Below are positions 1-64,000 of a DNA stretch of 64,000 bases, in pieces. The DNA is taken from NCBI GenBank assembly GCA_015057515.1, contig SVED01000001.1, positions 1 through 64,000 on the forward strand, read 5' to 3'. Positions within the stretch are counted from its first letter, which is position 1. The number at the start of each line of letters is the position of its first letter. This stretch comes from Lachnospiraceae bacterium (GTDB taxonomy: Bacteria; Bacillota; Clostridia; Lachnospirales; Lachnospiraceae). A program made the translations under genes and the position numbers. A model generated the notes under the pieces. It was not told the DNA's origin. It did no database searches and was given only the letters and a program-made list of their open reading frames with translations.

Positions 1-49
1 TATAAAAGTAAAAAGCTGTCAAATGATTCAGTAGTTGATGGAGAATAAT

Positions 50-1033
50 ATGAAGATTGATATTGTAATTCCGTGGGTGGATGGTATGGATCCGGCATGG
101 CAAGAGGTTAAAAATGAATATACTGCCAGTGAAGGTACGGACCATGGTATCAATCGTTATAGGGATTGGGATTTGTTAAAATATTGGTTTCGTGGTGTAG
201 AAAAATTTGCACCTTGGGTAAATAAGATACATTTTATTACCTGGGGTCATACTCCGAAATGGCTAAATAAGGATGCAGATAAGTTAAACATTGTGTTACA
301 TCAGGATTATATTCCTGAGCAGTTTTTACCAGTGTTTTCATCACACCCTATAGAGTTAAATATGCATCGCATAGAGGGGTTGGCTGAGCAGTTTATATAT
401 TTTAATGATGATATGTACCTTATCCGTCAGGTTAAGCCAGAGGATTTTTTTAGAAATGGTCTTCCTGTAGATACAGTTACAGAGGTACCTCTTAGATTTA
501 ATCCTGGAGGTGTGGATCACATTATTGGTAATGACATGCTTATTATAAACAAGCATTTTTCCAAGGGGCAGGTAATATCTTCCAACAAGAAGCAATGGTT
601 TAGTTTAAAGGCAATGAAGTCTACTTTGAAAAATATATATATGAAGCCTGTAAATGGTTTTTCGGCTTTTGATAATCCTCATGTGCCACAGGCTTTTTGT
701 AAAAATGTATTTAATCAGGTTTGGGACAAGGAAAAAGAGTTGCTGGAGCAGACGTCATCTCATCGTTTTAGAAGCAATGAAGATGTAAATCAATGGTTGT
801 TTAGGTATTGGCAGTTTGTTACAGGTCAATTTGTTCAGGTAAAGGATATATCCGGCAAGTTTTTTTCCATAGGAAGAGATAATATAGCCATAGAAGAGGC
901 TATATTAGGTCAAAAATATAATACAATCTGCTTAAGTGATGATGACATAAGTCTTGATTTTGAGGAAGAAAAGAAGAGTCTTCAGGTATTATTTGAAAAA
1001 ATATTACCAGAAAAATCCAGTTTTGAATTATAA
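50..1033 (+). CDS. Stealth-family sugar-phosphate transferase
   Basis: Members of this family transfer a sugar 1-phosphate from a nucleotide sugar to a glycan, forming phosphodiester links in capsules and teichoic-like polymers. The 327-residue protein shows the Stealth blocks in order: IVIPWVDGMDPAW near residue 5 (CR1), then YRDWDLLKYWFRGVEKFAPW followed by an HFITWG segment, then LPVFSSHPIELNMHRI and YFNDDMYL near residues 95-130, which carry the conserved acidic pair. The ORF track begins at an in-frame TTG at 35; ATG 50 is preferred because GGAG lies six bases upstream. The next gene follows after 9 bp, so they are probably co-transcribed from outside the window. Acceptor and donor are unknown; the family call is firm. 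Confidence 0.88.
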   Translation: MKIDIVIPWVDGMDPAWQEVKNEYTASEGTDHGINRYRDWDLLKYWFRGVEKFAPWVNKIHFITWGHTPKWLNKDADKLNIVLHQDYIPEQFLPVFSSHPIELNMHRIEGLAEQFIYFNDDMYLIRQVKPEDFFRNGLPVDTVTEVPLRFNPGGVDHIIGNDMLIINKHFSKGQVISSNKKQWFSLKAMKSTLKNIYMKPVNGFSAFDNPHVPQAFCKNVFNQVWDKEKELLEQTSSHRFRSNEDVNQWLFRYWQFVTGQFVQVKDISGKFFSIGRDNIAIEEAILGQKYNTICLSDDDISLDFEEEKKSLQVLFEKILPEKSSFEL

Positions 1034-1042
1034 AGGATAGTT

Positions 1043-2101
1043 ATGAAAAAGTATCAAATTAAGGAAGTAAAAGAAATATATAACCACGCTGGTAGCAAAG
1101 CGGTGGAGGATGCATATAACTTTGCTAAGGAAGCAGGGTATGAAACTTTATATATTAGACAGAGGACAAAGGATACAGGTATTATAACCCTAATAAGGAA
1201 TCAACTGGGATTTTGGTTTGATTGGGTTAAGGTTCTCTTCACTGTTAAAAAGGGTTCAATAGTGCTCATTCAGAATCCATTTAAGAGAAAACATCTTGGT
1301 AGATTTACCATATTAAAACAATTGAAAAAGATAAAAAAATGTAATATTATATCTCTGGTTCACGATATAGAAGAACTGAGAGTATCATACTATAGAGACT
1401 ATAGTACTACAGAGTTTGAATTTATGATGGGGAACTCGGATTACTTTATTATTCACAATGGCAAGATGAAGAACTATCTCATGGAAGAAAGAGGTTTTGC
1501 TGAGGGTAGCCTGGTGGAGCTTGGCATATTTGATTATGGCTTTGATGGTGACTTGAATGACAAAAACACACCGGAAGCAGATGTGGTAATCGCAGGTAAT
1601 TTGGAGTCTCAAAAATGTCCATATATTTACAAGATGTCTGGCTTGGACAATAGATTTTCACTTTATCTATATGGTCCTAACTATGAAGAAAATAATCAAG
1701 ATGAGTATATAAAATACTGTGGCTCCTTTCCTTCCGAGGAAGTGCCAAAGGTACTTTCAGGAAAATATGGACTTATATGGGATGGAGACAGTATACACAA
1801 GTGTACTGGTGACACAGGGAGATATTTGCAGTACAACAATCCTCACAAGACGTCTTTGTATTTGGTGTCGGGAATACCTATTATCATATGGGAAAAGGCA
1901 GCTCTTGCAAATTTTGTGAAGGAAAACAACTTAGGTATAACTATCAATAATCTGGAAGAGATAAAAGAGAAGATATATGCCATATCAGATGAAGAGTATA
2001 GTGGAATGTTATCCAATGTTAAGGATATGTCAAAGAAGCTTCAGTCTGGATATCACTTAAAAAGGGCTCTTGCAGAGTGCGAGAAACGTATAGGCGCGTA
2101 A
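1043..2101 (+). CDS. Gtf3/WbbI-like glycosyltransferase
   Basis: This 352-residue protein resembles the Gtf3/WbbI group of Gram-positive surface-glycan glycosyltransferases, which includes glucosyltransferase 3 of adhesin glycosylation and beta-1,6-galactofuranosyltransferases. Visible features are an N-terminal region ending in a basic, hydrophobic stretch (WFDWVKVLFTV), a central YFIIHNGKMKNYL segment, and a C-terminal nucleotide-sugar half with LYLYGPNYE, YGLIWDGDS, NNPHKTSLYL and the typical GIPIIIWEKAALA motif. No signal peptide or membrane span is seen, so it is likely cytoplasmic and membrane-associated. The start has an AAGGA-type site just upstream. The donor sugar cannot be deduced; galactofuranose and glucose are both possible. 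Confidence 0.75.
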   Translation: MKKYQIKEVKEIYNHAGSKAVEDAYNFAKEAGYETLYIRQRTKDTGIITLIRNQLGFWFDWVKVLFTVKKGSIVLIQNPFKRKHLGRFTILKQLKKIKKCNIISLVHDIEELRVSYYRDYSTTEFEFMMGNSDYFIIHNGKMKNYLMEERGFAEGSLVELGIFDYGFDGDLNDKNTPEADVVIAGNLESQKCPYIYKMSGLDNRFSLYLYGPNYEENNQDEYIKYCGSFPSEEVPKVLSGKYGLIWDGDSIHKCTGDTGRYLQYNNPHKTSLYLVSGIPIIIWEKAALANFVKENNLGITINNLEEIKEKIYAISDEEYSGMLSNVKDMSKKLQSGYHLKRALAECEKRIGA

Positions 2102-2115
2102 AACCAATTGGTTTT
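2100..2115. repeat. 16-bp perfect palindrome at intergenic junction
   Basis: AAAACCAATTGGTTTT is a perfect palindrome overlapping the stop of the glycosyltransferase gene and lying about 25 bp before the next start. It could form a small hairpin in the mRNA, but it has no proper U-tract and little GC, so terminator activity is doubtful. It may be an operator or chance. Confidence 0.4.
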
Positions 2116-2140
2116 ATACACACTGTAAAGGAGAAAGACA

Positions 2141-3544
2141 ATGCATAAGAAAAAAACAAGTAGAAGTAAACACATAGACTTTATACTGTTAGATATATTA
2201 TGTGTGGAGTTATCCTTCTTGTTAGCATTTTTTATTAGAAGCAAAATGGGAGGTCTGGATGTAGCAAAGGAATACGACATAATAAATGTATTACTTATGC
2301 TTATGCATATATGTGTTGTGTTTTGGACAGAGTGCTATTCAGGCATCATAAGAAGAGGATATTTAAAGGAATTAAAGCAAGTCATACAGCATAACTGTTT
2401 TATATTGGGTGGAGTTCTTATTCTTCTTTTCGTTATAAAAGAGTCAGAAAAATATTCGAGAATACTTATAGGATTGTTTTTTGTAATAAATGTAATCCTT
2501 ATGTATTTGCTTAGATGCATACTGAAGAAATTTATTTTTGCCAGAAACAGAAAGGCAAAGCACAGTAGTAAAGTGATAATTGCTACAAATAGGGTAAGTG
2601 CTGAAGCTATACTAAAAAGATTTGAAGAGTGCGAATATGAAAAAATCACAGTAAAAGGTCTTTTTATTCTTGACACAGATATGAAGGATGAAGAAATATT
2701 AGGGACAAAGGTTCTTGGTGGCAAAGATGAGATGTTTGAGTTTGTCAGAACCAGAGTTACGGACCGAGTATTTCTTGAATATTCTGGCGATGATATGAGA
2801 GAAATTATTGACAACTTATTAGTTATGGGTGTTACAACTCATGTCAGCGTAAATGCATTTTTGGAGGGAGCTCCAAATCTGGTTGTTGAGCATGTAAATG
2901 ACTATACTGTTATAACAACAAGTATCAATCTTATGTCCTTTAAGCAAAAGGTTATTAAGAGAACCATAGATATTTTGTGTTCCATACCTGGATTGCTTAT
3001 TACCTTGCTGCTTACCATTATTCTGGGACCGATTATTTATATTCAGTCTCCAGGGCCAATCTTTTTTAAGCAGACAAGAATTGGAAAAAATGGACGTAAG
3101 TTTAAGATGTATAAGTTCCGTTCCATGTATATGGATGCTGAGGAACGCAAAAAAGAACTTATGGCTCAGAATAAGATGAATGGACTTATGTTTAAAATGG
3201 ACAATGATCCTCGTATTACTCCTATAGGAAGATTTATTCGTAAAACTAGCTTGGATGAATTTCCACAGTTCATTAATATCTTTAAGGGTGATATGAGTAT
3301 GGTGGGCACCAGACCACCAACAGTTGATGAGTATGAGCTTTATGAGATGCACCACAAGAGTAGACTTGCAATTAAGCCAGGTCTTACAGGAATGTGGCAA
3401 TCCTCAGGTCGTAGTGATATCACAGATTTTGAAGAGGTTGTAAGGCTGGACAACGAATACATCAGAAACTTCAGCCTAAGCCTTGATATCAAAATTATTT
3501 TCAAAACCCTTTTATCAGTAGTAAGCCGTAAGGGTTCGGTATAA
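2141..3544 (+). CDS. Polyprenyl-phosphate sugar-1-phosphate transferase (initiating enzyme)
   Basis: This enzyme starts repeat-unit assembly by moving a hexose 1-phosphate from UDP-sugar to undecaprenyl phosphate at the membrane (WbaP/CpsE/EpsE-type, bacterial sugar transferase family). The 467-residue protein has four N-terminal membrane segments (about 10-130), a central nucleotide-binding-like domain (about 140-260), another hydrophobic segment near 280-305, and the catalytic C-terminal domain with GRKFKMYKFRSM, DPRITPIGRFIRKTSLDE, GDMSMVGTRPP and KPGLTGMWQ. The length is normal for the family. AAAGGAG lies before ATG 2141. Its stop codon TAA is the outermost base triplet of the large palindrome that follows. 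The sugar (glucose or galactose) is not determinable here. Confidence 0.93.
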   Translation: MHKKKTSRSKHIDFILLDILCVELSFLLAFFIRSKMGGLDVAKEYDIINVLLMLMHICVVFWTECYSGIIRRGYLKELKQVIQHNCFILGGVLILLFVIKESEKYSRILIGLFFVINVILMYLLRCILKKFIFARNRKAKHSSKVIIATNRVSAEAILKRFEECEYEKITVKGLFILDTDMKDEEILGTKVLGGKDEMFEFVRTRVTDRVFLEYSGDDMREIIDNLLVMGVTTHVSVNAFLEGAPNLVVEHVNDYTVITTSINLMSFKQKVIKRTIDILCSIPGLLITLLLTIILGPIIYIQSPGPIFFKQTRIGKNGRKFKMYKFRSMYMDAEERKKELMAQNKMNGLMFKMDNDPRITPIGRFIRKTSLDEFPQFINIFKGDMSMVGTRPPTVDEYELYEMHHKSRLAIKPGLTGMWQSSGRSDITDFEEVVRLDNEYIRNFSLSLDIKIIFKTLLSVVSRKGSV

Positions 3545-4018
3545 CATCCCACCCTTGGCTCTTTGAACGGTATAACTAACCCAGGGCAATATCCCTTGCT
3601 TTGGTGGGCGGTAGATATATAGCATTACCAAACACGCTCTCGCTCGTCTCGAACGCAGGAGTACTAACCTCAAAGAAATAGGGTATGCCACCGGTCAGGA
3701 TATAGGCATAGATATATAAAACCGTTTGAGAACGCGAGCACTTAATGAGTAAAAAATAAGAACAGGAAGAAGTTTCGTAAAAGGATTTTCTTTCTGTTCT
3801 TATTTTTTGCTCATTTAGTACTCCTGCGTTCGAGACGAGCGAGAGCGTGTTTTATATATCTGTGCCTATATCCTGACCGGTGGCATACCCTATTTCTTTT
3901 CGCTAAGTGCTCGCGTTCTCAAACGGTTTGGTAATGCTATATATCTACGGCCCACCAAAGCAAGGGATATTGCCCTGGGTTAGTTATACCGTTCAAAGAG
4001 CTAAGGGCAGGATGTTAT
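3541..4018. repeat. 478-bp compound inverted repeat between convergent genes
   Basis: This is the only gene-free stretch over 300 bp. Outer arms 3541-3633 and 3926-4018 are inverted copies (93 bp, few mismatches). Inside are three further inverted pairs: A 3634-3666 with 3816-3848 (33/33), B 3672-3722 with 3849-3899 (about 50/51), C 3723-3744 with 3904-3925 (perfect). Around the centre is D 3745-3765 with 3794-3814. Along the plus strand the order is A B C D D' A' B' C', not the mirror order, so A, B and C pairings cross each other and at most one can form in a nested fold. A and C look like diverged copies of one motif around GAACGC. Both flanking genes use the outermost TAA of the arms. Origin is unknown; no coding potential was recognised. 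Confidence 0.85.
3745..3815. terminator. Central hairpin, probable bidirectional terminator
   Basis: The stem ATGAGTAAAAAATAAGAACAG pairs with CTGTTCTTATTTTTTGCTCAT (one mismatch), extended inward by GAAGAA/TTCTTT. The A-tract before and T-tract after the core would give a U-tract on both strands. The position between convergent genes fits a shared terminator. GC content of the stem is low, so efficiency is uncertain. Confidence 0.55.
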
Positions 4019-4752
4019 ATAACCCAAACAGTGTATAGAACTGATAAAAGGGTTATGAGAATTATGGTTGATAGGGCGGCTATGATGAAGGTTTTGGTGG
4101 AAACCTTGGCCTCCTTTTTTAATTTGGAGAGGAGTATGCCCAGGGCAAATACACAGAGGACAGTAAGTCCTATCCAGAAAACAAATCCAAAACCATGGTA
4201 ATCGTAAATAAGGTTGTAACATAAGATATCATTTTCGTCTGGAATGTTGTATTCAAAGAAAGGTCCTGCCCATTCTGATACATAAGGAACCATACCAATC
4301 ATAGATGGTGCACTGTTGTCTAAGGCAATAATCTCCATATGATATTGACGCCCTTCTTCTAAAACAAAATCCTCGAAAACAATTCTGGTCATACCGTGGG
4401 ATGAAATAATATCCCCACTGAAGGTTTGTGAGTGTTCCAACTCATAGCTGATGTTGTAAAAATTGATAACATATTCCTGAGACGTTGGTCCTGGAACAAC
4501 AATAGACAATTCAATACCAGTTATAGTTTCCGGAGTGTAAATAACCTGTCTGCAGTGATAGTCAGATGTTGGAATAGCTCGCCAGTACATATTCGCTGCG
4601 ATATCTTCATATGGTGTATCTACACCTTCCTCGTTGTATTCTACAGGAACAGCTACATCAAAAACAATGTGTGTAGGTTCCTTCTTGTCAAAAGAAAAAA
4701 GTATAATAGAAAGAAGTAAATAAATGGAAAGAATAATAGTTATCTTTTTCAT
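4015..4752 (-). CDS. Unknown membrane-anchored protein coupled to Wzy
   Basis: I do not recognise a family. The 245-residue product has an N-terminal hydrophobic segment (about 3-20, signal anchor), an extracytoplasmic region of about 160 residues rich in beta-like aromatic/hydroxy pattern, and two C-terminal membrane spans (about 188-208 and 222-243) separated by a short basic loop. The start ATG overlaps the stop of the upstream polymerase gene as ATGA, implying translational coupling. A role in chain export, modification or polymerase function is inferred from that coupling only. The gene ends at the edge of the large palindrome, convergent with the initiating transferase gene. Confidence 0.75.
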   Translation of the reverse strand: MKKITIILSIYLLLSIILFSFDKKEPTHIVFDVAVPVEYNEEGVDTPYEDIAANMYWRAIPTSDYHCRQVIYTPETITGIELSIVVPGPTSQEYVINFYNISYELEHSQTFSGDIISSHGMTRIVFEDFVLEEGRQYHMEIIALDNSAPSMIGMVPYVSEWAGPFFEYNIPDENDILCYNLIYDYHGFGFVFWIGLTVLCVFALGILLSKLKKEAKVSTKTFIIAALSTIILITLLSVLYTVWVI

Positions 4753-5996
4753 TGTGCTACCTCCTTGTCAATGTTTTTTCTCTTGAAGAAATTAGAAATG
4801 TTAAATCCATAATAACTAGAAAAGAGCAGGAAAATAAATGGATCAAATTGTAAATCCAACAAATGATGCTCCATGATACAGTGTACAGCTATGAGTGCTA
4901 TAATAAATAGTGAAACATAATCCTTTCGCTGTCTGGCCACAATACTTGTGATAAATAAAAGAAGTACTGTGCATATTAAAACAAAGGCGCCATACCTAAA
5001 GAGAATATTAAGGTATGAGGAATCAATAAAATTGTATGCGTCTTTTCCCCGCGACAGGGTGGAACCACCGTTGCCTACCAGAGGTATTTCTTGTCCAAAA
5101 AGCTTAACATCATAATGGTCAAAGGTTGTTCTTCCCAAGCTGAGGCGTCCACTGAAAATAGAATCCAATTTGGAAAATAACACCTTGTCTGGTTTAAAGA
5201 GATAAGAGCTAAAAATAGAAAATGCTCCACACACAGGAATGGCAAAAGTCATTAAAAGTGAAATAACTCTGGTGGATTTTTTTGTAGGAGTATCCTCATT
5301 CTTCTTAGCCATAATAAGTTTATATATAAGAAGGAATGTGGCTAATATTACAAGACAAATGGTACTGGTTCTGGCTACACACATAAAAAGAATAAAGAAA
5401 GCTAAGCCGTAGAAAAGACAGATTTCTATGTAACTTATATACTCCCGTCTGATAAAAGCCCAAACCATACACAGATACAAAACCAGTGCAGAAAAATCTG
5501 TAGGATAGTTAACTCCAAAGGAATATCTCTGGGAGTTTCCCTCGCTTATAAATGTGAGATTGTTTACAATGCCTAGCTGTGAGGAAAGCATTATAATAAG
5601 CAGACTAGTGCCAATGGTACCAAGAAAAACAATGGCTACCTTTTTGAAATCAATGTCTTTAAATAGAACGATAAACAAAATAATCTCTAATAAAATACCG
5701 TGGTAACCCTGTATGTATGCAACTGTATAGCCTAGGGCACAGAGGAACAATAATACATAGGAAGCAATATCGTCAAAGACTTTTACAAAGCTCTTTGTAA
5801 TGACTAAAAGCAATAGAAAAACCTTAAGCACAAAGTGATATTTGGTTGGCCAATCAATGACCATGGTTGTGCTTCTCAAAAAGGCCTCAAAAATAAAAAG
5901 TCCATATAATACAAGAGCAAAATTATCTAATATCTTGACAATTCTCTCAGGATTAGGAATAATATGGGAATGTATTGTTTTGATTTTAGAAAACAT
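4749..5996 (-). CDS. Wzy-type oligosaccharide repeat-unit polymerase
   Basis: Wzy proteins join lipid-linked repeat units outside the membrane. This 415-residue protein is almost entirely hydrophobic, with about 10-12 predicted spans and a longer extracytoplasmic loop near residues 275-330 containing GNGGSTLSRGKDAYNF followed by SSYLNILFRYG. That layout matches O-antigen polymerase/ligase-like proteins, whose sequence conservation is low. On the minus strand AAGGCGG precedes ATG 5996, and a near-consensus promoter lies further upstream. It is the first gene of a two-gene operon running against the surrounding genes. Choice between polymerase and ligase rests on context. Confidence 0.78.
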   Translation of the reverse strand: MFSKIKTIHSHIIPNPERIVKILDNFALVLYGLFIFEAFLRSTTMVIDWPTKYHFVLKVFLLLLVITKSFVKVFDDIASYVLLFLCALGYTVAYIQGYHGILLEIILFIVLFKDIDFKKVAIVFLGTIGTSLLIIMLSSQLGIVNNLTFISEGNSQRYSFGVNYPTDFSALVLYLCMVWAFIRREYISYIEICLFYGLAFFILFMCVARTSTICLVILATFLLIYKLIMAKKNEDTPTKKSTRVISLLMTFAIPVCGAFSIFSSYLFKPDKVLFSKLDSIFSGRLSLGRTTFDHYDVKLFGQEIPLVGNGGSTLSRGKDAYNFIDSSYLNILFRYGAFVLICTVLLLFITSIVARQRKDYVSLFIIALIAVHCIMEHHLLDLQFDPFIFLLFSSYYGFNISNFFKRKNIDKEVAQ

Positions 5997-6029
5997 ATGA
6001 TAACCGCCTTATACAAAATAGTTGCTAAT

Positions 6030-6058
6030 ATTATATTTTAAGGCGGGAGAAATTTCAA
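6030..6058 (-). promoter_or_regulatory. Sigma-A-type promoter for the minus-strand wzy operon
   Basis: Read on the minus strand: TTGAAA, a 17-base spacer, TATAAT, about 34 bases before the wzy start. The match to consensus and the position make it the best candidate for this divergent gene pair. Confidence 0.7.
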
Positions 6059-6100
6059 TACATTATAGTATATTGCTGTTATAGGAAAATGGAGGTAAAA

Positions 6101-6925
6101 ATGAGAGAATTAGATATTAAGGAAACTCAAAAAATTTCCCTGGAAATACTAAAAACAGTTGCTGATATATGTGAAGAAAAGGGTTTTAGATATTGTCTTA
6201 TATATGGAACTTTAATAGGTGCAATAAGACACTCTGGTTATATTCCATGGGATGATGATGTGGATATAATGATGCCTAGAAAAGATTATGAAGAGTTTCT
6301 TAAGTATTTTGGTGAACATATTAGTGATCATCCACATTTGGAGATTTTTAATCCAACAACCTGTGAAAAATATCCATATATGATTACAAGAATAAGTGAT
6401 AATAGATATTCTATAGATATGGCAAATGAAAAGCCATATGGAATGGGTGTATTTATTGACATATATCCATATGATGGTTTGGGAAATACCAGTGAAGAAG
6501 CGTTGAAGTTTGGAATGAAGGGAGATAGATTATCATCTCTGTGTTATCAGGCAACGAGACAAAGGTATGCTGTAGAGACAACAACTTCAGCACTTAGAAA
6601 GGTACTTAAGTTGCCGGTATTCCTTTTTTCAAAGTTGTGTGGAAAAAATGTATTTCAAAGAAAGCTTGCAAAGCTGGCAGGTCAAAAAGCTTATGACGAT
6701 TGCGAGTATGTGGGCTGTGTAGTATGGCTATCTGGTGGCGAGAAGGATATATTTGAGAGACGTATGTTTGATGAGTGTATAATGCATCCTTATGAGAAAT
6801 ATGAATTCCGTGTTCCTAAGGAGTATGATGCAATCCTCAGACATACCTATGGTGATTATATGCAGCTGCCACCTGAAAAGGATCGTGTAGGTCATCACAA
6901 TTACAAAGTTTACGAGAAAAAGTAA
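6101..6925 (+). CDS. licD: LicD-family phosphocholine transferase
   Basis: LicD proteins transfer phosphocholine from CDP-choline to a glycan in Haemophilus and pneumococcus; related proteins handle other phosphodiester groups. The 274-residue protein has the family hallmark YGTLIGAIRHSGYIPWDDDVDI near residues 37-58, with the nucleotidyltransferase-like acidic cluster DDDVD, then MPRKDYEEF and FIDIYPYDG. No signal peptide. The track starts at ATG 6089, but GGAGG sits at 6091-6095, so ATG 6101 is preferred. The next gene is a LicC-LicA fusion, which supports choline as the head group. There is only a weak AT hairpin between this gene and the following promoter. Confidence 0.87.
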   Translation: MRELDIKETQKISLEILKTVADICEEKGFRYCLIYGTLIGAIRHSGYIPWDDDVDIMMPRKDYEEFLKYFGEHISDHPHLEIFNPTTCEKYPYMITRISDNRYSIDMANEKPYGMGVFIDIYPYDGLGNTSEEALKFGMKGDRLSSLCYQATRQRYAVETTTSALRKVLKLPVFLFSKLCGKNVFQRKLAKLAGQKAYDDCEYVGCVVWLSGGEKDIFERRMFDECIMHPYEKYEFRVPKEYDAILRHTYGDYMQLPPEKDRVGHHNYKVYEKK

Positions 6926-6943
6926 GAAAGTTTTTCTTTATTG

Positions 6944-6972
6944 TTGACAAATGGAAGATAAGTGTGTATATT
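6944..6972 (+). promoter_or_regulatory. Promoter of the choline operon
   Basis: TTGACA, a 17-base spacer and TATATT lie in the gap after licD. Transcription would begin near 6980, downstream of the track's start at 6951, which supports ATG 7011 as the true start of the next gene. The short leader can form CTTGT/ACAAG just ahead of the ribosome binding site. Confidence 0.72.
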
Positions 6973-7010
6973 GTACTTGTCTGTTCACGAAAACAAGAAA
7001 GGATGAGTTT

Positions 7011-8771
7011 ATGAACAAGCAAGAATTTGATTTGATGAACGCAATATATAACCTTGGTTATGAAAACCAAAGAGAGCTTGCGGAAAGCAGTGGTTATTCC
7101 TTGGGAAGTGTTAATAAGTCTCTCAAGGTACTTGTGGACCAGGGTTATCTCAGCGAAGATATGAAGCTGACATCAAAGGCCAATAAAGAATTTAACGATA
7201 AAAAACCTAAAAACGCCGTAATACTTGCAGCAGGCTACGGAATGAGAATGGTTCCTATAAATACAGAAACACCAAAGGGCTTGCTTTGTATAAACAACGA
7301 GGCGCTCATTGAACGTTTAATAAAACAGCTTCATGAGGTGGGAATTACTGAGATTGATGTTGTTGTAGGTTTTATGAAAGAAAATTACGAGTACTTAATA
7401 GATGAGTTTGGTGTAAACCTTGTAGTAAATGAGGAGTACAACAGAAAAAACAATCTTCATTCATTAAGTCTTGTGGCAGATAAAATTTCTAACACATACA
7501 TTGTTCCTTGTGATGTATGGTGCAAGGAGAATCCATTTAGCGAGAGAGAATTGTATTCCTGGTATATGGTAAGTGACTCCATGGATGATGATAGTGATGT
7601 TTATGTAAATAGAAAAAACGAGTTAGTTGCTGTGGGTGGTCAGGAGCCAGGCAATAAGATGATTGGTATTTCTTACATGACTATGCCAGAGGCAAAGATT
7701 TTAGTAGAAAATATTAAGAATCTTTCTAAGTCAAAGAGGTATGACAACTCCTTCTGGGAGGAAGGCTTATACAAAAATGGCAAAATGATAGTTAATTCAA
7801 GGGTAGTGAAGGATGAAAATGCAGTTGAGATAAATACCTTTGAGCAGCTAAGAGAAATAGACAAGGAGTCAAATCATCTTAAATCAGATGCTATAGAGAT
7901 TATTTGTAAGGCCCTCAATGTAAAGATAGATGATATCAAGAATATTGAAACCTTGAAAAAGGGAATGACCAATCGCTCATTTATTTTTTCTGTTGGGGAT
8001 AACAAGTACATTATGAGAATTCCTGGTGAGGGAACTGACAAGATAATTAATCGTAAACAGGAAGCTGCGGTTTATGATGTCATAAATGGAAAAGGTATAT
8101 GTGAAGACATATATTATATGAATCCTGACAATGGATATAAAATAACAAAGTTCCTTTCAAATACCAGGGTTTGTGATTGCGAAAATGAGGAAGATTTAAA
8201 AATTGCTATGGATAAGCTTAGAAAATTCCATGGCATGGAACTTAAAGTTGATCATGTGTTTGATGTGTTTGAAAAAATTGACTATTATGAATCACTTTGG
8301 GGTGATGTGCCATCGGTATATAAGGATCACAAAGAAACTCGAAGAAAAGTATTTGAGCTTAAAGAGTTTATTGATTCTCAGGAGAAGAAATGGACCCTTA
8401 CCCATATAGATGCAGTTGCTGATAATTTCCTTTTTGTTGAGGGAGAGGAAGTTATGCTTATAGACTGGGAATATGCAGGAATGCAGGATCCACATGTAGA
8501 TATTGCCATGTTTTGCATATATGCCATGTATGATAAAGACGCTATTGACAGGCTGATTGATATTTATTTCGAAAATCAGTGTGACGTGGCTACCAGAGCA
8601 AAAATATATTGTTATATTGCAATGTGTGGATTTCTTTGGAGTAACTGGTGCGAGTATAAAAGACAGCTTGGCGTGGAGTTTGGAGAATATACATTAAGGC
8701 AATATAGATACGCCAAAGAGTTTTATGCATATGCCAAAGAGCTTATAGAAAATGACAGGAGTGGCAAATAG
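7011..8771 (+). CDS. Winged-helix / CTP:phosphocholine cytidylyltransferase / choline kinase fusion
   Basis: This 586-residue protein appears to join three parts. Residues 1-60 are a MarR-like winged helix (QRELAESSGYSLGSVNKSLK). Residues 67-300 are a LicC-type nucleotidyltransferase with NAVILAAGYGMRMVP, TPKGLL and VPCDVW. Residues 310-586 are a LicA-type choline kinase with KKGMTNRSF, YIMRIPGEGTD, the Brenner-type LTHIDAVADNFL and LIDWEYAGMQDPHVDIAMF. It could therefore phosphorylate choline and form CDP-choline in one chain, with the winged helix sensing or regulating. ATG 7011 has AAAGGA upstream; the earlier track start lies within the promoter. The next gene begins on the base after the stop. 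LicC-LicA fusions are known in other bacteria; the DNA-binding role of the N-terminus is inferred. Confidence 0.88.
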   Translation: MNKQEFDLMNAIYNLGYENQRELAESSGYSLGSVNKSLKVLVDQGYLSEDMKLTSKANKEFNDKKPKNAVILAAGYGMRMVPINTETPKGLLCINNEALIERLIKQLHEVGITEIDVVVGFMKENYEYLIDEFGVNLVVNEEYNRKNNLHSLSLVADKISNTYIVPCDVWCKENPFSERELYSWYMVSDSMDDDSDVYVNRKNELVAVGGQEPGNKMIGISYMTMPEAKILVENIKNLSKSKRYDNSFWEEGLYKNGKMIVNSRVVKDENAVEINTFEQLREIDKESNHLKSDAIEIICKALNVKIDDIKNIETLKKGMTNRSFIFSVGDNKYIMRIPGEGTDKIINRKQEAAVYDVINGKGICEDIYYMNPDNGYKITKFLSNTRVCDCENEEDLKIAMDKLRKFHGMELKVDHVFDVFEKIDYYESLWGDVPSVYKDHKETRRKVFELKEFIDSQEKKWTLTHIDAVADNFLFVEGEEVMLIDWEYAGMQDPHVDIAMFCIYAMYDKDAIDRLIDIYFENQCDVATRAKIYCYIAMCGFLWSNWCEYKRQLGVEFGEYTLRQYRYAKEFYAYAKELIENDRSGK

Positions 8772-9497
8772 ATGGCAAATAATAAAGTTGAGAGAGCAAT
8801 TATAATGGCTGCCGGGAAAGGGGATCGAATGAGACCACTCACAAATGAAGTGCCTAAGCCTATGGTAAAAGTCAATGGTACAAGAATGATAGATACCGTA
8901 ATTAAAGGATTGCTTAATAACAAAATTACAGAAATCTATGTTGTGGTTGGTTACATGAAGGAGAAATTTTATGAACTTAGGGAAACCTATCCTGAGATAC
9001 AGTTTATAGAAAATCCATATTTTGATGTATGTAACAATATATCATCCCTATACGTCGCAAGGGAGCATATAGAAAACGCCATTATATTAGATGGAGATCA
9101 AGTCATATATAATGATGAGGTGCTTAAAAAAGATTTTGAAAAATCCGGATACAATGCTGTTTGGACTGACTGTGAAACCAATGAGTGGTTGATGCAGGTT
9201 GAAGAAGATAGCGTAACATCCTGTAGCAGAACCGGTGGTAAAGGCGGCTGGCAGTTGTACAGTGTGTCCAGATGGAGTAAAGAGGATGCAGAAAAATTAA
9301 AACGATATGTGGAAATAGAATTTATAGATAAGGAAAATAGAGACATATATTGGGATGATGTAGCCATGTTCCTGCATTTTGATGAATTTGATTTGGGAAT
9401 ACAAAAAATGCAGAGTGGGGATGTTAAAGAAATTGACAGCTTAGAAGAACTGGTTGATATTGATAAAAACTATAAAGAGTATTTGATGAAGGAGTAA
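8772..9497 (+). CDS. Second LicC-like nucleotidyltransferase
   Basis: This 241-residue stand-alone nucleotidyltransferase resembles CTP:phosphocholine cytidylyltransferase. It shows RAIIMAAGKGDRMRPLT (nucleotide-binding loop), VPKPMVKVNG, EIYVVVGYMKEKF, and ILDGDQVIY with the metal-binding acidic residues. It starts immediately after the stop of the fusion gene, with GGAG about ten bases upstream, and ends 3 bp before the transporter gene, so it is clearly in the same operon. Two cytidylyltransferase domains in one operon suggest either redundancy or a second phospho-alcohol substrate such as phosphoethanolamine; the sequence does not decide. Confidence 0.85.
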   Translation: MANNKVERAIIMAAGKGDRMRPLTNEVPKPMVKVNGTRMIDTVIKGLLNNKITEIYVVVGYMKEKFYELRETYPEIQFIENPYFDVCNNISSLYVAREHIENAIILDGDQVIYNDEVLKKDFEKSGYNAVWTDCETNEWLMQVEEDSVTSCSRTGGKGGWQLYSVSRWSKEDAEKLKRYVEIEFIDKENRDIYWDDVAMFLHFDEFDLGIQKMQSGDVKEIDSLEELVDIDKNYKEYLMKE

Positions 9498-9500
9498 GAG

Positions 9501-11027
9501 ATGGGAACAAAAAATGAAAAAAAGAGAAAAATTGACTGGATTATAACTGTAGTTCCAGTTGTAATTATTGTAGGATTAGCAATTTTATTCTTTGTATTTC
9601 CTACACAGTCAAACAATGTTTTAAGTGATGTAAGATTCTTTTTGGGAGATACTTTAGGTACATATTATTTAGTGATTGGATTAGGTATTTTCCTTATATC
9701 GATTTTCTTAGCTACATCTAAGTATGGAAATATTGTTCTTGGTGGAAAGGATGAGAAGCCTAAATATTCATTCTTTACATGGGGAGCAATGATGTTTACC
9801 TGTGGATTAGCAGCAGATATACTTTTTTATTCATTCTCTGAATGGATTTTATATGCAACAGATCCACATATTGCAGAGCTTGGAAGTGTTCAGGACTGGG
9901 CTAGTGTTTTCCCACTATTTCACTGGAGCTTTATTCCATGGGCATTTTATCTTGTATTAGCTGTTGCCTTTGGTTTTATGCTTCATGTTAGAAAAAGACA
10001 TCGTCAAAAATATTCAGAGGCATGTAGACCTATTCTTGGTAAGCACACAGATGGTGTGGCAGGCCGAGTTATAGATTTGTTGGCTGTTTTTGCTTTGTTA
10101 GCCGGAACTGCTACAACCTTTAGTGTAGCAACACCACTTATGGCAAGTGTAATAAATAAGCTTTTTGGTGTTAGCCTTAATACAACTATGGTCACAATAG
10201 TTATCTTAGTTATAACATGTATTATATATACATACACATTACTTCATGGATTTAAAGGAATTGGTATATTAGCAAAGCTTTGTATGTATATGTTCTTCGG
10301 GTTACTCTTATTTGTTTTTATATTTGGTGGAGAGGCAGGATATATTATAGATACAGGAGTTGCTTCTCTCGGTAGAATGATACAAAACTTCTTTGGATTA
10401 GCAACTGAGACCGACCCACTTAGAAACACATCCTTCCCACAGAATTGGACTATATATTACTGGGCATATTGGATGGTATGGTGTGTTGCGACACCATTCT
10501 TCATAGGAAACATATCAAGAGGAAGAACTATAAAGCAGACTATAATAGGTGGATATGTCTTTGGAGTTGGTTCAACATTAGTAAGTTTTATCGTTTTAGG
10601 AAATTACTCACTTGGTAAGCAGCTCAAAGGTGGAGTTGATTTTATAACATCATTTAGCGAGACTGGTGACTTGTATGAATTAATTACGAATATTATTGAT
10701 ACTTTACCATGTGCACCTTTTGTGCTCGTGTTACTGTTGCTGACTATGGTGGCATTTTACGCCACATCCTTTGATTCTATAGCATATACGGCATCTTGCT
10801 ACTGTTATAATAATCTTGATGAAAATGAACAACCACACAAGTTAATTCAGTTAATGTGGTGTATATTATTAATTGTATTGCCTATAGCATTACTTTTCTC
10901 AGAAAGCTCAATGAGCAATATCCAATCTGTAAGTATAATTGCTGCATTCCCAATTGGAATTGTAATGATATTTATAATTTCAAGTTTTATGAAAGATGCA
11001 AAACAATATATGATTTCTGATAAGTAA
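9501..11027 (+). CDS. BCCT-family transporter, probable choline uptake
   Basis: BCCT proteins import choline, betaine or carnitine with sodium or protons, or exchange them. The 508-residue protein has about 12 membrane spans, beginning at residue 13, and the family region around NWTIYYWAYWMVWC followed by GNISRGRTIKQ, near residues 315-345. The early segment FTWGAMMFTCGLAADILFYS is also typical. The usual tryptophan pattern in the signature is slightly altered (WAYW). AAGGAG precedes the start. It is the last gene of the choline operon and a terminator follows. Choline as substrate is inferred from the LicA/LicC neighbours. Confidence 0.9.
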   Translation: MGTKNEKKRKIDWIITVVPVVIIVGLAILFFVFPTQSNNVLSDVRFFLGDTLGTYYLVIGLGIFLISIFLATSKYGNIVLGGKDEKPKYSFFTWGAMMFTCGLAADILFYSFSEWILYATDPHIAELGSVQDWASVFPLFHWSFIPWAFYLVLAVAFGFMLHVRKRHRQKYSEACRPILGKHTDGVAGRVIDLLAVFALLAGTATTFSVATPLMASVINKLFGVSLNTTMVTIVILVITCIIYTYTLLHGFKGIGILAKLCMYMFFGLLLFVFIFGGEAGYIIDTGVASLGRMIQNFFGLATETDPLRNTSFPQNWTIYYWAYWMVWCVATPFFIGNISRGRTIKQTIIGGYVFGVGSTLVSFIVLGNYSLGKQLKGGVDFITSFSETGDLYELITNIIDTLPCAPFVLVLLLLTMVAFYATSFDSIAYTASCYCYNNLDENEQPHKLIQLMWCILLIVLPIALLFSESSMSNIQSVSIIAAFPIGIVMIFIISSFMKDAKQYMISDK

Positions 11028-11040
11028 AATATAGTTAATG

Positions 11041-11072
11041 AGGGTCTGGCATTTAGCCGGACCCTTTATTTT
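11041..11072 (+). terminator. Intrinsic terminator of the choline operon
   Basis: AGGGTCTGGC pairs with GCCGGACCCT across a four-base loop, followed by TTTATTTTCTTT. It lies 13 bp after the BCCT stop. Confidence 0.8.
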
Positions 11073-11100
11073 CTTTCCCTGTTTTTAGCGTGCGATTTCA

Positions 11101-11129
11101 TTGACAAAATATGACTAAATAGGTATAGT
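11101..11129 (+). promoter_or_regulatory. Promoter of the first CAP-repeat protein gene
   Basis: TTGACA, 17 bases, TATAGT. The same pair of hexamers and spacing occurs before the next CAP gene at 12459-12487, suggesting common regulation. Confidence 0.75.
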
Positions 11130-11166
11130 TTAATTATAGATTTTGCGGAAGAAGGAGGACTTGAAT

Positions 11167-12363
11167 ATGAAGAATTTTAAGACAAATTTTTCAAGGTTTT
11201 TCGGATTATTTTTTCTAAGTATCTGTTTTGTACTTTTTTGTTATGAGGCGCCTGTTGCTTTTGCGGAAGAAGAGCAGGATCCTTATCTTGTAGAAGATGA
11301 CATTACAGGTTACTGCGATTATGAGCAAGCCTATGAAGTTCTGGCATATGTTAACGTAGAACGTCAAAAGGCAGGACTTAACACTCTTACTATGGACAAG
11401 GAGCTTATGGAGGCAGCCATGCTTCGTTGCGCAGAGATAGTGATAAATTTTGATCATACTCGCCCTGACGGAACAAGATGTTTCACTGTAAGTGATCGAG
11501 CCTATGGCGAGAATATTGCATACGGTCATACAGATTCGTATGATGTTATGTATCGCAATTCTTATGGTGTTGGTTTTATGTATTCACAGGGACATAAAGA
11601 TAACATTTTAAATGAACGTTGGAATTGTGCAGGTATAGGCTGTATCAAGTACAATGGCAGATATTATTGGTGTCAGTTATTTAGTGGATATCAGGCTATA
11701 ACTACCACCAAACCAACTAATGCTAATCGTACTTTTTCTGTAGTAGCCAGTGCTTCGTTTTTCGCACCGGGTTGGCAGTATGGCGGCGGTGATTGGTATT
11801 ATATTTATTCGGATTATTCACTTAAGTCTGGCTGGCAGATGTTAGGCGGCAAGTGGTACTATATGAATAGCAATTATCAGATGCAGACTGGTTGGATTTG
11901 TGATGGTGGCAAGTGGTATTACACTAACTCTAGCGGCGAGATGGTTACTGGCTGGGTATATACCGGAGGAAAATGGTACTATATGAATTCCTCAGGAGCA
12001 ATGCAGACCGGCTGGGTATATACCGGAGGAAAATGGTACTATATGAATTCCTCAGGAGCAATGCAGACCGGCTGGATATACACTGGAGGGAAATGGTACT
12101 ATATGAATTCCTCAGGAGCAATGCAGACTGGCTGGGTATCTATTGGAGGAAAGTGGTACTATATGAATTCTTCGGGAGAAATGCAGACTGGTTGGGTATA
12201 TACTGGAGGCAAATGGTACTATATGGATTCCTCAGGAGTAATGCAGACTGGTTGGAAATATGTAGGAGATAAGTGCTATTATTTCTATGCTAATGGAGCT
12301 ATGGCTGCAAATACATATGTAGAAGGTTACTACCTAAATCCTAGTGGAGTTTGGATTCCATAG
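11167..12363 (+). CDS. Secreted CAP-domain protein with choline-binding repeats
   Basis: The 398-residue protein has a signal peptide (hydrophobic 13-26, cleavage near AFA|EEE), a CAP/SCP domain (about residues 45-180; NVERQKAGLNTLTMDKEL, FDHTRPDGTRCF, YGENIAYG, GHKDNIL), and about nine C-terminal 20-residue repeats of the GW...GGKWYYMNSSGAMQT type, ending in GYYLNPSGVWIP. Such repeats bind choline in pneumococcal surface proteins, so the protein probably docks on phosphocholine-bearing glycan. Compared with its neighbour, the CAP2-like stretch has lost the usual tryptophan (YRNSYGVGFMYSQGHK). The track starts at TTG 11143, but AAGGAGG at 11152-11158 points to ATG 11167. Confidence 0.9.
   Translation: MKNFKTNFSRFFGLFFLSICFVLFCYEAPVAFAEEEQDPYLVEDDITGYCDYEQAYEVLAYVNVERQKAGLNTLTMDKELMEAAMLRCAEIVINFDHTRPDGTRCFTVSDRAYGENIAYGHTDSYDVMYRNSYGVGFMYSQGHKDNILNERWNCAGIGCIKYNGRYYWCQLFSGYQAITTTKPTNANRTFSVVASASFFAPGWQYGGGDWYYIYSDYSLKSGWQMLGGKWYYMNSNYQMQTGWICDGGKWYYTNSSGEMVTGWVYTGGKWYYMNSSGAMQTGWVYTGGKWYYMNSSGAMQTGWIYTGGKWYYMNSSGAMQTGWVSIGGKWYYMNSSGEMQTGWVYTGGKWYYMDSSGVMQTGWKYVGDKCYYFYANGAMAANTYVEGYYLNPSGVWIP
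11890..12250 (+). repeat. 60-bp coding tandem repeats (choline-binding modules)
   Basis: Six consecutive 60-bp units encode the repeat modules. Two successive units are identical across 11949-12060 apart from the preceding junction, and the others differ by a few bases. This is tandem coding repetition without spacers, so not CRISPR. Unit number could vary in frame by recombination. Confidence 0.9.
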
Positions 12364-12389
12364 TATTTGATCAAATATAAAATATAGCA

Positions 12390-12432
12390 ACACCTTCAAT
12401 GTTATATTCTTAATGCATTGAAGGTGTTTTTG
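12390..12432 (+). terminator. Intrinsic terminator
   Basis: ACACCTTCAATG pairs with CATTGAAGGTGT and is followed by TTTTTGTGTG, 26 bp after the CAP-repeat gene stop. Confidence 0.85.
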
Positions 12433-12458
12433 TGTGTTTAAGGACTTGCAGTGGTGAA

Positions 12459-12487
12459 TTGACAAATATGAATGGACTTTGTATAGT
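12459..12487 (+). promoter_or_regulatory. Promoter of the LRR-CAP-repeat protein gene
   Basis: TTGACA, 17 bases, TATAGT, about 48 bases before ATG 12535. Confidence 0.75.
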
Positions 12488-12534
12488 TGTTATTAAGGAG
12501 AATGTGTACAAATTACAAGAAGAGGAGGAACTAT

Positions 12535-14931
12535 ATGAAGAGGATATTAAACAAATATTTTAAACAGTTTGGTATTTTGATTACTGCTTTTTGTCTGGCG
12601 ATATTTTTGAACTGTGTTCCTGTCTATGCCGGTGAGATTGGCGAGGCAGAGCAGAAAGAAGCAGATGGTGAAATACCACAGCGACCATCAGGATATATTG
12701 TTGATGGGGATGTAGACTATGATACTGAAGTTGCGGCAGCTCAGCGGGGAAACACTACAATTACAAATACTTACACAGTTAGCGACACCATAACCGCAGA
12801 GCTGGATTCCGATGGTGTTCTTACTATCAGAGGATACGGAGCTATAAATGCTGCTGATAATGGTTATCCTGTGTGGTATAGTCAGCGCAGTAAGATAAAA
12901 GAAGTTATTATTATATCTGATACCAGCGTCTCTCCACAGGGTATTCATACAATTGGAGATTCTGCATTCTATTATTGTTCTTATCTCACAAAGATAACTA
13001 TACCTTCAACAGTAACCACCATAGGTGATGGTGCTTTTGCAAATACATCCCTCATTACTATTGAAGGAATGGAAGGTGTTAAAACTTTTGGTGAATATGC
13101 TTTTCAAGGTGCAGATATGACGAGCTTTACTTTCCCTAAGAGCACCACAACAATTGGCAATTATATATTTTATAATGCAACTAGTTTGTCATCTATATAT
13201 ATCCCTGCATCTGTAACATCTATGGGACCAGTCTCCTATGGTAGTACAGCCGTGGAGATAAATGTAGATAGTGCTAACACAACTTATTCTTCCTCGGATG
13301 GAGTGTTATTTAATAAGAAAAAGACTGAATTATTGGATTATCCAAAGTATAAGACAAACACTTCTTATACTATTCCATCTACCGTAACATCTATATCAGC
13401 TTATTGTTTTTATAATCAGAAATATTTGACATCAGTTACAGTACCATCTTCTGTAACAAGTATAGGTACATATGCATTTGCGTATATGCCTTCATTGAAG
13501 TCTTTGACAATACCATCCAGTGTTACCAAAATGGATTGGGGTGTGTGTAATGAAAACGAAGCAATGGAAACCTTTACTTGCTATGCAAAGGTTGAAACAA
13601 CCCCAGGATATATGTGTGGTGGTTGTGATGCATTGACAAAGGTAGTTATAGATGGTCCTAAAAAATTGAGTTACGGTGAATTTGAAGGTTGTACAAAATT
13701 GACAGACGTTTCTCTTTCCAAAACGGTAACAGAAATAGGCAATATGGCATTTTACGGTTGTACTAGCTTAAAGAATATACATTTTCCTGTTTCCATTAGA
13801 AAGATATATAAGAGTGCTTTTACAAATACATTAGTGAGTGATTTTCCAGAATATCTTACTGATACAAATAGCGAAATGTATCAGTTGGTTTATAAAAAGA
13901 GCGTAACCGGAACCTGCAACTATGAAGAAGCTTTCGATGTGTTAGAACTGGTTAATGAAGAAAGAAAGGCAGCAGGTTTGAGCCCTCTTACAATGGATAA
14001 AGATTTGTTAGAGGCGGCTATGTTAAGAGCAGCGGAAACTAGCATAATCTTTTCTCATACAAGACCTGATGGAAGCTCATGCATGACTGCATGTGATAAA
14101 ATGTGGGGCGAAAATATTGCTTGGGGATATGCTTCGGCAGAGTCTGCTATGTCTGCATGGATGAATTCGTCAGGCCATAAGGGTAATATATTGGGAAGTG
14201 GCTATACTTCAATAGGTATAGGTTGTTACAACGGCTTTTATTGGGTGCAGTGTTTTGGTAATGGAGATGTAGTAGCAGCTACAGAACAGGCAGATTCTAC
14301 CAGAACCTTCAGCGTAAATATGTCAATAGAAGATCCGGGTTGGTATTTAATCAATAATGGTTGGTATTATTTTTACAAGGATTTGTCTCTCAAAACAGGA
14401 TGGCAGATGATAGATGGTAAATGGTATTTCATGAATGAAAATGCCAAGATGCAGACTGGTTGGGTAAATGATGGAGGCAAGTGGTACTATATGAATTCCT
14501 CAGGAGCAATGCAGACTGGTTGGATATATACTGGAGGTAAGTGGTATTACATGAATTCTTCGGGAGCAATGCAGACCGGTTGGGTATATACCGGAGGCAA
14601 GTGGTATTATATGAATTCCTCAGGAGCAATGCAGACTGGTTGGGTATCTACTGGAGGCAAATGGTATTATATGAATTCCTCAGGAGCGATGCAGACCGGT
14701 TGGGTAAATGATGGAGGCAAGTGGTACTACCTGGACGCTTCGGGAGCAATGCAAACAGGCTGGCTCAATATTAAAGGTATATGGTATTATACAAATGCTT
14801 CGGGCGCAATGGTTACTGGATGGCAGTATATTGATGGAAAGTGTTATTACTTCTATTCAGGGGGAGCAATGGCATACAGTACTTATGTAGAGGGCTATTA
14901 TCTGGATGCCAGCGGAGCATGGGTTAAATAA
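12535..14931 (+). CDS. Secreted BspA-like LRR + CAP protein with choline-binding repeats
   Basis: The 798-residue product has a signal peptide (cleavage near VYA|GEI), a BspA-like LRR_5 region at about 90-440 (repeats such as LTKITIPSTVTTIGDGAF), a CAP domain at about 450-590 (VNEERKAAGLSPLTMDKDL, SHTRPDGSSCMT, WGENIAWGY, AWMNSSGHKGNIL), then about nine 20-residue choline-binding-type repeats. BspA-like repeats usually mediate surface contacts; CAP domains are extracellular and have varied or unknown function. It is a longer paralogue of the previous gene, sharing its promoter type and repeat DNA. GAGGAGG precedes ATG 12535; the track's start at 12487 overlaps the promoter and is rejected. 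Confidence 0.9.
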   Translation: MKRILNKYFKQFGILITAFCLAIFLNCVPVYAGEIGEAEQKEADGEIPQRPSGYIVDGDVDYDTEVAAAQRGNTTITNTYTVSDTITAELDSDGVLTIRGYGAINAADNGYPVWYSQRSKIKEVIIISDTSVSPQGIHTIGDSAFYYCSYLTKITIPSTVTTIGDGAFANTSLITIEGMEGVKTFGEYAFQGADMTSFTFPKSTTTIGNYIFYNATSLSSIYIPASVTSMGPVSYGSTAVEINVDSANTTYSSSDGVLFNKKKTELLDYPKYKTNTSYTIPSTVTSISAYCFYNQKYLTSVTVPSSVTSIGTYAFAYMPSLKSLTIPSSVTKMDWGVCNENEAMETFTCYAKVETTPGYMCGGCDALTKVVIDGPKKLSYGEFEGCTKLTDVSLSKTVTEIGNMAFYGCTSLKNIHFPVSIRKIYKSAFTNTLVSDFPEYLTDTNSEMYQLVYKKSVTGTCNYEEAFDVLELVNEERKAAGLSPLTMDKDLLEAAMLRAAETSIIFSHTRPDGSSCMTACDKMWGENIAWGYASAESAMSAWMNSSGHKGNILGSGYTSIGIGCYNGFYWVQCFGNGDVVAATEQADSTRTFSVNMSIEDPGWYLINNGWYYFYKDLSLKTGWQMIDGKWYFMNENAKMQTGWVNDGGKWYYMNSSGAMQTGWIYTGGKWYYMNSSGAMQTGWVYTGGKWYYMNSSGAMQTGWVSTGGKWYYMNSSGAMQTGWVNDGGKWYYLDASGAMQTGWLNIKGIWYYTNASGAMVTGWQYIDGKCYYFYSGGAMAYSTYVEGYYLDASGAWVK
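14440..14820 (+). repeat. 60-bp coding tandem repeats (choline-binding modules)
   Basis: Successive 60-bp units encode GGKWYYMNSSGAMQTGW modules and match those of the preceding gene closely, e.g. the shared ATGAATTCCTCAGGAGCAAT. This gives direct homology for exchange between the two genes. Confidence 0.88.
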
Positions 14932-14942
14932 TTAGATATCAG

Positions 14943-14981
14943 AAACACTGTACATGTAATTTATGTGTACAGTGTTTTTTT
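14943..14981 (+). terminator. Intrinsic terminator
   Basis: AACACTGTACATG pairs with GTACAGTGTT (short loop with ATTTAT), followed by a run of seven T. It lies just after the LRR-CAP gene. Confidence 0.85.
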
Positions 14982-14982
14982 A

Positions 14983-15011
14983 TTGACAATTCATATATAG
15001 TATGATACGCT
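14983..15011 (+). promoter_or_regulatory. Possible promoter of the PD-(D/E)XK-family gene
   Basis: TTGACA is exact, but the best -10 at 17 bases is TACGCT, a poor match. A long leader of about 150 bases would follow. The 14932-15165 gap holds nothing else recognised apart from the terminator. Confidence 0.3.
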
Positions 15012-15165
15012 ATGTGTAGCATATTTCTGTTGTTCAATATTTCATTAGTGGCAACTGTTCTAGTTGCAAGATTCAAAGAAATCTATGCTAAAAATCACAA
15101 CACAAATAGCAGGGGATTTCACTGAACACACAAAGAATTCTCCTGCAGAGAAAGGAGAATTTATT

Positions 15166-16200
15166 ATGAAACAAGAAAATTATGCTGAGGAATTAACGCC
15201 TCAAGAACTTGAGGCGAGATATGAAAATCTGACTATTAGTGATGATTTCATATTTTGCAAGGTTATGCAAGAAAAGGATAACTGCATTGGTATGTTACAG
15301 TGTCTCACCGGGGTGGATGTTTCGGGAGATATATTTGTAAATAGTCAGCAGACGGTAAAACTGGCTATTGATGGAAAGGGTGTCAGATATGACATATACG
15401 TCGAAGATGGTGGAAAAGCAATGTTTGATACGGAAATGCAACGTAGTAAGGATAAGCAGGTGTTGTCAAAACGTTCGCGATTTTATCAGGGGTTAATGGA
15501 TCTGAAGTTTCTGGAGATGGGTGATGAGTACTGCAATTTAGCAGATAGTTACGTTATATTTATTTGTACTTACGATCCTTTTGGTAAGGGACTGTATTGT
15601 TATGAATTTGAAAATAATTGTCCAGGTTTTAAGGAAATATCCAATACAGCTTTGGGTGATGGACGTAAGATTCTTATATATAATACAAAGGGTACTGTAG
15701 TAAATGTAAAAGAGAATACGTTAAACTTTCTTAGATTTATTGAAGGAGGGGAGGCTTTAGATGACTTTACCAATAGACTTCAAAAAGCTGTAACAAGGGC
15801 CAAAATAAACAGGGAATGGAAGGTGGAATATATGAAAACCTATGCACATTATGTAGATGCTAAACGGGCCGGACGAGAAGAAGGGTTAGAGATCGGACGA
15901 GAAGAAGGCTTTGAGATTGGGCGAGCAGAAGGGCGAGCAGAAGGGCGAGCAGAAGGGCGAGCAGAAGGACGAGCAGAAGGACGAGAAGAAGGAAAAGTAC
16001 TAGGGAAATATATGACAATTATCGAATTTGTATGTCGTAAGTTGAAAAAAGGAATGGAAGCAAAAGAGATAGCCAAAGAACTTGAGGAAGATGAAAATTT
16101 CATAAAAAACATATGTAGTCTTGCAAAAAAATATGAATCTGATTACGACGTAGAAGAAATATATAATGAATTTTCAAAAATACATATTCAAAATCAATAG
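15166..16200 (+). CDS. Rpn-like PD-(D/E)XK nuclease family transposase protein
   Basis: The 344-residue protein matches the Rpn/PD-(D/E)XK nuclease family transposase group, often present in many copies in Firmicutes genomes and linked to recombination. The N-terminal half has LTISDDFIFCKVM, then GVRYDIYVEDGGKAMFDTEMQR, a D...E-x-Q nuclease core, then KRSRFYQGLMD. Residues about 230-275 are a charged GRAEGRAEG repeat tract, followed by a helical tail (MEAKEIAKELEEDENFI). AAAGGAG precedes ATG 15166; the track's earlier TTG start is not supported. There are no flanking inverted repeats, so it is not called an insertion sequence. It interrupts the repeat-protein series between CAP and giant members. 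Confidence 0.82.
   Translation: MKQENYAEELTPQELEARYENLTISDDFIFCKVMQEKDNCIGMLQCLTGVDVSGDIFVNSQQTVKLAIDGKGVRYDIYVEDGGKAMFDTEMQRSKDKQVLSKRSRFYQGLMDLKFLEMGDEYCNLADSYVIFICTYDPFGKGLYCYEFENNCPGFKEISNTALGDGRKILIYNTKGTVVNVKENTLNFLRFIEGGEALDDFTNRLQKAVTRAKINREWKVEYMKTYAHYVDAKRAGREEGLEIGREEGFEIGRAEGRAEGRAEGRAEGRAEGREEGKVLGKYMTIIEFVCRKLKKGMEAKEIAKELEEDENFIKNICSLAKKYESDYDVEEIYNEFSKIHIQNQ
15871..15990 (+). repeat. In-frame 24-bp and 12-bp minisatellite
   Basis: Two 24-bp units (15871-15918, GGACGAGAAGAAGG...) are followed by six 12-bp units (15919-15990); the first four read GGGCGAGCAGAA exactly. Both periods are multiples of three, so copy-number change keeps the frame and only alters the length of the charged linker. 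Confidence 0.9.
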
Positions 16201-16210
16201 GGGTTATTCG

Positions 16211-16239
16211 TTGAATATTTCAAAGATAATTGATATAAT
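16211..16239 (+). promoter_or_regulatory. Promoter of the first giant repeat protein
   Basis: TTGAAT, 17 bases, TATAAT, located between the Rpn-like gene and the giant repeat gene. No terminator separates the two genes. Confidence 0.7.
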
Positions 16240-16272
16240 GAGGATACGGTTAATATGTAAAGGAGGTACGAC

Positions 16273-19185
16273 ATGAAGAAGTCAAGAATAAGAATATTGC
16301 TGGTGCTTGCATTTATGCTTAGTATGATTGTGAGTATTCCAGTGTGCGCAGCAGAAGCTGGCGATGTAGAGGTTCTTGCAGAGACCACAGATGGCTGGGT
16401 TGAAAACTCTGATGGAACTTGGTCCTACTATATTAGTGGGTCAAAGGTAATCAACAAAGTTATTAAAATTGGCAATGATTACTATGGATTTGATGGCAAT
16501 GGACGTATGTATGAGGAGTGTACATTTAGTATATGGAATTCTACAACATATCAAAATGATTGCTATCGAGCTGATGCTAACGGAGTATTGTATAATGACG
16601 GTTGGTATCAGGATCAAAACCTTAATTGGTTTTATTATTATGACAATGCTATATGTGTTAACGGCTGGCTTAATCTTGGAAGTTCAAAATACTATATCAA
16701 TCAGTGGAGTGGTATGTTTATTGATTCTATAGCCACAATTGAGGGTGCAACATACCATTTTTCTAGGGATGGTGTAGCTACAGAGCTTAAAGAAAAGGCA
16801 TGGACCCAAGTAGGTAGTGATTGGTACTATATCTTTGAGGGTAATGATATTCCTTATAACCAGATTCGTGAAATAGGTGGCAATTTATATTATTTTGATT
16901 GGACTGGCAAGCTGTATTCAGATGGACTCACTGGACAGTATATAAATAATTTAAGTAGCTACGAAACAATTTGTGCAGATGCAAACGGTGTGCTTGCCCG
17001 CAACAAATGGGTTAAACAGATTAACCAGGGCAGGGATATGTGGTATTATTTTGGCAACGATGGTGTAGCACTTAAGGGTATGCATACCATAGCTGGAAAA
17101 AAGTATTTCTTCAATACTAGTATGATGACAGATGGAGTTTACTATTATAACGGCAAGCAATACCTTATAAATGCTGCTGGTGAAGTGATTACCGGAAAAT
17201 CAGGCTGGTATAAGTACAGTGGAAGATGGTACTATATTTATGAGGATGGTTCATTATATGAAGGTTTACTAAACATAAACGGAACCAAGTATTATATGCA
17301 ACCAGATATGATGTGTAATTCAAACTTTATCATTGAGGGCGGAGTGTTATATCAGGCAAAGGATACATCAGGCGTTTTAACACCTATCACAAAGGATGGA
17401 TGGTACGAAGATGGCGTTAGAACTTACTACATAAAGAATGGAGCACCTTACGTTGGATGGGTGCAGAGCGGAAACAGCTGGTACTATGTAGACCCTGTTA
17501 TGTGTATCAGTGGAGTTTACCAGATTGATGGTGAATTCTACAAGTTTGATTCCACAGGAAAAATGTATGCAAACACATGGATTGTTTGTGGTGATACATA
17601 CTATTATGCTACCGCTTCAGGTGCATTTGCAAAGGGCGAATACAAGGTTGGAAATGTAACTTATCAGTTTGATGATTATGGATATCTGATAGAAGGTAAT
17701 GTAACATCAGGAGCAACTCTGGTTGTAAGTACTGATACCGGAAGCAAGAAATATTCTCTTAAAGAGGGCTGGAACCAGATAGGAACAGATTATTACTATG
17801 TGTTTAATGGCAATATTCTAGTAAATACAACAATGACTATAGGTGGATTTACTTATGGCTTTGATATTGATGGAAAAATGTATACTAACCGGGTAGCTCA
17901 TGGAAGATATTTTGATGGAAATGGTGCAGCAAAAACTGGTTGGATACAGTACGACGGTTCATGGTTATATGCGAGAGAAGATGGACAGCTTTGTAGTTGG
18001 AGTTTGTATTTAATTGATGGTATAGAATACTATTTTACATCTTACAGAATGTCAACTAAGGATGTCATATATAATAACGATATAATTCTTAAAATTAATT
18101 CCTCAGGTGTAGTTACAGATAAGGTTGCATTCAATCCAAATGGATGGAATTATGTAGATTATACACCAATTTATTTTAAAGATGGCGAGAGATATACAGG
18201 ATGGCTTGGTAATTCATACATTAGAGATGGACGTAAAATATATACAGAAGTGATTTATGACCAGACATATGAAGCCTTTTACTATATAGAAAAAGGTAGC
18301 TGTGTATATGGAAGATGGTGTGGTCCTGACAACTTCTTCTATGCAAAATCAAATGGTAAGCTTGCTTTCCATGAGTGGGTGCAGTTAGGAGGAGTATGGT
18401 ATTACTTTGATGAGTATTGGGCTGTGACAGGAGCGCAGTACATAGATGGAGTGAACTACTACTTTGATGATTATGGCCGACTTAAAAATACATATACATC
18501 TCTTTCAAATGGTTGGTATAGTGTAGATGGCAAGTGGCTTTATGCTAGAGATGGCAGATTTGTGAAAGAGTCTACATTGTATGTTGGCGGAGTATGGTAC
18601 TACATGGACGGTAAAGGAGCTATGAAGAACTACTACGATTACCAGTCAAATGGCTACGAGCGTCCAATGGGATGGCATTGTTTGGATGGTAAGTGGTATT
18701 ACGCAAATCTAGAAGGTGAGTTTGTATGGGGATGGCATACTATTGGTGGTGTTGAGTACTATTTCGATGCTGCCATGTTTACAGGATATCATGCTTTCGG
18801 CAACGAGCTTCATTACTTTGATGCCTCAGGTGCTCACAAAGGAAAGGTTGGAATTCAAAATGGCTGGTACAGCGCTGGTGGCGAATGGTACTATTTCATA
18901 GATGGTGAATTACAGGTTCAGACCAATCTTCTCATTGGTGGTTTAAGATATGCCTTTGATTATGAGGGCCGTATGATAACTAATATGACAACCTATGTGG
19001 ATGAAGGATATATGTACTTTGGTTCTAACGGTGTACAGGTTAAGAAAGCTGGAATTTACACTGACAAAAATGGTGAGCAGGTATATGTTTCACCAGATGG
19101 TTATGCTCATATAGATTATATTTACCTAAATGGCAGTATTGTTTATATGACAGGTGATGCATTATGGAGTGCACATAGATACTAA
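16273..19185 (+). CDS. Giant secreted repeat protein 1 (choline-binding type)
   Basis: The 970-residue protein has a signal peptide (cleavage near VCA|AEA) and then repeats to the end: WYY/YYF-rich units of about 20 residues mixed with longer ones, opening with DGWVENSDGTWSYY and closing with GSIVYMTGDALW. I see no separate catalytic domain, sortase motif or membrane anchor. The family (cell-wall-binding repeats, PF01473-like) binds choline in pneumococcal proteins and glucans or glycans in others. The location beside a phosphocholine operon favours choline. AAAGGAGG precedes the start. It resembles the last giant gene (33501) more than the four between them in its N- and C-terminal ends. Confidence 0.88.
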   Translation: MKKSRIRILLVLAFMLSMIVSIPVCAAEAGDVEVLAETTDGWVENSDGTWSYYISGSKVINKVIKIGNDYYGFDGNGRMYEECTFSIWNSTTYQNDCYRADANGVLYNDGWYQDQNLNWFYYYDNAICVNGWLNLGSSKYYINQWSGMFIDSIATIEGATYHFSRDGVATELKEKAWTQVGSDWYYIFEGNDIPYNQIREIGGNLYYFDWTGKLYSDGLTGQYINNLSSYETICADANGVLARNKWVKQINQGRDMWYYFGNDGVALKGMHTIAGKKYFFNTSMMTDGVYYYNGKQYLINAAGEVITGKSGWYKYSGRWYYIYEDGSLYEGLLNINGTKYYMQPDMMCNSNFIIEGGVLYQAKDTSGVLTPITKDGWYEDGVRTYYIKNGAPYVGWVQSGNSWYYVDPVMCISGVYQIDGEFYKFDSTGKMYANTWIVCGDTYYYATASGAFAKGEYKVGNVTYQFDDYGYLIEGNVTSGATLVVSTDTGSKKYSLKEGWNQIGTDYYYVFNGNILVNTTMTIGGFTYGFDIDGKMYTNRVAHGRYFDGNGAAKTGWIQYDGSWLYAREDGQLCSWSLYLIDGIEYYFTSYRMSTKDVIYNNDIILKINSSGVVTDKVAFNPNGWNYVDYTPIYFKDGERYTGWLGNSYIRDGRKIYTEVIYDQTYEAFYYIEKGSCVYGRWCGPDNFFYAKSNGKLAFHEWVQLGGVWYYFDEYWAVTGAQYIDGVNYYFDDYGRLKNTYTSLSNGWYSVDGKWLYARDGRFVKESTLYVGGVWYYMDGKGAMKNYYDYQSNGYERPMGWHCLDGKWYYANLEGEFVWGWHTIGGVEYYFDAAMFTGYHAFGNELHYFDASGAHKGKVGIQNGWYSAGGEWYYFIDGELQVQTNLLIGGLRYAFDYEGRMITNMTTYVDEGYMYFGSNGVQVKKAGIYTDKNGEQVYVSPDGYAHIDYIYLNGSIVYMTGDALWSAHRY

Positions 19186-19225
19186 TACTATATTTAACAT
19201 TTATATCATAATGTAAGTTTTTACA

Positions 19226-19256
19226 GGGTCCGGGACTTTTGTCTCGGACCTTTTTA
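19226..19256 (+). terminator. Intrinsic terminator
   Basis: GGTCCGGGAC pairs with GTCTCGGACC (loop TTTT), followed by TTTTTA. Confidence 0.88.
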
Positions 19257-19275
19257 TATGGAATAAAAACGAATA

Positions 19276-19304
19276 TTGAAAAAATATGGAAATAGAGTTA
19301 GAAT
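19276..19304 (+). promoter_or_regulatory. Promoter of giant repeat protein 2
   Basis: TTGAAA, 17 bases, TAGAAT. The same hexamers and spacing stand before the next two paralogues. Confidence 0.68.
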
Positions 19305-19339
19305 AGTTACACTATTGGCAAAAGAAGGAGGTATTTTAA

Positions 19340-22300
19340 ATGAAGAAATTCAAGCTAAAGCTTATGCTTGCACTGTCGTTTGTGATGGGTTTAATTATAT
19401 GTGTTCCAGTGTGTGCAGCAGAAGCAGATGCAGTGACTACAGACACTGAAGTTGTAGCGGAAGATTCTTCTGACGAAGCAGCTGTAGCTGAAGCAGATTC
19501 TCAGGAAGAAGCAGTAGTGCTGGCAGCAACAACAAATGGCTGGGTAGAGAATTCTGATGGAACTTGGTCATACTATCAGAATGGTACTATGGCAAAAAGT
19601 AAGGTTTTAAAAATCGGTAATTACTATTATGGCTTTGATAGTAATGGTAAAATGTATGAGGATACTACATTCTACATGACCAACTTATATATTGGCAGAT
19701 ACGCACAACATCGTGCTAAGGCGGATGGTTCGTTGTATGTAAATACATGGTATGAAGATGATTATGGAAATTGGTATTACTATGGTGAAGCTGGTGGAGG
19801 TCTTAATGGTCTTCAGGTCATAGGTGGAATAACTTACTATTTTAATCATGGATATATGTTTAGTGAGAGGACTGTTTACTACAATGGCAATTACTACTAT
19901 GCAAAAAAATCAGGAGCAATAGTTTCTCTCAACAAACAAGGCTGGACACAGATAGAGGATAATTGGGTGTTCTGTGTGGACGGTGAACCAATATCTGATG
20001 AGCTTTGGAAGATAGGCAACTACTATTATGGTTTTGACTATTATGGAAATCTTATAAAAGATCAGTTTGTAAGCTTTCAGGATAACACAACTGGATACAG
20101 ATATGTGTACATGGCTACTTCTGATGGATCTATGTACACTAAGGGATGGTATCAGGATGAGTATGGCTACTGGTATTTCTTCTACTCAGATGGTAAGGCT
20201 GCAACTGGTTTGGTTAATCTAGGTGGTTCTACTTACTATTTCAATGTGTCGACTTATGACCCATATATGCACACAGAGACATTCTTGACTACGGGTGGTG
20301 TTAAGTACTATGTCAGCAAATCCGGTGTTGTAATAAAATTAATTGACAACGCATGGAACCTCCTTGATGGCAAGTGGTACTATATGAAAAATGGTTCAAA
20401 GTTAATGAATGGCATATATGAGGTAGATGGAGAACAGTATCGCTTCGATCACTCTGGAGCCATATATACTAATTATTATTTCAGCTTAACTACATCAGGT
20501 ACAACTTACTACTATTACGCTGATGATAGCGGTAAGTTAGCCAGAAATGAATGGGTATATCGTAATGACGGGTGGTATTACTTTGATGATAACTGTCATG
20601 CTGTGAATGGAGTACAGACTATTAATGGCAAGACATACTATTTCTATTCTCGTCAAATGCAAACTGACGAGATGTGCTCCTATAATGGTGCTTATCGATT
20701 GTTTGATATGAATGGTGTCATGGTAGAGGGCAAGACAGGCTGGTATCTACAGAACGGTGAGTGGTATTACTTTAAAGAGTCAGGTAAACTTTATAACGGT
20801 ATGCTTACTTTAGGTGGCAATCAGTTCTACTTAAATCCTAGATTATATCAAAATGGTGACTATTTAATATACAGCGATAAGCTTTATCTTGCACAGGATA
20901 AGACGGGAGCTCTTACACCTATCACAAAGGATGGATGGTATGAGGATGGTTCATACACTTATTATGTTAAGAATGGACAACCATTATATAAGGGTTGGGT
21001 AACCTCAGGTAGTAGCAAGTACTATATCAGCAATTATAGAATGGTGATAAATACCACACATTGTTATATTGATGGCAAGTACTATGCCTTTGATTCAACC
21101 GGTAAGATGTACACCAATACTTGGTTAAACAGTGGAACTACATATGTTTATGCTACATCAACAGGTGCATTAGCTACAGGTAAGCAGACTATAGGTGGAG
21201 TAGCCTATGAGTTTGAAACTTCAGGATATCTTAAAGAGGGATATAGTTATTCAGGAACAAAACTTACTGTTTACACAGATAATGGTACAAAGAGCTACAC
21301 TCTAAAGGAAGGCTGGAATGAGATAGAAGAAAGCTGGTATTATGTATTTAATGGAAGCATTGTTCGAAGCCAAAGTCTTACCATAGGTGGTTTTTCATAT
21401 TCCTTTGACAGTGACGGTAAGATGCGTAGAGATGTTATATATAATGATTGCTACTTCGATAAAAATGGTGCAATGAAGCAGAGCGCATGGATACCTTATG
21501 GCAAGGATTGGATGTACGCTTTTGAAGATGGTGAGCTTGCTTATTATGGTATTTATGAAATAGATGGTAAAGAGTACTATTTTTATGACTATTGTATGTC
21601 AACCTATGCAAAAATGTATGGTGGCAGTATATTGACCTTTAATTCTGATGGCTCCATTAAGGAGAGAAAAGCGCTTAATCCAAATGGCTGGAATTATATT
21701 GATTGTGTGCCGGTATATTACCAGAATGGTAGTTCTTATACAGGTTGGCTTGGAAATTCATACCTTCGTTATGGTGAGAAAATATACAACGGTATTATCT
21801 ATGACTATGATGAAGGTGCCCACTACTGTATAGATCGTGGAAGCTGTGTATATAACAAGTGGTGTAACGAAAACTATTCCTATGCAAAGGCAGATGGTAA
21901 GTTAGCTTATGACGAGTGGATATGTCTCAATGGAACTTGGTTCTATTTGGATGGATATTATTATGTAACAGGTCTTCAAGAGATAGACGGAGTTACATAT
22001 TACTTTGATGATTATGGTAGACTTGTAAAGACATTTACTACTATAGCAGATGGTTGGCAGCAGTTAGGTAATGACTGGTACTATGGAAGAGATGGTGTGT
22101 TTGTGCGCGATGAGTATGTATACATCAATGGTATTTGGTACTTCTTCTACAGTGATGGCGCTATGGCAAATGAGGTCAACTATACTGCAGATGGTAGAGA
22201 AGCATCAATGGGATGGCATTACTATAAACCAGCAACTACAGGCGAGGCAGCGGAATATTACGCTGGTATCTCTGGATGGGTTTATGTAAATATCGAGGGA

Positions 22301-22771
22301 GATACCGTAAGTGGCTGGCAGAAAATAGATGGAGTTACATATTACTTTGAATATCCATATATGGTGACTGGAACTCACAGATTAAATGATGAGCTTCATC
22401 GTTTTGCTGATTCAGGTGCCTATATAGGAGAAGTAACTACTAAGAATGGCTGGTACTATGACGGCAAGGACTATTTCTACTTCAAGGATGGAAAAGTTGT
22501 ATATGATCAGGTATTAGTTATCGATGGATACAAATACAGCTTTGATTATGTTAATGGTACAATGATGAAGAATGAGATTGCTTATGATGACACTGTAGGT
22601 GGTTATTGCTTCTTTGGTTCATCAGGTGCCCAGGTAACTACTCCTGGCTTCTATACAGACAAGTATGGTGATAGCTTCTATGTTGGCAAGGACGGTTTAG
22701 TATATGCCGGATATGTATATGTAAGTGGTCAGATGGTAGGTACAACTCTTGGTTCCAATTATTATTATTAA
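19340..22771 (+). CDS. Giant secreted repeat protein 2 (choline-binding type)
   Basis: The 1143-residue protein has a signal peptide (MKKFKLKLMLALSF..., cleavage near VCA|AEA), a short acidic Ala/Glu/Asp/Ser linker (to about residue 65), and then aromatic repeats to the C-terminus, which ends GTTLGSNYYY. Conserved blocks shared with its paralogues include GWYLQNGEWYYF, LTLGGNQFYLNP and PITKDGWYEDG. No enzymatic domain, membrane anchor or LPXTG motif is visible, so retention would be through the repeats themselves. GGAGG lies upstream. It is the closest relative of the next gene, and its own promoter and terminator make it a separate transcription unit. Confidence 0.9.
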   Translation: MKKFKLKLMLALSFVMGLIICVPVCAAEADAVTTDTEVVAEDSSDEAAVAEADSQEEAVVLAATTNGWVENSDGTWSYYQNGTMAKSKVLKIGNYYYGFDSNGKMYEDTTFYMTNLYIGRYAQHRAKADGSLYVNTWYEDDYGNWYYYGEAGGGLNGLQVIGGITYYFNHGYMFSERTVYYNGNYYYAKKSGAIVSLNKQGWTQIEDNWVFCVDGEPISDELWKIGNYYYGFDYYGNLIKDQFVSFQDNTTGYRYVYMATSDGSMYTKGWYQDEYGYWYFFYSDGKAATGLVNLGGSTYYFNVSTYDPYMHTETFLTTGGVKYYVSKSGVVIKLIDNAWNLLDGKWYYMKNGSKLMNGIYEVDGEQYRFDHSGAIYTNYYFSLTTSGTTYYYYADDSGKLARNEWVYRNDGWYYFDDNCHAVNGVQTINGKTYYFYSRQMQTDEMCSYNGAYRLFDMNGVMVEGKTGWYLQNGEWYYFKESGKLYNGMLTLGGNQFYLNPRLYQNGDYLIYSDKLYLAQDKTGALTPITKDGWYEDGSYTYYVKNGQPLYKGWVTSGSSKYYISNYRMVINTTHCYIDGKYYAFDSTGKMYTNTWLNSGTTYVYATSTGALATGKQTIGGVAYEFETSGYLKEGYSYSGTKLTVYTDNGTKSYTLKEGWNEIEESWYYVFNGSIVRSQSLTIGGFSYSFDSDGKMRRDVIYNDCYFDKNGAMKQSAWIPYGKDWMYAFEDGELAYYGIYEIDGKEYYFYDYCMSTYAKMYGGSILTFNSDGSIKERKALNPNGWNYIDCVPVYYQNGSSYTGWLGNSYLRYGEKIYNGIIYDYDEGAHYCIDRGSCVYNKWCNENYSYAKADGKLAYDEWICLNGTWFYLDGYYYVTGLQEIDGVTYYFDDYGRLVKTFTTIADGWQQLGNDWYYGRDGVFVRDEYVYINGIWYFFYSDGAMANEVNYTADGREASMGWHYYKPATTGEAAEYYAGISGWVYVNIEGDTVSGWQKIDGVTYYFEYPYMVTGTHRLNDELHRFADSGAYIGEVTTKNGWYYDGKDYFYFKDGKVVYDQVLVIDGYKYSFDYVNGTMMKNEIAYDDTVGGYCFFGSSGAQVTTPGFYTDKYGDSFYVGKDGLVYAGYVYVSGQMVGTTLGSNYYY

Positions 22772-22784
22772 TACATACACTTTA

Positions 22785-22817
22785 AGACTCAGGGAATTTT
22801 CCCTGGGTCTTTTTTTT
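22785..22817 (+). terminator. Intrinsic terminator
   Basis: AGACTCAGGGAA pairs with TTCCCTGGGTCT, followed by seven or more T. A nearly identical hairpin follows the next paralogue. Confidence 0.9.
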
Positions 22818-22826
22818 GGTAATATA

Positions 22827-22855
22827 TTGAAAAAAGTATTCAAACTTGATAGAAT
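22827..22855 (+). promoter_or_regulatory. Promoter of giant repeat protein 3
   Basis: TTGAAA, 17 bases, TAGAAT, ten bases after the preceding terminator. Confidence 0.68.
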
Positions 22856-22888
22856 TAACTCACTATGTAAAAAAAGGAGGTATTTTAA

Positions 22889-25800
22889 ATGAAGAAATTC
22901 AAGCTAAAGCTTATGCTTGCATTGTCGTTTATGATGAGTTTAATTATAAGTGTTCCAGTATGTGCAGCAGAAGCAGATGCAGTAGCTACAGACACAGAAG
23001 CTGTAGTAGAAGAATCTTCTAATGAAGAAGCTGTTGTTCTTGCAGAAACAACAAATGGCTGGGTAGAGAATTCTGATGGAACTTGGTCATATTATCAGAA
23101 CGGTACTATGGCAAAAAACAAGGTCGTAAAAATCGGCAATTACTATTATGGCTTTAACAGTAGCGGTAAAATGTATGAGAATACTACATTTTACGTAAAC
23201 AACTCATATCTTGGCAAATATGCAGAACATCGTGCTAAGGCAGATGGTTCACTGTATGTTAACACATGGTATGAAGACAAATATGGAGATTGGTATTACT
23301 ATGGTGAAGCCGGTGGTGGCTTTAGTGGTCTTCAGGTCATAGGGGGAATAACTTACTATTTTAGTTATGGATATATGTATAGTGATGAAATTGTCTACTA
23401 CAATGGCAATTACTACTATGCAAAAGAATCAGGTTCAATAGTTTCTCTCAACAAGCAGGGCTGGACACAGATTGAAGATGATTGGGTATACTGTGTGAAC
23501 GGTGAACCAATATATGATGAACTATGGAAGATAGGTAACTATTATTATGGATTTGATTACGATGGAAAACTTATAAAAGATGAGTTTGTAAGCTTTCAGG
23601 ATAACACAACTGGAAATAGGTATTGCTATAGGGCTACCGCTGATGGATCCATGTACACTAAGGGCTGGTATCAGGATGAGTATGGCTACTGGTATTTCTT
23701 TTATTCAGATGGTAAGGCTGCAACAGGTCTGGTTAATCTAGGTGGTACTAATTATTATTTTAGTAGTAGCTACTATGATCCATATATGTATACAGAGTCA
23801 TTTGTTACTATAAATGGTAGTAAGTACTATGCCAACAAATCTGGTGTTGTGACAAAATTAACTGACAACGCATGGAATATGCTTGATGGCAAGTGGTTCT
23901 ATTTGAAAAATGGTACATTGCTGTCCAGTGGTATACATGAGATAGATGGAGAAAAGTATTACTTCAGTTACTCTGGAGCTTTAAATACAAATTATTATTT
24001 CAATTTAAATTCTTCAGGTACAACTTACTATTATTACGCTGATAAAAGCGGTGCATTAGCAAAAAATGAATGGGTATATTATGATGATGCATGGTACTAC
24101 TTTGATAATAACTGTCATGCTGTAAATGGAATACAGACTATTAATGGCAAGACATACTATTTCTCAAGTCGTCGGATGCAAACAGACACATATTATTACA
24201 GTGGTGGAGTTTATCGATTGTTTGATATGAATGGTGTCATGGTTGAGGGTAAGACAGGCTGGTACTTACAGAACGGTAAGTGGTATTACTTTAAGGAAGC
24301 TGGAAAGCTTTATACAGGAATGCTTACTTTAGGTGGCAATCAGTTCTACTTAAATCCTAGATTATATCAAAATGGGAACTATTTAGTATACAGCGGCACG
24401 CTTTATCTTGCACAGGATAAGACAGGTGCTCTTACACCTATCACAAAGGATGGCTGGTATGAGGATGGCGAAAGTACTTATTATGTTAAGGATGGAAAAC
24501 CATTATATTACGGTTGGGTAACCTCAGGTAGTAGCAAGTACTATATCGATTATTACGAAATGGTTATCAATAACTCACATTATTATATTGATGGCAAGTA
24601 CTATGCCTTTGATTCAACTGGTAAGATGTATACCAATACTTGGTTGAATAGTGGAACTACATATGTATATGCTACATCAACAGGTGCATTAGCTACAGGT
24701 AAGCAGACTATTGGTGGTGTAGCCTATGAGTTTGATAGTTCAGGACGTCTTAAAGAGGGATATAGTTATTCAGGAGCAAAGCTTACTGTTTACACAGATA
24801 ATGGTACAAAGAGCTACACTCTTAAGGAAGGCTGGAATGAGATAGAGGGAAGCTGGTATTATGTATTTAATGGAACCATTGTTAAAAGTCAAAACTTTAT
24901 TATAGGTGGTTTTACATATTCCTTTGATAATGATGGTAAGATGCGTAGAGATGTTGTATATGACGAGTGTTACTATGATAAGAATGGTGCAATGAAGCAG
25001 AACGCATGGATACCTTATGGTAAGGATTGGATGTACGCACTTGAAGATGGCGAGTTAGCTTATTATGGTATTTATGAAATAGGTGGTAAAGAGTACTATT
25101 TTTATGACTATTGTATGTCAACCTATGCCAAAATGTATAATGGCAGTATATTGACCTTTAATTCAGATGGTTCCATTAAGGAGAGAAAATCACTTAATCC
25201 AAATGGCTGGAATTATATTGATTGTGTGCCGGTATATTACCAGAATTATAGTCCTTATACAGGCTGGCTTGGAAATTCATACATTGACTATGGTGAGAAA
25301 ATATACAACGGTGTTATTCGTGACTATGATGCAGATGCATACTACTGTATAGAACGTGGAAACTGTGTATATAACAAGTGGTGTAACGGCAACTCTTCCT
25401 ATGCAAAGGCAGATGGAAAGTTGGCTTATAACGAGTGGATATGTCTTAATGGAACATGGTTTTATCTGAATGGATATTATTATGTAACAGGTCTTCAAGA
25501 GATAGACGGAGTTACATATTACTTTGATGATTACGGCAGACTTGTAAAGACATTTACTACTATAGCAGATGGTTGGCATCAGTTAGGCAATGACTGGTAC
25601 TATGGAAGAGATGGTGTATTTGTATCTAGTGAGTATGTATACATCAATGGTATTTGGTACTACTTCTATAGTGATGGTGCTATGGCAAATAAGGGCAACT
25701 ATACAGCAGATGGTAAAGAAGCGTCAATGGGCTGGCATTACTACAAACCAGCAGCTACAGGTGAGGCAGCTGAATATTACGCTGGTATTTCTGGATGGTT

Positions 25801-26287
25801 TTATGTAAATCTTGAGGGAGATACCGTAAATGGCTGGCAGAAAATAGATGGAGTTACATATTACTTTGATTATCCATATATGGTTACTGGAACCTATAGA
25901 TTAGGCGATGAGCTTCACCGTTTTGCTGATTCAGGTGCCTATATAGGAGAAGTAACTACTAAGAATGGCTGGTACTATGACGGCAAGGACTATTTCTACT
26001 TCAAGGATGGAGAAGTAGTATATGACGAGATATTAGCTATCGATGGTTATAAGTATAGCTTTGACTATAATGGCAATATGATGAAGAATGAGGTTCGCTA
26101 TGATTACTTAGCAGGTGGTAATTGCTTCTTTGGTTCATCAGGTGCACAGGTAACTACTCCTGGCTTCTATACAGACAAGTATGGTGACAGCTTCTATGTT
26201 GGTAAGGACGGTTTAGTATATACCGGATATGTATATATAAGTGGCCAGATGATAGGTACAACTCTTGGTTCCAATTATTATTATTAA
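22889..26287 (+). CDS. Giant secreted repeat protein 3 (choline-binding type)
   Basis: The 1132-residue paralogue of protein 2 has the same signal peptide, a shorter acidic linker (about residues 30-50), and the same repeat order throughout, ending GTTLGSNYYY. Long runs of protein and DNA are identical to the gene before it. Its ribosome binding site, start and first 100 or so bases are almost identical to the gene after it (26407). These features indicate recent tandem duplication. Differences are concentrated in short patches, for example around residues 270-400 and 720-800. Function is as for protein 2, inferred. Confidence 0.9.
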   Translation: MKKFKLKLMLALSFMMSLIISVPVCAAEADAVATDTEAVVEESSNEEAVVLAETTNGWVENSDGTWSYYQNGTMAKNKVVKIGNYYYGFNSSGKMYENTTFYVNNSYLGKYAEHRAKADGSLYVNTWYEDKYGDWYYYGEAGGGFSGLQVIGGITYYFSYGYMYSDEIVYYNGNYYYAKESGSIVSLNKQGWTQIEDDWVYCVNGEPIYDELWKIGNYYYGFDYDGKLIKDEFVSFQDNTTGNRYCYRATADGSMYTKGWYQDEYGYWYFFYSDGKAATGLVNLGGTNYYFSSSYYDPYMYTESFVTINGSKYYANKSGVVTKLTDNAWNMLDGKWFYLKNGTLLSSGIHEIDGEKYYFSYSGALNTNYYFNLNSSGTTYYYYADKSGALAKNEWVYYDDAWYYFDNNCHAVNGIQTINGKTYYFSSRRMQTDTYYYSGGVYRLFDMNGVMVEGKTGWYLQNGKWYYFKEAGKLYTGMLTLGGNQFYLNPRLYQNGNYLVYSGTLYLAQDKTGALTPITKDGWYEDGESTYYVKDGKPLYYGWVTSGSSKYYIDYYEMVINNSHYYIDGKYYAFDSTGKMYTNTWLNSGTTYVYATSTGALATGKQTIGGVAYEFDSSGRLKEGYSYSGAKLTVYTDNGTKSYTLKEGWNEIEGSWYYVFNGTIVKSQNFIIGGFTYSFDNDGKMRRDVVYDECYYDKNGAMKQNAWIPYGKDWMYALEDGELAYYGIYEIGGKEYYFYDYCMSTYAKMYNGSILTFNSDGSIKERKSLNPNGWNYIDCVPVYYQNYSPYTGWLGNSYIDYGEKIYNGVIRDYDADAYYCIERGNCVYNKWCNGNSSYAKADGKLAYNEWICLNGTWFYLNGYYYVTGLQEIDGVTYYFDDYGRLVKTFTTIADGWHQLGNDWYYGRDGVFVSSEYVYINGIWYYFYSDGAMANKGNYTADGKEASMGWHYYKPAATGEAAEYYAGISGWFYVNLEGDTVNGWQKIDGVTYYFDYPYMVTGTYRLGDELHRFADSGAYIGEVTTKNGWYYDGKDYFYFKDGEVVYDEILAIDGYKYSFDYNGNMMKNEVRYDYLAGGNCFFGSSGAQVTTPGFYTDKYGDSFYVGKDGLVYTGYVYISGQMIGTTLGSNYYY

Positions 26288-26300
26288 TACATACACTTTA

Positions 26301-26333
26301 AGACTCAGGGGATTTCCCCTGGGTCTTTTTTTT
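26301..26333 (+). terminator. Intrinsic terminator
   Basis: AGACTCAGGGGA pairs with TCCCCTGGGTCT and is followed by eight T. Confidence 0.9.
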
Positions 26334-26342
26334 AGTAATATA

Positions 26343-26371
26343 TTGAAAAAAGATGGAAATAGGGGTAGAAT
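26343..26371 (+). promoter_or_regulatory. Promoter of giant repeat proteins 4 and 5
   Basis: TTGAAA, 17 bases, TAGAAT. There is no terminator after gene 4, so this promoter may also serve gene 5. Confidence 0.68.
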
Positions 26372-26406
26372 AGAAACATTATCAGCAAAAAAAGGAGGTA
26401 TTTTAA

Positions 26407-29400
26407 ATGAAGAAATTCAAGCTAAAGCTTATGCTTGCATTGTCGTTTATGATGAGTTTAATTATAAGCGTTCCAGTATGTGCAGCAGAAGCAGATGCAG
26501 TAGCTACAGACACAGAAGCTGTGGCAGAAGATTCTTTTGTTGAGGAAGAAACAGAGAAAGTAGAAGCTGACACCCAGGGGGTAGATGAGGCTAAGCTTAC
26601 AGAATCTGCGGAGGTTCTTGCAGCGACTACAAATGGTTGGGTGGAGAACTCAAATGGTACATGGTCCTACTACAAAAATGGCACCATGGTAAAGAGTAAA
26701 ATATTAAAGATTGGTAATTATTATTACGGATTTAACAGTAGCGGTATAATGTATGAGGATACTACTTTTAGTATGACCAATCCATATACTGGTATTTACA
26801 GCTACCATCGTGCAAAATATGATGGTACCTTATACGTAAATACTTGGTATGAGGATATATATAATGGTTGGTATTATTATGGTGAGGCCGGCTATGGATA
26901 TGATGGTATATACACAATAGGTGGTATTACATATTTCTTTGATTACGGAAAAATGTTATATGACTGCGCTATTTCTTATAATGGTTCACCTTACTATGTT
27001 AGAAAATCAGGTTCAGTAGTTGCCCTTAACTATAACGGCTGGACTCAGGTTGATGGCAATTGGTTATATACTGAAAATGGAAAGCCTGTTACTAATCAAA
27101 GGAAGAAAATTGGTGGATATTATTATGGCTTTGGTTCCAATGGTGTAATGCTAACTGATAAAGTACAGGGCTTTTATAACGAAAATGACGTATATAAATA
27201 CTACTTGTTTACTTCAGATGGAACTATGAATACTAAGGGATGGTACAAGGATCCAATCTATGGTGATTGGTACTTTAGTTATTCCGATGGTACTGTGGCT
27301 AGAGGACTTACTATCCTGAATGGTGTTACATACTTCTTTAGTGAGTATTCATATTACATGTATGCCAATACCAAGTTTACATATAATGGTGAACACTATT
27401 ATGCAGATTCATCAGGTGTAGTTACTAAATTTAGCAACAATAAGTGGAATCTGTGTAATGGAAGATGGTATTATATGAAGGATGGCGCTCTCCTTACCAA
27501 TGGTATATATGAGATAGATGGTGAAAACTATTGGTTTGATTATAATGGCGTCGTTTATACAAACTATTATGGCTATAGGAATGTTAATAATAAGACCACT
27601 TATTATTACGCAGATGCTAATGGTGTTTTAGCTAGAAATGAGTGGGTATATTACAATGATAGTTGGTACTACTTTGATAACAATTGTAATCCTGTAAATG
27701 GTGCCCAGACTATAGGTGGTAAAAACTATTATTTTTATAATAACAGAATGCAATCAGATACATATCAGTCTGTAAATGGTTATCGCCGTTTGTATGATAT
27801 GAATGGTGTAATGGTAGTGGACAAAACAGGCTGGTATCTGCAAAACGGAGTATGGTATTATTTTTCAAGTCCCGGTGTTCTTGCAAGTGGATTAATCACC
27901 GTAAATGGCAGTACATATTACTTACAGCCAGGGTTATATCAAGAAGGAAACTACCTACGATATAGTAATAAGTTGTACCGTGTTAAGGATAATTCGGGTG
28001 CCCTTACAGAGATGACACAGAATGGTTGGTATGAGGATGGCACAAATACTTTCTATATTAAGGATGGGAAACTACTGTCTAACGGCTGGGTAGAATCTGG
28101 TACCAGCAAATATTACATTTATGATTATCTTTTATGTGCTTCAGGCAGATATTATGTTGACGGAGGTTATTGCATATTTGATCCGTCAGGCAAGGTATAC
28201 ACAAATACATGGTTAAAGTATGGTTCATCATATGTTTACGCTTCATCCACAGGAAAGCTGGTTACAGGAAAGCAGACTATAGGTGGAGTTTCATATGATT
28301 TTGATTCATATGGAAGCCTTAAGACAGGTTATCAGTATTCAGGTGCATCTTTGACTGTATACACAGAAAATGGTACTAAGGTTTACAGCTTAAAGGAAGG
28401 CTGGAACCAGGTAGATGGAAGCTGGTACTATGTTTTTAATGGAAGTATAGTACGTAGTCAGGAGCTTACAATAAGTGGCTTCACATATCGTTTCGATAGT
28501 TATGGTAAGATGTATACGGATTATATATATAACGACTACTACTATGATAAAAATGGAGCTATGGTAAAAGGTGCCTGGATACAGCAGGGTAAGGACTGGA
28601 TGTATGCAAAAGAAGACGGCAAGTTGGTAGAAAATTCCACATACAAAATAAAGGATAAGGTATATTTGTTTGATGGTTATTACATGACTACAGTAAATGA
28701 TTATTATTATTCTTCTTATTATTATGTATTCAATACAGATGGTTCCATAAAATCACAATTAAAAATAAATCCAAATGGATGGAACTATATCGAACATAGG
28801 GCTATATATATGAAAGAAGGAAGTCCTTATTATGGTTGGATGGGCAATGCTTATTTCGAAGATGGTTACAAGGTATATAATGATGTTATCTATGACGATG
28901 ATGCAGAAGCATATTATTGTATAGAGCGTGGAAACTGTGTATACAACAAGTGGTGTAACGATAATTCTTCCTACGCAAAGGCTGATGGAAAGTTAGCGTA
29001 CAACGAGTGGGTATGTCTTAATGGAACCTGGTATTATTTAGATGATATATATTATGTAACAGGTCTTCAGACTATAGGTGGAGTTACATATTACTTTGAT
29101 GACTATGGTAGACTTGTAAAAACCTTTACTACTATAGCAGATGGCTGGCATCAGCTAGGTGATGATTGGTACTATGGAAGAAATGGTGCTTTCGTAGCAG
29201 GTGAATATGTATACGATGGAGGTAGTTGGTATTATTTCAATTATGATGGTGCTATGGCAAATAGTGGCCAATATATGTCCAATGGTAAACAGCGTTCATT
29301 TGGATGGGCAAGTGATACAGTAACTATTCCTGCAGAGCAAAGAGCTGATTATGATGGAGCAACAACTATTACAAACTGGTATTACATAGATGTAGAAGGC

Positions 29401-29865
29401 AATCCAGTATATGGATGGCAAAAAATTGGTGGTGTTACCTATTATTTTGATTATGCAATGGTCACAGGAACAGTTAAGATATATAATGAATTACACAGAT
29501 TTGCCAGCACAGGAGCTTATATCGGAAAAGTAACTACCAAGAACGGCTGGTACTATGACGGCAAGGATTATTACTACTTCAAGGATGGAAAATTAATATA
29601 CGATGAAGTAATGGTTATTGATGGTGTAAGATATGGCTTTGACACAGATGGTAAAATGGTAACAAATGAAACAATGATGGACAATTATACTATTTTTTAT
29701 TATTTCTTTGGTTCATCAGGTGCCCAAGTGACAACTCCTGGTATCTATACAGATAAGTATGGTGATACACTTTACGTTGGAAAGGATGGAAAAGTGTATG
29801 ATGGCTATGTTTATGTCAGTGGACAGATGGTTGGAACAACCATACAGATATATTATAAATATTAG
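26407..29865 (+). CDS. Giant secreted repeat protein 4 (choline-binding type)
   Basis: The 1152-residue protein has the family signal peptide, an expanded acidic linker (about residues 30-72, with EEETEKVEADTQ), then repeats to the end (GTTIQIYYKY). The signal-peptide DNA is nearly identical to gene 3, but the body is more divergent, so the identical 5' end could reflect gene conversion or mosaic duplication. It retains PITKDGWYEDG-like (MTQNGWYEDG) and KTGWYLQNGVWYYF blocks. No terminator follows, and the next gene starts 28 bp downstream with its own AAAGGAGG, so the two are likely co-transcribed. Confidence 0.9.
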   Translation: MKKFKLKLMLALSFMMSLIISVPVCAAEADAVATDTEAVAEDSFVEEETEKVEADTQGVDEAKLTESAEVLAATTNGWVENSNGTWSYYKNGTMVKSKILKIGNYYYGFNSSGIMYEDTTFSMTNPYTGIYSYHRAKYDGTLYVNTWYEDIYNGWYYYGEAGYGYDGIYTIGGITYFFDYGKMLYDCAISYNGSPYYVRKSGSVVALNYNGWTQVDGNWLYTENGKPVTNQRKKIGGYYYGFGSNGVMLTDKVQGFYNENDVYKYYLFTSDGTMNTKGWYKDPIYGDWYFSYSDGTVARGLTILNGVTYFFSEYSYYMYANTKFTYNGEHYYADSSGVVTKFSNNKWNLCNGRWYYMKDGALLTNGIYEIDGENYWFDYNGVVYTNYYGYRNVNNKTTYYYADANGVLARNEWVYYNDSWYYFDNNCNPVNGAQTIGGKNYYFYNNRMQSDTYQSVNGYRRLYDMNGVMVVDKTGWYLQNGVWYYFSSPGVLASGLITVNGSTYYLQPGLYQEGNYLRYSNKLYRVKDNSGALTEMTQNGWYEDGTNTFYIKDGKLLSNGWVESGTSKYYIYDYLLCASGRYYVDGGYCIFDPSGKVYTNTWLKYGSSYVYASSTGKLVTGKQTIGGVSYDFDSYGSLKTGYQYSGASLTVYTENGTKVYSLKEGWNQVDGSWYYVFNGSIVRSQELTISGFTYRFDSYGKMYTDYIYNDYYYDKNGAMVKGAWIQQGKDWMYAKEDGKLVENSTYKIKDKVYLFDGYYMTTVNDYYYSSYYYVFNTDGSIKSQLKINPNGWNYIEHRAIYMKEGSPYYGWMGNAYFEDGYKVYNDVIYDDDAEAYYCIERGNCVYNKWCNDNSSYAKADGKLAYNEWVCLNGTWYYLDDIYYVTGLQTIGGVTYYFDDYGRLVKTFTTIADGWHQLGDDWYYGRNGAFVAGEYVYDGGSWYYFNYDGAMANSGQYMSNGKQRSFGWASDTVTIPAEQRADYDGATTITNWYYIDVEGNPVYGWQKIGGVTYYFDYAMVTGTVKIYNELHRFASTGAYIGKVTTKNGWYYDGKDYYYFKDGKLIYDEVMVIDGVRYGFDTDGKMVTNETMMDNYTIFYYFFGSSGAQVTTPGIYTDKYGDTLYVGKDGKVYDGYVYVSGQMVGTTIQIYYKY

Positions 29866-29893
29866 GCAATAGCTTTGGAAAGGAGGTTATGCA

Positions 29894-32800
29894 ATGAAAA
29901 AATTTAAGCTCAGGCTTGCAGTGTTGATGTCCCTTATGACCAGTTTGTTTATAGGTGTTCCAGTATGTGCTGCAGAAGCTGATGGAGTGAATATAGAAGC
30001 AGAGGAAAGTACTGAGACAAGCATTGAAGAAGTGGCAGAAAGCACTGAGATAAGTGTGGAAGAAGCGGAAGTGCTTGCTGCAACTACCAATGGCTGGGTA
30101 GAGAACTCAGACGGTACTTGGTCATACTACGAAAATGGTACCATGGCAAAAAGTAAGATACTTTGCATAGGCGGTTTATACTATGGTTTTGATTACACTG
30201 GTGTGATGTATGAAAATACTTTATTTCAGGGGATTAATCAATATGCAGATCAATATGTATCTTATCATTACGCAAAGGCAGATGGTTCTCTGTTAGTAAA
30301 TAGCTGGTATGAAGATTCTTACGGTGAATGGTATTATTTTGGTGAGGCAGGATCTGGACACAATGGTACAAAAAAAATAAATAATGTACTGTATTATTTT
30401 AGCGGTGGTCATATGCTTACGGATACGGTTGTTGGATATGAATACTGCCCTTATTATGTATCAGATTTAGGTGTTGCAACCCCTATAAATGCCAATGGCT
30501 GGACTCAGATTGGCAATGAATGGTTTTATGCTCGTGGCGGACAGCCTGTGAGTAATAAAGTAGTATTGATAAACGGCTCTTATTATGCTTTTGGCGGTGA
30601 TGGACATATGTTGTCCAATGAAGCGGCATCTGTTTATGTATACTTTTCTGATTATGGAAGTAACATGTATACAGTTTGTGCAAAAGCAGATGGTACGCTA
30701 TATACCAACAGCTGGTATCAGGACGCCTATGGCAATTGGTACTATTGTAGAGAGGATGGTACAGTTCCAAGTGGATTATGTACAATCAATGGCAAGCAGT
30801 ACTATTTTGATACTTATGATGGATATATGTATACTAATAGGAGTTTTACACGTAACAAAGTATCTTATTATGCAGATGAGGACGGTATAGTCACAGAGAT
30901 TAAGAATAATACCTGGATTAAGGTCAACGGTATGTGGCGTTACTATAGAGATGGCGCTTACCTTAAAAGCGGTATATATCAGATAGGTTCAGAGTCATAT
31001 TATTTCGATTATAATGCAACATGATGTCTAATTACCGTTTCTCGTATAATGTATCAGGAGTTGGAAGTCGCTATTTTTATGCTAAATCAAGTGGAGCTCT
31101 GGCAAAGAATGAATGGGTATACTCAGATGGTGAATGGTACTATTTTGACGCAAATGGATATGGTTTATCTGGTGAAAAAACTATAGACGGAAAAACATAC
31201 TATTTCTCATCTGGACGTATGATGACTAATTATGCTGTTAGCAATCGTCTCTATGGAGCCGATGGAGTTAAGGTAGAAGGAAAAACAGGTTGGTACCTAC
31301 TTGATGGTGAATGGTACTATTTCAAAAGCTCTGGTGTGTTATATTATGGCATGCTTACCCTAAATGGCAATAAGTATTATTTGAATCCTTCCCTATATCA
31401 AAACTCTAATTATTTCGTCGTTAGCGGTATTTTATACCAAGCAAAGGATAAAAACGGTGTTCTTACGGCTATAACAAAGGATGGTTGGTATGAGGATGGC
31501 TCATATACCTACTATGTTAAGGATGGAAAGGTATTTAGTAATGGTTGGGTAACCTCAGGTACCAGCAAATACTATATAGCCGGTAATCATATGGTATGCA
31601 ATAATTATCATTTCTATATATCTGGTAGCTACTATGCCTTTGATGCCACAGGTAAGATGTTTACAAACACCTGGTTAAAGTATAACTCATCTTATGTATA
31701 TGCTTCATCCACAGGTGCTCTTGTTACCGGAAAGCAGGTTATAGGTGGTGTTACATATGAATTTAATACTGATGGAACTTTAAAGGATAGTCTTAGTGTT
31801 TCTGGAGCTGTAATAACTGAATGTACAGATTATGGCACCAAAACCTATACCCTTAAAGCAGGCTGGAATGAGATAAATGGAGTATGGTACTACGTTTTTA
31901 ATGGAGCAGTGGTTAAAGGTACTACCATGAATATAGGCGGGTTTACTTATCGCTTTGATTCCATGGGAATGATGTACAAAAATGTAGTATATGGTGGATG
32001 TTATTATGATGCTAACGGAGCAATGAAAAAGAATTGCTGGATAGAACATAATGGAAAATGGATGTATGCCCAAGAAAGTGGAAGTCTTGCTTCTTATGGT
32101 GTATATGAAATAGGTGGAAAAGAATACTTTTTCATAGATTATTATATGGTTGAAGAAGATTTTGCCTATGGTTTCTACATCTATACATTGAATTCAGATG
32201 ATTCAATCAAATCAATAAAACATACCAGCGATGACGGCTGGTATTACGTAAATAATATACCATATATGATAGTTGATGGTAATTTCTACACCGGTTGGAT
32301 AAATGATGCCTATTTTGAAAGAGGTAGAAAGGTATACAACAGCTTACTAACCAAGAACTCAACCTACGGAAAGGATACCTACTACTGCATAGAAAATGGA
32401 AGCCTCGTTCGAAATGCGTGGTGTAATGATGATAGTTCCTATGCAAAGGCAGATGGAACCCTGGCTTGTGATGAGTGGATAAATCTGGGCGGAACCTGGT
32501 ATTATCTTGATGACATTTATTATGTTACAGGTCTTAGGGAAATAGATGGTGTGACCTACTACTTTGATAAGTATGGCAGACTCAGTAAGACATATACCAC
32601 AATATCAGATGGCTGGCATCAGCTTGATACTGGCTGGTATTACGGCAGAGATGGCGTCTTTGTGAAAAATGAGCATGTATATATAGGTGGATATTGGTAT
32701 TACTTTGATTCCAATGGTAGAATGCTGGATTATTATGGCTTAACTGACGGAAGAGAATGGTCTATGGGCTGGCATAAGGTTACAGTACAAAAAACAACTG

Positions 32801-33348
32801 ATGGATATTACAAATTCCCTGATGAAGCTCAGACTGTAACTGGCTGGATATATGTTGATATTGAGGGTAATTCGGTAACTGGCTGGCAAAATATAGGTGG
32901 AGTAACTTATTATTTTGATGACGGCATTATGGTTACAGGTGCTAAATATATTAACGGTGATTTGCATCGCTTCGCAGACTCAGGTGCATACATAGGAAAG
33001 GTCGCTACAAAAGATGGCTGGTACTATGATGGAAAGAATTATTTCTACATATGTAATTATCTTGTATATTACAACAGAATAGAAATAATTGATGGCATAA
33101 GATATGGATTTGATTCTGAAGGTGTTATGGTTACCAATGCAGCTTTTTCGCCTTATTCAAGTTACGATAGTTATGACTTTTATTACTTTGGCTCATCAGG
33201 AGCACAGGTAACAAAAGAAGGTGTATACACAGACAAGTATGGCGATACTGTTTATGTTGATGGAAATGGTCATGCTTATACAGGATATGTGTATATAAGT
33301 GGTAAATTTGTGGGCATGACAAAGCAAAAAAATCTTGATATCTACTAA
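29894..33348 (+). pseudogene. Giant secreted repeat protein 5, split by a -1 frameshift
   Basis: Two ORFs, 29894-31024 (376 residues, with signal peptide and acidic linker) and 31021-33348 (775 residues, no signal peptide), together equal one paralogue: joined they give about 1152 residues, the length of gene 4. At the junction the first frame stops at TGA inside GCAACATGATG, and the second frame continues from the overlapping ATG. Adding one base restores ...DYNATMMSNY..., aligning without gaps to FDYNGVVYTNYY in gene 4. There is no ribosome binding site before the second ATG and no slippery run, so a one-base deletion or sequencing error is more likely than two genes. If real, the product would be a secreted short form without the C-terminal two thirds. 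Confidence 0.8.
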
Positions 33349-33383
33349 TCTTAACATCTGTTAATATTTGATTATAGGCTATT

Positions 33384-33413
33384 GGCTCAGGGGGAATCCC
33401 CTGGGCCTTTTTT
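33384..33413 (+). terminator. Intrinsic terminator
   Basis: GGCTCAGGGGG pairs with CCCCTGGGCC, followed by six T. Confidence 0.88.
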
Positions 33414-33500
33414 GATGCATAAGTAAATATATATTTACTTTTCTTGTTGGTGGAAAAATGGTAAAATATCATTACAATTTTTTAAGAAGGAGGTAGATAT

Positions 33501-36500
33501 ATGAGAAAGTTTAATCTTAAACTTATGCTTGTGCTTTCACTTGTGATGTGTCTTTTTGCGAGCGTCCCTGTATGTGCGGCAGAAGCAGATGGGGGTGAGG
33601 TTCTTGCTGAGACCACAGATGGTTGGGTTGAGAATTCAGACGGCTCATGGTCATACTATGTTGATGGTGCGATGGTATACGACCAGGTATACTATATTGG
33701 TGGTTTCTATTATGCCTTTGATAGTTATGGCAAGATGGTTACTAACGATATGATATATTGTTATAATCCTTATTTTGATAATTCTTGTAATCATTATGCA
33801 AAAGCAGATGGAACCTTATATGTTAATTCATGGTATGAGTATAAGGACGAGTATGGCGATTGCTATTGGTACTATTTTGGTAAGTATGGTAACGGAGTCA
33901 CGGGCTTACAAAATATAGGAGGTACTACATACTTTTTCTGGTATGATGGTTATATGGCTGAAGATACGATTATATATGATTATCAAAAGGAAAGATCATA
34001 TCGTATTACAGATTCAGGTGTTGCTGTAGAATTAAAGGCTAACGGTTGGACTCAGGTGGGCAAAGATTGGTTCTACTGCGTTGATGGTGACTTTTATTCC
34101 GGAGATATTTATAAGATTGGCAACAGCTACTATGGTTTCGATTACGATGGTACGATGTGGGCTGATTGTACATTCTGGCATTACGACCAAGAGACTTATG
34201 AAGATGCCCTTTACGCCGCAAAGGCAGATGGAGCATTATATATGAATGCTTGGTACTTTGATGAAAGAGTGGATGACTGGTATTATCTTGGTGCAGATTG
34301 TAAAGCAGTAGGCGGTCTTCAGACTATAGGCGGAAAGCAGTATTACTTTGGTGAATCTAGTTTCGATATGTACGAGAATTGTTATGTCGACGCTGGTGAC
34401 AAGTGGTTAATTTGCGATGAGTCAGGTGTATGTACTCCCCTTGCTAACAACGTATGGACCAGTTTGAATGGCGACTGGTATTATGTTTTAAACGGTGAAA
34501 TGTGCATTGGTGGCATCTATGAAATAGGTGGCAAAAAGTACAGCTTTGATGGTGAGGGTGTATTAAACACAAATACTATGTATTTTGAGTACACCGACGA
34601 AGGAGAAGTATGCTATTATGCTGATGCTAATGGTGTGCTTGTAGCTAATCAGTGGGTATATGTTAACGAATACAGCTACATGGAGCCTGACTGGTATTAT
34701 TTCGGTGCAGATAGTGCCCGTGTAAAAGGAAAAATCGATATTGGCGGCAAGACATACATCCTTGCACCTTATATGGTAACTGATGAAACTTGGTATGTAG
34801 ACGGAGCCTGGTATCTTGTTGATGAATCAGGTGTGGTTGTAACTGGCAAGACAGGCTGGTATATGCAGTCTGGCAAATGGTATTACATATATAAGGATGG
34901 TTCTTTGTACGAAGGCGTATTATCCCTTGGCGGAACAAAGTACTATATGGTACCAGAAATGGTCTGTAACTCAGATTACATTATTATAGACGACGTGTTA
35001 TATCAGGCAAAGGACACAACAGGTGCTCTTACAGCTATTACTAAGGATGGTTGGTATCAGGATAGTTACTCTTCTTACTATGTGAAGAATGGAAAAGTCT
35101 ACACAGGCTGGGTACAGAGTGGAAATACTTGGTATTATGTAAATCCTAATATGGTTACTGATGATAGAGTATATGAAGATGGCAAGATGTATGAGTTTGA
35201 CAAGGATGGCAAGATGTATGCCAATACATGGATACATATATCAGATGGTTATATGTATGCAACAGCTTCAGGTGCTCTTGCTACAGGAGAATACAAAATA
35301 GGCGGAGTTACTTACAACTTCAATGATTATGGATACCTTATGCAGGGTACTGAAGATGAGGGTACTACACTTACTGTATATACAACTTCAGGAACTGAAA
35401 CTGTTAAGCTAAGTCCAGGTTGGAATCAGGTTAAATCAAAATGGTATTATGTTGTTGACAATCATATAGTTACAGGAACTTTAAATATTGGTAATAACAC
35501 ATTCCGCTTTGATGCTTATGGAGCTATGTATACTGATTGCATAGTAAGCAATTCTTACTACGACAAAAATGGTGCCCTTGTTAAGGATGGTTGGATATCA
35601 TACAATGGCCATTGGATGTATGCAGAAGATGGACGTCTGTACAGCTATGGTATATATGAGATAGGCGGTGTAGAATACTTCTTTAGTGAGTATTATATGG
35701 CTACCTCAGATGTGGATAGTGGTGATCGTATCATACGTATAAATTCGAATGGTGCAATAAAATCATGGGATCCTGTTAATCAAAATGGCTGGAATAATAT
35801 AGCTGGCGAAGCGTATTATTACAAAAATGGAGAACGCTATACCGGATGGGTAGGAGATTCATATTTTGATAATGGATACAAGGTGTATGAAGGTTCTATA
35901 TACGATTCTAACAGTCAGGCTTATTACTACATGGAAGACGGCAAATGTGTCTATAATGCTTGGTGTGGCTGGGGTGATATGTGTTTTGCTCAGGCAAATG
36001 GTAAATTAGTAGACAAGGGATGGCTTAACAAGGGTGGTACATGGTACTACTTTGAAGATTGTTATGCTGTGACTGGTGCAAGATGTATTGATGGAGTGAA
36101 CTATTACTTCGATAGATATGGTAGACTTGTAAAGACATTTACATCTTTATCAAATGGCTGGTATAGCGTAGACGGCAACTGGCTTTATGCAAGAGATGGA
36201 AGATTTGTAAGAGAAGAAACTATATATGTTGGCGGTTACTGGTATTATATGGATTACGAAGGTGTTATGAAGACCTATGGTAATCGTAATAAAGATGGTA
36301 GATTAATCTGTTCTTCATGGGTATATGAAGATGACAAATGGTACTATTACGGTGCAGATGGTGATAACGTTAATGGCTGGCATAAGATTGCTGGTGTATG
36401 GTATTATTTTGACGGTGCTATGGTTACCGGTTGTTTCTTGATTGAAGATAAGCTTTACAAGTTTGCTGATTCAGGTGCATACATTGGAGAAGTTAATATG

Positions 36501-36842
36501 AATACCGGTTGGTACAAGGACGGATCAGAATATTATTACTTTGAAAATGGCGAAGTAGTTAAAGGACAGATTAAGACCATAGGCGGCATTATGTATGGTT
36601 TTGGTAGAGATGGTGTTATGATGGCTAATCAAGCGACAAATACATATCTGGGAGTTTACTATTTCGGCGCAAATGGTGCAAGAGTCACAAAATCCGGTAC
36701 ATATACAGATGCAGATGGTGGAACCATATATGTGGATTCAAGGGGAATGGCTCATACAGGTTATACTTATGTGAATAACAGCATCGTATATATGACTGGT
36801 TACACATGGGATTGGTTAAATATTGGACAAGTTAAGTATTAA
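33501..36842 (+). CDS. Giant secreted repeat protein 6 (choline-binding type)
   Basis: The 1113-residue protein has a signal peptide (cleavage near VCA|AEA), almost no acidic linker (ADGGEVLAE), and then repeats throughout, ending near YTWDWLNIGQVKY. Its opening TTDGWVENSDGSWSYY and its ending NNSIVYMTG resemble giant protein 1 rather than proteins 2-5, so the two like genes flank the other subfamily. AGGAGG lies upstream. A TAAAAT at 33462-33467 may be the -10 element, but a convincing -35 was not found. A terminator follows. Function is inferred as surface coating or adhesion through choline or glycan binding. Confidence 0.88.
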   Translation: MRKFNLKLMLVLSLVMCLFASVPVCAAEADGGEVLAETTDGWVENSDGSWSYYVDGAMVYDQVYYIGGFYYAFDSYGKMVTNDMIYCYNPYFDNSCNHYAKADGTLYVNSWYEYKDEYGDCYWYYFGKYGNGVTGLQNIGGTTYFFWYDGYMAEDTIIYDYQKERSYRITDSGVAVELKANGWTQVGKDWFYCVDGDFYSGDIYKIGNSYYGFDYDGTMWADCTFWHYDQETYEDALYAAKADGALYMNAWYFDERVDDWYYLGADCKAVGGLQTIGGKQYYFGESSFDMYENCYVDAGDKWLICDESGVCTPLANNVWTSLNGDWYYVLNGEMCIGGIYEIGGKKYSFDGEGVLNTNTMYFEYTDEGEVCYYADANGVLVANQWVYVNEYSYMEPDWYYFGADSARVKGKIDIGGKTYILAPYMVTDETWYVDGAWYLVDESGVVVTGKTGWYMQSGKWYYIYKDGSLYEGVLSLGGTKYYMVPEMVCNSDYIIIDDVLYQAKDTTGALTAITKDGWYQDSYSSYYVKNGKVYTGWVQSGNTWYYVNPNMVTDDRVYEDGKMYEFDKDGKMYANTWIHISDGYMYATASGALATGEYKIGGVTYNFNDYGYLMQGTEDEGTTLTVYTTSGTETVKLSPGWNQVKSKWYYVVDNHIVTGTLNIGNNTFRFDAYGAMYTDCIVSNSYYDKNGALVKDGWISYNGHWMYAEDGRLYSYGIYEIGGVEYFFSEYYMATSDVDSGDRIIRINSNGAIKSWDPVNQNGWNNIAGEAYYYKNGERYTGWVGDSYFDNGYKVYEGSIYDSNSQAYYYMEDGKCVYNAWCGWGDMCFAQANGKLVDKGWLNKGGTWYYFEDCYAVTGARCIDGVNYYFDRYGRLVKTFTSLSNGWYSVDGNWLYARDGRFVREETIYVGGYWYYMDYEGVMKTYGNRNKDGRLICSSWVYEDDKWYYYGADGDNVNGWHKIAGVWYYFDGAMVTGCFLIEDKLYKFADSGAYIGEVNMNTGWYKDGSEYYYFENGEVVKGQIKTIGGIMYGFGRDGVMMANQATNTYLGVYYFGANGARVTKSGTYTDADGGTIYVDSRGMAHTGYTYVNNSIVYMTGYTWDWLNIGQVKY

Positions 36843-36867
36843 TAAATCAAATATTTTCCAGCTAAAG

Positions 36868-36898
36868 ATTCTCGGGACGAAAGTCCCGGGGATTTTTT
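36868..36898 (+). terminator. Intrinsic terminator ending the repeat-protein series
   Basis: CTCGGGAC, loop GAAA, GTCCCGGG, then a run of seven T. Confidence 0.88.
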
Positions 36899-36940
36899 TG
36901 CCCTTTTTGAGAGAAAATGATACATAGAACCTTGATTTGC

Positions 36941-36969
36941 TTGACAGGTTTTGTCAGATGGAATAATAT
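36941..36969 (+). promoter_or_regulatory. Promoter of the large glycan operon
   Basis: TTGACA, 17 bases, TAATAT (an alternative TATAAT overlaps three bases later with a 20-base spacer). It lies about 55 bases before rmlA and is the only strong promoter recognised before the 21-gene run. Confidence 0.7.
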
Positions 36970-37023
36970 AATGATGAGTTTTTATGTCCATTAGAAAGTA
37001 TTTAATTATAAAGGAGTATATAC

Positions 37024-37920
37024 ATGAAGGGAATTATACTTGCCGGAGGCTCTGGCACTCGACTTTACCCATTGACAAAGGTAACATCTAAGCAGCTGCT
37101 ACCAATATATGATAAGCCTATGATATATTATCCTATGTCCGTGCTTATGAATGCAGGAATTAGGGATATACTTATTATATCTACACCACAGGATACACCT
37201 AGATTTGAGGATCTTTTAGGAGATGGTCATCAATTTGGTGTGAATTTGAGTTATGCTGTACAGCCATCACCGGATGGACTTGCTCAGGCATTTATTATTG
37301 GTGCAGAGTTTGTGGGGGATGACTCAGTGGCTATGGTGCTGGGTGATAATATTTTTGCCGGTCATGGTCTTAAGAAGAGACTTAAGGCAGCAGTTGAAAA
37401 TGCAGAGTCAGGCAAGGGAGCAACTGTGTTTGGATACTATGTTGATGATCCGGAAAGATTTGGTATTGTAGAGTTTGATGCTGAGGGAAGAGCCATTTCA
37501 ATTGAGGAAAAGCCGGCTAAGCCAAAGAGTAACTACTGTGTTACAGGCCTTTATTTCTACGATAATAAGGTTGTTGAATACGCTAAGAACCTTAAACCAT
37601 CAGCCAGAGGCGAGCTGGAAATAACAGATTTAAATCGCATATATTTGGAAGAGGGTAAGCTTAATGTGGAACTTTTAGGACAGGGCTTTACATGGCTTGA
37701 TACAGGCACTCACGAGAGCCTGGTGGATGCTACAAACTTTGTTAAAACCGTGGAGACTCATCAGCATCGTAAGATAGCTTGCCTTGAGGAGATAGCTTAT
37801 CTCAATGGTTGGATATCAAAGGATGATATTATGGAAGTATATGAGGTTCTAAAAAAGAATCAGTATGGACAATATCTCAAGGATGTTGTTGATGGAAAAT
37901 ATAGAGACGAGCTTAGATAA
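37024..37920 (+). CDS. rmlA: Glucose-1-phosphate thymidylyltransferase
   Basis: RmlA makes dTDP-glucose from dTTP and glucose 1-phosphate, the first step to dTDP-rhamnose and other dTDP-deoxysugars. The 298-residue protein is full length, with the nucleotide-binding [11 protein letters not shown] at residues 8-18, [15 protein letters not shown], the metal-binding VLGDNIF near 107, and [20 protein letters not shown] precedes the start. It is the first gene of the operon. Its product feeds both the rhamnose branch (rmlB, rmlC, rmlD) and the probable aminosugar branch (49000-50500). Confidence 0.97.
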
Positions 37921-37946
37921 GAAAAGGCGTATGGAGGAAATATAAC

Positions 37947-38972
37947 ATGAGCAAGACAATTATAGTAACAGGTGGAGCAGGATTTATAGGAAGCAATTTT
38001 GTGTTTCATATGTTAAATAAATATCCGGACTATAGAATTATTTGTTTGGATTGCCTTACCTATGCAGGTAATTTGAGTACTTTGGAACCAGTTATGGATA
38101 ACCCAAACTTTAGATTTGTAAAGGAAAGCATTACAGATAGAGAAGCGGTATATAAGCTTTTTGAGGAAGAAAAGCCAGATGTGGTGGTTAATTTTGCGGC
38201 GGAAAGTCATGTGGACCGTTCAATTGAGAATCCTGAGGTTTTCTTGGATACTAATATAAAGGGTACAGCTGTGCTTATGGATGCATGTCGTAAATATGGT
38301 ATTGAGAGATATCATCAGGTATCTACAGATGAGGTATATGGTGACCTTCCACTTGATAGACCTGACCTTTTCTTTACAGAGGAGACACCTATTCATACAA
38401 GTAGTCCTTATAGTAGTTCTAAGGCGGCAGCAGACCTTCTTGTTCTCGCCTACCACAGAACTTATGGACTTCCTGTAACTATTTCAAGATGTTCAAATAA
38501 CTATGGACCATATCATTTTCCAGAGAAGCTTATTCCTCTTATGATTGCAAATGCACTCAACGATAAGCCACTTCCTGTATATGGTGAGGGTCTTAATGTG
38601 CGTGATTGGTTATATGTAGAGGACCACTGTAAGGCTATAGATTTAATTATTCACAATGGCAAGGTTGGAGAGGTTTACAACATAGGTGGCCACAACGAGA
38701 TGAAGAATATTGATATAGTAAAGATTATATGTAAGGAGCTTGGAAAACCAGAGAGCCTTATCACATATGTAACCGACAGAAAGGGTCATGATATGCGTTA
38801 TGCTATCGATCCAACAAAGATTCACAGTGAGCTTGGCTGGTTGCCAGAGACTATGTTTGCAGATGGCATTAAGAAGACTATACAGTGGTATCTTGATAAC
38901 CGTGATTGGTGGGAGACTATCATTTCCGGTGAGTATAAAAACTACTACGAGAAGATGTATGGGGATAGATAG
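37947..38972 (+). CDS. rmlB: dTDP-glucose 4,6-dehydratase
   Basis: RmlB converts dTDP-glucose to dTDP-4-keto-6-deoxyglucose using bound NAD. The 341-residue protein has the Rossmann motif GGAGFIGSNF at residue 8, STDEVYGDLP with the catalytic acidic pair, and the SDR tyrosine/lysine in SPYSSSKAAAD. GGAGGA lies upstream. The 4-keto intermediate is the branch point between rhamnose (rmlC/rmlD) and the 3-amino sugar route (FdtA/FdtB-like genes) in the same operon. Confidence 0.97.
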   Translation: MSKTIIVTGGAGFIGSNFVFHMLNKYPDYRIICLDCLTYAGNLSTLEPVMDNPNFRFVKESITDREAVYKLFEEEKPDVVVNFAAESHVDRSIENPEVFLDTNIKGTAVLMDACRKYGIERYHQVSTDEVYGDLPLDRPDLFFTEETPIHTSSPYSSSKAAADLLVLAYHRTYGLPVTISRCSNNYGPYHFPEKLIPLMIANALNDKPLPVYGEGLNVRDWLYVEDHCKAIDLIIHNGKVGEVYNIGGHNEMKNIDIVKIICKELGKPESLITYVTDRKGHDMRYAIDPTKIHSELGWLPETMFADGIKKTIQWYLDNRDWWETIISGEYKNYYEKMYGDR

Positions 38973-38987
38973 CATAGGAGAATTACG

Positions 38988-39380
38988 ATGAAGAGAGTTA
39001 TAACCTACGGAACATTTGATTTGCTGCATTACGGACATATAAATATATTGAGACGAGCAAAAGAATTAGGTGATTATTTAGTGGTTGTTTTGTCTACAGA
39101 TGAGTTTAACTGGGAGCAAAAACAAAAAAAGTGTTATTTTACCTACGAGCAAAGAAAAATGTTATTAGAGTCCATTAGATATGTAGACTTAGTTATTCCT
39201 GAAACAAGTTGGGAACAGAAAAAAACGGATGTTTATGAATATCATATAGATACATTTGTAATGGGAGACGACTGGACGGGAAAGTTTGACTTCCTTAAGG
39301 ACGAAGGTGTTGAGGTTGTGTATCTTCCTAGAACACCGGAAATTAGCACTACACAAATAAAAAGTGATCTTAATCAGTAA
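38988..39380 (+). CDS. tagD: Glycerol-3-phosphate cytidylyltransferase
   Basis: TagD/TarD activates sn-glycerol 3-phosphate with CTP to CDP-glycerol. The 130-residue protein is the normal compact size and shows GTFDLLHYGHINIL with the HxGH nucleotidyl-transfer motif, YVDLVIPE, and the C-terminal RTPEISTTQIK, close to the family's RTxGISTT. AGGAG precedes ATG 38988. A CDP-glycerol glycerophosphotransferase-like gene lies in the same operon at 51974, so glycerol phosphate is likely added to the glycan. It sits between rmlB and rmlD. Confidence 0.93.
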   Translation: MKRVITYGTFDLLHYGHINILRRAKELGDYLVVVLSTDEFNWEQKQKKCYFTYEQRKMLLESIRYVDLVIPETSWEQKKTDVYEYHIDTFVMGDDWTGKFDFLKDEGVEVVYLPRTPEISTTQIKSDLNQ

Positions 39381-39392
39381 AGAGGTAAAATG

Positions 39393-40301
39393 ATGAAAAT
39401 TTTAGTAACAGGTGTGGCAGGTCAGCTTGGACACGATGTAGTAAATGAATTGGTGTCTAGGGGACATATTGCTATTGGTAGTGATATTTCAGATAAGTAT
39501 AGTGGAATAGAAGATGGAAGTGCTGTGACTACAGCAAAATACATTTCTATGGATATAACTGACGCAGAGACTGTCAGAGCAAGAGTAATATATGAGCAGC
39601 CGGATGCAGTTATTCACTGTGCAGCATGGACAGCGGTAGATGCTGCTGAGGAGGATGACAATAAAGCTAAGGTTAGATCCGTTAATTTCGTGGGAACCAA
39701 GAATATAGCAAAAACCTGTGGAGAGTTAGATATTCCGGTTATGTATATATCCACTGACTATGTGTTCAACGGTCAGGGCGAGGAACCATGGAAAGCAGAT
39801 TGCAAGGAGTTTGCTCCTCTCAATTACTATGGAGAAACCAAGCTTATGGGTGAAAATGTGGTAGCTGCCAATACAGATAAGTTCTTCATAGTTCGTATTG
39901 CCTGGGTGTTTGGAGTAAATGGAAACAATTTCATAAAAACTATGCTGAACGTGGGTAAAAAATATGACACCCTTCGTGTTGTAAATGACCAGATAGGTAC
40001 ACCAACTTATACCTATGATTTGGCAAGATTGCTTGTAGATATGATAGAGACAGATAAATATGGATACTATCATGCTACAAATGAGGGTGGGTATATCAGT
40101 TGGTATGATTTTGCCTGTGAGATATTTAAACAGGCAGGGTATACAACTAATGTAATTCCTGTAACTACAGAGGAATATGGTCTTTCTAAAGCAGCAAGAC
40201 CTTTTAATAGCAGACTTGATAAGAGTAAACTCATTGAGGAAGGATTTGAAGTTCTTCCAACCTGGCAGGATGCTCTTGCAAGATATTTAAAGGAAATATA
40301 A
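39393..40301 (+). CDS. rmlD: dTDP-4-dehydrorhamnose reductase
   Basis: RmlD performs the last NADPH-dependent reduction to dTDP-L-rhamnose. The protein of about 302 residues has the Rossmann motif VTGVAGQLGHDV at the N-terminus, HCAAWTAVDAAE, YISTDYVFNGQG, and the SDR pair in YYGETKLMGE. The track starts one codon earlier at ATG 39390; ATG 39393 has better spacing (7 bases) from AGAGG. It lies 9-12 bp after tagD. Together with rmlA, rmlB and rmlC it completes the rhamnose pathway in this operon. Confidence 0.95.
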   Translation: MKILVTGVAGQLGHDVVNELVSRGHIAIGSDISDKYSGIEDGSAVTTAKYISMDITDAETVRARVIYEQPDAVIHCAAWTAVDAAEEDDNKAKVRSVNFVGTKNIAKTCGELDIPVMYISTDYVFNGQGEEPWKADCKEFAPLNYYGETKLMGENVVAANTDKFFIVRIAWVFGVNGNNFIKTMLNVGKKYDTLRVVNDQIGTPTYTYDLARLLVDMIETDKYGYYHATNEGGYISWYDFACEIFKQAGYTTNVIPVTTEEYGLSKAARPFNSRLDKSKLIEEGFEVLPTWQDALARYLKEI

Positions 40302-40332
40302 GGGATATTACCCCTTATTTCTTGGAGGCATT

Positions 40333-41769
40333 ATGGTATTTAGTAATTCAGTATTTTTGTTTGTATTTCTACCGTTGGTTGTTTTGGGATATTATCTCAT
40401 AAGACATGAGCTTAGAAATTATTGGTTGTTGGCAGTAAGTATAGTGTTCTATGCATGGAATGAGCCATCCTTCACATATATACTTATCGCTAGCATTATA
40501 ATCAACTATATAGGAGCGTTGTTGATAGATAAGTTAAAGTTTAAAAAGCTTATGCTATTTCTTACAATGGCGGCGAATCTAGGAGTGCTTTTTTATTTCA
40601 AGTACTTCAATTTTGCTGTGGATATATTTAATCGTTTCTTTGATAGAAACCTCCAGTTTGCAGAGGTTATTCTTCCGATAGGTATATCCTTTTTCACTTT
40701 CCAGGGAATGTCTTATGTGGTGGATGTCTATAGGCAGGATGTTTTGGCCCAGACAAATCCTTTCAAGCTGGGTATGTATATAAGTATGTTCCCACAGCTT
40801 GTGGCAGGACCTATTGTCAGATACAAGGATATTGCTGCTGAGATAGAGAGCCGTAAGGTAGATATGGAAGACCTTGCTTATGGTGTTCAGAGATTTATTA
40901 TCGGTTTGTTTAAGAAGATTATAATTGCAGATAATATGGCTGTTATGGCAGATGCCATATTTAAGCTTGACCCTATACTTAACTCTGTGCCTATGGCGTG
41001 GCTTGGTATAGTGTCATATACATTGCAGATATTCTTTGACTTTGCAGGTTACAGTGATATGGCCATTGGTCTTGGCAGGATGTTTGGATTCCACTTCCTG
41101 GAGAATTTTAACTATCCATATATATCAAAGTCAATAACTGAATTTTGGAGAAGATGGCATATGTCATTGTCAACCTTCTTTAGAGATTATGTGTATATTC
41201 CTTTAGGTGGAAATAGAAAACATGTATACTTAAATGTTGCCATTGTTTTCCTTCTTACAGGTATATGGCATGGTGCTGCTTTCGCCTTTATATTCTGGGG
41301 TATATGGCACGGATTTTTCAACATAATGGAAAAGCTTATTAAGGACGTCAAAAAGAAAAAGGGTGTTGTAGAGGAAGAGAATACTAAAAAGGATGCTAAG
41401 TATTATCTGATTTCTGCCTTACAACATATCTACACTATGGCTGTTGTTATGGTGGGATGGGTATTCTTTAGAGCGCCGGGCATGACTCATGGGTTCAATT
41501 ACCTAAAGTCTATGTTTGGCCTGCATAATCCGGAGGTGTCCGCCTATAACGTATGGCTTTACTTGAATAAGTGGAGTCTTCTAATTATGATACTTGCCCT
41601 TTTCATGTGTACGCCTATTTTCAAAAAGCTTTATGGCGTTGCTAAGAAAAAGATTAATGAGAATATACTTATCCCTATAAAATACTTAGTGTTATTAGGG
41701 GCATTGCTTTTATGTGTACTGCAGGTAGCGTCTAACACATATTCAGCATTTATATATTTCCAGTTCTAA
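40333..41769 (+). CDS. MBOAT-family membrane O-acyltransferase (AlgI-like)
   Basis: MBOAT proteins such as AlgI and DltB move an acyl group across the membrane for transfer to a polymer. The 478-residue protein has about ten membrane spans and the family motifs FFTFQGMSYVVDVYR, RRWHMSLSTFFRDYVYIPLGG and GIWHGAAFAFIFWGIWHG, which contains the conserved histidine. TTGGAGG precedes the start. The next gene encodes an AlgX/AlgJ-like protein, the usual partner, so the pair probably acetylates the exported polysaccharide or wall polymer. Confidence 0.93.
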   Translation: MVFSNSVFLFVFLPLVVLGYYLIRHELRNYWLLAVSIVFYAWNEPSFTYILIASIIINYIGALLIDKLKFKKLMLFLTMAANLGVLFYFKYFNFAVDIFNRFFDRNLQFAEVILPIGISFFTFQGMSYVVDVYRQDVLAQTNPFKLGMYISMFPQLVAGPIVRYKDIAAEIESRKVDMEDLAYGVQRFIIGLFKKIIIADNMAVMADAIFKLDPILNSVPMAWLGIVSYTLQIFFDFAGYSDMAIGLGRMFGFHFLENFNYPYISKSITEFWRRWHMSLSTFFRDYVYIPLGGNRKHVYLNVAIVFLLTGIWHGAAFAFIFWGIWHGFFNIMEKLIKDVKKKKGVVEEENTKKDAKYYLISALQHIYTMAVVMVGWVFFRAPGMTHGFNYLKSMFGLHNPEVSAYNVWLYLNKWSLLIMILALFMCTPIFKKLYGVAKKKINENILIPIKYLVLLGALLLCVLQVASNTYSAFIYFQF

Positions 41770-41782
41770 TAGGAGTGATAGT

Positions 41783-42934
41783 ATGGCAAAAAAGATTTAT
41801 AATTTTATATTTATATTTGCATTCTGGGCTATATTGGCTATTCCTATGGTATTTGCTGATTATAGCAGTGGTGGAGTGTCAGAGGATGAAAATAGAAACC
41901 TGGCCAAGTTCCCTGATTTGGTGGTAGAGGGTAATTTTAACCAGGAGTTCACTAGGGAGTTTGAAACTTGGTTTATGGACCATATGGGCTACAGACAGGA
42001 AATGATTACTGCAAACGCCAAGCTTCAGTATTACGTTTTTGGTCGTATGTTAGAGACCTCTGAGTATTATCTTGGTAGACATGGTGATGTAAATTATGCT
42101 ACAGAGGCTATGCTCCTTGACTATGCACATCTTAACCTTAGAAGCGAGGAGGATGTTGCTCGTATTGGAGACAGCTATCAGTATGTGAGTGACTGGTGTC
42201 ATGAGCAGGGGATACAGTTTTATTATGTTCAGTGCTTCGACAAGCACTCTATATATCCTGAGCAGTTTATGGCATCTGTAAATCAGATAGGTGATGTATC
42301 AAAGACTGATCAGATAATTAACTATTTGAAGGAAGAAACTGATGTAAAGGTATTTTCCATGAAGGATGTTCTTCTTGATAGCAAGGATGAGTACGAGGTG
42401 TATAGTAACTGGGGTGACCCAACTCACTGGACTCATAGAGGTGCATTTATAGGATATCAGTACATTATGGAAGGTGTAAATGCGGAAAATAACAACAAGT
42501 ATCCTATCCTCACAGAGGAAGATTACAACATAACAGTGTCTAATCAGGCCATTACTTTAAATGGATTTATCACAGAGGAGGATATGCTAGAAACCTTTGT
42601 GTTAAAGGATCCGAAGGCTACAAAAGAAGATGTTACTGTTATGGGCTATTATGGTGCAGATACTAGACATAGTCGCTGGGTAAATGAGAGCGTTGACAAC
42701 GATACAAAGCTACTTTTAATGTGTGACAGCTACTTTAATAACTATCTTATAGAAGACTTTGCAGAGTCCTTTTCGGAGGTTTGGTTGGTGTGGGGAGATT
42801 ACACTAAGGAATTAGATTATGTGGTTGAAATGTATCAGCCTGATATTATTATATATGAGGCGGCAGAGAGAGTAGACAGAAGTGAAGGTATGTATAAGTT
42901 TGCTCAGAAGCTTCAGGGTAATATTATAGAATAG
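41783..42934 (+). CDS. AlgX/AlgJ-like (DHHW) SGNH-type acyl-transfer partner
   Basis: The 383-residue protein has an N-terminal membrane anchor or signal sequence (about 7-25) and an extracytoplasmic SGNH-hydrolase-like domain. Family-type features are EDENRNLAKFP near the N-terminus, FETWFMDHMGYRQ, YYVQCFDKHSIYP, the DPTHWTHRGAF segment carrying Asp/His, and LLMCDSYFNN with the likely nucleophilic serine (SDS-like). It lies 13 bp after the MBOAT gene with AGGAG upstream. Partnered with the MBOAT protein it likely completes O-acetyl transfer onto the glycan outside the membrane. The acceptor is unknown. Confidence 0.85.
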   Translation: MAKKIYNFIFIFAFWAILAIPMVFADYSSGGVSEDENRNLAKFPDLVVEGNFNQEFTREFETWFMDHMGYRQEMITANAKLQYYVFGRMLETSEYYLGRHGDVNYATEAMLLDYAHLNLRSEEDVARIGDSYQYVSDWCHEQGIQFYYVQCFDKHSIYPEQFMASVNQIGDVSKTDQIINYLKEETDVKVFSMKDVLLDSKDEYEVYSNWGDPTHWTHRGAFIGYQYIMEGVNAENNNKYPILTEEDYNITVSNQAITLNGFITEEDMLETFVLKDPKATKEDVTVMGYYGADTRHSRWVNESVDNDTKLLLMCDSYFNNYLIEDFAESFSEVWLVWGDYTKELDYVVEMYQPDIIIYEAAERVDRSEGMYKFAQKLQGNIIE

Positions 42935-42946
42935 AGAGGATATATT

Positions 42947-43549
42947 ATGGGTCAGATAAAGGTGACAAAATGTCCTATAGAGGGACTATATGTAATAGAA
43001 CCAGCGGTTCACGGAGATAATCGTGGATATTTTATGGAGACATATAATCAAAACGATATGAAGGAAGCAGGTCTTGATATGGTGTTTGTTCAGGACAACC
43101 AGAGTATGTCTGTCAAGGGTGTGCTGCGAGGTCTTCATTTCCAAAAAGAATACCCACAGGGAAAGCTGGTTAGAGCTATTAAAGGACGAGTATTCGACGT
43201 GGCAGTAGATCTTCGTTCAGGAAGTGAAACCTATGGCAAGTGGTATGGCGTAGAGCTGACTGAAGAAAATAAAAAGCAATTTTATATATCAGAGGGCTTT
43301 GCACATGGTTTTTTAGTGTTAAGTGAGACAGCAGAATTTTGCTACAAGTGTACTGATTTTTATCATCCAGGTGATGAGGGTGGTCTTGCATGGAATGATC
43401 CTGAGATTGGTATAAAGTGGCCGGAGCTTGTTGGAGATTACAAGGGAGATGCCAGTGCAGAGGGATACACTTTAGCAGATGGTACACCACTCAATTTAAG
43501 CGATAAGGATCAAAAGTGGCAGGGCTTAAAGGATACATTTAAGTTTTAA
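42947..43549 (+). CDS. rmlC: dTDP-4-dehydrorhamnose 3,5-epimerase
   Basis: RmlC epimerises dTDP-4-keto-6-deoxyglucose at C3 and C5 towards L-rhamnose. The 200-residue cupin shows the expected DNRGYFMETY, the catalytic histidine region VLRGLHFQ, FDVAVDLRSGS, FYISEGFAHGFLVL and YKCTDFYHP. AGAGGA lies upstream. Its position after the acyltransfer pair rather than beside rmlA/B/D shows the rml set is dispersed within the operon, but it is still the only epimerase present. Confidence 0.96.
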   Translation: MGQIKVTKCPIEGLYVIEPAVHGDNRGYFMETYNQNDMKEAGLDMVFVQDNQSMSVKGVLRGLHFQKEYPQGKLVRAIKGRVFDVAVDLRSGSETYGKWYGVELTEENKKQFYISEGFAHGFLVLSETAEFCYKCTDFYHPGDEGGLAWNDPEIGIKWPELVGDYKGDASAEGYTLADGTPLNLSDKDQKWQGLKDTFKF

Positions 43550-43588
43550 ACAAACAAGATAAGAATAGGGTGACTAGGAGATATTATT

Positions 43589-44791
43589 ATGCAACATATA
43601 TTTATAGTGGGCTCAAAATCTATTGGTGCCTATGGTGGATATGAGACATTTGTATATAAGCTGACAGAATATCATGAAAAGGACAATGATATTAAGTATC
43701 ACATTGCCTGTAAGGCTAACGGTGATGGATGTATGGATGAGTCTAAGCTGGATAATGTAAAAAGCTTAGGAGAAAATGAGTTTGAGTTCCATAACGCCCA
43801 TTGCTTTAAGCTGGATATTCCAAGTATAGGACCTGCCCAGGCCATATATTACGACGTGGCAGCCCTTAAGTATTGCTGCAGGTATATTAAGGAGCATAAT
43901 ATTGAAAGTCCTATTGTATACATCCTTGCATGCCGTATTGGACCATTTATGGGACGCTATGTGAGAAAGATTCATAAGCTTGGTGGAAAAGCATTTGTCA
44001 ATCCGGACGGTCACGAGTGGAAACGTGCAAAGTGGAGTGCACCAATAAGAAAATATTGGAAGGTCTCAGAGAAGATGATGGTAAAAAGGGCAGACCTTCT
44101 TATATGTGACAGTAAGAATATTGAGAAATATATAAAAGAAGAATATAGCAGATACAACCCAAAGACTACCTTTATTGCTTACGGCTCAGATACTGTGCCA
44201 TCAACCTTAAAGAATGATGATGAGAAATTTAATTCATGGCTTAAGGAAAAGTCTCTTAGAGCTATGGAGTATTATCTTGTAGTAGGAAGATTTGTTCCGG
44301 AAAATAATTACGAAACTATGATTAGAGAATTTATGCGCTCTAATACGAAAAAGGATTTTGCCCTTATATGTAATGTAAGTGACAAGTTCTTGGAGGAGCT
44401 TACGGCTAAGACAGGTTTTGATAAAGATAGCAGAATTAAGTTTGTTGGAACAGTGTATGACCAGGAGCTTTTGAAGAAAATCAGAGAGAATGCTTATGGT
44501 TATTTCCACGGACATGAGGTAGGTGGAACAAATCCTAGCTTGCTTGAAGCTTTAGGCTACACAAAGCTTAACTTGCTTTTGGACGTAGGATTTAACAAAG
44601 AGGTTGCTGAGGAGGCTGCAGTATACTGGAATAAAGAAACCGGAAATCTTGCAGGTGTTATAGATAAGGCAGATAATATGGAGGCTTCTTTGCTTGATAG
44701 CTACGGAGAAAAAGCAAAGGCTAGAATCAGAGAAGCTTATAGCTGGGAATATATTTCCGGATTATATAAAGAGGTATTTTTACATGAATAA
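43589..44791 (+). CDS. Rhamnosyltransferase, Cps2T-like (DUF1972 + GT4)
   Basis: Cps2T-type enzymes add L-rhamnose to the lipid-linked first sugar of pneumococcal capsules. The 400-residue protein has the N-terminal DUF1972 region (VGSKSIGAYGGYETFV, residues 6-21; NPDGHEWKRAKW near 143) and a GT4 C-terminal half with VVGRFVPENNYE and EVGGTNPSLLEALGY. AGGAG precedes the start. Since dTDP-rhamnose is made by the same operon, rhamnosyl transfer to the primer is a reasonable inference. Its stop overlaps the start of the next gene by 8 bp. Confidence 0.87.
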   Translation: MQHIFIVGSKSIGAYGGYETFVYKLTEYHEKDNDIKYHIACKANGDGCMDESKLDNVKSLGENEFEFHNAHCFKLDIPSIGPAQAIYYDVAALKYCCRYIKEHNIESPIVYILACRIGPFMGRYVRKIHKLGGKAFVNPDGHEWKRAKWSAPIRKYWKVSEKMMVKRADLLICDSKNIEKYIKEEYSRYNPKTTFIAYGSDTVPSTLKNDDEKFNSWLKEKSLRAMEYYLVVGRFVPENNYETMIREFMRSNTKKDFALICNVSDKFLEELTAKTGFDKDSRIKFVGTVYDQELLKKIRENAYGYFHGHEVGGTNPSLLEALGYTKLNLLLDVGFNKEVAEEAAVYWNKETGNLAGVIDKADNMEASLLDSYGEKAKARIREAYSWEYISGLYKEVFLHE

Positions 44792-45737
44792 ATTTATGAG
44801 ATTATTCAAAAAAGTGGGTGGAAAGGATGTGTTAAAGCAATATCTTAGAGCTCACGTATTCTTGTTTGCCTGTGTGCAGGCACTCCTTCTTGGATTTTCA
44901 AAGAAGTCCCTGGAGATACTTCGCCTTGCTGTCAGCAACAAGATTTTGAAGAAGCTTAGAAAAAAGTACAGAAAATTTATAGAAGGATATGTGGCTGCTG
45001 CAGATAACAAGGACCTTCAAAGAGTAAAGTCTAATAAGGTTTGGGTATGTTGGTTCCAGGGTATTGAACAGGCCCCATATATCGTGAAAAAGTGTTATCA
45101 GTCTTTGCAGGATAATTTAAAGGATAAAGAGATAATACTCCTTACTGATGACAATTATAGGGATTATGTCACATTTCCAAATCATGTTCAGGAAAAGATT
45201 GATAAGGGATATATATCTAAGACTCATATGTCAGACCTTCTTAGGTTGGAATTATTGGCTAACTATGGTGGAACATGGATAGATGCGACTGTATTTTTAT
45301 CTGGAGATAACTATCCAGACTATATTTTTGATTCAGACTTATTCCTTTTTCAGGATTTGAAACCAGGGTTAGATGGTCACCCAACCTGCATATCAAGCTG
45401 GTTTATGACGGCAACCACTAACAATCCTATTATACTTCTCACAAGAGATTTACTTTATGAGTACTGGAGAAAAAATAAATCCTTGATAGATTACTTTTTG
45501 GTACACGATATGTTTCAGCTTGCAATTGAAACATATCCAGAGGAATGGGATAAAAATATGCCATTTAGCAATTCCTTGCCGCACATTCTCCTGCTTAGAA
45601 TGTTTGATAAGTACGAGGAAAAAACTTGGGAGGCTATTAAAAATCAGACAGCTGTCCACAAGATGACATACAAATTTGACGAGAAGGATACCCTGCTGGA
45701 AGGCACCTATTACCACGTCATATTTAAGGAAGGGTAA
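44784..45737 (+). CDS. GT32-like capsular polysaccharide glycosyltransferase
   Basis: The 317-residue protein resembles the capsular polysaccharide synthesis/GT32 group. Key features are VWVCWFQGIEQAPYIV near residue 90, SDLLRLELLANYGGTWIDAT near 150 (the DXD-region block of this family), and a C-terminal helical part. The track's 44694 start lies deep in the previous gene; ATG 44784 follows GAGG by nine bases and overlaps the preceding stop, suggesting coupling. The N-terminal hydrophobic patch (LFACVQALLLG) may associate with membrane. The sugar is not predictable. Confidence 0.82.
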   Translation: MNKFMRLFKKVGGKDVLKQYLRAHVFLFACVQALLLGFSKKSLEILRLAVSNKILKKLRKKYRKFIEGYVAAADNKDLQRVKSNKVWVCWFQGIEQAPYIVKKCYQSLQDNLKDKEIILLTDDNYRDYVTFPNHVQEKIDKGYISKTHMSDLLRLELLANYGGTWIDATVFLSGDNYPDYIFDSDLFLFQDLKPGLDGHPTCISSWFMTATTNNPIILLTRDLLYEYWRKNKSLIDYFLVHDMFQLAIETYPEEWDKNMPFSNSLPHILLLRMFDKYEEKTWEAIKNQTAVHKMTYKFDEKDTLLEGTYYHVIFKEG

Positions 45738-45742
45738 TATTT

Positions 45743-46648
45743 ATGAAAATTGCTGTATTGATGTCAACCTACAATGGTGAACAATATATTGCTGAACAGA
45801 TTGACAGCATATTAGCTCAAGAGGGAGACTTTGATTTAGAACTTCACATAAGAGATGATGGTTCTAAGGATGGGACAATAAATATTCTTAGCAGATACGA
45901 GGAAGAAGGTAAGCTTAGATGGTACAATAATGAGAATCTTGGCCCTGCAAAAAGCTTTATGGACCTTATATTTAGTTGTGGCGAATATGATTTGTATTCC
46001 CTTGCTGATCAGGATGACTACTGGGAAAAGGACAAGCTTGCAAAAGCTGTTAAGTCTATAGGAGAAAAAACTTCTCCCGCCTTGTATTTTTCAAATGCTA
46101 TGTTGGTGGATTCAAGGCTAGAGTCACTCGGAAGTGTAGTGTACAAAAAATCTCCTAAGATAGATTTTAAAACAGTCAGCTGTGCCGGTGGACTACTTGG
46201 ATGTACAATGGTTTTCAACAATGCCTTGGCTACCCTGTTAAGAGATAAGGGTATGCCAGAGATTATGGTGATGCATGATTTTTATATTGCCCAGGTGTGT
46301 CTTTGCTTTGATGGTGATATAGTATATGATGATGCATGCTCCATGAAATACAGACAGCATGGAGGAAATGTTGTTGGAGTATCCTATGGGCTTTGGGGAA
46401 AGATTAAGTCCAGATTTAGCGAAATAACTACCAAGCAAAGGGTAAGTATTGCCAGCCAGGCCAAAAGTATACTCAAGCTTTACGGTGAGGATATGAGCAA
46501 GGAAAAAAAGCAGTGGCTTGATTCGGTGGCTGAATATCGAAAAAATATTTTCACCAGAATAAAGTTGGCCTTCTCTTTTAAGACCAGGTATATCAATTTT
46601 AATATGGGACTAAAAAACAGGTTATCAATTTTATTTGGCAACAGATAA
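45743..46648 (+). CDS. GT2 glycosyltransferase, rhamnosyltransferase-like
   Basis: The 301-residue protein is a classic GT-A family 2 enzyme with MSTYNGEQYIAEQIDSIL, IRDDGSKDGT, SLADQDDYW (metal-binding acidic cluster) and a CTMVFNNAL/MHDFYIA region. It resembles RgpB/RfbF-like rhamnosyltransferases of Gram-positive glycans, which agrees with dTDP-rhamnose synthesis nearby, but donor assignment is an inference. It begins 5 bp after the previous stop. No membrane segment is evident. Confidence 0.83.
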   Translation: MKIAVLMSTYNGEQYIAEQIDSILAQEGDFDLELHIRDDGSKDGTINILSRYEEEGKLRWYNNENLGPAKSFMDLIFSCGEYDLYSLADQDDYWEKDKLAKAVKSIGEKTSPALYFSNAMLVDSRLESLGSVVYKKSPKIDFKTVSCAGGLLGCTMVFNNALATLLRDKGMPEIMVMHDFYIAQVCLCFDGDIVYDDACSMKYRQHGGNVVGVSYGLWGKIKSRFSEITTKQRVSIASQAKSILKLYGEDMSKEKKQWLDSVAEYRKNIFTRIKLAFSFKTRYINFNMGLKNRLSILFGNR

Positions 46649-46669
46649 TCTGTGTAACAGGTGATTATA

Positions 46670-48013
46670 ATGAAATTAGCAATTGTAGCTTTACTTTTTT
46701 TACCAATTATTATAAAGGCACTTAAGCAAGACAAATGGTACATTTATCTTGTCTTTGCTTTTTATGCAATTTTGCCTGATACATTTGCTATTGAAATATC
46801 CGGAAGTCTGCCGCTTATAACAGGCTCAAGAATGCTTATTCTTATGCTTTTTGCAGTATGGATATACAAAAAATCCTCCGAGATGAATGCCTATATTCCG
46901 GCAGGATTAGTGGTGTATATAGGCATTTCGGTTGCTCTTTCGCTGATTCACCTTGACAATGGAATAGGAGAAATCAATTCATTATTTATTATATTGTTTG
47001 AACAGTTACTTCTCACGCTATTATTGGTCAATCTGATTGATAATAAAAGAGAGTTTGAGCTGTGCATAGATTTTATGATATATGGATGTCTGGCGGTTGC
47101 GGTTATGGCAGTTATGCAGACAGTACTTAGCTTTGATGTGACTACGTCTCTTGATATTGTGGCAACTCGTGTAAATCAAGAGATTACTGACCGTATGGGT
47201 ATGATACGTGCCGGTGGTACTACAAATCCAATATCCTATGGATGCTACTGTGCATTTATGGCACTGGTTATTTTATATAAGTTTGAAAATACAAAGAAAA
47301 TCAAATATATGATTTTCCTTTTAATAGATATGCTGGCTTTTGTGTGCACTATGTCCAGAAGCTCACTTCTTTGCTTTGCTATAGTGATATTTGCACAGCT
47401 GATTATTAGAAATATAAAGTTTATCAGACCATATTTAATATATGTTCCTTTTGTTGTTGTTGGAATTATAGTGATATTTATGGCTAGTCCGGGGTTAAGA
47501 GATTCCGTAAGTGAGATGTTTAAATCCGTGCTCAATTCCCTTGGAATTGGACGATATGAGTTATCCTCAGAGTTTGGATTAAACGCCGACAATGCAGCCT
47601 ATTCACGTATGGTGCAGTGGTCAGCCATAGAGCATATGGAAATGGATGGTGAACTCCTTTTTGGATATGGATATAACGCTATCTCAAGAGGAGAGGTGTA
47701 CTACTACTTTAAACAATTTGGTACCTGGACAAGAACCTCATCTGTGGATGTTGGTTTTGTAAGAGCAGCTACAGATTATGGTTTGTGTGGACTCATTTTA
47801 AATATTGGTCTTGTGTTGGGGGTTATATTTAATTCCTTCATCAGAAAATCTAGGGAGCAAAAGTACGATTTCTATAATCTGGCCATATATGCAATGATGT
47901 TATATATTGTGCTGAATATTGCCTCAGCATTTTATGCTACAACAGTATTTTGGCTGTTTATGTCACTTTTCTTTGTGTATAGAAAAGTTCGATGTAGCGA
48001 GGAAACAGCATAA
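46670..48013 (+). CDS. Wzy/O-antigen ligase-like polymerase
   Basis: The 447-residue protein has about ten membrane spans and a large extracytoplasmic loop around residues 275-360 with LLFGYGYNAISRGEV and SVDVGFVRAATDYG, typical of O-antigen polymerase/ligase-like proteins. It probably polymerises the repeat unit built by this operon. The track uses GTG 46661, but ATG 46670 has AGGTG six bases upstream and begins MKLAIVALLFLP. It is the second Wzy-type protein in the window; the other (4749-5996 minus) belongs to another transcription unit. Confidence 0.8.
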   Translation: MKLAIVALLFLPIIIKALKQDKWYIYLVFAFYAILPDTFAIEISGSLPLITGSRMLILMLFAVWIYKKSSEMNAYIPAGLVVYIGISVALSLIHLDNGIGEINSLFIILFEQLLLTLLLVNLIDNKREFELCIDFMIYGCLAVAVMAVMQTVLSFDVTTSLDIVATRVNQEITDRMGMIRAGGTTNPISYGCYCAFMALVILYKFENTKKIKYMIFLLIDMLAFVCTMSRSSLLCFAIVIFAQLIIRNIKFIRPYLIYVPFVVVGIIVIFMASPGLRDSVSEMFKSVLNSLGIGRYELSSEFGLNADNAAYSRMVQWSAIEHMEMDGELLFGYGYNAISRGEVYYYFKQFGTWTRTSSVDVGFVRAATDYGLCGLILNIGLVLGVIFNSFIRKSREQKYDFYNLAIYAMMLYIVLNIASAFYATTVFWLFMSLFFVYRKVRCSEETA

Positions 48014-48030
48014 TTGGAAAGGGAAGAGAA

Positions 48031-48996
48031 ATGAAAAAAATAGAGATATCTGTGATTGTTCTCACATATTTTCCAAAATGGACAGAATTGAAAAAAACCT
48101 TGTTGTCAATTATACATCAAGAGGGCATCAATTATGAAATCTTAATTGCAGACGATGGCTCAGATAATTACTGCATTGAGGAAATTACAGATTTTTTCAA
48201 AGAATATAATTATGATAATTATGAGGTTGTACATCAGGAAAAGAATGTTGGTACCTGTAAAAACTGCCTGGCTGCCATAAAAGTTGCCAAGGGCGAGTAT
48301 GTACGACTTATATCTCCGGGAGATTATATTAGCACTTCCAACAATTTGCGTGATTGGTATGAGTTTATGCAGAGTAACAATGCTGATGCATCATTTGGAA
48401 ATGCCATATACTATAATATGCAGGACGGAAAATACAATATAATAACAAAAAAAGGAACTGCACCTATTGTAACTAATATATATGATGCAAAAAAATACAA
48501 ATCACAATGGGTGGGTATATTTAATCTGGTTTTGTATGATTCCATTTTAGGAGCTGCATTTCTAACAAAAAGGGATTTAATGCAGCGATATTGTGAAGAA
48601 GTTGTAGAGGCAAATATTATTTATACAGAAGACAAAATGTATAAATTTATGATAATGGATGAAATGAAAATCCTACATTATCCATTGGATGTTGTTATAT
48701 ATGAATATGGCGAGGGTATATCCACATCCTCCAATGAAGCAAGTATTCTCCGTATGGCCAAGGATGAGGAAAGCTTTAACAAAAGAGTGCTACAGAGAAA
48801 CAGTACTTTTTCAATGGGCAAGAATTATAAAAAATATATATTGTCAAAGACAAATGGTAAAGGGAAAATTAGAAAATTTATTTTGTTCCCAAGATTACTG
48901 TTGGCACAAATATATATAAAAATAAAAACTAGTTCATCAAAATCAAACAACTTAGTAGACCAAAAATTCTTAAACAAGATAGAGGAGAATGAGTAA
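48031..48996 (+). CDS. GT2 family glycosyltransferase
   Basis: The 321-residue protein has a GT-A family 2 N-terminal domain: ISVIVLTYFPKW, TLLSIIHQEG, ILIADDGSDN, NVGTCKNCLAAI and VRLISPGDYI, where the usual DxD is replaced by a PGD-type motif. The C-terminal third is basic and probably membrane-proximal. GGAAAGGGA lies upstream. The stop TAA overlaps the next start (TAATG), implying coupling to the FdtA-like gene, so it may transfer the aminosugar made by the next two genes. That is an inference from order only. Confidence 0.82.
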   Translation: MKKIEISVIVLTYFPKWTELKKTLLSIIHQEGINYEILIADDGSDNYCIEEITDFFKEYNYDNYEVVHQEKNVGTCKNCLAAIKVAKGEYVRLISPGDYISTSNNLRDWYEFMQSNNADASFGNAIYYNMQDGKYNIITKKGTAPIVTNIYDAKKYKSQWVGIFNLVLYDSILGAAFLTKRDLMQRYCEEVVEANIIYTEDKMYKFMIMDEMKILHYPLDVVIYEYGEGISTSSNEASILRMAKDEESFNKRVLQRNSTFSMGKNYKKYILSKTNGKGKIRKFILFPRLLLAQIYIKIKTSSSKSNNLVDQKFLNKIEENE

Positions 48997-49403
48997 TGCA
49001 AGTAGTAAAATATGTATTTCAACCACATGGTGATGATAGAGGTCAGTTGGTTGCCTTAGAGGAATTTAAGGATATTCCGTTTGAAATTAAAAGAGTATAT
49101 TACATTTATGATACCCTTGAAGGTGTAAGAAGAGGTTTTCATGCCCATAAAAATCTTGAGCAGATTTTAATATGCATTCATGGTTCTTGTAAGGTTATGT
49201 TGGACAATGGTAAGGAAAAGAAAATAGTGCCATTGGAAAAACCATATGAGGGATTATATATTGCCAATAATATGTGGAGAGAAATGTATGATTTTTCACC
49301 AGACGCAGTTTTGTTAGTATTGGCATCTGAAATATATGATGAATCAGATTACATTCGAAATTATGATGAATTTTTAAAGATGGTAAGCGAGGAGAATAAT
49401 TAG
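48996..49403 (+). CDS. FdtA/QdtA-type dTDP-4-keto-6-deoxyhexose 3,4-ketoisomerase
   Basis: This small cupin (135 residues) moves the keto group of dTDP-4-keto-6-deoxyglucose from C4 to C3, preparing it for 3-amination. The family signature is visible: [32 protein letters not shown] with metal/substrate histidines, and [10 protein letters not shown]. It overlaps the preceding glycosyltransferase stop by one base and lies 2 bp before the aminotransferase gene. FdtA (fucose series) and QdtA (quinovose series) types cannot be told apart by eye. Confidence 0.9.
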
Positions 49404-49405
49404 GT

Positions 49406-50503
49406 ATGAATATTCCTTTTGTTAGTTTTAAACCAATGGAAAAAGAATTGGATGCAGAGCTTCGTGCTGCATTTAACAGAGTGTTTGACAATAGCTGGTA
49501 CATTGATGGCAAAGAGGATGCCGCATTTGAAGAAAGCTTTGCCGGATTTTGCAATAGTAAGTACTGTGTTGGAACCGGAAACGGTTTAGATGCTTTAGTG
49601 CTTCCTCTTAAGGCTTTGGGAATAGGTGAAGGTGACGAGGTTATTGTGCCATCTAATACATATATTGCTACAGCCTTAGCTGTTACTTATGTAGGTGCAA
49701 AGCCTGTTTTTGTGGAGCCAATTATTGATACATTTAATATTGATCCAACCAAGATAGAAGAAAAAATTACAGATAAGACTAAGGCTATTATGCCGGTTCA
49801 TCTTTATGGACAGCCTTGTGATATGGATCCAATTATGGAAATTGCGAAAAAGCATAATCTTTATGTTATAGAGGACTGTGCACAGGCCCATGGTGCAACA
49901 TATAAGGGACGGGTTGTGGGCAGCTTTGGTGATGCGGCAGGATTTAGCTTTTACCCTGGTAAAAATCTTGGCGCTTTGGGAGACGCTGGTGCAACAGTAA
50001 CAAATGATGAGGAATTGGCAAAGAAGGTAAGAGCTCTTGGCAACTATGGCTCTGACTATAAATATCATCACATTTACAAGGGTAATAATACTCGTCTGGA
50101 CGAGCTGCAAGCAGCCTTTTTGTCCGCTAAATTACCTCATATGGACAGGATGAATGAAGAGAGAAGACGTATAGCTAACAGATATTTGTCAGGGATTAAT
50201 AATCCTTTGATTGTGTTGCCATTTGTTAGAGAGGATGTTGTTCCTGTATGGCATATTTTTGCAGTCCGTTGTGAGGATAGAGCCAGATTAGAAAGATATC
50301 TTAGTGACAACAATATAGGCACAAACAAGCACTATCCGATTCCAATTCATATGCAGGAATGTTATAGTGATTTGAATATCAAAGAAGGTCAGTTGCCAAT
50401 TGCAGAGGAAATAAGTGCAACAGAGCTCAGTCTGCCAATGTATTATGGTATGACAGAAGAAGAGATAGACTATGTAATAGAAATAGTTAATAATTTCAAA
50501 TAA
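49406..50503 (+). CDS. DegT/DnrJ-type sugar 3-aminotransferase (FdtB-like)
   Basis: This PLP enzyme of 365 residues probably aminates the 3-keto sugar made by the preceding isomerase, yielding dTDP-3-amino-3,6-dideoxyhexose. Family features are [45 protein letters not shown], and [16 protein letters not shown] carrying the PLP lysine, then [18 protein letters not shown] precedes the start. An N-acetyltransferase at 53276 could complete an N-acyl sugar, but the sequence does not prove that link. Confidence 0.92.
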
Positions 50504-50518
50504 AAAGGTAAAGATAAT

Positions 50519-51958
50519 ATGTTAAAAATATTAAAGCGTTATAAGGATATGCCTATAACAGCAAAGGTTTCAATTGCATATGCTGTTTGTAGCATTTTAC
50601 AAAAATGTCTGTCCTTTATAACTCTTCCGTTGTTTACAAGATTACTCACCACGGAGCAGTATGGTCAGTACAATGTATATACCTCCTGGTCCGCTATAAT
50701 CACCATATTTGTAACCCTTAATCTTGCCTACGGTTCTTTTTCTAAGGCTATGGTTAAATTTGAGGATGACAGAGATGCTTACATTGCATCTATTCAAGGA
50801 ATAAGCACAGTATTAGGTGTTGCTTTTCTTTTGATATATTTTCCTTTTAGAAAGTATCTCAATAAGCTCTTTGAACTGCCAACAGAGCTGGTGATTTTAA
50901 TGGTTGCTGAAATAGTTATGTTAAATGCTATTCTCTGTTGGAATGGTAAGAAAAGATTTGAGTTTAAGTATAAGGGCGTAGTTGCTATTACTCTTTTAAT
51001 GTCTGTTATTTCACCGGTGCTTGCATATTTTATGGTGGTTAACAGCGAAGAAAAAGGATATGCCAGAATAGTAGGTTATGCTGCCATTACCATTTTTGTT
51101 GGCTTGGTTTTATATATTGTCAATCTGTTAAAGGGTAAAAGCTTCATTAATAAGACATATTGGAAGTATGCCTTAGGATTTAATGTTCCACTTATAGTTT
51201 ATTATCTGTCTCAGGTTATATTTAATCAAAGCGACAGGATAATGATAAGTCACATGGTGGGCACAGATAAGGCTGGAATATATGGTGTTGCATATTCACT
51301 TGCCATTATTCTTAATTTCGTTTTAAATTCCATTAACAATTCTTATCAACCATGGTTTTATGGAAAGATAAAAGCCGGTGAGGAACATGAGAATAAAAAG
51401 ATTTCCAATGGTATAGCTGTTCTAATGGGAATTTTGTTACTGGGAATTATTGCAATGGCTCCTGAAATTATTCTCATTATGGCAGGAAAAAAATATGCAG
51501 AGGCTGTATGGATTGTCCCACCAGTGGCAGGGAGTATACTTCTCCTTTTATACTCACAGTACTGTATTAATATAGAGTTTTATTACGAAAAAAAGAAAAA
51601 ACTGGTTTATGCATCCATAGCCGCGGCAATCTTAAATATTTTACTTAATGCAATGCTTATCCCTGTATTTGGATATATTGTCGCGGGATATACTACATGG
51701 ATAAGCTATATAGTATTTGTTTTGATGAATTATATTGAGATGCTAAAAATATTAAAAGAAGATAATAAAGAACAAAATATTTATGATGTGCGTTTTCTTT
51801 TGACGTTCTTTGCTTTGTTCACATTAGCGTCGATAATCTTTTTGGTTTTTTATAAGTTATATATAATTCGTTATGCATTGGTTTTGCTTTTTGGTCTTAT
51901 ATGTTTTTTGTGTCGCAAAAGACTACTTAAAGTGTATAATTCCATACTGAAAAAGTAG
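50519..51958 (+). CDS. Wzx-type oligosaccharide flippase
   Basis: Wzx proteins flip undecaprenyl-linked repeat units to the outer face of the membrane. The 479-residue protein has about 14 predicted spans and the family N-terminus ITLPLFTRLLTTEQYGQYNVY, with VIFNQSDRIMISHMVG near residue 235 and a polysaccharide-biosynthesis C-terminal half. It lies 15 bp after the aminotransferase gene. It pairs with the Wzy at 46670 in this operon. A second flippase is encoded at 59742-61193 on the opposite strand. Confidence 0.92.
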   Translation: MLKILKRYKDMPITAKVSIAYAVCSILQKCLSFITLPLFTRLLTTEQYGQYNVYTSWSAIITIFVTLNLAYGSFSKAMVKFEDDRDAYIASIQGISTVLGVAFLLIYFPFRKYLNKLFELPTELVILMVAEIVMLNAILCWNGKKRFEFKYKGVVAITLLMSVISPVLAYFMVVNSEEKGYARIVGYAAITIFVGLVLYIVNLLKGKSFINKTYWKYALGFNVPLIVYYLSQVIFNQSDRIMISHMVGTDKAGIYGVAYSLAIILNFVLNSINNSYQPWFYGKIKAGEEHENKKISNGIAVLMGILLLGIIAMAPEIILIMAGKKYAEAVWIVPPVAGSILLLLYSQYCINIEFYYEKKKKLVYASIAAAILNILLNAMLIPVFGYIVAGYTTWISYIVFVLMNYIEMLKILKEDNKEQNIYDVRFLLTFFALFTLASIIFLVFYKLYIIRYALVLLFGLICFLCRKRLLKVYNSILKK

Positions 51959-51973
51959 GCGAGGTTTTGAAGT

Positions 51974-53209
51974 ATGAAGGTTAAAAGTTTAGTAAAAAAA
52001 ATATTGCCCAGTTCAGCGATAAATTTTTTGAAAAAAACTAAAACATTGCCATATGATATAGTAGCCAGACATTATTTAAAGAAGGTTAAAAATAAGAAAA
52101 AACATAATGGCATTATAAGAGTAGGATTCTGTGCAGACTTTACTACTGTTTGGGACAAAACAGCACCGGTTTTTGAGTTGATGAAAACAGACAGTAGATT
52201 TAAGGTGATTTTATTCATAACAAAAACCTTATACACAAAAACCGAAGAAGAGTTTTTAAAAGTGCAGAAGTTTTTTAAAGAGCTATATCCGGATGCAGAA
52301 TATATAATATGGGATGAGAGCTTATCTATTAAGAACTATGACATGGATTATTTCTTCTATCAAAGACCATATGCTGATTTGTATCCAGAGAATTTGAGAG
52401 TTCAGGAAGTTAGGAAATATGCAAAAATTTGCTATATTCCATATGGATATGCGGGTTCAGATGTATTCAATGCAGGAAATACCAATAAACTTTTCTTTAG
52501 AAATGTATATTTAGGATTCATTGAAATAGCAGCAGAGTTAAAAATACTCAATGAACAATTTAAACATAATATCAAAAAAGGTTACCAGTCTTTTGAAAAG
52601 CTTGGATATCCTTCATTTGAAAAATATTTTAATTTACCAAAAAAAGATTTTCAGGGAAAGGTCTTGTGGACCCCAAGGTGGACAGTAGATGATGAAGTGG
52701 GTGGAAGCCATTTCTTTGAGTATAAAGATGATTTTATTGAGGTTGCAGAAAAAATTGATTTTATATTCAGACCTCACCCTTTGATGTTTACTAATTTTAT
52801 TGATAAGGGCATAATGTCAAAGGAGAGTGTTGATGAATATGTTGGATTGCTTAAAAAACAGAATGTTGAATATAGTGAAGGTAATCCTATAGAAAAAGAT
52901 TTTATGAATGCCGATGTACTATTGACAGACTATTCTTCTATAATTGTTGAGTATTTTCTTACAGGTAAACCTATTATATATTGTAAGGCTCATTATGAGA
53001 TGAATGAGGAGTACAACAACCTTATGAAGGGTATATATATTGCCGATACATGGGAGGATGTTAAGAGATATCTGGATGATATATTGAACGGAAGAGATTA
53101 TCTAAAGGATGAACGAACAAGGATTATATCCAACCAATATGCAGATGTTCAGGGGGCATCAAAGAGGATCGTGCAGAGAATAGTAGATGATTATAGCAAT
53201 CATGAGTAA
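51974..53209 (+). CDS. CDP-glycerol glycerophosphotransferase family protein
   Basis: TagB/TagF-type enzymes transfer glycerol phosphate from CDP-glycerol. The 411-residue protein has the family C-terminal signature: LWTPRWTVDDE, FIFRPHPLMF (RPHP) and VLLTDYSSIIVEYFLTGKPIIY. It lacks the long N-terminal extension of polymerising TagF, fitting a single-addition enzyme. A basic, amphipathic N-terminus (VKSLVKKILPSSAINFLKK) suggests membrane association. With tagD in the same operon it likely adds glycerol phosphate to the glycan. Because the PEP mutase fusion may make another CMP-linked head group, use of a different donor cannot be excluded. Confidence 0.85.
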   Translation: MKVKSLVKKILPSSAINFLKKTKTLPYDIVARHYLKKVKNKKKHNGIIRVGFCADFTTVWDKTAPVFELMKTDSRFKVILFITKTLYTKTEEEFLKVQKFFKELYPDAEYIIWDESLSIKNYDMDYFFYQRPYADLYPENLRVQEVRKYAKICYIPYGYAGSDVFNAGNTNKLFFRNVYLGFIEIAAELKILNEQFKHNIKKGYQSFEKLGYPSFEKYFNLPKKDFQGKVLWTPRWTVDDEVGGSHFFEYKDDFIEVAEKIDFIFRPHPLMFTNFIDKGIMSKESVDEYVGLLKKQNVEYSEGNPIEKDFMNADVLLTDYSSIIVEYFLTGKPIIYCKAHYEMNEEYNNLMKGIYIADTWEDVKRYLDDILNGRDYLKDERTRIISNQYADVQGASKRIVQRIVDDYSNHE

Positions 53210-53275
53210 GTTTGTCTGTAATCAAAAATGGCAGATGAATTATCTATAGAATTTTTTGGAGATTAATGAAAAATA

Positions 53276-53773
53276 ATGAAACTAAGAAAGCTTGAACAAA
53301 AAGATGCACCCCTTATGCTAGAGTGGATGCACGATAAAGATGTAACTGAAAATTTACAGGCAAACTTTGCTTCTAAGACTATTGAAGACTGTGAGGCTTT
53401 TATAGAGTCAAGCCTTGAGGATAAGGACAATATTCACATGGCTGTTGTTGATGAAAGTGATGAGTATATGGGTACAGTAAGCCTAAAAAATATCAAGGAT
53501 GGTACAGCGGAATTTGCAATATCTATGAGAACTAAATCAATGGGTAAAGGCTATTCTAAGTATGGTATGGCAGAAATTATTCGTATTGCTTTGGAAGATA
53601 TGGGCTTAAGTGAAGTGTATTGGTGTGTCTCTCCGGATAACAAAAGAGCAGTCAGATTCTATGATAAGAATGGATATTCCAGAGTGAAAGGTTATATTGA
53701 TACGGGAATGTACTCTAAGGAGCAAAGTGAGTATTATATTTGGTATAGAGTTACAAAAAAACAAGAAAGCTAA
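53276..53773 (+). CDS. GNAT-family N-acetyltransferase
   Basis: The 165-residue protein has a single GNAT domain: KLRKLEQKDAPLMLEWM, the acetyl-CoA-binding SMGKGYSKYGMAEI near residue 88, and VYWCVSPDNKRAVRFYDKNGY. It may acetylate the amino sugar made by the FdtA/FdtB-like pair; this is inferred from the operon only. The start is unusual: GGAG at 53258-53261 is well placed for ATG 53266, which opens a nine-codon out-of-frame ORF (MKNNETKKA), while ATG 53276 lies about 14 bases from the site. The GNAT domain itself looks complete. Confidence 0.8.
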   Translation: MKLRKLEQKDAPLMLEWMHDKDVTENLQANFASKTIEDCEAFIESSLEDKDNIHMAVVDESDEYMGTVSLKNIKDGTAEFAISMRTKSMGKGYSKYGMAEIIRIALEDMGLSEVYWCVSPDNKRAVRFYDKNGYSRVKGYIDTGMYSKEQSEYYIWYRVTKKQES

Positions 53774-53795
53774 TCTTTAATATAGTGGTGCAAGG

Positions 53796-55331
53796 ATGAA
53801 TAAGATTAATGTTTTAAACAAAATTGAACATAGATATAAGATAGCTTTTCTTAGTACACTTATTTTTGGATTAATCGCTCAGGGAATGGCTTTGTTTAAC
53901 AAGTTTTCCTTTCATGATGATGTGGCTGAACTGTTTGGAGTTGGAGCCACAACTTCTTCAGGAAGATGGATGTTAGAACTATTATCCCAGATGTAAAAGA
54001 GTATATTTGGAGATGGACATTATAGCTTGCCAATTATGAATGGTCTTTTTTCTATTGCATGTATTGGTATAGCGGCTGTGCTGATAGTTTATCTATTGGA
54101 GATAAATCTAGATATTGCATGTATATTTGTGGGCGCTATAATGGTAGTTTTCCCTATGATTACCAGTCTTTTTTCATATATGTTCACCGCTCCCTTTTAT
54201 ATGCTGGCTCTGTGCGTGAGTGTATGTGGTGTGGTGCTTGTCTGTAAAAGAAAAAGAATGATAGCAGGAGCAATATTAATCGCATGTGCCATTGGGGTGT
54301 ACCAGGCATTTATTCCAGTAGTGCTTAGTTTGATGCTAATGTATTTTATAAAGCTTCTTATGTATGAGAATGTGGAGGCAAAAGAGGCATTTTCTAAAAT
54401 GCTAATGCTCCTTGGCAGCTGTGTGTTGTTTATGGCAATTTACCTAATTATGAATAAAATATTCTTGAACATATATGATGTGGAACTGACGTCGTACCAA
54501 GGTATATCTACTATGGGTGCAGGGACATCAGCTACTGAATATATTGAGAGAATAGGGTATGCATATAAGGATTTTATTTTTCCGACAAAAGATACATCTT
54601 ACAATATGTATCCTATGAACACATATAAATGGTATATGATTTCTCTTGTTATTATGCTTGTTTTACTCATCCATAGATGTATAAGAGTTTTTAAGAACAA
54701 TAAATTAAAGGGAATAATGTTTGTTGTTGCAGCATTATGTATTCCTCTTGCTGTGAATTTTATTTTTGTTATGGTGGACCCAATATATGTACATTCTCTA
54801 ATGACATATGGGCAAGTATTTTACTATGTACTGTTTGTATTGATTGTAGAACAGACAATGTCCCTTTTGAGCAGTGAAAAGGTTAAAAAATATCTTAATA
54901 TAGCAGTAATTATTTCGACTATGCTTTTGGTTATTATGTATGCAAGATTTGATAACCAATGTTATTTGAAAGCAACCTTTGTAAGGGAAGAAGTAAATAC
55001 ATATATGACGACCTTGGTTACTCAGATAAAATCAACAGATGGTTATAAGGATGAATATCCAGTTGTATTTATGAATCAGTGTAATATCCAGGATATGACT
55101 GTTTACGATATGCCTGAACTTTCTCATATCAACATAATAACTTATGCTGATATGGAAGGATATATAAATAGTTATGTTTGGACGATATATATGAATAGAT
55201 GGTGTGGTTATAATCCGATTCAAGGAGATCCGTCATTATTTTATGGATTGCCTGAATATGAAGAAATGCCTCATTATCCAGATGATGGCTCTATAAAGGT
55301 AATCGATGAAACGGTAGTTGTGAAGTTTTAG
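53796..55331 (+). pseudogene. GtrII-like glucosyltransferase membrane protein with in-frame stop
   Basis: Two ORFs (53796-53996, 54027-55331) lie in the same frame, separated by a single TAA at 53994-53996. Read through, they form one multi-span protein of about 511 residues resembling the GtrII/glucosyl-transferase group: an N-terminal span, SFHDDVAELFG with the acidic pair, GRWMLELL, then about eight further spans and an extracytoplasmic tail. Such proteins add side-chain sugars outside the membrane. A single base change would restore the reading frame. The remaining downstream start (TTG or ATG near 54030) has no good ribosome binding site, so the gene is probably inactive, unless the stop is a sequencing error. 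Confidence 0.78.
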
Positions 55332-55350
55332 TACAGTGTAGGAGGCGCTT

Positions 55351-57363
55351 ATGAAGGCACTTATTTTAAACTCAGGTCTGGGTAGTCGTATGGGTGTGCT
55401 TACATCAGAACATCCAAAATGTATGACTGAGATTACATCAAAGGATACTATACTTAGCCGCCAACTCAAGCAGATTGTTGAGGCTGGTATTACAGAAGTG
55501 GTTATGACTACGGGGGCTTTTGATGAAGTTCTTGTGGAATATTGCAACGGATTAGATTTGCCGATTCACTTTACTTTTGTTAAGAATCCCTTGTATGCTG
55601 AGACAAACTACATATATTCAATATACTGTGCTAAGGAATATTTGATGGATGATGATATTGTTCTTATGCACGGTGACTTAGTTTTTGATAATTTAGTTTT
55701 TGATAAGGTGCTTTCCAGTGAGACAAGCTGTATGACTACAAGCTCCACCATCCCTTTGCCGGAAAAAGATTTTAAGGCAGTTATTGAAAAAGGAAAGATA
55801 ACTAAAGTAGGAATAGAATATTTTGATAGCGCAATGAGCGCTCAGCCACTTTACAAAATACTTTTGAAGGATTGGAAGATTTGGCTTGATAATATAATAG
55901 ATTTCTGCAAAAATGATAACAGAAAATGTTATGCTGAAAATGCCTTTAATCAGGTGTCAGATAGGTGTAGTATATATCCTTTAGATGTGAAGGATATGCT
56001 TTGTAATGAAATTGATAACCCAGAGGACTTAGCTATGGTTTCAGAAAAAGTTAATGAATTAGAAAATAAAACAGTATATATGAGTTTTTCTACTGATATG
56101 GTTCACAGTGGTCACATTGATATTATTAAGAAGGCGAAAAAACTCGGTAAGCTTATCATAGGTGTTTTATCTGATGAGGCAGTTGCCAGTTATAAGCGCT
56201 ATCCTCTTATGCCATTTTCAGAGAGAAAAGTAATGTTTGAAAATATTTCTGGTGTTCATAAGGTTGTTGAGCAAAAAACCTTAAGCTACAAGGAAAATCT
56301 TGAGATGCTTAAACCGGATTATGTGGTTCATGGAGATGATTGGGTAGCTGGTTTTCAAAAGCCTATTCGTGACGAGGTTGTATCGACTTTGGCAACTTAT
56401 GGAGGCGAATTAGTAGAGTTTCCTTACACTCATAGCGAAAAATTGAAGGTGCTTGAACAACGCTCCAGAGCAGAACTTTCTTTGCCTCATATGCGTCGTG
56501 CTCGTTTGAAAAAGGTTATAGAAATGAAAGGAACTATAAGTGCAATGGAGGCTCACAGCGGTCTTACCGGACTTATAGTAGAAGATACAGTAGTATATCA
56601 AAATGGCGAAGCCAGACAGTTTGATGCTATGTGGATAAGTTCTCTTTGCGATTCTACTGCAAAGGGGAAGCCGGATATTGAGCTTGTTGATATGACTTCA
56701 AGATTCCGTACAATTGATGATATTATGGAGGTTACCACTAAGCCAATTATTTTCGATGGTGATACAGGCGGGCTTACTGAGCATTTTGTGTATACTGTAA
56801 AGACACTTGAGCGTATGGGTGTTTCTATGGTTATTATAGAGGACAAGACTGGCCTCAAGAAGAATTCTCTTTTTGGTACAGAGGTTCAGCAGACTCAGGA
56901 TTCTATTCCGAACTTCTGCGAAAAAATCAAGGCTGGTAAAAAGGCACAAAAGACAAAGGATTTTATGATTTGTGCCCGTATAGAGAGTCTTATTCTTGAG
57001 CAGGGTATGGAGGATGCCTTAGAGCGTGCATTTGCTTTTGCCGGTGCTGGTGCTGATGCTGTTATGATTCACAGTCGTAAGAAAGATCCGTCAGAGATTT
57101 TCGAATTTGTTGAGAACTTTAGAGCAAAGGATAAAACAACACCTATTGTTGTAGTTCCAACTTCTTTCAATACAGTAACAGAGGAAGAGTTTAAAGACAG
57201 AGGTGTAAATATAGTTATTTATGCTAATCAGCTTACAAGAACTGCTTTCCCTGCAATGCAAAACGCAGCAAAGCTTATTTTAGAGAACCACAGAGCTAAG
57301 GAATGTGATGATATTTGTATGCCATTTAAGGACATTATCACTCTTATTCCAGAGGACAATTAA
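55351..57363 (+). CDS. Nucleotidyltransferase / cytidylyltransferase-like / PEP mutase fusion
   Basis: This 670-residue protein fuses three parts. Residues 1-230 form a LicC/PntC-like nucleotidyltransferase (ALILNSGLGSRMGVLT, LMHGDLVFD). Residues 235-375 form a HxGH cytidylyltransferase-like domain (SFSTDMVHSGHIDIIKKAKK, DYVVHGDDW). Residues 385-665 form phosphoenolpyruvate mutase, with SLCDSTAKGKPD, the metal-binding IIFDGDTGG and the diagnostic EDKTGLKKNS. PEP mutase forms the C-P bond of phosphonopyruvate. NTase-PEP mutase fusions are known to activate phosphonates as CMP esters for glycan attachment; the extra middle domain is unusual. AGGAGG precedes the start. The next two genes continue the pathway. 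Confidence 0.92.
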   Translation: MKALILNSGLGSRMGVLTSEHPKCMTEITSKDTILSRQLKQIVEAGITEVVMTTGAFDEVLVEYCNGLDLPIHFTFVKNPLYAETNYIYSIYCAKEYLMDDDIVLMHGDLVFDNLVFDKVLSSETSCMTTSSTIPLPEKDFKAVIEKGKITKVGIEYFDSAMSAQPLYKILLKDWKIWLDNIIDFCKNDNRKCYAENAFNQVSDRCSIYPLDVKDMLCNEIDNPEDLAMVSEKVNELENKTVYMSFSTDMVHSGHIDIIKKAKKLGKLIIGVLSDEAVASYKRYPLMPFSERKVMFENISGVHKVVEQKTLSYKENLEMLKPDYVVHGDDWVAGFQKPIRDEVVSTLATYGGELVEFPYTHSEKLKVLEQRSRAELSLPHMRRARLKKVIEMKGTISAMEAHSGLTGLIVEDTVVYQNGEARQFDAMWISSLCDSTAKGKPDIELVDMTSRFRTIDDIMEVTTKPIIFDGDTGGLTEHFVYTVKTLERMGVSMVIIEDKTGLKKNSLFGTEVQQTQDSIPNFCEKIKAGKKAQKTKDFMICARIESLILEQGMEDALERAFAFAGAGADAVMIHSRKKDPSEIFEFVENFRAKDKTTPIVVVPTSFNTVTEEEFKDRGVNIVIYANQLTRTAFPAMQNAAKLILENHRAKECDDICMPFKDIITLIPEDN

Positions 57364-57384
57364 TTTATAGAGAGGTCGTAGAGT

Positions 57385-58554
57385 ATGGTTGAACAAAAGG
57401 TTTTAATTGCAAGTTCAGACTATGCCCAGCTAGATGACTATATTAGGGAAAACGGTTTTAAAACCGTTTTTCTTGTATGTGATGCATCTCTGGGATTTCT
57501 AAAATTAAATGACTACTTTAATAAGGTGGAGGACCGCCTTGGTATTAGGTTAATAAAGTTTACAGATTTCAAGCCAAATCCATTGTATGAGTCTGTGGAA
57601 AAAGGCGTTGCCATATTTAATAAGGAGAAGTGTGATGCTATTTTTGCCGTAGGTGGAGGTAGTGCCATGGATGTAGCAAAATGCATTAAACTGTATTCAA
57701 ATATGGACCATACTAAGAATTATTTAGTCCAGGAGATTGTGCCAAATGAGGTGCCCCTTTTTGCAGTGCCTACTACAGCCGGTACAGGCAGTGAGGCGAC
57801 AAGATATGCCGTTATATATTTCAATGGAGAAAAGCAGTCTGTGGCAGATGTAAGCTGTATTCCGTCTACTGTTTTAATGGATGCATCTGTACTTAATACT
57901 TTGCCTCTATACCAGAAAAAGGCAACCATGTTAGATGCCTTTTGCCATGCCATAGAGTCTTTTTGGTCGGTGAATTCCACTGAGGAGAGTATGGCGTATT
58001 CCAAGGAGGCCATAGAGCTTATAATGGTGAAAAAGGAAGCATATCTTGCCAACGAGGAAGCGGGCAATGCTGCAATGCTAAGAGCCGCTAATATTGCAGG
58101 TAAGGCTATTAATATTACCCAGACAACAGCAGGACATGCCATGTGCTATAAGCTTACCAGCCTGTATGGTATTGCTCATGGTCATGCAGCTGCGTTATGT
58201 CTTTCGAAACTTTGGCGTTATATGCTTGAAAAGACGAATGAGATGTATGAAGATATTAAGACCCTTGGCGAAGGAACGGTAAATACCCATATGTGCATGG
58301 ACTCTAGGGGAGTAGAACATGTAAAGAATGTATTTGAACATATTGCAGAGGCAATGGGATGTAACGGTGCAGCTGAAGCAGTAAAGGTGTTCAATGAATT
58401 TTTAGATAGCCTGAATTTTGAGGATTTAAAGGCGAAGGAAGAGGATTATGATGTATTATGCAATTCGGTTAATCCAGTCCGTCTGAAAAATAACCCAATT
58501 GGTTTAGATAAGGCAGCTATTGATTTGTTGTATAGACAGATATGTAAAATTTAG
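57385..58554 (+). CDS. Iron-dependent phosphonoacetaldehyde reductase
   Basis: The 389-residue protein belongs to the iron-containing alcohol dehydrogenase family. Visible features are AIFAVGGGSAMDVAKCIK (NAD-binding) near residues 90-107, PTTAGTGSEATRYAVI, DAFCHAIESFWS and YGIAHGHAAALCL with metal-binding histidines. Next to PEP mutase and phosphonopyruvate decarboxylase, the expected substrate is phosphonoacetaldehyde, giving 2-hydroxyethylphosphonate. The gene contains a 22-bp perfect palindrome near its 5' end. AGAGG precedes the start. Confidence 0.87.
   Translation: MVEQKVLIASSDYAQLDDYIRENGFKTVFLVCDASLGFLKLNDYFNKVEDRLGIRLIKFTDFKPNPLYESVEKGVAIFNKEKCDAIFAVGGGSAMDVAKCIKLYSNMDHTKNYLVQEIVPNEVPLFAVPTTAGTGSEATRYAVIYFNGEKQSVADVSCIPSTVLMDASVLNTLPLYQKKATMLDAFCHAIESFWSVNSTEESMAYSKEAIELIMVKKEAYLANEEAGNAAMLRAANIAGKAINITQTTAGHAMCYKLTSLYGIAHGHAAALCLSKLWRYMLEKTNEMYEDIKTLGEGTVNTHMCMDSRGVEHVKNVFEHIAEAMGCNGAAEAVKVFNEFLDSLNFEDLKAKEEDYDVLCNSVNPVRLKNNPIGLDKAAIDLLYRQICKI
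57449..57470. repeat. 22-bp perfect palindrome inside the reductase gene
   Basis: AAAACGGTTTTAAAACCGTT plus TT forms a perfect 22-bp palindrome in the coding sequence, followed by TTCTTG. It encodes the ordinary residues ENGFKTVF. It could form a hairpin in mRNA; a function is not apparent. Confidence 0.5.
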
Positions 58555-58578
58555 TTTAGGTGATTCAAGGAGGCAAGT

Positions 58579-59703
58579 ATGAAAGTAGAAAAGTTAGTTG
58601 AAATTATAGGTTCAGATTTTTATACAGGTGTACCGGATTCACAGCTTAGAGCTTTATGTGACTATCTGATGGATACCTATGGTATTGATAAGAAGCATCA
58701 TATGATAGCCGCCAACGAGGGTAACTGTGCAGCTTTGGCAGCAGGTTACCATCTTGCAACAGGGAAGGTACCTGTTGTATATATGCAGAATTCTGGCGAA
58801 GGTAATATTATTAATCCGGTAGCATCTCTTTTGAATGACAAGGTGTATGCCATTCCAGTGATTTTTATTGTGGGGTGGAGAGGTGAACCGGGAGTTCATG
58901 ATGAGCCACAGCACATATATCAGGGTGAAGTCACTGTTAAGCTTTTAGAAGATATGGATATTAAGCCCTTTGTTATTGGAAAGGAAACTACGGAGGAAGA
59001 GCTTCTTCAGGTGATGGAGGATTATAAAAAGATACTTGCTGTTGGCAAGAATGTTGCCTTTGTTATTCGTAAGGGAGCTATATCTTACGACAAGAAAGTC
59101 GCTTACAAAAATGACAATTCTATGGTTCGTGAAGATATTATCAAGCACATTATAGCTGTTACAGGAGAGGACCCTATTGTATCTACAACAGGAAAGGCAA
59201 GTCGTGAGCTTTTTGAGGCAAGAGAGGCTTTAGCCCAGGGACATAAGTATGATTTTCTCACTGTAGGTTCCATGGGACACAGTTCATCCATAGCTCTTGG
59301 AGTAGCTATTAACAAGCCAGAAACTAAGGTATGGTGTGTTGACGGGGATGGAGCAGTGCTTATGCACATGGGTTCTATGGCGGTTCTCGGTGCGAATGCT
59401 CCGGCAAACATGGTTCATGTAATTATTAACAATGGTGCTCATGAGACAGTGGGAGGTATGCCGACGGTTGCAGCTAATATAGACTTTGTGGCAATTGCAA
59501 AGGCATGTGGATATCCGTACGCCGTTTCTGTAGATAACTTTGAAGAATTGGATAGTGAGCTTAAAGATGCAAAGACAAGAAATACGCTTAGTATGATTGA
59601 GGTTAAGTGCTCCATAGGTGCAAGAGAAGACTTGGGAAGGCCTACAACAACAGCCTTGGAGAATAAGCAAAATTTTATGGATTATTTGAAAGTTTGTAAA
59701 TAA
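58579..59703 (+). CDS. Phosphonopyruvate decarboxylase
   Basis: This TPP enzyme (374 residues) decarboxylates phosphonopyruvate to phosphonoacetaldehyde, pulling the unfavourable PEP mutase reaction forward. It shows FYTGVPDSQLRALC near the N-terminus, ANEGNCAALAAGYHLATGK with the catalytic glutamate, MGHSSSIALGVA, and the TPP-binding VDGDGAVLMHMGSMAVLG followed by INNGAHETVGGMP. AGGAGG precedes the start. It ends the long operon just before a terminator. PEP mutase, this enzyme and the reductase would together make 2-hydroxyethylphosphonate. Confidence 0.93.
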   Translation: MKVEKLVEIIGSDFYTGVPDSQLRALCDYLMDTYGIDKKHHMIAANEGNCAALAAGYHLATGKVPVVYMQNSGEGNIINPVASLLNDKVYAIPVIFIVGWRGEPGVHDEPQHIYQGEVTVKLLEDMDIKPFVIGKETTEEELLQVMEDYKKILAVGKNVAFVIRKGAISYDKKVAYKNDNSMVREDIIKHIIAVTGEDPIVSTTGKASRELFEAREALAQGHKYDFLTVGSMGHSSSIALGVAINKPETKVWCVDGDGAVLMHMGSMAVLGANAPANMVHVIINNGAHETVGGMPTVAANIDFVAIAKACGYPYAVSVDNFEELDSELKDAKTRNTLSMIEVKCSIGAREDLGRPTTTALENKQNFMDYLKVCK

Positions 59704-59706
59704 AAA

Positions 59707-59750
59707 AGTAAATCCACCAGTGGCATTTGCCACAGGTGGATTTATTTTTT
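59707..59750. terminator. Bidirectional terminator between convergent operons
   Basis: AAATCCACC pairs with GGTGGATTT, with an inner TGGC/GCCA stem, an A-rich stretch on the left and TTATTTTTT on the right. It overlaps the stop of the minus-strand flippase and serves the end of the glycan operon. Confidence 0.85.
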
Positions 59751-61193
59751 AAACTTGTGTAGAAGTTGACTGCTTAATTCCAGAGTAAGCTTATCTTTGG
59801 TTATAAATAGTGTAACTATATAAACTCCAAAGAATATAGCTGCACCTATTAACAAGGTCATAAAAATACCAAGATTCAGCTGCCATCCTATAATGACGGT
59901 AAGGCTTGCAATAAGGCCTGTTAGGGCAATTTTGAATAGTGGAATTTGCGAGAACAATTGTACCAGCTTATCTCTTATAAAAAACAGCTGAATGAAAAGT
60001 ACTACAAACTCTGCAACCAAGGTGCCTATAGCGGCACCGGCCACGCCATAATCCGGAATAAGAATAAAGTTAAGGACAAGGTCAACTATTGCTCCAGCAA
60101 TTTCGGATATTAGTACCTGTTTTTCCATTCCAAGAGGAATCATCATCTGTATACCGGTTAAATTACTTATGCCAATAAGTATAAGGGTTGGCATAATAAT
60201 TTGCATAGGTAAAACAGCGTCTATATACTCCTTGCCAGACAAAAGTAAAATGCTTTCCCTGGCATAAAGGCCAAAGAAAAGTGCCATAGGGATAGCTGCA
60301 AGTAATATAAAATGCATAGTCTTTTTTAGAATTCTGTAAAATTCATCCATCATTCCCTTTTCAACATACTGGGATGCCCTAGGAAGCAATACTACACTGG
60401 CAGAGGTTACAATGCTAGTTAAAATAATTCTAATTTTTACTGCGGCTGTATATATACCAACCTCCGCATCCCCCTTCATAAATCCCAGCATAACGCTGTC
60501 AAGATTTGTATAAATAGTTGTGGCCACAGACATGAAGAAAAAGGTGAGCATAGGTTTGATGTGTTTTTTTAATGTATAGCCACCTAAAGGTTTTAAAATA
60601 ATTTTTTTTCTAAGGTTGATAAAGTTTAAAATATTTGAGGCGGAAGTCGCAAATATAGTTACGCCACCATAGATTATATAATCATTCTGGTTGTGAATAA
60701 GGGCAAACATAGCGATTATGCCTATAACCTTGAAGATGATGGAACGAAGCGTTATATAGGTATATTCCTCTAATGCTTTGTATAGCCATTCTACGCCAAG
60801 GGCATTTAAAAGTATTGTGATGCACATAACGAAAAACAATTCTTTTTCCCGGCTAAAGCGAGGTATAGAGGCAATGGAGATGCCAAAGGCTATATATGCA
60901 AGAATTACCATAACTAGATTTATGATAAGTAATTCGTGAACAGTCTTAGAAAGTTTTTCCTTATCGTCTCTTACTTTGGCGCAAGCCCTTATGCCATAAG
61001 TAGGTATACCGAGCTGTGCAAACATAGAAAAATACGCAATTATGGACGTGACAAAAGAAACCCTGCCTGTGCCTACCGGTAACAGAACCCTTGTTGCATA
61101 AGGGAATGTAATAAGTGGAAATATAATAGTAGACAGAGTGAGTATTCCGTTCATTATCATATTAAATTTAATGGATTTTGTTTTTGTACTCAT
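59742..61193 (-). CDS. Second Wzx-type flippase
   Basis: The 483-residue protein has about 14 predicted membrane spans and the flippase N-terminus ITFPYATRVLLPVGTGRVSF, with TIYTNLDSVMLGFMKGDAEVGIY near residue 230. The track starts at GTG 61211; ATG 61193 (MSTKTKSIKFN) is preferred as the usual start, though no strong ribosome binding site is seen before either. It is transcribed towards the glycan operon and ends in the shared terminator. It may serve the other repeat unit implied by the genes at 50-6000. No clear promoter was identified on the minus strand. Confidence 0.9.
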   Translation of the reverse strand: MSTKTKSIKFNMIMNGILTLSTIIFPLITFPYATRVLLPVGTGRVSFVTSIIAYFSMFAQLGIPTYGIRACAKVRDDKEKLSKTVHELLIINLVMVILAYIAFGISIASIPRFSREKELFFVMCITILLNALGVEWLYKALEEYTYITLRSIIFKVIGIIAMFALIHNQNDYIIYGGVTIFATSASNILNFINLRKKIILKPLGGYTLKKHIKPMLTFFFMSVATTIYTNLDSVMLGFMKGDAEVGIYTAAVKIRIILTSIVTSASVVLLPRASQYVEKGMMDEFYRILKKTMHFILLAAIPMALFFGLYARESILLLSGKEYIDAVLPMQIIMPTLILIGISNLTGIQMMIPLGMEKQVLISEIAGAIVDLVLNFILIPDYGVAGAAIGTLVAEFVVLFIQLFFIRDKLVQLFSQIPLFKIALTGLIASLTVIIGWQLNLGIFMTLLIGAAIFFGVYIVTLFITKDKLTLELSSQLLHKFKK

Positions 61194-61255
61194 AATAAAT
61201 AATTGTAGCACGTTACTGTACTTAGTTCAAATATTTTAAAATATTGTTTAAACCG

Positions 61256-61284
61256 TTGACATAAAAGCGTTCAGTAGATAAAAT
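61256..61284 (+). promoter_or_regulatory. Promoter of the Wzz-like gene
   Basis: TTGACA, 17 bases, TAAAAT, in the gap between the divergent flippase and the co-polymerase gene. Confidence 0.7.
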
Positions 61285-61336
61285 TACAGTATCTGTGTTA
61301 AGAACTAATGATAGTATGTATGAAAGGAAGAAATAT

Positions 61337-62755
61337 ATGAAAAACTATAACGATGCCAGAGAGATTAACCTTGTTGATATGCTCTGGTCCATATGCCTTA
61401 AGTGGCGTTCCATTATTCTCTGGGGAATTATAATTGCCCTTATCGCCGGAGGACTTGGATACTATAATGCCACAAAGGTTATAGATATTGAAACCATTGA
61501 ACTTAAGGAAGATGAGGAGCAGGATATTGAATATTATCTCGCATACAAGAGCCTCTACGAAACTCAGGAGGATTACAATGATTATGCGCCTCTTATGACT
61601 CTGGATGCAAACGATTTTTATTCAAATGTACTTATCTACTATGTTGATAACCATTACGCAGTGGAATATCCGGTAGTAGATGAAAAAGATAACATAGCAT
61701 CTTTAATACAAGCATACAAGGGGTCAATTAAGACGGAGGCTATGGCTGATGACATCGCTTCGACACTTGATATGGATGTAAAGTCTATATCTTATGCAAC
61801 TGAATATATTGATTTGGATAACGTCTATGGAGACACAGTTATTCATAAATCTATAGATGAGAACAATTCATTCGTTATAACTATATATGGTGATACTAAG
61901 GAGTCCTGTCAGCAAATTTCTGATTTAGTTATAGCTACAATAGCGAATGGTCAACCTGCTATGGTTGAACAATTTGGGGAACATGATATTACACTTGTGA
62001 GTCAGGATTTACAAAAAGTGGCTGATATAGATTTAGCTACATACCAGAAGAAAAATATTGATAACCTTACTAGCTATAAGGTTTCTTTAGAAACAAAAGC
62101 AGAGGGCTTATCAAGAGCTGCAGCGGACTATGTAAACGCAGTTGTAAAGGCAGAAGAGGAAGAAGAGGAAGAAAGCAACCTGGGAACTATAGTTAAATAT
62201 GCTATTATAGGATTTATCCTTGGAATGTTCCTTGCGTTCTTTATTATTGCACTCAAGTATATTATTTCTAACAGACTCCGTATTACAGATGGCTTTGAGA
62301 AGATGTTTGATGTAAAGCTTTTAGGCTGTCTTCCAAACCAATCACAGGGCAAGAAGAAAATATTTAGATTTATAGATAATATATTTATTAAAAAGATTAA
62401 TAAGAACAAGCGTATAATTGCAACTGAGGACTCTCTGTCCATGATAGTTTCTCAGATAGGTCTTCTCGCCAAGAAAGACAATATTACAGATATATTTGCA
62501 ACGGGTACTACTATATCTGAGCTTGGTGAGGAGTTAGCTAAAGAGTTATCAAAATCCCTCAAGGAAAAGGATATTGATTTATCAGTGGGACAGTCTATAT
62601 TAAGTGACGCTTCCTCACTTGAGAAAGCTACAAATGCTTCCGGTATTCTTCTTTTTGAAAAGGCAAATAAAGCACACTACGGTGATATAAGTAGACAGTT
62701 GGATACTTGTGAGAGACTTAATCTTAAGGTTGTTGGAGCTGTTGTCATAGAATAG
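61337..62755 (+). CDS. Wzz-like polysaccharide co-polymerase with cytoplasmic tail
   Basis: The 472-residue protein has the Wzz/CapA layout: REINLVDMLWSICLKWRSII leading into membrane span 1 (about 22-45), a long extracytoplasmic region with coiled segments, and span 2 (about 290-312). The tail of about 160 residues after span 2 ends in GILLFEKANKAHYGDI and RLNLKVVGAVVIE, which looks like the end of a BY-kinase/ParA fold, but no Walker A (P-loop) is present. It probably controls chain length, with a degenerate regulatory tail. AAAGGA precedes ATG 61337; the track's TTG-type start at 61295 is not supported. It stands alone with its own promoter and terminator. Confidence 0.82.
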   Translation: MKNYNDAREINLVDMLWSICLKWRSIILWGIIIALIAGGLGYYNATKVIDIETIELKEDEEQDIEYYLAYKSLYETQEDYNDYAPLMTLDANDFYSNVLIYYVDNHYAVEYPVVDEKDNIASLIQAYKGSIKTEAMADDIASTLDMDVKSISYATEYIDLDNVYGDTVIHKSIDENNSFVITIYGDTKESCQQISDLVIATIANGQPAMVEQFGEHDITLVSQDLQKVADIDLATYQKKNIDNLTSYKVSLETKAEGLSRAAADYVNAVVKAEEEEEEESNLGTIVKYAIIGFILGMFLAFFIIALKYIISNRLRITDGFEKMFDVKLLGCLPNQSQGKKKIFRFIDNIFIKKINKNKRIIATEDSLSMIVSQIGLLAKKDNITDIFATGTTISELGEELAKELSKSLKEKDIDLSVGQSILSDASSLEKATNASGILLFEKANKAHYGDISRQLDTCERLNLKVVGAVVIE

Positions 62756-62758
62756 TAT

Positions 62759-62815
62759 AAAAAAGAAATAGAGGGATGTGGACAGTTATTGTTCGCATCC
62801 TTCTATTTCTTTTTA
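62759..62815. terminator. Bidirectional terminator between convergent genes
   Basis: AAAGAAATAGAGGGATG pairs with CATCCTTCTATTTCTTTT around a loop of about 18 bases, with A-tract and T-tract flanks, between the Wzz-like gene and the minus-strand aminotransferase gene. Confidence 0.82.
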
Positions 62816-62839
62816 AGGGTATTTTAAATTAAGAATATT

Positions 62840-63898
62840 TTATGAGTTTATGGCATCTATAATTGTATTAACTAATAAATCGTTTTGCGTTGGCTTCATA
62901 AAACAAAATCTTATATAGGTGTTGTCAAGGCCTCTGATGTTTTCACAGTTTCTGATTACGATTCCTTTTAACTTGCAGGCATCTACAATTTTTTGAGCTG
63001 TGGTCTCAACATCCAGTAATTTAACTAACATAAAGTTGGCGAAAGGCTTGTAGAGTTTAACCTTTTTGCAGGTTGCCATAGCAGAATATATAAGGTTACG
63101 TTCAGTATAAATCTGAGAACGAGACTCTTCAATGTACTTGGTATCACGGAACATAGTGAGGCAGGCAACAGCAGTAAGTGAAGAAATGCTGTTAGTTGTT
63201 GCCTTAGTTTCGATAGTGGACATATGCTCTTTGTTGTTCATAATAGCATAGGCAAGTCTAAGTCCAGGAACTGCAAAGAACTTAGAAACACTTCGTAAAA
63301 CAGCTATGTTGTCGTATTCTTCTACAAGAGGAACAGATGTTAAATCTTTGTAATCCTCTGTAAACTCTATATACATTTCGTCAATGATTAAGAAAATATC
63401 TAATTCCTTACATACTTCAGCCAGAGTCTCTAAATCATCCCTGCTGATAATTTGGGATGTAGGGTTGTTAGGGTTGCCAATAATAATCATATCCAAAGAA
63501 GAATCAAGGCTGCCTACAAAATCAGCCAAGTCAAACTGATAATTTTTGGACTCTTCCAGCTCGTAATAAACCATCTCGCAGTCGTGAGTTTTTAGAACTG
63601 TTTCATATTCAGAAAATGTTGGAACCAAAACCATTGCTCTTTTTGGCTCGATGGCAATAGCGTACTTGTGAAGTAAGTCGGCAGAACCATTTGCAAGTAC
63701 TATGTGATCGGCGTCACATTTGAGGTAAACTGCAATAGCTGACTTGAGGTTGCCGTAGTAATCGCCAGGGTAGCGAATAACAGCATCCATATTGTCACTT
63801 AAAGCCTTTGTTACAGAATCAGGCACTCCCATTGGATTAAGGTTTGCGTTGTATAAAATAGTATCGTATTGTTCTAATCGAAGTGGTGCTTTACTCAT
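62840..63898 (-). CDS. HisC-like class I/II PLP aminotransferase
   Basis: The 352-residue fold-type I PLP enzyme shows LANGSADLLHKYA, IIIGNPNNPTSQ, LIIDEMYIEF and VLRSVSKFFAVPGLRLAYA with the PLP lysine. It resembles histidinol-phosphate aminotransferase and CobD-like threonine-phosphate decarboxylase. No histidine or cobalamin genes are nearby, so its substrate is unclear; an amino-alcohol or phosphonate-related role is possible from context but unproven. On the minus strand AGGGGGA lies upstream of ATG 63898. The remaining 100 bp of the window hold no further gene that I can support. Confidence 0.85.
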   Translation of the reverse strand: MSKAPLRLEQYDTILYNANLNPMGVPDSVTKALSDNMDAVIRYPGDYYGNLKSAIAVYLKCDADHIVLANGSADLLHKYAIAIEPKRAMVLVPTFSEYETVLKTHDCEMVYYELEESKNYQFDLADFVGSLDSSLDMIIIGNPNNPTSQIISRDDLETLAEVCKELDIFLIIDEMYIEFTEDYKDLTSVPLVEEYDNIAVLRSVSKFFAVPGLRLAYAIMNNKEHMSTIETKATTNSISSLTAVACLTMFRDTKYIEESRSQIYTERNLIYSAMATCKKVKLYKPFANFMLVKLLDVETTAQKIVDACKLKGIVIRNCENIRGLDNTYIRFCFMKPTQNDLLVNTIIDAINS

Positions 63899-64000
63899 AA
63901 TTTGTCCCCCTAAATATCTTTTTAAAAAATACCCCTAATTACTTTTAAATTTAGTGCACTTTGTGTTATAATGTAGTTTGTGATAAAATATAGACTTACT

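Follow-up and report, generated by a model that had tools for sequence, protein, structure and literature searches.

Can an enzyme that activates choline also govern the genes through which choline is taken up and used? Within the window, as we call the whole 64,000-nucleotide stretch of DNA that was analysed, this question is raised by one gene of the fusion type listed below. The preliminary description saw in its product a MarR-like winged helix joined to both choline-activating enzymes, LicC and LicA, and guessed from the closeness of the promoter that the protein regulates its own operon. Based on a comparison that took in more than 100 relatives, we conclude that choline uptake and use are very probably under the control of the fusion enzyme itself. 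The gene and its parts are:

7011-8771, forward strand: wHTH - LicC-like - LicA fusion gene, an open reading frame of 586 aa (Pfam, PDB, AlphaFold)
7011-7205, forward strand: MarR-like winged helix, residues 1-65 (Pfam, AlphaFold model, residue conservation)
7101-7139, forward strand: predicted recognition helix, residues 31-43 (AlphaFold model)
7209-7871, forward strand: LicC-like nucleotidyltransferase domain, residues 67-287, with nucleotide motif and metal Asp (D168) kept
7893-8741, forward strand: LicA-like choline kinase domain, residues 295-577 (PDB sequence match, residue check, model)

The ATG at 7011 is preceded by AAAGGA, and a longer reading from the ATG at 6951 is not needed. When the whole protein was searched against Pfam, residues 1-47 matched HTH_24 (E 1.4e-6, 28.2 bits, cut-off 21.9). 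The isolated HTH domain matched HTH_24 with E 3.4e-8 (33.4 bits, same cut-off) and MarR_2 with E 1.6e-6 (28.6 bits, cut-off 27). Structure prediction of the N-terminal domain, which had been proposed as a check, yielded a winged-helix fold (pLDDT 90.9 for the HTH alone) that matches MarR-family structures, namely HcaR (4rgr, TM 0.83), SlyA and SlyA with DNA (3q5f); the Foldseek comparison with these structures gave E about 0.02 and prob 1.00. Since the model matches MarR structures and the three-domain order recurs in relatives, the HTH match is not a chance similarity. The domain is a MarR-like winged helix and not a MarR-family regulator: a full regulator of that family is ruled out, as the 65-residue domain runs directly into the nucleotidyltransferase and has no flanking dimerisation helices. 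MarR_EPS (TIGR04176), MarR_2 and HTH_24 have the same type of winged helix but are free-standing, and the match of the fusion to MarR_EPS is far below the cut-off (27 of 88 bits). MarR_EPS regulators are located in surface-polysaccharide clusters.

The preliminary description would have counted the absence of helix positions needed for DNA contact against its reading. These positions are present: Q20, R21, G32 and N35 are invariant among 47 aligned proteins, and S30 is nearly so. The four invariant residues are the best conserved of the HTH domain; they map to the start of helix 2 and to the recognition helix in the AlphaFold model and are predicted to face the DNA.

Among 299 genomes of the same family, 88 give some match to the fusion and about 60 hold all three domains in order, as counted from match coordinates. 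We collected 80 fusion loci in named genomes, which include Fusicatenibacter, Oliverpabstia, Butyrivibrio, Dorea, Faecalicatena, Streptococcus porci, Anaerococcus and others. Shorter forms that lack the HTH (LicC-LicA fusions) or the kinase (HTH-nucleotidyltransferases) are found as well; a LicC-LicA fusion is also known in Treponema. The tree of the enzyme part separates the clade of the window (G1, support 100/100) from a second HTH clade (G2, 90/59), and it also separates two further HTH sets and an HTH-less set.

In the window, the fusion gene stands with the following neighbours:

6089-6925, forward strand: LicD-type phosphotransferase gene, upstream and outside the operator-controlled promoter (Pfam)
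6944-6972, forward strand: sigma-70 type promoter, TTGACA (6944-6949), 17 nt, TATATT (6967-6972)
8772-9497, forward strand: stand-alone LicC-type nucleotidyltransferase (NTP2), second operon gene (Pfam, PDB, conserved order)
9501-11027, forward strand: BCCT transporter, probable choline uptake, third operon gene (Pfam, conserved order)
11040-11066, forward strand: intrinsic terminator-like stem-loop closing the operon (sequence)

The promoter that had been placed at 6944 is borne out by its sequence, which agrees with the consensus at 11 of 12 positions. Across 77 named loci, NTP2 is the next gene after the fusion in 58 and a BCCT gene lies within the next four genes in 63, whereas licD upstream is no regular part of the neighbourhood. 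The order fusion-NTP2-BCCT is thus conserved, which we count in favour of the enzyme-repressor reading given below.

The enzyme parts of the full-chain AlphaFold model (pLDDT 89.9) match pneumococcal LicA and LicC, which are separate proteins in the pneumococcus. For the kinase, Pfam assigned residues 312-510 to Choline_kinase (E 2e-20), and residues 295-569 match pneumococcal LicA (4r77, E 8e-30). The crystal structure of LicA places Tyr197, Trp251, Trp254, Tyr268, Asp176, Thr29, Val178 and Glu213 at choline (PMC4364537). The fusion kinase is a clear homologue of LicA (4r77/4r7b): equivalents of T29, D176, V178, N181, D194, Y197, W251, W254 and Y268 are present, including the choline aromatics (Y488, W543, W546 and Y560 in the fusion) and the catalytic residues (D467, N472 and D485), and Glu213 is replaced by Tyr504.

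The middle domain has the LicC fold. Residues 69-169 match NTP_transf_3, residues 68-284 match LicC (1jyk, E 3e-26) and the modelled domain superposes on 1jyk with TM 0.84; the nucleotide motif is kept, and the equivalent of the metal-binding Asp107 is found in 79 of 79 sequences. In contrast to pneumococcal LicC, it has no equivalents of D105 and W136: in LicC numbering, D105 is replaced by P in 79/79, W136 by S in 77/79 and D192 by E in 79/79 sequences. W136 was placed by alignment, and we take it to belong to the choline site of the LicC structure. The roles of D105 and D192 in LicC are from PMC6697681. Among 69 sequences of the stand-alone NTP2, 66 retain W136 and 49 retain D105; the product of 8772-9497 itself has the phosphocholine-site residues and is nearer to pneumococcal LicC (122 bits) than the fused domain is (95 bits). 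Because the fused domain has lost D105 and W136, which NTP2 keeps, NTP2 is probably the working phosphocholine cytidylyltransferase of the operon. Thus, the three joined domains are confirmed, but the earlier view that both enzymes activate choline is firm for the kinase and doubtful for the fused LicC, with D105, W136 and D192 of its phosphocholine site all replaced. The annotation changes accordingly: this LicC-like domain probably does not serve as the operon's working LicC, and we infer that it has another role, either catalytic or sensory.

If the winged helix acts on DNA, where would it bind? The upstream regions of orthologues first showed TGTTCA between the -10 box and the ribosome site, and spacings of 0-60 were then scanned. 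In the window, this element is part of an exact inverted repeat, TGTTCA-N24-TGAACA, at 6982-7017, just 3' of the promoter:

6982-6987, forward strand: left operator half-site TGTTCA (extended: TGTTCACGAAA, to 6992), about +3 from the expected transcription start, conserved in orthologues
6998-7003, forward strand: ribosome binding site AAAGGA, between the operator halves (from sequence)
7012-7017, forward strand: right operator half-site TGAACA, in the start codon (aTGAACAag), 24 nt from the left half

The exact N24 pair occurs as a single copy in the 2.15-Mb genome, at the fusion gene. With at most one mismatch, TGTTCA-N24/25-TGAACA was found at 62 of the 80 named fusion loci, a set that partly overlaps the genomes that first showed the motif and is not fully independent; 40 dinucleotide shuffles gave 0.3 loci on average and never more than 3. 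The other 18 loci have at least two mismatches or a poor site. Other spacings were found at four loci or fewer each, except for spacing 0, which is the start-codon palindrome. Independent checks on the operator come from this spacing scan, from the second clade and from the transporter sites described below. Furthermore, where the protein starts with Met-Asn, the second codon is AAC in 56 of 70 genes, compared to 42% AAC elsewhere in those genes (p 9e-11), so the right half-site is constrained at the DNA level. From centre to centre, the half-sites lie 30 or 31 bp from each other, which is nearly three helical turns and unusually long for MarR dimers. Some members of the window clade also have inner palindromes (TGTTCATGAACA at the start codon), which are absent from the second clade and which we considered as possible separate dimer sites.

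Two further matches with other spacers were set aside. A spacer-22 exact match before a serine recombinase gene (locus L095, G000:C44:13182-13215) was judged unrelated; it lies over the recombinase promoter with a phage-type integrase gene nearby, and it is probably that element's own operator. A spacer-27 match in contig C73 was dismissed as it lies inside an ORF. When one or two mismatches were allowed, N24 sites numbered 172 genome-wide versus 94 in the control, with no clear regulon.

The G2 clade, which is only 37-42% identical, has the same repeat, and in most of its members TGTTCA overlaps the -10 box (TATAATGTTCA); the G1 operator starts at about +3. As an alternative explanation, the repeat might work at the RNA level, with its halves paired into a 6-bp hairpin that masks the start codon and the ribosome site of the transcript. 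The window clade would suit such a hairpin, since its ribosome site lies between the two halves and the repeat runs into the start codon. However, in the second clade and at most of the BCCT genes described below TGTTCA overlaps the -10 box and is thus upstream of the transcript start. This speaks for promoter blocking rather than an RNA structure, and we consider the hairpin extremely unlikely. At three loci with HTH-less LicC-LicA fusions, no operator was found. The guess of autoregulation is thus supported by a conserved operator that tracks the HTH-carrying fusion. No operator was found in the HTH fusions of set G4 either (recognition helix STGYIS), so not every HTH fusion works through the TGTTCA operator. 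In an HTH-fusion clade with the recognition helix STGYISQT (L048-L050 and L052), the gene lies close behind its upstream gene and has no TGTTCA repeat.

In 38 fusion-bearing genomes, exact operator copies were far above the reversed-pattern control. The intergenic copies that do not belong to the fusion lie mainly 5' of unlinked BCCT genes, in 14 of these 38 genomes; these genes match the BCCT gene of the window at E <=1e-142, and at most of them TGTTCA overlaps the -10 box. Single cases were observed at an SSS symporter gene next to another fusion, at a methyltransferase gene and at a second fusion. Two genomes (L248, L249) have two tandem operator copies before an operon for a UgpB/UgpA-like ABC importer. 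Some bacteria can import glycerophosphocholine through UgpB-type importers, and the sites suggest that glycerophosphodiester uptake is part of the choline regulon in some species. Most of the remaining copies are inside ORFs, and a small number between genes stand without an evident link to choline.

The regulon could also belong to a different, stand-alone choline regulator, in which case the repeat would be the operator of that regulator and the winged helix of the fusion would be a leftover or a dimerisation module. One genome without a detected fusion, G048 (93% complete, 250 contigs), does have a BCCT-linked site. It is the only one among 38 genomes without a detected fusion, compared to 14 of 38 with a fusion (Fisher p 0.0003). 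Moreover, the presence of the site follows that of the HTH-carrying fusion even between distant clades, the HTH-less fusions examined have no such site, the DNA-facing residues are the best conserved of the HTH domain, and no separate regulator gene was noticed within the conserved operon in the neighbourhoods of the named loci. We thus regard a stand-alone regulator as very unlikely.

By sequence comparison we established the three domains, the operator and the predicted regulon, and we found that the operator is linked to the HTH-carrying fusion. Because the operator lies over the -10 box or just after the transcription start, we infer that the protein represses; it would do so by binding the DNA directly, as an oligomer. 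We consider it highly likely that the fusion protein is a NadR-like enzyme-repressor for choline that acts on its own operon and on choline-type transporters. A dimer or larger oligomer, in which the enzyme bodies keep two winged helices at a distance, would set these on the TGTTCA half-sites on the same face of the DNA. The bound protein would block its own operon, that is, the fusion, the LicC-type enzyme and the BCCT transporter, and its targets in relatives would further include choline-type transporter genes that are not linked to the fusion. The sensing of choline supply and the setting of DNA affinity would fall to the enzyme domains; the simplest candidate for the sensor is the choline pocket of the kinase. 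It is very unlikely, in our view, that the protein binds the operator but mainly activates, or that it is a passive autoregulator without a choline-linked signal: the position of the operator fits repression, as in GbsR and OpcR (PMC7396694), and a regulon of choline-type uptake genes suggests a supply signal.

In one relative (L091; G250:C3, 5753-7510, forward strand), the kinase has lost catalytic residues (T320L, N321S, D467N and N472K), whereas Y488, W543, W546, Y560, the HTH residues and an operator with one mismatch are kept. This single case suggests that regulation can persist after catalysis has been lost. We tentatively propose, as a possibility on the doubtful side, that the aromatic pocket of the kinase is the sensor and that the winged helices bind or leave the operator according to choline occupancy rather than catalysis; L091 would then be a pure regulator descended from an enzyme. 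If so, one polypeptide would meter choline, activate it and control it transcriptionally for surface phosphocholine in gut Firmicutes.

The closest parallel in working is NadR of Enterobacterales, a trifunctional protein of HTH, adenylyltransferase and kinase that represses genes for uptake (pnuC) and synthesis (PMC12421817). Both proteins have an N-terminal HTH, a nucleotidyltransferase and a kinase in this order in one chain, and for both there are enzyme-only versions without the HTH. However, NadR combines an NMN adenylyltransferase with a ribosylnicotinamide kinase, whereas the domains here are LicC-like and LicA and are not homologous to these; the HTH here is MarR-like, the operator is a repeat with 24/25-nt spacing and the hosts belong to another phylum. 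The fusion protein is thus likened to NadR in its proposed working and is not a NadR. A second parallel is found in choline-related MarR-type repressors of Bacillus, of which OpcR acts by promoter occlusion and GbsR as a road-block (PMC7396694). They share a MarR-type winged helix associated with genes for choline or osmoprotectant uptake, and both of their operator geometries are present here. Nonetheless, GbsR and OpcR are stand-alone regulators with betaine as the output, whereas the HTH here is fused to pathway enzymes and the output would be surface phosphocholine. The pneumococcal licABC genes are controlled by CiaRH (PMC8317062).

Our literature search among open-licence papers found no published wHTH-LicC-LicA protein, no description of its operator and no similar choline regulator, nor a choline or phosphocholine regulator in Lachnospiraceae and other gut Firmicutes. 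If our reading is true, a NadR-type enzyme-repressor for choline has been built from unrelated domains, with an operator and a regulon that are defined by sequence. The operator would allow genes for choline uptake and for phosphocholine on the surface to be found in gut genomes.

Downstream of the operon, about nine consecutive genes (11167-36842) encode large proteins with choline-binding-type repeats (GWxxxxGxWYY), and the first two carry CAP domains, as judged by eye. Co-regulation of these genes with the operon was considered and rejected: the promoters at 11101 and 12459 match TTGACA-17-TATAGT and are thus similar in -35 and -10, but they have no TGTTCA element. The overlapping ORFs 29894-31024 and 31021-33348 look like one choline-binding repeat protein that is split by a frameshift.

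The window further contains a probable phosphonate cluster (55351-59703), with a gene that joins a LicC-like and a phosphoenolpyruvate-mutase-like domain (55351-57363), an iron alcohol dehydrogenase-like gene (57385) and a phosphonopyruvate decarboxylase-like gene (58579). By eye, it resembles the PntC/Ppm fusions of PMC6697681. Those PntC fusions are akin to the choline fusion in that LicC-like cytidylyltransferases are joined to other enzymes of surface decoration; they differ in their substrate, aminoethylphosphonate, and the main text of that paper makes no mention of helix-turn-helix, winged or MarR domains.
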